The position numbers and the translations under genes were made by a program. The notes under the pieces are model-generated. The model had not been told where the DNA came from. It did not search any database and saw only the letters and a program-made list of their open reading frames with translations. This document shows, in pieces, positions 1 to 32,154 of a DNA stretch of 32,154 nt (position 1 is its first letter; each line of letters opens with the position of its first letter). Origin of the DNA: a virus; IMG/VR virus record IMGVR_UViG_3300031857_000838, positions 1 to 32,154 of that record, one strand, 5' to 3'.

Positions 1-186
1 GTGGTCACACAGTTTTACGTCACACGTGACGGATTGCGAGACCCTGCATATCTGTACGACAACAACGGATACGGCAGCCAATACCTAGTGCGAAAACTCG
101 AATCGTTCCCTGCTGCCCTGCAACCCGAAGTAACCCGCTTGGTGCGGCAATACCAAACCCTATTCATATTGAAAGGCAACACATGA
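1..186 (+). CDS. Small phage protein, possibly 5'-truncated
   Basis: The frame is open from the first base, where a GTG could be a start, so the true start may lie upstream of the window. The readable 61 residues contain YLYDNNGYGSQYLVRKLESF and end in KGNT. The last codons and stop (GGCAACACATGA) overlap the ATG of the next gene by 4 nt, so the two are translationally coupled. I do not recognise a family; the function is unknown. The KGNT ending matches the (R/K)GNT ends of genes near 9303 and 10681, where the same bases act as the ribosome site of the following gene. Confidence 0.6.
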   Translation: MVTQFYVTRDGLRDPAYLYDNNGYGSQYLVRKLESFPAALQPEVTRLVRQYQTLFILKGNT

Positions 187-392
187 ACTGCACACACTGC
201 GGAGATACCGTGGCCACAGCACGCTGGGCCTTGGGCCGACACACATGCCTGCCATGTGGCGAAGCCGCTGCCAAGCAAGAGCGCAAAGGGTGGACTGTCG
301 CCCCCATGCCAAAGAGTAACTACATCCTGATAACAGACCCGTCCCTGCTCAAGGGACTCAACACGTCACACAAAGGAGGAGCCATGACGTAA
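183..392 (+). CDS. Small zinc-finger-like phage protein
   Basis: This 69-aa protein has two CxxC pairs near the N-terminus (CTHC at residues 3-6 and CLPC at about 22-25), a spacing suited to one bound zinc ion. The rest, with SNYILITDPSLLKGLNTSHK, resembles short conserved hypothetical proteins of other tailed phages. The start ATG overlaps the stop of the preceding gene. A role in nucleic-acid or protein binding is only inferred from the Cys pairs. It is followed by an inverted-repeat element and then the 456-aa gene. Confidence 0.7.
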   Translation: MNCTHCGDTVATARWALGRHTCLPCGEAAAKQERKGWTVAPMPKSNYILITDPSLLKGLNTSHKGGAMT

Positions 393-397
393 CAACA

Positions 398-441
398 TTC
401 CTAGCCCTAGCAGGGCAAGCCCTGCTTCCTACCAGTAGGAA
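398..441 (+). promoter_or_regulatory. Inverted-repeat leader element E1 (TTCCTA...TAGGAA)
   Basis: TTCCTA (398-403) and TAGGAA (436-441) flank a hairpin AGCAGGGC (409-416), AA, GCCCTGCT (419-426). A second TTCCTA at 426-431 forms TTCCTA-CCAG-TAGGAA with the right arm. The element is followed by TTCTTCAACTC and an ACGAAA-type start region, also seen upstream of the gene at 4045. There is no T-tract, so it does not look like an intrinsic terminator. It may be an operator or an RNA processing or regulatory hairpin; the role is inferred. Confidence 0.6.
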
Positions 442-473
442 ATTCTTCAACTCAACCAACCACGAAAGATGAT

Positions 474-1844
474 ATGGAAACTACATACAACCCGCAGTAC
501 ATGATCGACACGATCCTAATTGCTGCAAACATTCTCAAATATGGTGGCGAGCCAATCACCACACGCCGCCTTGATGGGGGCTACGAATGCAACCTATCCG
601 TGCCACACCGTGAATGGCATCGCCGTGAGCAAGACCGATACCCACTGCACCCTGCCATCACCAAAGCCATCGCTCTTGCACGCCCCGATAATTGGCAGCG
701 CCTGCTGCTGGAGTGGCCGCACGTACCCACAACCATCACCGACAAGGGCCGGGTTGCCTACACACAGAGCGAAGCCAAGGCAGAGCGTGACGTGCAGACT
801 GTCACCTCACTGGGCAAATACCTGCGCTCACACTTCACCATGCTGCCCGATCACGCCATACGTGACATCGTGGCCAGCGTCACAGCCACAGGCATGAAGT
901 TCGTGCACACCACAGCCGAGATGATATTCCACCTGCACCGGGGGCCACACTCTTGCATGGTATGGAACGGAAGCGATGTGGATGAACACCCGTACCGAAC
1001 CTATGACCCCAAGTATGGCTGGCACATGTGTGTGCACATTGAGGGCGATGACACCGTGGGCCGTGCGCTGTGCTACCAAAGCGGCGATGAGAAGTTCTAC
1101 GTGCGTAGCTACCGCAAGACCGGGGGCTATTCATCCAGCGATGAGCAGATGGAACAGTGGCTGGCTGAGCAAGGCTACAAAAAGCGTGGTGGGTGGGAGA
1201 GCTGCTACCTTGCCCGGCTGCCGGGTATTACCCATTCCTGTGACTTCCTTGCACCCTACCTCGATGGGGACACACAGCGCGTGGACACCACACACCTGAA
1301 CGGTGAGCGTTGCTTGGTCATCACTGAAGATGGCGAGTACGAATGCACCAACACCGATGGCACTTACGATGATGCGGACATGACCACATGCGAGTCATGC
1401 AGCGACCGTATCCGTGAGGGCGATGGGTATTGGGTTGGCCGTAATGAGGACACGATGGTGTGCGAGTACTGCCGTGATGAGTACTACCGCTTTGCGTATG
1501 GCCGCAACGGGAACCAATACTACGTGCATGAAAATGACACCGTGTACGTGGAGTCGCAGGATGAGTACTACCACGACAGCTACCTCGGTGACAACGGCAT
1601 CATCTACCTTGCCAATGGTGAGTACGAGCACGAGGACAACGCTGTGCAGATCGATGACGAGTGGTATCACGTGGATGACGATGACATCGTGTGCCTTGAC
1701 AACGGGGACTATGCCCTGCGTGACGATGCATACGAGTGTGCCGAGTCTGGCAAGTGGTACAGCAAAGATGACGAGCCGCCCGTTGAAGTGGATGGCAACC
1801 TGTATCACCCCGACAACGTCCCTGAACAAACCGAAACCGAATAA
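474..1844 (+). CDS. Phage zinc-ribbon protein with C-terminal acidic tandem repeats
   Basis: This 456-aa protein has three parts. Residues 1-300 form a globular region typical of conserved phage hypotheticals, with GPHSCMVW near 157-164, an aromatic YDPKYGWHM segment near 177-185 and APYLDGD near 260-266. Residues 306-333 hold a zinc ribbon with C306, C309, C330 and C333. Residues about 345-450 are strongly acidic and consist of six or seven units of roughly 15 residues, such as NGEYEHEDNAVQID, DEWYHVDDDDIVCLD and NGDYALRDDAYECAE. The function is unknown; the repeats could form a binding surface or a DNA mimic, which is speculation. It heads the peptidase and MoxR/VWA neighbourhood and lies behind element E1. 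The start ATG follows ACGAAAGATGAT. Confidence 0.85.
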   Translation: METTYNPQYMIDTILIAANILKYGGEPITTRRLDGGYECNLSVPHREWHRREQDRYPLHPAITKAIALARPDNWQRLLLEWPHVPTTITDKGRVAYTQSEAKAERDVQTVTSLGKYLRSHFTMLPDHAIRDIVASVTATGMKFVHTTAEMIFHLHRGPHSCMVWNGSDVDEHPYRTYDPKYGWHMCVHIEGDDTVGRALCYQSGDEKFYVRSYRKTGGYSSSDEQMEQWLAEQGYKKRGGWESCYLARLPGITHSCDFLAPYLDGDTQRVDTTHLNGERCLVITEDGEYECTNTDGTYDDADMTTCESCSDRIREGDGYWVGRNEDTMVCEYCRDEYYRFAYGRNGNQYYVHENDTVYVESQDEYYHDSYLGDNGIIYLANGEYEHEDNAVQIDDEWYHVDDDDIVCLDNGDYALRDDAYECAESGKWYSKDDEPPVEVDGNLYHPDNVPEQTETE

Positions 1845-1886
1845 TTCCTACCGAGTAGCAGAGCCAAGCTCTGCTAGGACTAGGAA
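1845..1886 (+). promoter_or_regulatory. Inverted-repeat leader element E2 (TTCCTA...TAGGAA)
   Basis: TTCCTA (1845-1850) and TAGGAA (1881-1886) flank a 9-bp hairpin TAGCAGAGC (1856-1864), CAA, GCTCTGCTA (1868-1876). It is the counterpart of element E1, with one G-C pair of the stem changed to A-T. The right arm contains the AGGA that is the best ribosome site for the peptidase gene starting at 1893, so pairing of the arms could hide that site. The regulatory role is inferred. Confidence 0.6.
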
Positions 1887-1892
1887 AAACCA

Positions 1893-2990
1893 ATGAGAAA
1901 CATCATGCACAAAAATTCTATCCTTCACAAAACTCTCGCCCGTGCTTTGTCCATTGCACGCCCACACAACACCAAGGCCACGATGTATTTCACACAGTGG
2001 CTGCAAGACGCACTGCCCAAGCATCTGCAAGAGGGCGCATGGCGTGACGTGGCTGGCAATCTGCACATCGATGCACGCTCAAGCACCAAGCACCGCACGC
2101 TGTTCGTTGCCCACGTTGACACTGTGCACAAAGACGTTGCACCCAACAAGATTCGCAAGACCGACACACACTGGCATGCTGACGGTGCGCCCCTCGGTGC
2201 AGACGATGGTGCTGGCTGCGCGATGCTCATGCACATGATCCACAAGAACGTGCCGGGTTACTACGTGTTCACCCAAGGCGAAGAATGTGGCGGCATCGGT
2301 GCGACCCACCTTGCTGAGCACTACCCACAGCTGCTGTCTGAGTTCGACCGTGCCATTGCGTTCGACCGCCGGGGTATCGACAGTGTCATCACACACCAAG
2401 GGTATGGGCGCTGCTGCTCAGATACGTTCGCTCAGCACTTGGCCGATGAGTTGAATGCGACCAACGACAACCTGATGTATCTACCCGACAACACCGGTGT
2501 ATATACAGACACAGCCGAGTTCACAGCCATCATCCCCGAGTGCACCAACATCAGCGTGGGCTACGACCGTGAGCACAGTGACCAAGAGTCCCTTGACATC
2601 CTGCACTTCAAGCAACTGTCCGAAGCTGTGACCAAGGTGCGATGGGACATGCTGCCTGCCGAGCGTGAGCCGGGAGTAGACGATATGGAGTATGGGTTCG
2701 CAAGCTACAAGACCTTTGGGTATCCAGCGTATGACGAGCACCAGCCCATCACCGCACACTTCCTTGACACTGAGGATGCAGTGATCGCTGCGTTCCGTGG
2801 CGTGACCAAACCACTGGTGACCCTGATGTGTGAGAGTGTGTACCCCGAAGACCCAGCGATGGCCGAGCGGTATATCAACACCAAGAAGCTGACCGATGAG
2901 GTGCTGGAGCAGCTCGAAGACCTGCTGTACAGCAGCAACCCCGACACCATGCTGGCAACAGCGTATGACCTTTGCTACACAGGAGCATGA
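1893..2990 (+). CDS. M20/M28-like di-zinc metallopeptidase family protein
   Basis: This 365-aa protein carries the ordered metal-site motifs of co-catalytic zinc peptidases: AHVDT with H74 and D76, GADDGAG with D104, GEE with E130 (general base) and E131, FDRR with D158, and YDREHSD with H228. All five expected ligands are present, so it is probably active as an aminopeptidase or carboxypeptidase, though related folds include amidohydrolases. No signal peptide is seen, so a cytoplasmic role is likely. It sits between the zinc-ribbon repeat protein and small ORFs, upstream of the MoxR/VWA genes. Its AGGA ribosome site lies in the right arm of element E2. The C-terminal ~110 residues (after about 255) show no motif I know. 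The substrate is unknown. Confidence 0.85.
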   Translation: MRNIMHKNSILHKTLARALSIARPHNTKATMYFTQWLQDALPKHLQEGAWRDVAGNLHIDARSSTKHRTLFVAHVDTVHKDVAPNKIRKTDTHWHADGAPLGADDGAGCAMLMHMIHKNVPGYYVFTQGEECGGIGATHLAEHYPQLLSEFDRAIAFDRRGIDSVITHQGYGRCCSDTFAQHLADELNATNDNLMYLPDNTGVYTDTAEFTAIIPECTNISVGYDREHSDQESLDILHFKQLSEAVTKVRWDMLPAEREPGVDDMEYGFASYKTFGYPAYDEHQPITAHFLDTEDAVIAAFRGVTKPLVTLMCESVYPEDPAMAERYINTKKLTDEVLEQLEDLLYSSNPDTMLATAYDLCYTGA

Positions 2991-2991
2991 G

Positions 2992-3120
2992 ATGAAATAC
3001 AAAGGCCCACCCAAGCCTATCCCAACACACCGTGAACCCATGTCCGATCGTGCCGAGTTGATCTGGTTCATCGTGCTGGCGGTAATTTTTGTTTTGTTTT
3101 TGGTATTGGAGGTGGTATGA
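2992..3120 (+). CDS. Small single-span membrane protein
   Basis: This 42-aa ORF starts one base after the peptidase stop, with AGGAG at 2981-2985 as its ribosome site. Residues 1-22 are polar with several prolines; residues about 23-42 are a continuous hydrophobic segment (LIWFIVLAVIFVLFLVLEVV), a clear transmembrane helix running to the C-terminus. The stop overlaps the next ATG by 4 nt. Small phage membrane proteins can affect lysis, superinfection exclusion or host membrane enzymes; none can be assigned here. Confidence 0.7.
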   Translation: MKYKGPPKPIPTHREPMSDRAELIWFIVLAVIFVLFLVLEVV

Positions 3121-3233
3121 AACTTTTACGCAAACTGTTCACGGCCAAGTGCTGTGAGTGTGGTGAGGTACGTGTCTGGTGGTGGCAGCGCCGCTGTGAC
3201 TTCTGTGACGTAGGTGAAGGGAAAATGAAATGA
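3117..3233 (+). CDS. Small zinc-ribbon protein
   Basis: This 38-aa ORF is coupled by ATGA overlaps at both ends. It has two CxxC pairs, CECG near residues 13-16 and CDFC near 27-30, separated by a WWWQRR stretch, a compact zinc-ribbon knuckle. It is short but embedded in an unbroken chain of overlapping genes, which supports it being real. The function is unknown; zinc binding is inferred from the Cys spacing. Confidence 0.6.
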   Translation: MKLLRKLFTAKCCECGEVRVWWWQRRCDFCDVGEGKMK

Positions 3234-3523
3234 AAGACACGAACAAGTGGCACTTCGTTCAGCACTTCTCGCCTTACTACGACTACGACAAAGAGTTGTA
3301 CTCGCTGCCCGATGAGGGCAACACAAGCGTGGATATGCGCCTGACGTTCAATGCGGACGACAACACCTGCTATTACACGATCAGCTTGCACAACAATGAC
3401 GGGCAAACCCGTGATTGGGAGAAGGCCCACCACATACCGTGGGCTGTAGGCCTTGCCATGCTTGACGCCGATGGCGTAACTTTTTCCAAGACCCCGCGAA
3501 ATAAAGTTCGCGATTTTCCATGA
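3230..3523 (+). CDS. Hypothetical phage protein
   Basis: This 97-aa protein starts at an ATG that overlaps the preceding stop. It is rich in aromatic and acidic residues, with FSPYYDYDKELYSL near the N-terminus and CYYTISLHN in the middle; the alternating pattern suggests mostly beta structure. I do not recognise a family. Its 3' end contains a CGCGAA/TTCGCG hairpin followed by ATTTT, and the next gene has its own promoter, so it is probably the last gene of this transcription unit. Confidence 0.65.
   Translation: MKDTNKWHFVQHFSPYYDYDKELYSLPDEGNTSVDMRLTFNADDNTCYYTISLHNNDGQTRDWEKAHHIPWAVGLAMLDADGVTFSKTPRNKVRDFP
3495..3517 (+). terminator. Putative intrinsic terminator at the 3' end of the 97-aa gene
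   Basis: CGCGAA (3495-3500), loop ATAAAG, TTCGCG (3507-3512), then ATTTT. The stem is six perfect base pairs and the T-run is short, so strength may be modest. It lies inside the last codons of the gene ending at 3523 and directly upstream of the promoter at 3532. Confidence 0.45.
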
Positions 3524-3531
3524 GGTGTTGT

Positions 3532-3560
3532 TTGACACAACCCCCAAACTCCTTTATAAT
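3532..3560 (+). promoter_or_regulatory. Consensus sigma70 promoter
   Basis: TTGACA at 3532-3537 and TATAAT at 3555-3560 are separated by exactly 17 nt, a perfect match to the bacterial housekeeping consensus. Transcription should begin near 3567, giving a leader of about 30 nt that contains GAAAGGAAAC before the ATG at 3599. It is the strongest promoter I can find in the window and is probably used by host RNA polymerase early in infection. Confidence 0.9.
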
Positions 3561-3598
3561 GTAATCTTCACTTTGTAAACCCCGAAAGGAAACTTGAA

Positions 3599-3961
3599 AT
3601 GAGTATCATCGAACAAACCGTTCAGAACGCTATGCGTTTGCTCAAGGCTACCAAGGCCAAATACATCATCGTCATGCCCGATGGCACGACACACAGCGAG
3701 GGCGACCTGCAGCTGGCTGAGGTCAAGACCCGCGTACGTAAAGCTGGCCCGCTCCCGATGGGCACTTACTCCACCATGTGCAAGCCATACAACAACATGG
3801 CCGTGGGTGATGTGGCAGAGTTTGACATTCCACCGGGCGGCACAGGCAAGAGTTTGCACAGCGGCGTCACCGCGCACTTCATCAACTTGTGGGGCAAAGG
3901 TGCAATGAAGTCCTGCTTCAACAAAAACACCCAAAAGGTCGAAGTGCTGCGTATCGGCTGA
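3599..3961 (+). CDS. Conserved hypothetical phage protein, strongly promoted
   Basis: This 120-aa protein is read from a consensus promoter, has a good ribosome site (GAAAGGAAAC) and is followed by its own hairpin terminator, so it forms a single-gene transcription unit likely to be made early and in quantity. The N-terminal third is helical and basic (MRLLKATKAKYIIVMPDG); the middle has GTYSTMCKPYNNMAVGD and a glycine-rich turn IPPGGTGK. I recognise no catalytic motif. Abundant small early proteins are often DNA-binding or host-modulating, but that is only inference from expression signals. Confidence 0.85.
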   Translation: MSIIEQTVQNAMRLLKATKAKYIIVMPDGTTHSEGDLQLAEVKTRVRKAGPLPMGTYSTMCKPYNNMAVGDVAEFDIPPGGTGKSLHSGVTAHFINLWGKGAMKSCFNKNTQKVEVLRIG

Positions 3962-3975
3962 GAACTGGTAGCTTT

Positions 3976-4003
3976 TGTGGGGCACACCATCCCACACCTT
4001 TTT
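3976..4003 (+). terminator. Intrinsic terminator after the 120-aa gene
   Basis: TGTGGG (3976-3981) pairs with CCCACA (3991-3996) across a 9-nt loop and is followed by CCTTTTT (3997-4003). It lies 15 nt after the stop at 3961 and separates this unit from the DUF3150/MoxR/VWA genes. The T-run overlaps the left arm of palindrome E3. Confidence 0.65.
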
Positions 4004-4017
4004 CCTACGCGTAGGAA
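4002..4017 (+). promoter_or_regulatory. Perfect 16-bp palindrome E3 in the leader of the DUF3150 gene
   Basis: The 16 bases TTCCTACGCGTAGGAA are a perfect palindrome with the same TTCCTA/TAGGAA arms as elements E1 and E2. The following TTTCTTCAACTTAAC and ACGAAACATCATG resemble the leader of the gene at 474. A dyad this regular suits a dimeric DNA-binding protein; it could also fold in RNA. The regulator is not identified. Confidence 0.6.
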
Positions 4018-4044
4018 TTTCTTCAACTTAACTTACGAAACATC

Positions 4045-4914
4045 ATGGCAATCAAATCACTTTCATCTTCAGCGATGCTGCTCGATCTGCATCTGTCCGT
4101 GTACACGGGCCGCAAGCAAGACAAGGCTACTGCCGCAGAGATCAACATCAGCAAGAACACACGTTCATCCAAAGCTGCATCGGTGTACAAGTCACTCTTC
4201 ACCGAGGACAAAGACCTCGAAGCCATCGCGTCCTACGCAGGGCGCGTGCGCACTTGGCTGTACAGCGTAACCCTTCCATGGGCTGACTCGGGCACACGCC
4301 TTGTACCAACCAAAAACTTCTTTGACATCACGCATGAGTTGGCAGAGCACGAGCGCGAGTTCAACCGCCTTGTGGATATGTTCATCAACAATTATGGCGT
4401 GAAGGTTTCATCGCAAGCGTTCAAGCTGGGCAAGCTGTTCGACCCCAAAGAGTTCCCCAACGCTGCAGAGCTGGTGCACAAGTTCGGGTTCAACTATGTG
4501 TTCACTCCTGTGCCATCGTCAGGCGACTTCCGTGTGGACATCCCTGCAGCAGCTGCACAACAGGTGGTCGCTCAGTTTGAGCGTGAGCACAACAAGCGTA
4601 TGCAAGAAGCCATGCGCGAGCCGTGGGAGCGCCTGTACCAAGAGATCAAACACATCAAGGACAAGATGATCGACAAGGAAGACGGCAAGCCCCAGAAGCT
4701 GTACCAATCCATGCTCGACAATGCGCTGGCACTGTGCGGCACGCTCACATCCTTGAACCTGCTGGATGACCCGGACCTTGAAGCTGCACGCCGTGCGCTT
4801 GAGCAATCCCTGACCGACATTGATATTGTGTCTCTGCGCAAATCACCCGAGGTGCGTGAAGCCATCAAGATCAAGATGCAAGACCTGACAGATAAATTTT
4901 CATTGGAGATTTAA
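4045..4914 (+). CDS. DUF3150-like protein of the MoxR/VWA cassette
   Basis: This 289-aa, largely helical protein (long charged helices around residues 100-125, 170-215 and 240-285) matches my memory of the DUF3150 family, whose genes often sit beside a MoxR/CbbQ-type AAA+ ATPase and a VWA-domain protein in phages and plasmids. Here the ATPase and VWA genes follow directly apart from an inserted HNH gene. It has no obvious catalytic motif and may be a structural partner or adaptor of the ATPase. The start follows ACGAAACATC and the E3 palindrome. The family assignment is from memory and context, not a search. Confidence 0.75.
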   Translation: MAIKSLSSSAMLLDLHLSVYTGRKQDKATAAEINISKNTRSSKAASVYKSLFTEDKDLEAIASYAGRVRTWLYSVTLPWADSGTRLVPTKNFFDITHELAEHEREFNRLVDMFINNYGVKVSSQAFKLGKLFDPKEFPNAAELVHKFGFNYVFTPVPSSGDFRVDIPAAAAQQVVAQFEREHNKRMQEAMREPWERLYQEIKHIKDKMIDKEDGKPQKLYQSMLDNALALCGTLTSLNLLDDPDLEAARRALEQSLTDIDIVSLRKSPEVREAIKIKMQDLTDKFSLEI

Positions 4915-4934
4915 ATGGGGCTGACCCAAGAGCG

Positions 4935-4950
4935 TATACTGTGGTAAAAC
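4935..4950 (+). promoter_or_regulatory. Possible promoter of the first HNH gene
   Basis: TATACT (4935-4940) resembles a -10 box and is followed by GTGGTAAAAC. A TGGTAAA box is also found upstream of the second HNH gene (13244-13250), so it may travel with this element. No good -35 is present at the right spacing, so this is tentative. Confidence 0.35.
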
Positions 4951-4981
4951 ATGGTCATGTACTTAGCAAAAGGAGTCAGTG

Positions 4982-5491
4982 ATGCCCAGTCTAAAAGGAA
5001 CCACAAACCCGTCTTTCAAGCACGGCCAGTATGTAAACGGGAAGCCGTCAACCATTTATCTGCGATGGCAGAACATGAAGGCCCGTTGCTTACAGCCCTC
5101 ACACAAAGACTACGCCAAATACGGGGCGAAGGGTGTGACCATATGCGATAGATGGGCATATGGAGCAGACGGTTTGAGCGGATTTGAATGGTTCATTTTG
5201 GATATGGGGCCACCCCCATTTGCTGGTGCATCAATTGACCGCATAGATGGGGCCCAAGGATATGGTCCCAACAACTGCCGATGGGCAACCTTGGCAGAAC
5301 AGGCTACCAACAAGCGCAACACCCGGTGGCTAGAAATAGACGGAAAGAGCAAGCCCTTGACCGTATGGGCAAAGGAAGCAGGTATTGGGCCAAAGACGGT
5401 TCATTACCGCTTAAAGCGCGGCCTCAGTGCCAAAGATGCAGTATTTCTGCGGATCGATAAATCAACCTTTTTAAACGAAAGAACATCATGA
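4982..5491 (+). CDS. HNH/AP2-type homing-endonuclease-like protein (copy 1)
   Basis: This 169-aa protein has the pattern of free-standing phage HNH/AP2 endonucleases: YLRWQNMKARC (26-36), YAKYGAKGVTICDRW (44-58), SIDRIDGAQGYGPNNCRWAT (84-103), then a C-terminal helix-turn-helix-like segment LTVWAKEAGIGPKTVHYRL (126-144). Such genes are mobile and cut DNA at or near their insertion site. A GTG lies three bases upstream, but the ATG at 4982 is better spaced from AAGGAG (4970-4975). It separates DUF3150 from the ATPase gene, and its last codons overlap the ATPase start by 4 nt. It is homologous to the protein at 13280 and keeps the SIDRID residues that copy lacks. Confidence 0.8.
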   Translation: MPSLKGTTNPSFKHGQYVNGKPSTIYLRWQNMKARCLQPSHKDYAKYGAKGVTICDRWAYGADGLSGFEWFILDMGPPPFAGASIDRIDGAQGYGPNNCRWATLAEQATNKRNTRWLEIDGKSKPLTVWAKEAGIGPKTVHYRLKRGLSAKDAVFLRIDKSTFLNERTS

Positions 5492-6543
5492 AATCAGCAA
5501 TCACACGTAATGAAGTGGTCGATCTTATCTGCGCCATCGGCGCAGACGTGACCTGTGTTGTAGAAGGAGATATTGGCAGCGGGAAGAGCGCCATTCTTGA
5601 TGATGTCAGTGAGCGGTTCCCCAACCACCGCAAGATGTACCTTGACATGACCGTCATGCACGAGGGTGACTTCCGTGTGCCTGCTGTGGACCACGCGACC
5701 AAGTCCTCCGAGTTCTATCCGAACGCTTCGCTGGGTATGCACGACAACACGCCGGTCGTCCTCATGCTGGATGAAATGGGCAAGGCCACCAAGCCCGTCA
5801 AGGATGCGTCCCTGCCCCTGCTGGTCGAGCGCCGCTTGGGTAACCAGCGCCTGCACCCTGACTCCATCGTGTTCGCAACAACCAACCTTGGTGCTGAGTC
5901 TGTGGGCGATACGTTCCAAGCACACCACCGCAACCGCATGTCATTCGTGCAGATGAAGAAACCCACGGCGCAAGAGTGGGTGGACAACTGGGCACGGTTC
6001 AATGACATCGCCCCCGAGATCATCATGTGGGTGGGTGAGCGCCCCGATGTGCTGCACTCGTTCGAGGACTACAAAGAGCCCAACGACAACCCGTTCATCT
6101 TCCATCCACGGGCACAGCGCACTGCGTTCGTGACACACCGGTCACTGGCACAAGCCAGCAAGATCGTGAACAAGCGCCACCTGTATACCCCGAACGCGCT
6201 GGAGTCTGCGCTGGTAGGTACGGTGGGTGCACCTGCTGCTTTGGACCTGCAAGCGTGGATCGCCATGGGTGACAGCCTGCCCAAGCGCACCGAGATCATC
6301 AACGACCCGGAGAACGCACGCATGCCCAAGGAAGTGGCGGGCAAGCTGATGCTGGCCTACCAAGCGCTCAACTGGGTGGATGAGCAGACCCTTGACCCGT
6401 GGATGGATTACATGGCACGCATGCCCCGTGAGATGCAGGCACTGTTTTGCACGTCCATCATCAAGAAGCCTGCCAAGCAGTTCACGCTGGAGAACGAGAA
6501 GTTCACCACGTTCGCCATCGACAACCAATACATGTTTGCGTGA
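5488..6543 (+). CDS. MoxR-family AAA+ ATPase
   Basis: This 351-aa protein has a Walker A motif GDIGSGKS (27-34), Walker B VLMLDE (91-96), a sensor-1 asparagine in ATTNLG (N133) and arginine-finger candidates in HHRNRMSF (R148, R150). The length and the short loop after Walker A fit MoxR/CbbQ-type ATPases, which work with VWA proteins as chaperones that insert metals, activate enzymes or remodel complexes. The metallopeptidase/VWA partner gene follows 7 nt downstream and DUF3150 lies upstream of the inserted HNH gene. The start ATG overlaps the HNH stop; the preceding ACGAAAGAACATC resembles the leader at 4045. The client is unknown. Confidence 0.9.
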   Translation: MKSAITRNEVVDLICAIGADVTCVVEGDIGSGKSAILDDVSERFPNHRKMYLDMTVMHEGDFRVPAVDHATKSSEFYPNASLGMHDNTPVVLMLDEMGKATKPVKDASLPLLVERRLGNQRLHPDSIVFATTNLGAESVGDTFQAHHRNRMSFVQMKKPTAQEWVDNWARFNDIAPEIIMWVGERPDVLHSFEDYKEPNDNPFIFHPRAQRTAFVTHRSLAQASKIVNKRHLYTPNALESALVGTVGAPAALDLQAWIAMGDSLPKRTEIINDPENARMPKEVAGKLMLAYQALNWVDEQTLDPWMDYMARMPREMQALFCTSIIKKPAKQFTLENEKFTTFAIDNQYMFA

Positions 6544-6550
6544 GGTCACC

Positions 6551-7702
6551 ATGAAGATGACACCCTTGCAGCGCATCGAGCGTGCGCATGTATCCCTCAT
6601 CCGAGACCCGGAGTTCATGTGGTTGTCCGGCATCATCGTCATGGGCAACAACGTAGTGACCACCCAGCCGGGTATCACCGCACGCACCGATGGCGTTAAT
6701 GTCGAGTACAGCGAAGCCTTCATTGCCAACCTGACAGATGCAGAACTCATGGGCCTTGTGCTGCACGAGAAGCTGCACTGTGCGTTCAAGCACCTGACCA
6801 CATGGCATCACCTGTACGAGGACGATGCGCAACTGGCCAACATGGCGTGTGACTTTGTGATCAACCTCATGATCGCAGATCGTGCGGCCAAGGATGGCTT
6901 TTTGCGCCTGCCTGCTGGCGGGTGTGTAGACGAGCAGTACCGTGGCATGGACTCTGGCCAAGTGTTTAAGATGCTCAAGAAGCAATACCCAAACGGTGCG
7001 CCCAGTGGCAAAGGATTCGACCAGCACGATTGGGATGCGGCCAGCGAGCTGACACCAGAGGAAGTCGATGAACTTGCCAAGACCATCGACCAAGCATTGC
7101 GGCAGGGCAACATCCTTGCAAGCAAGGCGGGTGCGAATGTGGACCGCTCGGTGCTTGAGATGCTGCAACCCAAGGTGGATTGGCGTGATGCGCTGCGTGA
7201 GTTCGTGAGCAATACCAAACCCGGTGACGACTACACCACGTACCGCCGCATCAACCGCAGGTTCCAGAGCCAAGACCTGATGCTGCCCACAAGTTATTCC
7301 GACACCATCCACAGGGTTGTGTTGGCTGTGGATACATCGGGTTCGATCGGTGGCCGGGAGCTGGCCGAGTTCCTTGCAGAAGCGCAGTCCGTGTGCGAGT
7401 CTGTTAAGCCTGAACTTGTGGATTTGCTGTATTGGGGGCATGATGTAGCCGCACATGAACAATACGAAGCAGATGCGGTAAGCACTTTGCGCGACAGCAC
7501 CAAGCCGAGAGGAGGTGGTGGCACAGCGCCGAGTTGCGTGACCGAATATCTGCGCGATCAGAACATCCGTCCTGATTGCATTGTCATGCTCACCGATGGT
7601 GATGTGTTCGGGGATTGGGGCAATGACTGGCCCGCCCCCGTTTTATGGTGTATCAACAACTCGCACAACAGTGCGCCACACGGTGTCACCGTGCATATGT
7701 AA
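6551..7702 (+). CDS. DUF2201-type metallopeptidase/VWA-like protein
   Basis: This 383-aa protein joins two modules. The N-terminal part has a zinc-peptidase signature LHEKLHCAFKH (HExxH at 72-76) with a downstream acidic candidate ligand in ACDFVIN (D101). The C-terminal part is VWA-like: VVLAVDTSGSIGG with the MIDAS residues DTSGS at 261-265, a GGGGT segment at 321-325 and VMLTDGD near 345-351. It fits the DUF2201 family, the usual partner of MoxR-type ATPases. An in-frame ATG far upstream inside the ATPase gene is unlikely; ATG 6551 lies just after the ATPase stop. It may recognise or cleave clients delivered by the ATPase; the target is not known. Confidence 0.88.
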   Translation: MKMTPLQRIERAHVSLIRDPEFMWLSGIIVMGNNVVTTQPGITARTDGVNVEYSEAFIANLTDAELMGLVLHEKLHCAFKHLTTWHHLYEDDAQLANMACDFVINLMIADRAAKDGFLRLPAGGCVDEQYRGMDSGQVFKMLKKQYPNGAPSGKGFDQHDWDAASELTPEEVDELAKTIDQALRQGNILASKAGANVDRSVLEMLQPKVDWRDALREFVSNTKPGDDYTTYRRINRRFQSQDLMLPTSYSDTIHRVVLAVDTSGSIGGRELAEFLAEAQSVCESVKPELVDLLYWGHDVAAHEQYEADAVSTLRDSTKPRGGGGTAPSCVTEYLRDQNIRPDCIVMLTDGDVFGDWGNDWPAPVLWCINNSHNSAPHGVTVHM

Positions 7703-7710
7703 GGAACGTA

Positions 7711-7956
7711 ATGCTTCGCAAACCTGACTGCCAGTACAGAGTCCTCCTTCGGGATGGGCGCTGGCACGTGTCTTCGTTCAAAGGCAACACCATGCTTGGA
7801 CCTCAGATGGATTTTTCCGATGAGTCCGTACCTGACTGGATACGCAGGGATGTAGCCCTGCTCAGTCTTGTGGACCCCTTGAGCGAGATCAAGAGTATTG
7901 GACACAGGATCGGTGAAGCGTTTTGGTTAACCCCCAAAGAAGGAGAACAAACATGA
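7711..7956 (+). CDS. Hypothetical phage protein
   Basis: This 81-aa protein has AAGGA (7701-7705) just before its ATG and follows the VWA gene by 8 nt, so it may be cotranscribed with the MoxR/VWA cassette. The sequence starts CQYRVLLRDGRWHVSSFKGN, suggesting a small beta-rich N-terminus, and continues with an acidic helix. I recognise no family. Its stop overlaps the next start (ATGA). Confidence 0.65.
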   Translation: MLRKPDCQYRVLLRDGRWHVSSFKGNTMLGPQMDFSDESVPDWIRRDVALLSLVDPLSEIKSIGHRIGEAFWLTPKEGEQT

Positions 7957-8132
7957 CAAAGACTATTCCATGGATTCCAGTAGGACACCCCGATTTCAAA
8001 TGGAGCAGCGGCTCTGATGTGCAAGCGCTGTGGCGCAAGTATGGATGGGCCCCACCCTCGGAGAAGATGACACCCCCACCCGTGGTCAAGGTGCAAGAGC
8101 CAGCGTGGATAACGTTTAGGAGATTGAAATGA
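7953..8132 (+). CDS. Small hypothetical phage protein
   Basis: This 59-aa ORF is coupled to its neighbours by ATGA overlaps on both sides and has AAGGAG at 7939-7944. It is rich in tryptophan and proline (TIPWIPVGHPDFKW, GWAPPSEKMTPPPVV). No function can be assigned. Confidence 0.6.
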   Translation: MTKTIPWIPVGHPDFKWSSGSDVQALWRKYGWAPPSEKMTPPPVVKVQEPAWITFRRLK

Positions 8133-8293
8133 ACAACGAAGATATTTTTGACGCTGATGGCACGGCGATACAAGCTGCGCTCGACTTAATCGAGGTCATC
8201 ATGCAGACTGACCCCGGCGTGTATGACGAGATTGCTTTACCTGTGGTGGGGCTGTTGAAGCAACGCTTGGCAAGCTCATGGAGGGGCACATGA
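8129..8293 (+). CDS. Small acidic hypothetical protein
   Basis: This 54-aa ORF overlaps the previous stop and the next start by 4 nt each, with TTAGGAG upstream as ribosome site. The protein is acidic and predicted helical (AIQAALDLIEVIMQ), with a short hydrophobic segment in the middle. Its reality rests mainly on the coupled arrangement. Confidence 0.55.
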   Translation: MNNEDIFDADGTAIQAALDLIEVIMQTDPGVYDEIALPVVGLLKQRLASSWRGT

Positions 8294-8385
8294 CATGGCC
8301 TTTCCCACAATTCCCAAACCCCAAAGACACGGGCAACCGAGTACCCAAGTTCAACCCCGGCAACCATGAGGATGCACCGCTATGA
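8290..8385 (+). CDS. Micro-ORF (31 aa)
   Basis: ATG 8290 overlaps the previous stop, and its TGA overlaps the ATG at 8382. The product is proline- and asparagine-rich (PFPQFPNPKDTGNRVPKFN) and has no recognisable domain. The overlaps fill the gap between two genes exactly, which favours a real coupled micro-gene over chance, but that is the only evidence. Confidence 0.45.
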   Translation: MTWPFPQFPNPKDTGNRVPKFNPGNHEDAPL

Positions 8386-8978
8386 CCAAAGACGAAGCAT
8401 TGGACTTGGCGCTGGAGGCGTTGCAGTTCTTTAAAGAGCTATCTCTTAGCATGAATGAGATAGAACGCGCCGAACAAGCCATCACCGCCATCAAGCAAGC
8501 CCGAGCCCTCGACAAGATGGCAGAGAACGCCAGAGAGTTGGGGCTGGACTATGAGCCTTGGAAATCAAGCGACACGGCACATCGGCCCGGAGGATTGCCG
8601 CCGGACTTCACCAAGCATGAGGTTGAAAACGAAGGCGACTGGTCAGAGTGGGTCAATCCCTACTCGGAGCAATACTTCATGAAGTGCTGCGATTGCGGAC
8701 TGGTGCATGAGATGCAGTTCAAAGTTGCCAAGTATTCAGAAGGTGATGAGTGCGAGTTCGTTGCCGATGCCGATCTTCAGGCCGTATTCAGAGCACGAAG
8801 AGTCGCCCCATTCGCTCCTGTGCAGGAGCCAGTCTTTAAGCCATGCAGTTGCAGGTGGAAAGGCGAGGAGCAGGTGCAGCAATGCACCCTGCACGCCGCA
8901 CACGTTGAAGCAATTCATGAGTGGGCCGAACGAGCCAAAACAGCAGAAGCCAAACTCAAGGAGAAGAACAATGGATAA
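8382..8978 (+). CDS. Phage hypothetical protein with Cys pairs
   Basis: This 198-aa protein begins with a helical region common in phage small proteins (MTKDEALDLALEALQFF). A middle segment has CCDCG near residues 107-111, a second Cys-rich segment is PCSCRWKGEEQVQQCTLH, and a C-terminal coiled-coil-like tail has AERAKTAEAKLKEK. The Cys clusters may bind zinc. It overlaps the following gene by 8 nt. The function is unknown; it may be a mosaic of modules found separately in other phages. Confidence 0.75.
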   Translation: MTKDEALDLALEALQFFKELSLSMNEIERAEQAITAIKQARALDKMAENARELGLDYEPWKSSDTAHRPGGLPPDFTKHEVENEGDWSEWVNPYSEQYFMKCCDCGLVHEMQFKVAKYSEGDECEFVADADLQAVFRARRVAPFAPVQEPVFKPCSCRWKGEEQVQQCTLHAAHVEAIHEWAERAKTAEAKLKEKNNG

Positions 8979-9303
8979 GACGATAGACATGGCCCGTAAG
9001 GCTGGTGCAGCTGACATTGCAAGTCACGGATGGACTTCTTGGGTTGGGACGCAATCAACTGAATTTCTCAAACGCTTTGAAGCCCTTGTCCGTGCTGATG
9101 AGCGTGACAAATGGATGGAGCGTGCCCACACCATGATTCTTGGGGAAAGAGAGGCGTGTGCAAAGGTGTGTGATGAACAAGTTGAAAGAAGTCTTGTTGC
9201 CTCAGCAAAGGCAAAGCGCATCACTGACCAGCGTATTTATGATTCCGCAGCCCAAACCTCAGAGTGGAACGCTGCCGCTATTCGAGCCAGGGGGAACACA
9301 TGA
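8971..9303 (+). CDS. REACAKVCDE/IRARGN family phage protein (paralogue 1)
   Basis: This 110-aa protein opens with DKTIDMARKAG, followed by FEALVRADER, EREACAKVCDEQ and a C-terminal AAIRARGNT. The same blocks in the same order recur in the genes at 9300 and, in part, 9856 and 10230, so this is a local paralogous family. Only the spacer between the blocks differs strongly. The stop TGA and the bases before it (AGGGGGAACACATGA) also supply the ribosome site and ATG of the next gene. The function is unknown; helical content is high. Confidence 0.75.
   Translation: MDKTIDMARKAGAADIASHGWTSWVGTQSTEFLKRFEALVRADERDKWMERAHTMILGEREACAKVCDEQVERSLVASAKAKRITDQRIYDSAAQTSEWNAAAIRARGNT
9075..9107 (+). repeat. 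33-nt direct repeat, copy 1
   Basis: These 33 bases, encoding FEALVRADER, recur identically at 9389-9421. A shorter 26-nt version (9964-9989) lies in the third paralogue and matches copy 2 and its flank. The identity at nucleotide level, in genes whose other parts differ, points to recent duplication or recombination within the small-gene cluster. Confidence 0.85.
9145..9173 (+). repeat. 29-nt direct repeat, copy 1
   Basis: These 29 bases, encoding EREACAKVC, are identical to 10401-10429 in the fourth paralogue. The shared block lies in the same reading frame in both genes. Confidence 0.85.
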
Positions 9304-9605
9304 GAGACACGATAGACATGGCCCGTGAAGTCAAAATGCCCTATGACTTTGTAACTGGTGAGCCAATCTACCTTGAAAAGCTGAAAGCCTTTGAAGCCCT
9401 TGTCCGTGCTGATGAGCGTGAGGCATGTGCAAAGGTGTGTGATGATTTACTTGTTCCTGTGCATATTTCACTAGACAACGAATCTTTGTGGGAGGCTGCT
9501 ACTTTGGACTGCGCCGACGCCATCCGAGCAAGGGGGAACACATGCCCACCATGCAACCAAGACTGTGACCAAGGACGCAACTGTCCAGCAAGGGAAAACA
9601 CATGA
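9300..9605 (+). CDS. REACAKVCDE family protein with appended Cys tail (paralogue 2)
   Basis: This 101-aa protein repeats the family blocks RDTIDMAREV, FEALVRADEREACAKVCDD and DAIRARGNT. Unlike its relatives it does not stop there: the usual ACATGA is ACATGC, so the frame continues through CPPCNQDCDQGRNCPARENT before stopping. The tail resembles a separate short phage protein type with CNQDC and GRNCP motifs, so the gene looks like a read-through fusion of two formerly coupled genes. The start overlaps the previous stop. The function is unknown; the Cys tail may bind a metal. Confidence 0.75.
   Translation: MRDTIDMAREVKMPYDFVTGEPIYLEKLKAFEALVRADEREACAKVCDDLLVPVHISLDNESLWEAATLDCADAIRARGNTCPPCNQDCDQGRNCPARENT
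9389..9421 (+). repeat. 33-nt direct repeat, copy 2
   Basis: Identical to 9075-9107 and in the same frame. The identity with the third paralogue (26 nt, 9964-9989) covers the last 24 bases here and two more downstream. Confidence 0.85.
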
Positions 9606-9859
9606 CACCCGAACAAAAAGCGTATTACGAAAAAGAGCTACGTGAAATTCGCAGTGGTGGATATGAGCATGACGCTTATGTCGTGAAGGACATTCATGGA
9701 CTTGGCGGCTACATAGGCCCTGTTGATCCGCCTGTTGTTGGGTTTGGACAGGATGGCGATCCGTTTTATCAGCAGTACCTACGCAACTGGGATGAGGTTG
9801 AAAAATTGATTTCCCAACTGCGAGAAGAAGCAACAAAGGCATGGGGAGAGCAAGCATGA
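9602..9859 (+). CDS. Hypothetical phage protein
   Basis: This 85-aa protein begins MTPEQKAYYEKELREIRSGG and ends in a charged helix, VEKLISQLREEATKAWGEQA. A central glycine/proline segment (GLGGYIGPVDPPVVGFGQ) is probably a loop. The start overlaps the previous stop, with AAGGGAAAAC as ribosome site. It is not a member of the flanking paralogous family. The function is unknown. Confidence 0.65.
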   Translation: MTPEQKAYYEKELREIRSGGYEHDAYVVKDIHGLGGYIGPVDPPVVGFGQDGDPFYQQYLRNWDEVEKLISQLREEATKAWGEQA

Positions 9860-10233
9860 GAGACACGATAGACATGACCCGTGAAGACATTTCCCGCATG
9901 GCCCGTGAGGCTGGCTTTGTAGGCTTTGATGGAGAAAACGGATCGCTTCGCCGCTTCGCCGCTCTTGTCCGTGCTGATGAGCGTGAGGCGTGCGCAAAGC
10001 GGCAATTGGTTGGGCTGACTGAGGATGAAATTGACGAGATTTTTAACAATTGGCCTACATACAACTTAGACCATTACGAATTTGCCCAAGTCGTTGAAGC
10101 CAAGGTATTTGAGAAGAACTTAGCAACAGCAGTGGTCATACCAGATGTTCTGAATCCAAAAGATGAGAATCCCGCTTTTGCAGCAGGCTGGAACGATTGC
10201 AGAGCAGAGATGTTGAAAGGAAGAACCGAATGA
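9856..10233 (+). CDS. REACAK family protein, diverged (paralogue 3)
   Basis: This 125-aa protein keeps the N-terminal blocks of the family (RDTIDMTRED, MAREAGF, FAALVRADEREACAK). It then departs into LVGLTEDEIDEIFNNW and a C-terminal FAAGWNDCRAEMLKGR segment typical of other small phage proteins, and lacks the RARGNT end. It looks like a hybrid in which the family N-terminus has been joined to a different tail. The start overlaps the preceding stop. The function is unknown. Confidence 0.7.
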   Translation: MRDTIDMTREDISRMAREAGFVGFDGENGSLRRFAALVRADEREACAKRQLVGLTEDEIDEIFNNWPTYNLDHYEFAQVVEAKVFEKNLATAVVIPDVLNPKDENPAFAAGWNDCRAEMLKGRTE

Positions 10234-10553
10234 ACAACACCATTCAATTTCACAGCGGAACGCCAGCAACAGAAGTTTTGCGCTTGTCTAAAGATGGCAT
10301 ATGGGCCAATCCTGACATCCCTGCTGATGACGCAGCCAAGCTGGTTCTTGAGGCTATTGACGACAACATCAAGATTTTGGTGCAGAAGGCTGTGCTTGCC
10401 GAAAGAGAGGCGTGTGCAAAGGTGTGTGAAGAATTTGCACGTAAATGGTGGAAGATCCACTGCGACAGCAACCTTCACTACTCATCAACACTCAAGGCCC
10501 ATCAGGATTTCTGTGCCCTGCAAGTTGCCATCCGAGCAAGGGGGAACATATGA
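10230..10553 (+). CDS. REACAK family protein, C-terminal half shared (paralogue 4)
   Basis: This 107-aa protein has a different N-terminus (TIQFHSGTPATEVLRLSKDG, then ANPDIPADDAAKLVLEAI) joined to the family blocks EREACAKVCEE and AIRARGNI. It shares 29 identical bases with the first paralogue. Its end again serves as ribosome site and start (AGGGGGAACATATGA) for the next gene. The N-terminal part is reminiscent of short conserved phage proteins. The function is unknown. Confidence 0.7.
   Translation: MNNTIQFHSGTPATEVLRLSKDGIWANPDIPADDAAKLVLEAIDDNIKILVQKAVLAEREACAKVCEEFARKWWKIHCDSNLHYSSTLKAHQDFCALQVAIRARGNI
10401..10429 (+). repeat. 29-nt direct repeat, copy 2
   Basis: Identical to 9145-9173 and in the same frame, encoding EREACAKVC. 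Confidence 0.85.
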
Positions 10554-10681
10554 AGATATTTCTTGCTTGGTTTGGCGCGGCACACATCATCGCCACGGTC
10601 CTCGGCGCATTGGGTGCGATTGACTATTACTTGTGCATCAGCGAGCCGGGCAAATGTATACCAAAAAAGGGGAACACATGA
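10550..10681 (+). CDS. Small membrane protein
   Basis: This 43-aa ORF starts at the ATG of AGGGGGAACATATGA. Residues 3-25 (FLAWFGAAHIIATVLGALGA) form one hydrophobic helix, followed by a short tail with two Cys and the ending KKGNT. It is likely a single-pass inner-membrane peptide. Its 3' end AAGGGGAACACATGA provides the signals for the next gene. The function is unknown. Confidence 0.6.
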   Translation: MKIFLAWFGAAHIIATVLGALGAIDYYLCISEPGKCIPKKGNT

Positions 10682-10848
10682 CCTACGACTACCAAGGATC
10701 GCTGGCGCAGAAGCTAGTGGACGAGCTGCTGGAGGTGGTTCACAGGTACGACGAAGCGATGGTGCTGCCCACCGCCCTCGGATGCCTTGACCTCGCCAAG
10801 CTGCAACTGTTGCAAGAACACATGGAGGATGACGAAGATGACCTGTAA
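10678..10848 (+). CDS. Small acidic helical protein
   Basis: This 56-aa protein is helical and ends in a very acidic tail (EHMEDDEDDL). The start overlaps the previous stop and follows AAGGGG. The helix AQKLVDELLEVVHRYDEAM is amphipathic and could mediate dimerisation. The function is unknown. Confidence 0.6.
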   Translation: MTYDYQGSLAQKLVDELLEVVHRYDEAMVLPTALGCLDLAKLQLLQEHMEDDEDDL

Positions 10849-10927
10849 ACACCGCTGGGAACCCGGCGACAACCAAGACCGACCCGCATACCGTTGCACC
10901 CGCTGTGGTGCGTGGAGATTTATATGA
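10838..10927 (+). CDS. Micro-ORF with a zinc-knuckle pattern
   Basis: This 29-aa ORF overlaps the previous gene by 11 nt and the next by 4. It encodes CKHRWEP near the start and CTRCGAWRF at the end, a C-x2-H / C-x2-C-like pattern seen in very short phage proteins. The Cys spacing and the exact overlaps are the reason to keep it. Confidence 0.5.
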   Translation: MTCKHRWEPGDNQDRPAYRCTRCGAWRFI

Positions 10928-11079
10928 CCAAAGAAGAAGCCCTCGCAGCAATCAAACTGCTGTCCGCGCTGGAGTCGTGGGCATTCAGCCAACAAAGCAG
11001 ACTGCCCGACTACTTGGTCGATGATATTCAGCGCTCGATGTCCGTGCTGGAGAAGATTGTCTTGGGGAAGCAAGCATGA
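10924..11079 (+). CDS. Small helical protein
   Basis: This 51-aa protein (MTKEEALAAIKLLSALESWA, ending LEKIVLGKQA) starts at the ATG overlapping the preceding micro-ORF stop. It is likely a two-helix peptide. Its stop overlaps the next start. No family is recognised. Confidence 0.55.
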   Translation: MTKEEALAAIKLLSALESWAFSQQSRLPDYLVDDIQRSMSVLEKIVLGKQA

Positions 11080-11315
11080 AATACGAACAAGCCAAACCGC
11101 TGGTGGATACGCTGATCAACTTGGCTGTCCTGTACCACGGGGCACCATCCATGCTCAGGCACAAGATGTACGAAGCGCTGGACGAGTACCTGCCCGATTT
11201 GGATGAGGGCTGCCGCACCCGTGGCTGCATCGCAGTCGATCACTTCAAGGAAAAGCCCGACAACCTTGACAACATGAGCAGTTCCAACAAGCGACCACTC
11301 AAGGAGTACCCATGA
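11076..11315 (+). CDS. Hypothetical phage protein
   Basis: This 79-aa protein is helical in its N-terminal half (AKPLVDTLINLAVLYHG, MYEALDEYLPDL) and has a CRTRGC pair near residue 46. It is coupled by ATGA overlaps at both ends. The function is unknown. Confidence 0.6.
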   Translation: MKYEQAKPLVDTLINLAVLYHGAPSMLRHKMYEALDEYLPDLDEGCRTRGCIAVDHFKEKPDNLDNMSSSNKRPLKEYP

Positions 11316-11614
11316 CCCCTGTACGCCAAAAGAAAATCCGTACGCTACTACGCTCAAAGCCAAGCGGCCTGACGCCCATCGAGATAGCGGAAATCACGGG
11401 GATTCACCCCTCCAACGTGAGGACATCCCTGAGAGCCATGCCCGATGTGTATGTGGACCGCTGGCGCATGGGCAAGCGTGGGCAGTTCGAGAAGGTGTGG
11501 GTTGCTGTACCGGTGCCAGACGACTGCCCTCACCCCAGAGACCGCACCAAGTGGGGCGCACACTACAAGAAACCAAAGACCCAGTGGGTCATAACCGAAG
11601 GAGCGAGAGTATGA
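11312..11614 (+). CDS. Winged-helix DNA-binding-like protein (copy 1)
   Basis: This 100-aa protein has RQKKIRTLLRSKPSGLTPIE, then IAEITGIHPSNVRTSLRAMP, a helix-turn-helix with a likely recognition helix near residues 33-42, then a basic wing-like strand (YVDRWRMGKRGQFEKVWVAV). A paralogue lies at 12272, with the same order and the shared MPD.Y.DRW segment. It is probably a small transcriptional regulator or DNA-binding adaptor. The target is unknown. Confidence 0.7.
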   Translation: MTPVRQKKIRTLLRSKPSGLTPIEIAEITGIHPSNVRTSLRAMPDVYVDRWRMGKRGQFEKVWVAVPVPDDCPHPRDRTKWGAHYKKPKTQWVITEGARV

Positions 11615-11868
11615 ACACTGAAGACGACGAGTTCAACCGCATTGAGCGTGAAGCCAAGCAACGCATGGAGGCCGTGAGTGCAACTTGCCGGACAACCACA
11701 CCTGAAGATGTGCGGAGAATCATCAAGCCTTGGGTGGGGCTTGACCTTGCAGAGATGGACGCCATCATCGACGGCAACATGACAATCACTGACTCAAAAC
11801 TACGCGATGCCGTATACGCGGTAGTGATCGACACAATGACAACTTTGATGGAGAAGAACCATGGCTAA
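11611..11868 (+). CDS. Hypothetical phage protein
   Basis: This 85-aa acidic protein has an N-terminal charged helix (DEFNRIEREAKQRMEAV) and a C-terminal region LRDAVYAVVIDTMTTLMEKN. The start overlaps the previous stop; its 3' end overlaps the next gene by 8 nt. No family is recognised. Confidence 0.6.
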   Translation: MNTEDDEFNRIEREAKQRMEAVSATCRTTTPEDVRRIIKPWVGLDLAEMDAIIDGNMTITDSKLRDAVYAVVIDTMTTLMEKNHG

Positions 11869-12097
11869 GCTGCCGTATACATTCACGATCTGCCCCGACC
11901 AAGACGCACCAAAGAGCTTCACTGCAAGCTGCGCTGAGATGGGGCGCTTACTTCAAGACAGCCCCGACGGCGACCTGACCATCAACCAACGCCGCTTGGG
12001 CACTTGGGACGCATGGCTGGGCGGCGGACTGGATGCGCCGCTCGAAGAAAAGCTCCACGATCTTGTGCAGAAAAGGAAAGAAAAAAATGGAATGTAA
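11861..12097 (+). CDS. Hypothetical phage protein
   Basis: This 78-aa protein begins MAKLPYTFTICPDQDAPKSF, has two Cys in the N-terminal third and ends in a charged helix (HDLVQKRKEKNGM). It overlaps both neighbours by 8-11 nt. The function is unknown. Confidence 0.6.
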   Translation: MAKLPYTFTICPDQDAPKSFTASCAEMGRLLQDSPDGDLTINQRRLGTWDAWLGGGLDAPLEEKLHDLVQKRKEKNGM

Positions 12098-12272
12098 ATG
12101 CCACCCCGAATCGCCTTTCCACTGGAGGCACAATCCAAGACCGAGCATCTTTTTGCAGGACCCTGTCTTCCGCGCCAAGGGTGCGGTAGTGAGTACTGAT
12201 TACAAGATGTTCGGCATCTTCCTGAGAGCGCAACCACATATCAAACCATCCCCCAACAAGTACGAGCTGTAA
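12087..12272 (+). CDS. Small hypothetical protein
   Basis: This 61-aa protein starts at ATG 12087 after AAAAGGAAAG. The N-terminus MECKCHPESPFHWRH has Cys and His residues that could bind a metal, followed by an aromatic region. Its TAA overlaps the next ATG by one base (TAATG). The function is unknown. Confidence 0.55.
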   Translation: MECKCHPESPFHWRHNPRPSIFLQDPVFRAKGAVVSTDYKMFGIFLRAQPHIKPSPNKYEL

Positions 12273-12523
12273 TGAGAACTTTTGCAACGCACGCCGTCCG
12301 CAAGCTACTGCGCGATAACCCTGACGGCATGGACGTAGGCACAATAGCCAACAACCTCGACCGAGAGCCGGGCAACATCCGCAAGCTGCTGTGCACAATG
12401 CCTGACGCCTACATCGACCGCTGGACCAAGTTTGGCGGCGTAGGAAGACCAAGCGCCATATGGTGCGTAGTTGTGCCACCAGAAAATTGCCCCCCACCTG
12501 AAACCAAACGAAGGAGAAACTGA
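12272..12523 (+). CDS. Winged-helix DNA-binding-like protein (copy 2)
   Basis: This 83-aa protein is a paralogue of the 11312 gene: AVRKLLRDNPDGMDVGTIAN, then REPGNIRKLLCTMPDAYIDR matching the equivalent helix-turn-helix and MPD.Y.DRW elements, then a basic wing (GGVGRPSAIWCVVV) and a proline-rich tail. Both copies also share a PPENCP/PDDCP stretch near the end. It is probably a DNA-binding protein; the duplicate may have a different target. Confidence 0.7.
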   Translation: MRTFATHAVRKLLRDNPDGMDVGTIANNLDREPGNIRKLLCTMPDAYIDRWTKFGGVGRPSAIWCVVVPPENCPPPETKRRRN

Positions 12524-12524
12524 A

Positions 12525-12875
12525 ATGAAACCGATCCCAAACTCCGCGCAGATGGAACTGTTCCCCGACCTCCCACCAACCCTCACCCCCGAAGAAGAGC
12601 AGGAGCTGCAGCAAATGATAAAGACAAGTCGCTTGAACAAAGGCATCAACGGCACCTCAGCAGATGACATGCAGGTCAGCGGAAACCACTACAAGGACAT
12701 GCCGATCCAGCCTTGGCACATCATGGAAGCCGTGCTGACGCACGAGGAGTTCGTAGGGTTCCTCAAAGGCAACATCATCAAGTACAGCCTGCGTGCTGGT
12801 CGCAAGGACGGCAGCGATGACGCAGGCAAGGCACGCCACTACGCAGTCAAACTCGCGGAGGTGCAGCGTGGCTAA
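12525..12875 (+). CDS. DUF3310-like protein with QMELF motif
   Basis: This 116-aa protein has the DUF3310 core: VSGNHYKDMPIQPWHIMEAV, then EEFVGFLKGNIIKYSLRAGR and DAGKARHYAVKLAEV. Members are widespread in phages, sometimes labelled nucleotide-kinase-like, but with no settled role that I know. The N-terminal ~40 residues are an extension with QMELF at residues 9-13, which resembles the pentapeptide by which proteins bind the bacterial sliding clamp. The ATG at 12525 is preferred, after AAGGAG. Confidence 0.85.
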   Translation: MKPIPNSAQMELFPDLPPTLTPEEEQELQQMIKTSRLNKGINGTSADDMQVSGNHYKDMPIQPWHIMEAVLTHEEFVGFLKGNIIKYSLRAGRKDGSDDAGKARHYAVKLAEVQRG

Positions 12876-13239
12876 GTTCAAAAAGAAGCCCGTAGTCATC
12901 GAGGCCTCGCAGTGGTTTGAGAACGGCGATCATCCGTTGGATGCCTGCGAGATGGTGCATCCTGATCCAAACTCTACAACCCAGTTCGAGCCTTTTCTTT
13001 CAGAGGGTAAGGTGGTGCGCTATTACCGCGACCCCGGTGTTGCTGGAATGACGAGGTGCAAACACTGCGGCGACATCATGCACCATCACGGATGGATTGA
13101 CACGCTGGAAGGCGATCACATTGTGTGTCCCGGCGACTGGATCATCACTGGCGTGAAGGGTGAGCACTACCCGTGCAAGCCTGACATCTTTGAAATGACA
13201 TACGAACCCGCAGGAGAGAGCAATGGCCCAAACACCTGA
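12868..13239 (+). CDS. Conserved phage protein (PGDWIITGVKGE type)
   Basis: This 123-aa protein starts at GTG 12868, overlapping the previous gene by 8 nt, and begins MAKFKKKPVVIEASQWFENG. It contains CKHCGDIMHHH near residues 65-75, likely a zinc site, and ends with HIVCPGDWIITGVKGEHYPC and KPDIFEMTYEP. This is a common short phage family without a firm function. An ATG overlapping its stop (13223) now opens only an eight-codon remnant, probably the former start of the VRR-NUC gene. Confidence 0.8.
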   Translation: MAKFKKKPVVIEASQWFENGDHPLDACEMVHPDPNSTTQFEPFLSEGKVVRYYRDPGVAGMTRCKHCGDIMHHHGWIDTLEGDHIVCPGDWIITGVKGEHYPCKPDIFEMTYEPAGESNGPNT

Positions 13240-13249
13240 AACATGGTAA
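13223..13249 (+). pseudogene. Remnant of the original 5' end of the VRR-NUC gene
   Basis: ATG 13223 follows a good ribosome site (AGGAG just upstream) and overlaps the previous gene's stop, as true starts do in this operon. It reads MAQTPETW and then stops at TAA. The intact nuclease gene 500 bases downstream begins MARTPEA. The remnant therefore looks like the old start, cut off when the HNH gene was inserted. Confidence 0.5.
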
Positions 13250-13252
13250 AGT
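13244..13252 (+). promoter_or_regulatory. Possible extended -10 promoter of the second HNH gene
   Basis: TGG followed by TAAAGT resembles an extended -10 box. A TGGTAAA box also lies before the first HNH gene (4942-4948). No convincing -35 is seen. The HNH ribosome site GGAG is at 13270-13273. Confidence 0.35.
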
Positions 13253-13279
13253 GATAACTCCTGAACAACGGAGAAGTTT

Positions 13280-13756
13280 ATGTCGCCTGAACAAAAAGCT
13301 GCATGGGCTGCCGCAAGAACTAAACACGGCGGCTATCTTGGGGGCAAAGAACGCCCTGAACACTATGTATGGCGGTCAATGATGGCGCGGTGTAACAACC
13401 CGAGCAACCAAGCGTACCACTACTACGGCGCGCGGGGTATTAAAGTCTGTAAACGATGGCACAACTATGCCGCGTTTATTGCCGATATTGGGCCGCGCCC
13501 AAGCCCCCAACACTCCCTTGAACGACGCAATAACAACAAGGGCTATAGCCCCGGCAACTGTTGCTGGAGTACGCGCAGCGAACAGCAAAAAAACAAGAGC
13601 ACCACCCGGCTCTACACCGACGGCACGTTTACCGGCACGCTTGTGGAGTGTGCTCGGCATGTGGGCATAAGCAAAGCGCTGGCGCACTGGCGGTGGAAAC
13701 AACACAACACATTTATTAAAGGACAAGTATGGCAAGAACTCCAGAAGCGGCGGTAA
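13280..13756 (+). CDS. HNH/AP2-type homing-endonuclease-like protein (copy 2)
   Basis: This 158-aa protein has the same plan as the protein at 4982: YVWRSMMARCNNPSNQAY (29-46), YYGARGIKVCKRW (48-60), SLERRNNNKGYSPGNCCWST (79-98) and a C-terminal helix-turn-helix-like ECARHVGISKALAHWRW (123-139). Relative to copy 1, the SIDRID segment reads SLERRN and NCRW reads NCCW, so conserved residues are lost and it may be decaying. It overlaps the downstream VRR-NUC gene by 28 nt, and its own 3' bases provide that gene's ribosome site (AAAGGACAAGT) and start. Confidence 0.75.
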   Translation: MSPEQKAAWAAARTKHGGYLGGKERPEHYVWRSMMARCNNPSNQAYHYYGARGIKVCKRWHNYAAFIADIGPRPSPQHSLERRNNNKGYSPGNCCWSTRSEQQKNKSTTRLYTDGTFTGTLVECARHVGISKALAHWRWKQHNTFIKGQVWQELQKRR

Positions 13757-14025
13757 AAGCTGCGGTTCGCAAGGTGCTGGATCGCTTGGGCATCTACCAC
13801 TTCATGCCTCCGGGCATGGGGCTTGGGCGCTCAGGTATTCCCGACATCATCGGTTGCTACAACGGGCGGTTCATCGCCATCGAATGCAAGGCTGGCAAGG
13901 GCAAGACCACTACCCTGCAAGAGCGTGAGCTGCAATTGATCAAAGACTCGGGCGGGTTCACATTCGTGGCCCGTGAAGACAACTTGGAAGAAATGGAAGG
14001 AAGGCTACTGCTATGGACAACATGA
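13729..14025 (+). CDS. VRR-NUC domain nuclease
   Basis: This 98-aa protein has the VRR-NUC form of the PD-(D/E)XK fold: GIPDIIG with D39, AIECKAG with E52 and K54, and a helix with Q64 (TLQERELQLI). Stand-alone VRR-NUC proteins in phages are thought to act in recombination or repair as junction or flap nucleases. The ATG lies within the 3' end of the upstream HNH gene. It overlaps the next gene by 13 nt and belongs to the run leading into the DNA polymerase. Confidence 0.88.
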   Translation: MARTPEAAVKAAVRKVLDRLGIYHFMPPGMGLGRSGIPDIIGCYNGRFIAIECKAGKGKTTTLQERELQLIKDSGGFTFVAREDNLEEMEGRLLLWTT

Positions 14026-14540
14026 CACGAGAGCCATGTGATTTTGTAAAGTTGGTGCTGCAGCGTATGGACAGCAACCCTGAAGAGTTTGAACACTATG
14101 GGCGGTGGAACGCACTGTGCGAAGCGTTGGAGCGTTACGCTGGGGCTTACACCGGAAACAGTTCTGTACCCGACCGCAATGTTATGTGGGCGTACGATCA
14201 GTTTGAAGTTGACCTGATGCTTGCAAAGTACCGCGAAATTTACCGAGACCGCGAGTACAAGAGCATGCTCAAAAGCATACTGGCAGGTCAAGAACCGAAA
14301 TCGGGATGGAAGGATACTATGCCCGGCGCACAATACAGCACTGCAACGGGCACTGCACTGAGTGGGGGTGTGATCTCCAAATCGGTACTTATGCAAACTG
14401 CTACTGCGCAATTAAACGCGAGCTTCGATGAAGCGTATAGGAATGCCACAGGTATGAACACCGTAAACTCCAACCCTCAACTGCGGTCGCAGATAGAAGA
14501 TGCGCTCGAAGCCAGAATGCAGGGGTTCAAGCGTGGCTAA
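14013..14540 (+). CDS. Hypothetical phage protein upstream of DNA polymerase
   Basis: This 175-aa protein begins MDNMTREPCDFVKLVLQRMD and is helical through residues 1-100, with several conserved-looking aromatic and charged segments (WNALCEALERYAGAY, FEVDLMLAKYREIYRDREY). The C-terminal 70 residues are Ser/Thr/Ala-rich. No motif is recognised. Its overlaps of 13 nt with the nuclease gene and 8 nt with the polymerase gene suggest a role in the replication module. Confidence 0.65.
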   Translation: MDNMTREPCDFVKLVLQRMDSNPEEFEHYGRWNALCEALERYAGAYTGNSSVPDRNVMWAYDQFEVDLMLAKYREIYRDREYKSMLKSILAGQEPKSGWKDTMPGAQYSTATGTALSGGVISKSVLMQTATAQLNASFDEAYRNATGMNTVNSNPQLRSQIEDALEARMQGFKRG

Positions 14541-16449
14541 ACTGATCACCATCGACTTTGAAACCTTCTACGACACGGACTACAGTCTTACCAAGCTCAG
14601 CACCGAAGAGTATGTGAACGACGACCGCTTTGAAGCTATTGGCTTTGCGTACAAGATCGACAATGAGCCTGCGGTTTGGAGGGCGGGTTCGCAGGATCAC
14701 ATACAAAACGTATTGAACACCCTGCCGTGGGACGACGCGTTTGTGCTGGCGCACAACACCATGTTCGATGGGGCCATCCTGTCGTGGAAGTACAGGGTCA
14801 AACCCAAAGGCTGGCTGGACACCCTGTCGATGGGCCGCGCCCTGCATGGCGTTGAAGCTGGGGGTTCCCTCAAGGCGATGGCCGAGCGGTACGGTGCAGG
14901 CGTCAAAGGAACCGAAGTTCTGGATGCCAAGGGCAAACGACGCCACCAGTTCTCTCCCTCCCAGTTGCGCGAATACGGCGAGTACTGCAAAAACGACGTG
15001 GAGCTGACGCACACCATTTTCCACAAGATGATGGCTGCGGGCTTCCCACCGATTGAACTCAAGCTGATCGACCTGACGCTGAAGATGTACGTGGAACCCG
15101 TACTCAGGCTGGATGACCGTGCGTTGGAGCTGCACCTTGAAGACACCGCTGCGCAAAAGCAAGGGCATCTGGTCAATGCGCTGAGCGCGATCGGTCGTAA
15201 GGACTTGGCACTGCAGCAAATCCTCGGGGATGAAGAAACCCGTGCGGGCATCCGCACGGAGTTGATGAGTAACCCCAAGTTCGCGGCCATCCTTGAAGCG
15301 CTGGTCGATGAAGAAGGCAAGCGCGTGGTGCCGACCATCCCGATGAAGATCAGCATGGCCACGGGCAAGGAAACCTACGCGTTTGCCAAGAGCGATGAGG
15401 CGTTCAAAGCCCTAGCGCAGCATGAGGACGTGCGTGTACAGGCGCTATGCGCTGCGCGTCTGGGTACTAAATCCACGCTGGAGGAAACCCGCACCCAACG
15501 GTTCATCAACATCGGCAGGCGCAACGGGGTGTTCCCTGTGCCGCTCAAGTATTACGCTGCCCACACTGGGCGCTGGGGTGGGTCGGACTCTGTGAACCTG
15601 CAGAACCTGCCAAGCCGTGGCCCCAACGCAGGCAAGCTCAAGAAGGCGATCCTCGCCCCCGAGGGCTACGTGTTCATCGACGCAGACTCTTCGCAGATCG
15701 AAGCCCGCACGCTGGCGTGGGAGTCTGAACAGGATGACTTGGTGGAATCCTTTGCAAGGGGCGAAGATGTTTACAAAATCATGGCAGCGGCTATATACGG
15801 CAAGGCTGAAGAAGAGATTACAAAAGAGGAGAGATTCGTGGGTAAGACTACGATTCTCGGCGCAGGGTACGGTATGGGTGGTCCGAAGTTTCAAGCTCAG
15901 CTCAAGACGTTTGGTACTGACTTGTCCACCGAGGAGTGTGCACGCATTATTTCGGTCTATCGTTCGCGCTATTCAAGCATCCCGCAGCTTTGGCGGGACT
16001 CGCAAGAAGCCTTGAGGTGCATGGTGCGCGGCCAGACCATGAAGCTGGGGCGCAACGGCCTGCTCACTGTGGACGACAAGGGCATCCTCCTGCCCAACGG
16101 CCTGTACATTTACTACAACGGCATCCGCGAGGTTGCCGACAACGAGGGCAAACGGCAGTTTGTATATACAACCCGCACCGGACCCAACAAAATTTATGGT
16201 GGAAAGGTCGTTGAGAACTTCACACAGGCCGTGGCGAGGTGTATCATCGGTGAACAAATGCTGAAAATCGCCAAACGGTATAAGGTTGTCCTTACCGTGC
16301 ATGATGCTATTGGTATCGTTGCGAGGCGGGAAGAAGCCGATGAAGCACGGGCTTATGTGGAAACCTGCATGCGTTGGGTTCCTGCGTGGGCCGAAGGGTT
16401 GCCTGTCAACTGCGAAAGCGGCATGGGTGACAGTTACGGTGATTGCTAA
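14533..16449 (+). CDS. Family A DNA polymerase with 3'-5' exonuclease
   Basis: This 638-aa protein copies the phage genome. The exonuclease domain has Exo I DFE (D8, E10), Exo II in AHNTMFD and Exo III in YCKNDVE. The polymerase domain has motif A DADSSQIEAR (catalytic D385), motif B RFVGKTTILGAGYG (R434, K438, Y446) and motif C TVHDAIGIV (H590, D591). Motif C has Ala where most family members have Glu. The residue corresponding to E. coli Phe762 is Leu442. Start GTG 14533 overlaps the previous gene by 8 nt and begins MAKLITIDFETF, placing Exo I at the very N-terminus; no 5'-nuclease domain is present. Confidence 0.95.
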   Translation: MAKLITIDFETFYDTDYSLTKLSTEEYVNDDRFEAIGFAYKIDNEPAVWRAGSQDHIQNVLNTLPWDDAFVLAHNTMFDGAILSWKYRVKPKGWLDTLSMGRALHGVEAGGSLKAMAERYGAGVKGTEVLDAKGKRRHQFSPSQLREYGEYCKNDVELTHTIFHKMMAAGFPPIELKLIDLTLKMYVEPVLRLDDRALELHLEDTAAQKQGHLVNALSAIGRKDLALQQILGDEETRAGIRTELMSNPKFAAILEALVDEEGKRVVPTIPMKISMATGKETYAFAKSDEAFKALAQHEDVRVQALCAARLGTKSTLEETRTQRFINIGRRNGVFPVPLKYYAAHTGRWGGSDSVNLQNLPSRGPNAGKLKKAILAPEGYVFIDADSSQIEARTLAWESEQDDLVESFARGEDVYKIMAAAIYGKAEEEITKEERFVGKTTILGAGYGMGGPKFQAQLKTFGTDLSTEECARIISVYRSRYSSIPQLWRDSQEALRCMVRGQTMKLGRNGLLTVDDKGILLPNGLYIYYNGIREVADNEGKRQFVYTTRTGPNKIYGGKVVENFTQAVARCIIGEQMLKIAKRYKVVLTVHDAIGIVARREEADEARAYVETCMRWVPAWAEGLPVNCESGMGDSYGDC

Positions 16450-16457
16450 GGAACCAA

Positions 16458-17129
16458 ATGCCCACCATCCCAGCATGGAGCTTCAGCAGCCTGAAGACCT
16501 TCACGACTTGCCCCAAGAAGTTTTACCACGCCAAGGTGGCCAAAGACGTCAAGGAGCCAGAAGGTGAAGCCGCCCTGTACGGCAAAGAGGTCCACTCCGC
16601 TGCGGAGTTTTACGTGCGGGATGGCACAGCAATCCCTGAGAAGTTCGCGTTCATTAAGCCTGCACTGGACAGCCTCATCAAGATTCCCGGTGACAAGTAC
16701 TGCGAGTTCAAGGTAGCCCTGACCGAATCCTTGGAGCCGTGCGACTTCTTTGACAAAGAATGCTGGTTCCGTGGGGTGGCTGATTTGCTGATTGTCAACG
16801 AGGAAAAGGGCGAAGCCCGAGTCGTGGACTACAAGCTGGGCAAATCGAAGTATGCAGACCTTGGCCAGCTCGAACTCATGGCGCTGACGGTGTTCAAAAT
16901 CTTCCCCAAGATCACCGTGGTCAAGGGTGGATTGTTGTTCTTGACCGAGGGTAAATTTGTCCCTACAGTGTATGAAGCGCAACAACAGCATCGGTACTGG
17001 GGCAACTGGATGCCCACGATCACCATGCTGGAAGGTGCATACAGTTCAGGCGTGTGGAATGCAAAACCCAACGGCCTGTGCAAACAATACTGCTGGGTGA
17101 CATCGTGCACCCATTGTGGAAGGAAGTGA
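16458..17129 (+). CDS. Cas4/RecB-like PD-(D/E)XK nuclease with Cys cluster
   Basis: This 223-aa protein has the RecB/Cas4-type nuclease arrangement: SFSSLKTFTTCPKKFYHAK at the N-terminus with C18, GKEVHSAAE with H46, ADLLIVN with D109, DYKLGK with D124 and K126, and Q137 in QLELMA. The C-terminus holds C208, C212, C217 and C220, which with C18 could bind an iron-sulphur cluster or zinc, as in Cas4 and AddB. It probably processes DNA ends in replication or recombination next to the polymerase and SNF2 helicase. The ATG follows AAGGA at 16448-16452. Confidence 0.88.
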   Translation: MPTIPAWSFSSLKTFTTCPKKFYHAKVAKDVKEPEGEAALYGKEVHSAAEFYVRDGTAIPEKFAFIKPALDSLIKIPGDKYCEFKVALTESLEPCDFFDKECWFRGVADLLIVNEEKGEARVVDYKLGKSKYADLGQLELMALTVFKIFPKITVVKGGLLFLTEGKFVPTVYEAQQQHRYWGNWMPTITMLEGAYSSGVWNAKPNGLCKQYCWVTSCTHCGRK

Positions 17130-17130
17130 T

Positions 17131-17409
17131 ATGCCATACGTGAACAAACCAAGACCATACAAAAAAGAATACCAGCAGCAGCTGGCGCGAGGAGAGGGTG
17201 AAGCAGATGCAAGACGCAAAAGAGAAAACGCACGTGACCTGTATGACCGAGAAGGTATTGACCGCAAGGGCAAGGATATTGACCATAAGCGCCCACTATC
17301 TAAAGGTGGCAGCACCAGTAAAAACAACCTGCAGCTCAAGACAGCTTCAGCAAACCGGTCGTTCAGTCGCAACAGTGACCACACCGTAAAGAAGAACAAA
17401 CCCAAGTAG
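17131..17409 (+). CDS. Small HNH endonuclease
   Basis: This 92-aa basic protein has an HNH core DIDHKRPLSKGGSTSKNNLQ, with H52, N65 or N66 and N75 as likely catalytic or metal-site residues, then SANRSFSRNS. The N-terminal ~45 residues are lysine- and arginine-rich. Related small phage HNH proteins cut or nick DNA and often lie near replication or packaging genes. The ATG follows AAGGAAG. It differs from the AP2-type HNH genes at 4982 and 13280. It is followed by a structured intergenic region. Confidence 0.85.
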   Translation: MPYVNKPRPYKKEYQQQLARGEGEADARRKRENARDLYDREGIDRKGKDIDHKRPLSKGGSTSKNNLQLKTASANRSFSRNSDHTVKKNKPK

Positions 17410-17439
17410 CCTTGGAATACGCAGCTCGTCAGGTATGAG

Positions 17440-17552
17440 TGGGGCTGCGGGGGTGTTTCAAGATTTGAACCCTTAAACCATACCAGTTGAAGACCCCAGT
17501 CCTTTCGTGGGGGTTGATTCAACCGAATGGCACCCGTAAGGTGCCAGCCCCA
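17440..17552 (+). ncRNA. Folded leader region before the helicase gene
   Basis: The gap 17410-17600 is not coding in any supported frame but has nested complementarity. TGGGGCTG (17440-17447) pairs with CAGCCCCA (17545-17552). Inside, TTGAA-g-ACCCC (17487-17497) pairs with GGGGT-tga-TTCAA (17510-17522), and GGCACC pairs with GGTGCC across CGTAA (17529-17545). It could be a structured 5' leader that controls the helicase, a small RNA, or partly chance. No known riboswitch or tRNA fits. Confidence 0.35.
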
Positions 17553-17600
17553 GACCCGAACGTGGATTCCACTTTCGGGATATTCTGCATTGGAGAACAC

Positions 17601-19169
17601 ATGGAAATCATTCAAGGCAAGGCCCTGAAGCTACGCCTCAAGAACCCGCACAAGGTCTTGAGCGTTATCCCCAAAAGCGCATTGATTGAAGACGGCCCGC
17701 TCAGTACAGTGATGGTTCACTGGGGGCTGGAAGAAGCGCAGGTTTTGAAGAACCTGAAAATCAAAAACGTACCATCCCCCATCGTTGCCAAATACGGCTG
17801 GCCCGGTATATACGACCCGTTCGTGCATCAGAAGCAGACCTCTGCCTTCTTGACCCTGCACCGCAGGGCGTTTTGCTTCAACGATCCCGGCACTGGCAAG
17901 ACCATGTCTGTCACATGGGCCGCAGATTACTTGATGGACATCAAGCAAATCAAACGGGTGCTGGTCATCTGCCCCCTGTCCATCATGCAGTCCGCATGGC
18001 AAGCTGACATCTTCAAAGCCGCGATGCACCGCAAGGTGGGCGTGGCCTACGGCAGCAAGGAAAAGCGCATCAAGGTCATCGAGTCAGATGCTGAGTTCGT
18101 GATCATCAACTTCGACGGCGTGAACATTGTGGAAGAGCAGATTGCCGCTGCCAACTTTGACCTGATCGTCATCGACGAATGCAACGCATACAAGACCGCA
18201 TCCACCGCACGGTGGAAGTCGCTCAACAAGATCATCAAGCCCAGCACGTGGCTGTGGATGCTGACAGGCACCCCCGCTTCGCAATCCCCTCTGGATGCCT
18301 ACGGTCTGGCCAAACTGCTCAACCCATCAGCCGCACCACGCAGCTTCACGCTGTACCGGGATCAGGTGATGACCAAGATCACGCAGTTCAAATGGACCCC
18401 GAAGAAGGAAGCCCAGCAAGTGGTCAGCTCGCTGCTGCAGCCCGCCATCCGGTTTACCAAGGACCAATGCCTTGACCTGCCCGACCTGCTGTACACCGAG
18501 CGTGAGGTGCCCCTGACCACGCAGCAGATCAAGTACTACGAGAAGCTGCGCAAGGTCATGGCCATGCAAGCTGCCGGGGAAGAAGTCACTGCGGTCAACG
18601 CTGCGGCCAAGCTCAACAAGCTGCTGCAAATTGCGTGTGGAGCAGTCTATTCCGATACTGGCGAGGTGGTGTCGTTTGACTCCGCCAACCGCATGAGCGT
18701 GCTCAAGGAAGTGATCGAGGAGTCCAGCCACAAGGTGCTGGTGTTCGTGCCGTTCCGCCACACGATTGAGATTCTGTACGAAGAGCTTCGTAAGGATGGC
18801 ATCACTGTGGAGGTGATCCACGGCGGTGTGTCCGCAGGGCGGCGCACAGATATATTCAAACGCTTTCAGGAAACTGACGACCCACGGGTGCTGGTGATCC
18901 AGCCGCAAGCGGCGTCACACGGCGTCACCCTGCACGCTGCCAATACCGTGGTGTGGTGGGCACCCATCACTTCCTACGAAACCTACGCACAGGCCAACGC
19001 CCGTGTTCACCGCGCCGGACAGAGGAACAAATGTCTGGTCGTCAAGCTCCAAGGAAGTCCAGTGGAGTCCAAGCTGTACCGGGCACTGGAGTCCAAGGAA
19101 GAAGCGCAGTTCAACCTGATGGAACTGTACCGAGAAACTTTTGCGGAAGGAGTTGAAAATAAAATTTGA
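17601..19169 (+). CDS. SNF2-type superfamily 2 helicase
   Basis: This 522-aa protein contains the superfamily 2 motifs: a Q-motif-like HQ in YDPFVHQKQTSAF (71-83), Walker A NDPGTGKT (94-101), motif II VIDECN (190-195), motif III LTGTPAS (221-227), and the C-terminal lobe ending in motif VI ARVHRAGQ. The order and the HRAGQ ending are typical of SNF2/Rad54-like translocases found in phages. It may remodel protein-DNA complexes or assist replication forks beside the polymerase and Cas4-like nuclease. ATG 17601 follows GGAG; an upstream in-frame start would lie in the folded leader and is less likely. Confidence 0.92.
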   Translation: MEIIQGKALKLRLKNPHKVLSVIPKSALIEDGPLSTVMVHWGLEEAQVLKNLKIKNVPSPIVAKYGWPGIYDPFVHQKQTSAFLTLHRRAFCFNDPGTGKTMSVTWAADYLMDIKQIKRVLVICPLSIMQSAWQADIFKAAMHRKVGVAYGSKEKRIKVIESDAEFVIINFDGVNIVEEQIAAANFDLIVIDECNAYKTASTARWKSLNKIIKPSTWLWMLTGTPASQSPLDAYGLAKLLNPSAAPRSFTLYRDQVMTKITQFKWTPKKEAQQVVSSLLQPAIRFTKDQCLDLPDLLYTEREVPLTTQQIKYYEKLRKVMAMQAAGEEVTAVNAAAKLNKLLQIACGAVYSDTGEVVSFDSANRMSVLKEVIEESSHKVLVFVPFRHTIEILYEELRKDGITVEVIHGGVSAGRRTDIFKRFQETDDPRVLVIQPQAASHGVTLHAANTVVWWAPITSYETYAQANARVHRAGQRNKCLVVKLQGSPVESKLYRALESKEEAQFNLMELYRETFAEGVENKI

Positions 19170-19175
19170 TTCACC

Positions 19176-19204
19176 TTTACAAGATAAAGATTACTGTGTA
19201 TGAT
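19176..19204 (+). promoter_or_regulatory. Sigma70-type promoter
   Basis: TTTACA (19176-19181) and TATGAT (19199-19204) are spaced by 17 nt, each one base from consensus. Transcription would start near 19211, giving a short leader with CGAAAGGATGAC before the ATG at 19229. It may drive the genes from 19229 to 24119. Confidence 0.75.
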
Positions 19205-19228
19205 TACCCAAAACAACGAAAGGATGAC

Positions 19229-19618
19229 ATGAGCATAACTGCAGACAAACTTGTCAACGTCTACATAAAGATGCGTGACAAGAGAGCGCAGCTCAAAGCT
19301 GCGTTCGAGGAAGAAGACACCAAGATCAAAGAGCAAATGGACCTTGTTGAGTCCAGCCTGCTTGAAATCTGCAAATCGACCGGAGCCGACAGTATCAAGA
19401 CTGCACACGGCACCGCAATCAAATCAGTGCAAACGAGGTACTGGACTGGCGACTGGGCAGCGATGCACAAGTTCATCCGGGACAACGATGCGCTTGATCT
19501 CGTGGAGCGCCGCATCTCGCAGCTCAACATGAAGAACTTTCTACGTGAAAACCCGGACCTCATGCCAACCGGGTTGAACGTGGACAACAAGTACACTGTA
19601 ACGGTACGGAGAAGCTAA
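19229..19618 (+). CDS. Conserved phage protein, coiled-coil N-terminus
   Basis: This 129-aa protein begins with a long charged helix (residues 1-50, including RDKRAQLKAAFEEEDTKIKE), then a compact region with TAHGTAIKSVQTRYWTGDW and a C-terminal strand-rich end. The overall shape recalls phage Gp157/Gam-like nuclease-inhibitor proteins, but the match is weak and unproven. It is the first gene after the promoter at 19176. The ATG at 19229 is chosen for its AAGGA site and promoter position; an in-frame upstream start would include the promoter. Confidence 0.75.
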   Translation: MSITADKLVNVYIKMRDKRAQLKAAFEEEDTKIKEQMDLVESSLLEICKSTGADSIKTAHGTAIKSVQTRYWTGDWAAMHKFIRDNDALDLVERRISQLNMKNFLRENPDLMPTGLNVDNKYTVTVRRS

Positions 19619-19834
19619 ATGGAAACTGCCCTGACGTTGGCGCAGGTGGCGAAGCTATTGCAGGTCGCCCCGTCAACTATTCACACAATGATTCGTGAGG
19701 AAGACGAGACCAAGCGTATTCCTTACATCCGCGTGGGTAAGAGCTACCGATTTTTCGGTAGTGAGCTTGCCAAATTCTTCAACATGGACGTAGAAATCGT
19801 CAATCAGTTTTTTACCAAGGAGAACTCTAAATGA
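19619..19834 (+). CDS. Excisionase/MerR-like helix-turn-helix protein
   Basis: This 71-aa protein starts immediately after the previous stop (TAAATG). It has TLAQVAKLLQVAPSTIHTMI and IPYIRVGKSYRFFGSELAKF, the pattern of excisionase-like winged helix-turn-helix domains. In phages such proteins regulate transcription or shape DNA. No integrase is visible, so it need not be an excisionase. Its stop overlaps the next gene by 4 nt. Confidence 0.75.
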   Translation: METALTLAQVAKLLQVAPSTIHTMIREEDETKRIPYIRVGKSYRFFGSELAKFFNMDVEIVNQFFTKENSK

Positions 19835-20724
19835 GTAACGAAATGACCCTGTTCGCCCAAGGCGGCAATGCCCTCCCCGCCCACCTGCGTGGCCTCGAAC
19901 TCGACGCAACGACCAAAGCCCTGATGGGTGGTGGCACTGGCAAGCGCATCTCCATTCGTGGTGGTGTGTTCCGCATGATTGTTGGCGGCAAAGAAGTTGC
20001 TCAAAACGATGACCGCGCCATGAACGTGGTGTTGGTTCGCTCCGCTGAGAAGACCAGCCGCAGCTACTACGCTGGCACTTACGTTGAAGGTCAGAATGCT
20101 GCTCCTGCTTGCTACTCCAATGACGGCGTCACACCCGCTGCGGATTCCAAGAACAAGCAATCTCCCAACTGCGCCAACTGCCCGCAGAACATCAAAGGTT
20201 CTGGCCAAGGTGACAGCCGTGCATGCCGATTCAGCCACCGCCTCGCCGTGGTGCTGGAGAACAACCTCGAAGGTGATGTGTACCAGTTGACCCTGCCAGC
20301 ACAGTCGATCTTCGGCACAGGTGACAACGGCAAGATGCCGCTGCAGCAGTACGCCAAGTTCCTCGGTGGCCACGGTATCCCCGTGACAGCCGTTGTGACA
20401 GAGATGCGCTTTGACACTTCCAGCGCCACACCCAAGCTGACCTTCCGTGCGATGCGCCCGTTGAGCGTGGACGAGATGGCTTCTGCCAAGGCGCAAGGCG
20501 ATACACCCGATGCACTGAACGCAGTCACCATGACTGTTTCGCAGATGGACGGTGAAGCCAAGCCCACAGGTAGCCCGTTCGCAGAAGCCCCAGCACCCGC
20601 TGCAAAGGCCAAAGCCGAACCAGTCGATGCGGTGGATGAGCCCGTCAAGCGCACCTCTGCCAAGAAGGCCGAAGTAAAAGATGTGTCTTCGGTCCTCGAT
20701 GAATGGGCTGACGACGCCGAGTAA
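19831..20724 (+). CDS. Candidate single-strand DNA-binding protein
   Basis: This 297-aa protein has a beta-rich central region with four cysteines (C94, C114, C117 and C132) that could form a zinc site, and a long Ala/Pro/Lys-rich linker ending in a very acidic tail (VLDEWADDAE). A basic core with an acidic, flexible C-terminus is typical of phage and bacterial single-strand DNA-binding proteins, and its place beside the primase-helicase fits. I recognise no exact family. The role is inferred from architecture and context; a recombination mediator is an alternative. Confidence 0.6.
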   Translation: MSNEMTLFAQGGNALPAHLRGLELDATTKALMGGGTGKRISIRGGVFRMIVGGKEVAQNDDRAMNVVLVRSAEKTSRSYYAGTYVEGQNAAPACYSNDGVTPAADSKNKQSPNCANCPQNIKGSGQGDSRACRFSHRLAVVLENNLEGDVYQLTLPAQSIFGTGDNGKMPLQQYAKFLGGHGIPVTAVVTEMRFDTSSATPKLTFRAMRPLSVDEMASAKAQGDTPDALNAVTMTVSQMDGEAKPTGSPFAEAPAPAAKAKAEPVDAVDEPVKRTSAKKAEVKDVSSVLDEWADDAE

Positions 20725-20845
20725 TGGTTCCGGGGGGAAAGCGGATGCTGTGCACCCTACCCATCACAGAAACTGCGTTTTGACGCTACGGTTGATGGAT
20801 GCGTTCACGGACGCAGCGAGTACCCCCACCTAATGAAAGAACAAA
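20725..20845 (+). other. Intergenic region with small hairpins
   Basis: This 121-nt gap holds GCGT-TTTG-ACGC (20775-20786) and TGCGT-TCACGG-ACGCA (20800-20815), two dyads with the same GCGT/ACGC arms, after a G-run (GGGGGGAAAGCGG). There is no T-tract of a normal terminator. It precedes the HTH gene at 20846 and could hold operators or an attenuator; nothing stronger can be said. Confidence 0.4.
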
Positions 20846-21070
20846 ATGATCGGATACACCGTTTCCCTTGTTGAAAAGAACAAGGCTGCCGATGGCAAAA
20901 AGATCGGCGTCAAGATTGGGCGAGCATGTATCAAGAAGGGCGTCTCCGTGAAAGAGGTCGCCAAGATCGCAGGTGTGAGCACCGTGACCGTGTACGCATG
21001 GTTCACAGGGGAGTTCAACCCAAAGCCCGAAATCGCCTCCAAGCTTACCCGCTTCCTCGACAAACAATAA
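20846..21070 (+). CDS. Small helix-turn-helix regulator
   Basis: This 74-aa basic protein contains VSVKEVAKIAGVSTVTVYAW (residues about 33-52), a helix-turn-helix with recognition helix TVTVYAWF, and a C-terminal helix EIASKLTRFLDK. It resembles small Cro- or XRE-like DNA-binding proteins and may bind the dyads just upstream. The start ATG follows a weak GAAAGAAC site. The target and the role (repressor or activator) are unknown. Confidence 0.75.
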   Translation: MIGYTVSLVEKNKAADGKKIGVKIGRACIKKGVSVKEVAKIAGVSTVTVYAWFTGEFNPKPEIASKLTRFLDKQ

Positions 21071-21082
21071 CCTATTCCTGCC

Positions 21083-23926
21083 ATGACACTGACCGAATTC
21101 CTAAGCACGGTTCTTGCGGAGACAGGGACATACTGTGCAGTCGGCATCAAGCAGGGGAAAATTCGTACACGGTTCGCAGATAGCTTGCCATCATTGGTGC
21201 AAGAAGTCGATGGGATTCACCAAGCCCAAGCTGACACCTATTTTGCGATGTTCAGTTTCGACCCAGCCATGCAGCCCCCACGGCGGTTGGCTGCGAACGC
21301 CACGAAGGCCAAGGCCTTTTGGCTTGATTTGGATTGCGGCCCAACCAAGGAATACGCAACACGTGAATTGGCTATGGCAGCCTTGGGTCAGTTTTGCATT
21401 GACCTGAATCTCCCACAGCCCATCTGCGTCAACTCCGGCAACGGAGTGCATGCCTACTGGGTACTGCCAGAGAGCATTCCAAAAGAGATGTGGTTGCCTG
21501 TGGCCAACCGCCTGAAAGCCGTATGTACTGAACGCAGCCTGTACGCTGACCCCGCTTGCACGACCGATGTTGCGCGTATCCTGCGCGTGCCCGAGACAAC
21601 CAACTTCAAGAACCCCGATGCCCCGCTGCCCGTGGAGTACATCAGTGGTGATGGCTTGATTGATCTGTTCGAGTTTGCCAAGGCTTTGGGTGCACCCGAG
21701 CCCAGCCAGCATGAAGACGCGCTGCCCTTTGAAGTGCCAGACCACATCAAGAGTGCTGGCATGGACAGCACCACGAAGGCCCTCATGGGCCAGAACAACA
21801 TCTACAAGTTCCACAAGATCATCGCCATGGGCCTGCAAGGTTGCGCACAGCTCAACCACATTGTGACGGACCAAGCGAACATTGAAGAACCGCTGTGGAG
21901 GGCAGGCCTGTCGATTGCGCACTTGTGCGAAGACGAAGCAACCGCCATCCATGAGATGTCGCACAACCACCCGCAGTACGACCCGTCCGACACGGTGTAC
22001 AAGGCAGGGCTCACCAAGGGTCCATACACCTGCGACACCTTTGATTCATTGCGCCCCGGCGTGTGTACTGAGTGCCCCCACAAGGGCAAGTTCGGTTCCC
22101 CCATCGTGCTGGGCAAAGAGATCGCTGCTGCCACCGAGGAAGACAACGTGGTGCAGGCCGAGGATGCGAATTCACACGATACCCGCACCTACATCATACC
22201 CACGTACCCCTTCCCGTTTTTCCGTGGCAAGCACGGTGGTGTATATCTCAAGGGCACACCCAATGACGCCGGGGTATCGGAAGACAAGCTGATCTACGAA
22301 AACGATTTTTACGTGGTCAAGCGCATGTTTGATCAAGAGCAGGGTGAGGTGCTCTGGTTGCGTTTGCATCTGCCTAAAGATGGTGTCCGGGAGTTTTCCA
22401 TTCCACTGACAGATGCCACATCGAAAGACAGATTCCGGGACACGATCGCAGCGCAGGGCATCATGGCCCTTGGCAAAACTATCGACCCCCTCATGTTTTA
22501 CATACAACGCTGGTTGAAGGAATTGCAACATATGGGACAAGCAGAAACCGTCCGCAGCCAATTTGGCTGGACAGAAGAAAAGACGTTCATCATCGGGGAC
22601 CGGGAGATTTCCGCAGAGGGTGTGCGCTACAGCCCACCATCCCGAGCCATCATGCAGACCTGCAGCCTGCTCACCAAGAAGGGTGACCTGAACGAATGGC
22701 GCACGATTGCGAACTTCTATAACAACCCCGGCATGGAGGCGCAGGCTTTTGCGCTGTTCCTTGGCTTTGGTAGCGTGTTGATGCCCTTCACACAGGTGCG
22801 CGGCGGTATCGTCAACTTGATGAGCCCCGGCTCCGGCACAGGTAAGTCCACCGTGCAGATGGTGATCAACAGCATCTGGGGCAAACCGTTTGATCTGTTG
22901 CTGCAAAACGACGACACGTACAACGCCAAGATTCACCGCTTCGGTGTGCTGAACAATCTGCCCGCCACGATCGACGAGATCACCAACATGCGCGAGGAGA
23001 TCATCAGCCAATTGGCGTACGCCATTACACAGGGGCGTGGCAAAAACCGCATGGAGTCGCAGTCCAACGCAGAGCGGCTGAACCATACCTTCTGGCGCTT
23101 GGTGGCCATCACGTCATCAAACAGCAGCTTGTACGACAAGCTGTACGCCTTGAAAGATTTCCCCGAAGGCGAGATGATGCGGATCATTGAGCTGCGGATT
23201 CACCAGACCAACACACATTCCAAGGAATACACCGATGCCCTGTTCGGTCGATTGACCGACAACTACGGCCACGCCGGAGAGGTGTTCATAAAGTATGTGG
23301 TCGAGAACCTGCCCGATGTGCTGGACATTCTGCGTGACGTTCAGCTGCGTCTGGATGCTGCTGCAGGGCTTGGCCAACGGGAACGCTTCTGGTCCAACAT
23401 CGGGGCACTGGCCATCACTGGGGGCCTGATTGCCAACCAACTGCGCCTGATCGACATCGATGTTAAACGCATCTTCAACTGGCTTGTCGTGTTCCTGAAA
23501 GCTGGCAAGGGCGAAGTCAAGAACGGCACCACAACAGACGGCGCTGGCGCACTGGGTTCGTTCATCGCAGCCAACGTCAACAACATCCTGATCATTCGTG
23601 ATGGCGCAGCAGACAACGGGCTTCCAACACCCCCAATGCGCGAACCACGCGGGGAACTGCTGATCCGTTACGAGCCGGACACGAAGTATCTGTACATCGT
23701 GCAAAAGAAGTTCAAGGAATGGTGCGCCAAGAATCAGGTCAGCTACCACGATACCGTGAACAATCTGCGCAATTCAGGCGTCAACATCGTTGCCACGAAG
23801 AAACGTATGGGGAAAGGCACAATGGTTGCATCCCCACCGCTCAACGTGCTGATGATCGATGACACCATGCACAACGTGTTTGACAGCGACGCAGTGATGG
23901 CCGCAAGTGATACTCAAGACGATTGA
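21083..23926 (+). CDS. Primase-helicase (archaeo-eukaryotic primase fold plus ATPase)
   Basis: This 947-aa protein fuses two replication activities. The N-terminal ~200 residues have FWLDLDCG with catalytic D82 and D84, SGNGVHAYW with H123, and RILRVPETTNFK, the signature of archaeo-eukaryotic-type primases. Around residues 325-350 lies a Cys-containing segment (CDTFDS, CTECPHK), probably a zinc site. The C-terminal part has Walker A PGSGTGKS (582-589) and Walker B PATIDE (627-632), resembling DUF927/D5-type helicases. It probably primes and unwinds for the family A polymerase. No DnaB-type helicase is visible. The ATG is 12 nt after the HTH gene. Confidence 0.88.
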   Translation: MTLTEFLSTVLAETGTYCAVGIKQGKIRTRFADSLPSLVQEVDGIHQAQADTYFAMFSFDPAMQPPRRLAANATKAKAFWLDLDCGPTKEYATRELAMAALGQFCIDLNLPQPICVNSGNGVHAYWVLPESIPKEMWLPVANRLKAVCTERSLYADPACTTDVARILRVPETTNFKNPDAPLPVEYISGDGLIDLFEFAKALGAPEPSQHEDALPFEVPDHIKSAGMDSTTKALMGQNNIYKFHKIIAMGLQGCAQLNHIVTDQANIEEPLWRAGLSIAHLCEDEATAIHEMSHNHPQYDPSDTVYKAGLTKGPYTCDTFDSLRPGVCTECPHKGKFGSPIVLGKEIAAATEEDNVVQAEDANSHDTRTYIIPTYPFPFFRGKHGGVYLKGTPNDAGVSEDKLIYENDFYVVKRMFDQEQGEVLWLRLHLPKDGVREFSIPLTDATSKDRFRDTIAAQGIMALGKTIDPLMFYIQRWLKELQHMGQAETVRSQFGWTEEKTFIIGDREISAEGVRYSPPSRAIMQTCSLLTKKGDLNEWRTIANFYNNPGMEAQAFALFLGFGSVLMPFTQVRGGIVNLMSPGSGTGKSTVQMVINSIWGKPFDLLLQNDDTYNAKIHRFGVLNNLPATIDEITNMREEIISQLAYAITQGRGKNRMESQSNAERLNHTFWRLVAITSSNSSLYDKLYALKDFPEGEMMRIIELRIHQTNTHSKEYTDALFGRLTDNYGHAGEVFIKYVVENLPDVLDILRDVQLRLDAAAGLGQRERFWSNIGALAITGGLIANQLRLIDIDVKRIFNWLVVFLKAGKGEVKNGTTTDGAGALGSFIAANVNNILIIRDGAADNGLPTPPMREPRGELLIRYEPDTKYLYIVQKKFKEWCAKNQVSYHDTVNNLRNSGVNIVATKKRMGKGTMVASPPLNVLMIDDTMHNVFDSDAVMAASDTQDD

Positions 23927-24119
23927 AACGGAGGGTGTTCAGGTCGAGATCGAGTGGGGGAAGTTCATTGTGGGCTCCTCCTTCTTCCTCCCGTGCATCG
24001 ACACGGCGTCAATCCGAAGGCAACTGGAAAAACATGCCCAAGCCCGTGGGTTTGAAATCAAGATGCGGGATCGTGTGGAAAACCTGTACTGGGGAGTTCG
24101 CGTATGGCGGGTGGCGTGA
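23907..24119 (+). CDS. Small conserved phage protein
   Basis: This 70-aa protein starts at GTG 23907, overlapping the primase-helicase by 20 nt. It includes VEIEWGKFIVGSSFFLPCID, then IRRQLEKHAQARGFEIKMRD and ends VRVWRVA. I recall similar short phage proteins with a GSSFFxPCxDT segment, but no function. It is the last + strand gene before the terminator. Confidence 0.65.
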   Translation: MILKTIETEGVQVEIEWGKFIVGSSFFLPCIDTASIRRQLEKHAQARGFEIKMRDRVENLYWGVRVWRVA

Positions 24120-24129
24120 TACCATTTAC

Positions 24130-24149
24130 GGGCAACTCTGCAGTTGCCC
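24130..24149. repeat. 8-bp hairpin at the convergent junction
   Basis: GGGCAACT (24130-24137), loop CTGC, AGTTGCCC (24142-24149). This perfect hairpin precedes the main terminator by 14 nt and has no T-tract. It may aid termination or protect the transcript 3' end. Confidence 0.6.
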
Positions 24150-24163
24150 ATGATGAAACCGTT

Positions 24164-24193
24164 AACCCCCGGCTAAACACCGGGGGTTCTTTT
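24164..24193 (+). terminator. Strong intrinsic terminator between convergent gene blocks
   Basis: AACCCCCGG (24164-24172), loop CTAAACA, CCGGGGGTT (24180-24188), then CTTTT. The GC-rich 9-bp stem and T-run make a strong terminator for the + strand replication genes. On the - strand the hairpin follows the 2033-aa gene directly, with a weaker T-run (GGGGGTTAACGG), so it may act in both directions. Confidence 0.9.
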
Positions 24194-27100
24194 ATTTCCG
24201 CAGCGCTTTCTCAAGTTCGCGGGTGTAGCTGACCAGCTCGTTTTCAGACTCGCGTATCTCATCAATCAACTCCCGGCGCTCGGCGCTGGTCATGCCGAGC
24301 ATCTCCTCAGTGCCCTGTTCAACCATGGTCCGTAGAGCACGCATCTGACTCAGGTCACGCAAGGTGTTGTTGATTATCGGAGCGGCGCTGATAAGCGCTT
24401 CGTTGGCTTCCAAGAACTTCTCGGCCTTGGCCGGATCGGTTTTGAGCAAGTCCTTGAATGTGGAATCAGCTTGTACAACCTTTTCCCGCAGATCATAGAA
24501 CTCCACCTTGCTGCGACCCCCAACAGTGTCATACAAGAAGATGCTGGTGAACGGCATCTGGTACAACGGACGGTCTGGGCGGCTTGGGTTCAGCAAAGCG
24601 TCAGTCATCAGCAAGGTGGTTGACCCGGCCATACCGAACGTGCCACGCAAGAAGTTGTCGATCTTGATGGGGGATATGTTGGTAGTCTCACCCAAAGCTT
24701 TTGCCAGCTCTGATGTGGTGGACGTATACCTGAATCCGGGCTCGCGCCGCTGCATGGAGGCAGACTCCAGCTCCCGCTGCAGGAAGAAGGAGTAGTTGGT
24801 CATGTTCTCCAGTATCGGGCGGATCAACGACGGCACTGCGGTTGGGGACGAGTATGCAGAGAACGCCGCTTTGACCGTGCTGCCCAATGCAGCCGTGATC
24901 GCTTGCTCTTCCGCAGTGCCGTAGCGGTTCCAATACTGGACGATCCGCTCGGGGATGGACTTGAAGACGAACGCCAATTCCTTTGGCACAGGGATTTTGT
25001 ATCCACCGGGCAAAAGCCAGTTGTTGTCGCGCACTTCATCGGTGGCGTTTTCGTAGTCCTCGTCGTCGCTCATCGCCAGCGCGTATGCAAACCCAAACGC
25101 AGTCATGATGGCCACGCGGCTCAGAAACAACCTGCGGGCTGCGGTGCGCTCGCCTGAAGAAGACCCGTCGAGACCTGTGGCGGAGCGGTACAGCACGTCC
25201 ATACCCTGCGCGTACGCGTTGAAGAACGGGATCACTCGTGCGGCGGTTCGCATGGTAGGGCTTGAGCCACGGCGGGTGAAGTTAATCAACTCGCGGGCGC
25301 GAGTCTGTGCCAGCAGTTCATCACCTTTGGTTTCCCGCATGGTCTCTTCGTACACCGCCAAACGAGCTGCAAGGTCCGAAGCCTTGGTGAACTGCTCAAG
25401 ACGGTGGAACATCTTCCCGGCTACACCGCGTTTTGTGGCACCGATTTCTTTTTCGATGTCAGCCACGGGCTCGTAGATGTTGAAGTCGTAGTCCCCGATG
25501 ATGCCCAGCTCTTCCATGCGTTTGACCGCCACGGATTTGCGCCCTGTCAACTCACCAAAGAACACCTTGGGGAAGTTGTACAAAGTCTTCATGGCAACAA
25601 CCAAGGGTCGCTCCACGCCAGAGTAAAACGCTGCACGCTGCGCGTCATCCACCACCTGCTTAATGGCAAACGGAGGCATTGCAGTGATCGACAGGCGCAG
25701 CACACGGGCCGTAGCGCCGAGGGCTTTTGTCAGGCCGTTCATGATCTCCGGCGCTTGCATAAACGCCAGCATGTCGTACTCGTTCTGCACCTCAAAATAC
25801 ACGGGCTTGCCGTCACGGAACAAACGGGGGACAACGAGATTCGGGTTTTGCGCAGCGTCGGGTTTATCAATCTCCCGTGCGAAACCGCCAAGCTCCATGG
25901 TCTCCAGCAGCTTCACGCTGGCGTTGTTGCGCATGGTGTCTTCGACCATACCGCTCAGGCGGTTGGCGTACGCATCGAGCACGTTGCGAACAGGGCGACC
26001 CAGCGAGCCTTTCAGGCCGGGGTATGAGTCGAGGACTGCCAGTCCCTTACCGCGAACAAACTTTGGCGTCGAAGGGGCGTCTTCAAACACCCGATCAAAC
26101 GGCACGTAATCTTCGTTGGATTTCCAGAACTGCCCCTGCTCTTCGGTGATGCGTCCGGTGCTGACCATCAGGTCGATTGCTTGCGTGCGCGTCGCATTGA
26201 GGTCCGCTTGAATGTCCTGTATGCCTTTGGATTTTTGATAGATGGACTCCATCTGATCAATCTCGGCATCGGTCATGTACAGCTTGATCTTGCGTGCACG
26301 ATCCTCCGCAGCTTCCTTGGTCTTGCCCTTGCCAGCGAGGATGATGGCCGACTGCTCCAGCTCTTTGTTGTATTGGCGCAACCCGTGCACACGGTGGCCT
26401 TCCAGTACGGTGGAGATTTCCGCTTTGGCTTCCTCGTAGGTCATGTTGTTCGCATCTGCAAACGCCTTGACTTTGTTGAGCGCCGACACCATCGACTTGT
26501 CTTGGTCAAACGTCTCGACCAGACCTTCTTTGTTCACACGGATGCCGCCAGCGCGGAAGAAGTCCATGATGATCTTGGCGTTGTCTTCAGCCTGACGTGC
26601 CAGCACCATAGGGTTCATGTTGCCAAACGAATCCCGCACGCCCTTGGAGAACATCTGGGATACCTTGGACTCCACCGATGCAAACTTGTCAGCAACGGCT
26701 TGGCGGAACGTGGTGAGAATGCCGGAGTTCTCCCGAGCCTTCTGCATGCCTTGTATGGCTTCGCCAATTACCCCATCGGGTCCACGCTCACCCACAGGCA
26801 GTTTGTCCTGCAGGGCCTTGATGGCCGCACGGGATGCAAGGTCGAGTTCCGCTGCAGCGGGGATGGAGTTGCGCGATTTCTCTGCGGAAGCTTCACCTGT
26901 CGCAGCGGTGTAGGATTCTTTGGTGAACGCAGCCTTGGCGATCATCTGAATCTGTTCGGCTGTCAGGCTGCTGATGCCCAACGAGGTGCCGAAGACTCGG
27001 TTCAGTGCAGTGATGACGCCAGTCTTGACCCGGTTCCACATGTTGCGCAAAGCGCCGACTTTAGGCAGGGTGCCTGCAGCCTCGGACATGGCCATCTCTT

Positions 27101-30100
27101 CAACGAAGTAGGCCAGCAATTCATCACCAAATACTTCTGGGCCACGCTTCATATCCCGGATTGGGATGCGCTTGTATGCGGCCTGCGCCATCTTGGATTC
27201 CACCGACCCATCGGCTTTTTCGATTGCGTTTTGCAAGCGGGTGATGATGGCGTCGTACGCCTTGGCACCGACCAAATTCTTCAGACCCAAGTGGGCCCCG
27301 ACCTCGTGCAAGGCTACCGCAAGGATTTTGCCTTCAGGGATGCCGTTGGCGTACAGGGTGACAGTCTTGCCGTCGTAGAGGCCACCGATCTTGCGGCCAT
27401 CTGGTGACGCCGCTTCGAGCTTGACCTTGCCAGACTTGAGCATGCGGCGCAACGCCGCACCCAACACGCCCGGCATGCTGGCCACTTCAGCCTGCATGGA
27501 AGACAGGGTCTGACCTTCGGCTGTGCCGACGGATCGGCGGCGCTTCTTCTCTGCATCAACTTCCGCTTGCAGTTCCGCACCAAAGGTGGAAGGGCCAGAA
27601 ATATCAAAAGGCGATTTTGGTTTGGCAGCGGCGGGTGCTTCCTTGGCCACCACCTCTTCGGCCATGGCCTCGACTTCAGGGTCGAGGGTTTCATCCGGTT
27701 GCACCAATGCGTCGAAGAGGCCCGCAGGCTTCTTGGCTTTCTTGGGCTCTGTTTTTGGGGCTGTTTCTGGAGCTGACTTCTGCGCTGCGCGATCGGCTTC
27801 GATAACCGCATCCTTCGCTGCGCGTTCTTGCTCAATGATGGCGTCGTACTCTGCACGCTTCTTGGTGCCTTCACGGGGTATGCGGCCCCGCTTATCCAGC
27901 ATGGCGAGTCCTTGCTCTGTGAGAGCTCGGGCGCGATCTTGCAACTGGGTAAGGCTTACTGCAGGCTGTGCATCGCTGACTCGTGCATCTCCCTCGCCAG
28001 CATCTGGTCCAGTAGGAACCAATCCGAGTCCGTCAGATGTTGCAGGTGCTTCGGCGGCGGGGGCAGCTCCGGGTCCGGGTTCAGGAAGTTCGGTTGCGGC
28101 AGGTTGTACAGGTAACGCCACGCTTCGCTTACGTCCTCGGGGCTTATCGCTGACCGCAGGCGCAGGTTGCGGGGTTGGCGTGGTTGATACATCGGGGACT
28201 CCTTGAAACTCGGGACGGGCGAGGTACGCGTCCACTTTTTGTACGATCGGCGCACTCTTTCCTTCCTTGTACACCGTGAGCATCTTCTTGACTTCGGCAG
28301 CGTCTTCTGGCTTTGCAATGTCCAGCCCGTGGATGGGATGGTCCGGTTTGCGCAGAATGGCCGAATGCCCAATACCCAACGCGCCCAGCACGTCAGGAGA
28401 CATCAAAGTCGGCACGGTCTCTGGGGTGGGTTTGGCCCGGACAGTTGGCTCAGGAACTGGTTGCCCATCGGGCTGCTGCGAAAACGCAGACTGCTCAGCC
28501 AACGCAGCTTCACGTGCTTGCTGCTCAGCCGCCGCACCTTCGGTTGCCTCACGCTCAACGCGCTGGCGGTATGCCTCATCCACACCTGCAAGGGTGTAGT
28601 CTTTGATCTGGCCGTCCAGATACTTGATGCGTTGCTGGATTTCTGGTGTCTGCTCTGCAGCCTTGAGCTGCTCGCGCATCTTGACCAGATCGGCGTACTC
28701 GAACGTGGCCTCCAGCATGAGGTCGGCTTGTCCGGCTGCTTCAAGTTCCTTGGGCGTGAGGGCCACCCCTGCTTTTCTCGCAGCGGCGGTAGTTACGGGC
28801 CTGCCTTCATCCACCTCGGACGGGCGTAATGCAGCCTCATCGGGTGCCGGTGTCAACGGTAAACCGGTCAACCCCACCGCAGGCTGGGTAGGTCTTGGCA
28901 ACGCTTGGAACAGTGCGCCTTGATCCTGCCCTTGCTTGAGCTGTGGGCCACGATCTGCTTCGCGCTGTTTGATAGTTTCTGCCACCTGCGTGCGGCGTGT
29001 GCGGATTTCCCGCATGCGCTGGTTGTCTTCGGGGGTCTTTTTCTTTTTCTCTTGAAGTGTGGCGTATTCCTTGTTCAGCATGTCCAGCTCTTGCTGGAAG
29101 AACTCGGTGTCCTGTGCCTGCTCAAGGCCAAGCTGCTGTTGGCCAGCGGCTTCCAGCTCCTCGGGGGTACGGGCAAAGCCAGCCTCTTGCGCAACCTCTG
29201 TGGTAAGGGGCATGCCCTCAAACAAGTCAGACGTGCGCGGCGCGGCTTCATCGGGCGCTGGCTCCAGAATCTGACCTTCGCTGTCAGTCCCTGTGGGCAG
29301 CGTGCGTTGCGGTTCGGTGGGCTTCTCCAGCCCCCGGAACAACTGCCCTTGCTGACCGACGTAGCCTTGGGCCTGTGCAGCTTTTGCCTCTTCACCAAGC
29401 CCTTGCTCAAGTTTGAGCTGCTCACGGCGTTCCCGCTCTGCTTGCGCTTTTTGTTCGGCATCGGGGACTTCGCTTGCGGCACCTTTAACACGGCGACCAA
29501 GCGCCATATCCAGCAAGCCCTGCACCAGTGCGCCCGTAGCGCCACCATAAGCTGCGGATTCCCCGACTTGCTCAATGATGGCTTGCTCGGGTTTGTAGAT
29601 GCCTTTGGCAATCAAGTTCTGTGCAACTTGTGATGCGGCTTCTTGCGCACCCTCTTCCCCGCCAGCAATCAATGCACGCTTGACCTGTGCAACAGCACCT
29701 CGTTTGATCGGGTCGGCAAGTCGGCTCAAGATTCGCACAGGGGCAAACATCTCTGCAGTACCAACGACCGCACCCAAACCAGTGGCAAGACCACGATCAT
29801 CCGCAGTAGCCCCACCTTCTTCAGCGCGGCCACGAGCCTCGCCAGCGCCAGCCCCCACACCCAGTGCAGTGCCAGCAATACGACCCGCAACGCCCAGTGG
29901 CGCGGATGCAAGGAACGGGACTGTGGAGCCTACGGCTTCGCCAAACTTACGGCCTATGGATTCCTCGTAGCCCGCGCCAGCTTCAAACGGTTTGCGTGCC
30001 GCTGCAGCAGTGGACTTGATGGATTCTCTGACGGCTTTTTCCCTCTCGTCGGGTAGAAGTGCAGACGCACCCACCGCAGCGCTTTCGGCAAGGCCGATGG

Positions 30101-30293
30101 CTCCGGGCACTATGCCCTTGAAAAACTCTTTGACGTTGCCGCCAACGGTGGTTTCTTTGGGTGCGGCAGGAGCCGGGGGTAGTTTCCCCAACTCCGCTTC
30201 TATCATTCGCTGCGCTTCTTCTGGTGGTGTCCCGTCTGGAACTTGGAATCTTGCGATACGGCCATCAGGGAGTTTGAAGCGAGCTATTGGCAT
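24192..30293 (-). CDS. Giant polyvalent virion-associated protein (LPD38-like)
   Basis: This 2033-aa protein is probably carried in the particle and ejected with the DNA. Residues 1-40 form a short domain (ARFKLPDGRIARFQVPDG), followed by Ala/Gly-rich helices with possible membrane-active segments (about 60-270). A charged low-complexity region (270-900) contains a duplicated module (about 345-440 and 482-575). A peptidase-like motif ALHEVGAHLGL lies at 994-1004 (HExxxH, not canonical HExxH). The C-terminal ~700 residues have RVIPFFNAYAQGMDVLYRSA and a hydrophobic helix (RVAIMTAFGFAYALAM), matching my memory of LPD38 polyvalent proteins. ATG 30293 lacks a good ribosome site. Its neighbour on the same strand also looks virion-associated. 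Confidence 0.85.
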   Translation of the reverse strand: MPIARFKLPDGRIARFQVPDGTPPEEAQRMIEAELGKLPPAPAAPKETTVGGNVKEFFKGIVPGAIGLAESAAVGASALLPDEREKAVRESIKSTAAAARKPFEAGAGYEESIGRKFGEAVGSTVPFLASAPLGVAGRIAGTALGVGAGAGEARGRAEEGGATADDRGLATGLGAVVGTAEMFAPVRILSRLADPIKRGAVAQVKRALIAGGEEGAQEAASQVAQNLIAKGIYKPEQAIIEQVGESAAYGGATGALVQGLLDMALGRRVKGAASEVPDAEQKAQAERERREQLKLEQGLGEEAKAAQAQGYVGQQGQLFRGLEKPTEPQRTLPTGTDSEGQILEPAPDEAAPRTSDLFEGMPLTTEVAQEAGFARTPEELEAAGQQQLGLEQAQDTEFFQQELDMLNKEYATLQEKKKKTPEDNQRMREIRTRRTQVAETIKQREADRGPQLKQGQDQGALFQALPRPTQPAVGLTGLPLTPAPDEAALRPSEVDEGRPVTTAAARKAGVALTPKELEAAGQADLMLEATFEYADLVKMREQLKAAEQTPEIQQRIKYLDGQIKDYTLAGVDEAYRQRVEREATEGAAAEQQAREAALAEQSAFSQQPDGQPVPEPTVRAKPTPETVPTLMSPDVLGALGIGHSAILRKPDHPIHGLDIAKPEDAAEVKKMLTVYKEGKSAPIVQKVDAYLARPEFQGVPDVSTTPTPQPAPAVSDKPRGRKRSVALPVQPAATELPEPGPGAAPAAEAPATSDGLGLVPTGPDAGEGDARVSDAQPAVSLTQLQDRARALTEQGLAMLDKRGRIPREGTKKRAEYDAIIEQERAAKDAVIEADRAAQKSAPETAPKTEPKKAKKPAGLFDALVQPDETLDPEVEAMAEEVVAKEAPAAAKPKSPFDISGPSTFGAELQAEVDAEKKRRRSVGTAEGQTLSSMQAEVASMPGVLGAALRRMLKSGKVKLEAASPDGRKIGGLYDGKTVTLYANGIPEGKILAVALHEVGAHLGLKNLVGAKAYDAIITRLQNAIEKADGSVESKMAQAAYKRIPIRDMKRGPEVFGDELLAYFVEEMAMSEAAGTLPKVGALRNMWNRVKTGVITALNRVFGTSLGISSLTAEQIQMIAKAAFTKESYTAATGEASAEKSRNSIPAAAELDLASRAAIKALQDKLPVGERGPDGVIGEAIQGMQKARENSGILTTFRQAVADKFASVESKVSQMFSKGVRDSFGNMNPMVLARQAEDNAKIIMDFFRAGGIRVNKEGLVETFDQDKSMVSALNKVKAFADANNMTYEEAKAEISTVLEGHRVHGLRQYNKELEQSAIILAGKGKTKEAAEDRARKIKLYMTDAEIDQMESIYQKSKGIQDIQADLNATRTQAIDLMVSTGRITEEQGQFWKSNEDYVPFDRVFEDAPSTPKFVRGKGLAVLDSYPGLKGSLGRPVRNVLDAYANRLSGMVEDTMRNNASVKLLETMELGGFAREIDKPDAAQNPNLVVPRLFRDGKPVYFEVQNEYDMLAFMQAPEIMNGLTKALGATARVLRLSITAMPPFAIKQVVDDAQRAAFYSGVERPLVVAMKTLYNFPKVFFGELTGRKSVAVKRMEELGIIGDYDFNIYEPVADIEKEIGATKRGVAGKMFHRLEQFTKASDLAARLAVYEETMRETKGDELLAQTRARELINFTRRGSSPTMRTAARVIPFFNAYAQGMDVLYRSATGLDGSSSGERTAARRLFLSRVAIMTAFGFAYALAMSDDEDYENATDEVRDNNWLLPGGYKIPVPKELAFVFKSIPERIVQYWNRYGTAEEQAITAALGSTVKAAFSAYSSPTAVPSLIRPILENMTNYSFFLQRELESASMQRREPGFRYTSTTSELAKALGETTNISPIKIDNFLRGTFGMAGSTTLLMTDALLNPSRPDRPLYQMPFTSIFLYDTVGGRSKVEFYDLREKVVQADSTFKDLLKTDPAKAEKFLEANEALISAAPIINNTLRDLSQMRALRTMVEQGTEEMLGMTSAERRELIDEIRESENELVSYTRELEKALRK

Positions 30294-30298
30294 GGAAG

Positions 30299-32038
30299 TT
30301 ACTCGTATCCGAGGAATTGAACTCCGCCACGTGCGCCAGTGGGGGAGGCTGGCAGCATTGTACCCAACCCCGACATCTGCGCAAGTTGTGCGTTGATCAG
30401 TGCAAGCTGGGTTTCTAGCGGTTGCCTCCTTGCAAGATTGTTTGTACCAACGGCGGGAATATCTTTTAACTGATTGGTTAGGTTGGTGGCCTGCGCTTTG
30501 AGGGCATCTATCGCAACCCTACTCTGCTTGGTCCCCGCAGTGTCTCCCCGCGCAGCGATCATGCCCTGCACGCGCTCCCTATTGCGAAGGTTCTCCTGCC
30601 CTTGCTCGTAGACCTTTGTCTGCCCTTGAATGTACGACTTAAACAGCTCGGTCGCGCTCTTTTCGTCTGCTCCATAAGTTTCTTTTGCGACACCAAACAG
30701 AAGCTCTTTGCCTTTGTTGATGTTGTCGTCGCGCTCTTTTTCCAGAGCCCGAATGTCTTTCTTGTTCATGTCCTTGCGGTTCAGGCGCAACTCTTCAATG
30801 TTGTCCCGAGCGTCGTCCAACCGTTGCTGGGCAGCACGCAGGTCTTTGAGACCAGCGGCGTATTGCGCTGTACCCACCTGTGCGCCTTGCCCCAATGCAG
30901 TAGCAAGGCCACCCCGAGTGGACATGATGGCCAGACCAGCGTTCAGGAAAGCCAGACCTTTATTTTCGTTTCTCTGCCTGCCAATGTCTGCTTCACGGGC
31001 GTTCAGCCGCGATTCGCGGCCTTTGAAAATATCGCCCTCTTCTTCGATCTCTTTTTTGCGTCTCGCCAAGCGGTCTTCGCCCTGCTGCTGGTAGAGATTG
31101 CTCAATCCGACAGCCTCGTTCCGTAACGCCCCGCGCTGGTAATTTACGTCGCGCATCGCTTCTTCTTGCGCTTCCCGTATAGACTTCATGCTAAATGGGT
31201 CTGCTGCGCCCGGAGCAGTAGGCGCAGCGGCCTTATCCGTGGGGGCACCGCTATCAGTTTTACCTTTACCTTTGGCTTCAACTTTTGCAGGTGCTCCATA
31301 AACGGCTGCGTTCGCTCTTGCGGGTTGTTCAACCCGATTAAGCATGCTGCGATTTACTGCCGGAGTGAAGGAAGGCGCGGGGGCAAATGTGGGGGCTGTT
31401 ATGCCCTGCATCATCTGTTCCGCAAAGTCACCGCCCGTGGGGATGTTCAATGGGGCAGCGGTTTGGGTTGCCCCCTGCGTAGATTTTGCCTGTAAAGCTG
31501 CAATCGCTTGGTCTATGGCGGACGTGTCCGCGTTGGATCGTAAGTACCGTTCACGTGCTGCCAAGAGACTGGCAAGGCGGGGGTCCTGCACAAGCCCTGC
31601 GGATTGATAACGCTCAACATCACCGCCGTCAGCAAACGCAACGATGCCGCCACCTGCGAAGTTCATCTCGCCTGTGGGGAGTTGGCCAATACCTTGGTCT
31701 TCTGGCATCTGCTGGGTTTGCGCAGGAGCTTGGGGCGATTGTCTGGTGAACTCTTTGTACTCAGCTTCTTTCTGCGCATCAAGCATCTGCGCCAGTCTTG
31801 CAAGCTGCTCCGGGCTTGCGCCCTCCATATTACCCATGCGTGCGATTTCTTGGTCAACCACCTTGGGTTGCTCTTGCATCGCGCCCTGACCTGAAGCACG
31901 CATTTCTTTGCGGCGGTTGGACTCCGACATGGCCAGCGCCATGATGTACGGATCGTTCTTGTGCATCTGCGCGTATTGCTGCAGCTGCTGGTCAGGCAAC
32001 TTGGCCAGCGTGGAGGTGATTTTGTTGACGTCGATCAT
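30299..32038 (-). CDS. Putative internal virion/structural protein, coiled-coil
   Basis: This 579-aa protein is rich in Gln, Ala and Met in its N-terminal third, contains FAGGGIVAFADGG (127-139) and has a long charged coiled-coil in the middle (about 290-440). The glycine-glycine-hydrophobic motif is common in internal or tail-associated proteins of environmental phages. The ATG at 32038 follows GAGGTAGGCC, which overlaps the previous gene's stop. Its stop lies 5 nt before the start of the 2033-aa gene, so the two are cotranscribed. Its position suggests a partner in DNA ejection; no enzyme motif is seen. Confidence 0.8.
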   Translation of the reverse strand: MIDVNKITSTLAKLPDQQLQQYAQMHKNDPYIMALAMSESNRRKEMRASGQGAMQEQPKVVDQEIARMGNMEGASPEQLARLAQMLDAQKEAEYKEFTRQSPQAPAQTQQMPEDQGIGQLPTGEMNFAGGGIVAFADGGDVERYQSAGLVQDPRLASLLAARERYLRSNADTSAIDQAIAALQAKSTQGATQTAAPLNIPTGGDFAEQMMQGITAPTFAPAPSFTPAVNRSMLNRVEQPARANAAVYGAPAKVEAKGKGKTDSGAPTDKAAAPTAPGAADPFSMKSIREAQEEAMRDVNYQRGALRNEAVGLSNLYQQQGEDRLARRKKEIEEEGDIFKGRESRLNAREADIGRQRNENKGLAFLNAGLAIMSTRGGLATALGQGAQVGTAQYAAGLKDLRAAQQRLDDARDNIEELRLNRKDMNKKDIRALEKERDDNINKGKELLFGVAKETYGADEKSATELFKSYIQGQTKVYEQGQENLRNRERVQGMIAARGDTAGTKQSRVAIDALKAQATNLTNQLKDIPAVGTNNLARRQPLETQLALINAQLAQMSGLGTMLPASPTGARGGVQFLGYE

Positions 32039-32046
32039 GGCCTACC

Positions 32047-32154
32047 TCAGATTTTTGACAGGGCCAGCTCAGCCAGACCTGCCGATTTTTTCTTCACTTC
32101 ACCGCCTTCGGCCATCCGGCTTGCGCCGTACAGCGCAGTGCCCGCGCCAACCAG
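32047..32154 (-). CDS. C-terminal end of a virion-type protein (partial)
   Basis: The last 35 codons of a - strand gene run off the right edge of the window. They read ...SRMAEGGEVKKKSAGLAELA and end LSKI. The MAEGGEV segment matches the GG-containing motif of the neighbouring 579-aa protein, so this is probably another structural or ejection protein of the same operon. Its start is outside the window. Confidence 0.65.
   Translation of the reverse strand: MVGAGTALYGASRMAEGGEVKKKSAGLAELALSKI

Follow-up and report, generated by a model that had tools for sequence, protein, structure and literature searches.

Genomic organization of the locus

The window, a virus record from IMG/VR that is 32,154 bases long, carries five genes that recur together in its close relatives, along with several smaller features. 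The five genes are assigned below to two modules, A and B:

426-441, no strand: dyad TTCCTACCAGTAGGAA, ~33 bp 5' of the repeat-protein start; exact match, the element occurring in 11 of 12 relatives
474-1844, plus strand: module A repeat protein, 456 residues (structure model, residue conservation, charge)
1845-1887, no strand: split dyad, TTCCTAC and TAGGAAA separated by 29 nt with a second hairpin (sequence inspection)
1893-2990, plus strand: module A di-zinc peptidase of the M28/M20 kind, 365 residues (Pfam, PHROG, profile, ligand conservation)
3230-3523, plus strand: small ORF, 97 residues, with no family match in Pfam or PHROG and assigned to neither module
3532-3560, plus strand: perfect sigma-70 consensus, TTGACA-17-TATAAT, 5' of the 120-residue gene (consensus match only)
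3599-3961, plus strand: gene of 120 residues, kept at the same position in most of the clade
3976-3996, plus strand: weak terminator-like hairpin directly 5' of the second dyad
4002-4017, no strand: dyad TTCCTACGCGTAGGAA, 5' of the DUF3150 gene; exact match
4045-4914, plus strand: module B DUF3150 protein, 289 residues (Pfam DUF3150, PF11348)
4979-5491, plus strand: HNH endonuclease, an apparent insertion (PHROG 3377, 4e-44)
5488-6543, plus strand: module B MoxR-type AAA+ ATPase, 351 residues (PHROG, family profile, conservation)
6551-7702, plus strand: module B zincin-like metallopeptidase-VWA fusion (Pfam, HExxH, MIDAS)

A preliminary description of this DNA had listed genes for a MoxR ATPase, an HExxH/MIDAS protein, a DUF3150-like protein, an M20/M28-like peptidase and a zinc-ribbon repeat protein, and the ORF check together with Pfam and PHROG searches finds all five in the window. 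The VWA gene had been started at 6380, a position that falls within the ATPase gene, and its start is therefore moved to 6551. Missing from that list was the HNH endonuclease gene, which interrupts the cassette between DUF3150 and MoxR; no HNH gene was found at this site in the relatives L012 and L010. The terminator-like hairpin is a weak call because 10 such sites occur in the region against 7.8 expected. Of the five genes, all except that of the repeat protein have intact predicted active sites. Across alignments of 63-76 relatives the active-site residues are nearly invariant, which points to selection on function, activity itself being a separate matter.

Module A: the repeat protein and the di-zinc peptidase

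The repeat protein did not return any family match in Pfam or PHROG. It comprises a helical N-terminal part, a weakly GNAT-like region (residues ~138-240), a zinc ribbon and acidic, tyrosine-rich β repeats. The zinc-ribbon cysteines C306, C309, C330 and C333 are conserved in 73-74 of the 74 relatives, and residues 301-456 bear a net charge of -34; a search for this acidic tail in other phage proteins found none. The structure model (pLDDT 88.4, pTM 0.54) is confident locally, the arrangement of the domains being not so. Its best Foldseek match has an E-value of 0.013. Among the VIA matches listed, which are to GNAT-type proteins, the best reaches a Z-score of 6.8 over 93 residues (rmsd 3.5), bearing in mind that values below 8 can reflect a common arrangement. 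No clear acetyl-CoA loop motif Q/RxxGxG/A was seen by eye in the stretch linking the predicted strand 206-214 to the helix 224-232. There is thus weak evidence from the model that the middle of the protein may resemble a GNAT fold. The phiKMV acetyltransferase Rac was considered as a relative and dropped, as its genome position differs and a linked peptidase is not mentioned for it.

The adjoining peptidase scores above the Pfam M28 cutoff (28.8 bits against 21.3), and its profile matches the structures of peptidase T and tripeptidase. The residues resembling metal ligands, H74, D76, D104, E130, E131, D158 and H228, are kept in 70-71 of 72 relatives.

Module B: the DUF3150, MoxR and metallopeptidase-VWA proteins

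The first protein of module B meets the gathering cutoff of Pfam DUF3150 (29.5 bits against 24.9). A literature search for DUF3150 did not return any paper, and its predicted fold has no clear match in the PDB (best Foldseek E-value 0.82). The VIA rows report mostly helical bundles that cover the C-terminal half, with Z-scores up to 8.8, the other parts being barely covered.

The ATPase matches PHROG 1297, annotated as "ATPase" (1.9e-41). Taken as a single sequence it falls under every Pfam cutoff (AAA_5, 15.6 against 22 bits; bpMoxR, 12.6 against 27), and is therefore regarded as a diverged MoxR member. Its family profile reports hits in the PDB with midasin (9e-24) and with NorQ/CbbQ (1.4e-5 to 1.7e-5). 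Among the relatives having the respective columns, the Walker A lysine K33 is kept in 57 of 57, the Walker B aspartate D95 in 60 of 60, and the sensor-1 residue N133 and the arginine finger R150 each in 59 of 59.

The metallopeptidase-VWA protein matches DUF2201_N (63.3 bits) and DUF2201 (56.4 bits), both well over cutoff. Its HExxH motif (H72-E73-H76) is kept in all 67 relatives having the columns, and the MIDAS residues D261, S263, S265, T325 and D349 in all of the 72-75 relatives in which they are present. Metallopeptidase domains with an intact HExxH can nevertheless be inactive. Of note, PHROGs and phage records label this protein "HNH endonuclease", a database label that the present analysis corrects.

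The two modules are separable

In the close relatives (L003-L013) the order is repeat protein, peptidase, DUF3150, MoxR, VWA. The 120-residue gene lies between the peptidase and DUF3150 in this clade, small extra genes occasionally separate MoxR from VWA, and the proteins are down to ~45-70% identical. The preliminary description had proposed that the phage carries a self-contained remodelling or proteolytic machine. If the peptidase and the repeat protein were components or clients of that MoxR machine, as the proposal implies, the synteny of all five genes in the clade would be accounted for, as would several more distant contigs in which the modules are adjacent (L033, L056, L144 and L082), once with a different internal order.

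Linkage was assessed in 160 virus loci that DUF3150 or the repeat protein had retrieved, ordered by how closely they resemble the window and scanned with profiles built from our own alignments. The loci are related to one another, and those fetched by DUF3150 are the best 80 of 405, so that the counts are not independent. Where at least 5 kb is available on both sides, MoxR and VWA accompany DUF3150 in 33 of 33 loci (from the best 80 of 405) and the peptidase/repeat pair in 7 of 33, while repeat-protein loci contain the peptidase in 31 of 31 cases and the trio in 4 of 31. When shorter flanks are admitted, 13 DUF3150 loci show VWA with MoxR undetected, and three have neither partner nor the pair. 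The modules lie apart in 65 of the 77 loci with repeat protein and peptidase, and the same holds for 62 of the 74 with DUF3150 and VWA. Searches of entire sequences give the same picture: DUF3150 or VWA was found in 0 of 27 pair-only records, and the peptidase in 0 of 26 trio-only contigs, two positive controls being recovered in the latter search. In the 61 loci with the full trio, its three genes always share one strand, in several gene orders.

Named phages also carry module A without the trio. The repeat protein adjoins the peptidase, as in the window, in the Klebsiella Drulisvirus SU503 (gp10/gp11) and in the Rhizobium phage Pasto (gp4/gp5); no MoxR, VWA or DUF3150 gene was seen in either region, nor were VWA and DUF3150 found in the whole SU503 record. 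Conversely, the trio loci of bacteria and plasmids described below lack the repeat protein and the peptidase. The five-gene link thus fails outside the closest relatives, and a single machine, which we now hold to be very improbable, is rejected since the modules separate in both directions in most genomes. What survives of the proposal is a MoxR/VWA set that counts DUF3150 among its parts and is self-contained as a remodelling or proteolytic unit, with the peptidase and the repeat protein no longer counted as members. Module A is best read as an early function separate from module B.

The trio outside the clade

The trio is present in Synechococcus phage MinM2 and in three inspected plasmids (L014, L184 and L185); plasmids of Burkholderia, Rhodovastum and Simplicispira are among its carriers. 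In the plasmid collection, the VWA and DUF3150 queries return the same record counts: 13 in Burkholderia, 8 each in Cupriavidus and Paraburkholderia, and 4 each in Caballeronia and Variovorax. A plasmid-based DUF3150 alignment found 13 bacterial-genome loci, Niastella and a Bryobacterales bin among them; 12 hold the trio and the thirteenth is cut by the contig start. Across 20 loci, pairwise protein distances correlate more closely within the trio (r 0.93-0.95) than with DNA polymerase (0.72-0.82), a sign that the three are co-inherited, although shared ancestry inflates all of these values. The genes recognised most often beside the trio are those for Holliday-junction-resolvase-like proteins and DNA polymerase.

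Incomplete sets also occur. MoxR and VWA are found without DUF3150 in N4-like phages, in the Thermus phage phiFa and on the plasmid pSYSA, which leads us to regard the pair as the core and DUF3150 as a frequent dedicated partner. A hidden DUF3150 relative beside MoxR-VWA was sought in all three cases and not found. In the Tunturi_3 phage record, deposited as complete, DUF3150 is present and the VWA protein is not detectable.

Proposed function of module B

The combination of MoxR, DUF3150 and metallopeptidase-VWA appears so far undescribed as a trio, although MoxR/VWA pairs were known in phages before. In the group 2.2 jumbo phage pair (Iyer et al. 2021, PMC7824862), as in the window, a MoxR AAA+ ATPase lies beside a vWA protein whose N-terminal domain is a metallopeptidase, whereas DUF3150 is absent from the text of that paper. 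The N4-like phages (Schitoviridae) are similar in that the ATPase adjoins a protein that the same VWA/metallopeptidase profile recognises (S6 gp035/gp036), and differ in that DUF3150 was found neither in the region nor in the whole S6 record. In NorQ/NorD and CbbQ/CbbO, likewise, a VWA protein partners a small MoxR ATPase; the architecture of that partner differs from the one in the window, and cellular client enzymes are known. RavA/ViaA, too, pairs a MoxR ATPase with a VWA protein, though ViaA is not known to be a DUF2201 metallopeptidase protein.

With confidence a little above even, we read the locus as two independent early modules in a freshwater phage clade, module B being most likely an ATP-driven remodeller or protease. 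For its mechanism we infer that the MoxR ATPase would assemble as a ring, on which the VWA domain would dock via its MIDAS metal site, presenting or plugging the substrate. The zincin-like domain of the same protein might then cut or hold the substrate, with DUF3150 as a dedicated adaptor that would pick it, as the linkage of the three genes suggests; DUF3150 could instead be a client of MoxR/VWA. Module B would act early. In NorQD, a VWA domain binds and plugs the pore of the ATPase ring, in a complex that remodels an enzyme (PMC9976466). By analogy with NorQD, module B should remodel a client, and its metallopeptidase domain may cut that client.

The analogy can also be taken literally, the trio opening a specific enzyme for metal or cofactor entry while its HExxH domain binds metal and does not cut. 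The structurally studied small MoxR ATPases that match the ATPase profile, NorQ and CbbQ, speak for such a cofactor-insertion chaperone, as does NorQD itself, which operates in this manner (PMC9976466). It is nonetheless unlikely, as among the families tested no client enzyme gene was found consistently linked to the trio.

The function proposed for the jumbo phage pair is virion assembly (Iyer et al., PMC7824862), with the MoxR/VWA set acting on phage structural proteins as their chaperone and processing protease; an archaeal virus MoxR-vWA system that has no peptidase is also needed for tail assembly (cited in PMC7824862). For the present trio this role is quite unlikely. The same three genes occur together outside phages, on plasmids and in bacterial genomes. 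Their surroundings in the window are early and replication genes; they share the strand of the DNA polymerase, and the large ORFs at 24-32 kb run the other way. Given these non-phage carriers and the early position in the window, a host or DNA-metabolism target is likelier than a phage shell protein.

The trio may, tentatively, be a three-part ATP-dependent protease common to phages, conjugative plasmids and some bacterial genomes, which mobile elements would use early to dismantle one particular host protein or complex, DUF3150 serving as the substrate selector. A special case of a host target is counter-defence, in which module B, shortly after the DNA has entered, would dismantle or cut a complex of host restriction or immunity. 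Its carriage by phages and conjugative plasmids, which need to establish themselves in a new cell, would suit this role, and so would the early position in the phage; it is however doubtful, as no relationship to PADLOC rose above noise. MoxR/VWA pairs are widespread yet few of their clients are known, and a compact trio in otherwise dissimilar phages and plasmids offers a simple system for finding MoxR/VWA targets.

Repeated dyads in the early region

The preliminary description had also noticed leader elements shared by two genes and took them as a possible mark of client or accessory parts. The sharing is real: the dyad TTCCTACNNGTAGGAA, with 7-bp arms and a 2-bp centre, is exact at 426-441 and 4002-4017, and its 14-base core recurs in 11 of 12 relatives. 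At the site of the split dyad (1845-1887), the relatives L003 and L012 have an intact one. Better-covered relatives hold 5-8 copies each across the early region, and in two 65-kb relatives all 7-8 copies lie within the last 8 kb of the contig, which is the early end. The dyads are thus elements of the whole early region, and the leader does not mark clients.

TTCCTACNNGTAGGAA is absent from 67 pair-only loci, in which different dyads often occur. Some perfect dyad with 6-bp arms reaches at least 4 copies in 103 of the 164 loci that are 8 kb or longer, against at most 2 in a control of one two-base-block shuffle per sequence. After deduplication, a crude gene call places 238 of 446 copies between genes, compared with 55 expected. 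In 14 loci, 51 of 72 dyad sites are perfect and 21 have one or two mismatches, of which none (0/21) is compensated. RNA hairpins kept for pairing are therefore not favoured, and the dyads fit better as putative lineage-specific protein-binding sites. A family-by-family comparison for their cognate regulator gave candidates confounded by phylogeny.

Cluster K mycobacteriophages show a similar arrangement, in which 17-bp imperfect inverted repeats (extended start-associated sequences, ESAS) accompany a 13-bp start-associated sequence (SAS) at the start codon (PMC3203893). The window dyads differ in being short and perfect, and no SAS-like element was seen with them, so they do not qualify as ESAS. 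Like the dyads, the ESAS occur in many copies in the non-structural half of the genome, with an inverted-repeat consensus that varies between subclusters (PMC3203893).

Early-region dyads and a candidate binding protein

Repeated perfect dyads (short inverted repeats), each lineage having its own, are observed in early regions at the following places:

Window, 426-441: dyad
Window, 4002-4017: dyad
Relative loci L003-L012, L015, L036, L110, L120 and others: dyads

Of 164 loci with a length of 8 kb or more, 103 carry some perfect dyad in at least four copies; block shuffling of the sequences gave at most 2. The Synechococcus phage MinM2 possesses 14 copies of GGTTCAGNCTGAACC, several of them located 23-30 bp upstream of a start codon.

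When the pair L013/L105 is set beside the pair L004/L114, GTCATANNNNTATGAC is found to replace the dyad in a close relative. Across this switch, the first early protein retains only 32% identity, while the peptidase and DUF3150 protein share 72% and 85%, respectively. These sequence comparisons provide a lead, designating the first early protein as a candidate dyad-binding protein.

Both upstream leaders of the window (400-445 and 1845-1887) harbor an additional nested hairpin, AGCAGRGC...GCYCTGCT, which is absent from the corresponding sites of L012 or L003. These hairpins look as if they were small inserted elements.

Variation and annotation of the MoxR/VWA module

In L002, L003, L004, L007, and L011, small proteins (84-130 residues) separate MoxR from the VWA protein; none occurs in this gap in the window. 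Several of these intervening proteins resemble one another and exhibit an ADAWLIL-type N-terminus. The phage record Tunturi_3 (L019) encodes a DUF3150 homologue:

L019, 9788-10744: DUF3150 homologue

A VWA protein was not detected anywhere in the 97.6-kb record. The metallopeptidase-VWA family is named "HNH endonuclease" in phrog_1314 and in phage records such as OZ196439, likely a misannotation. The Tunturi_3 DUF3150 gene bears the same name.
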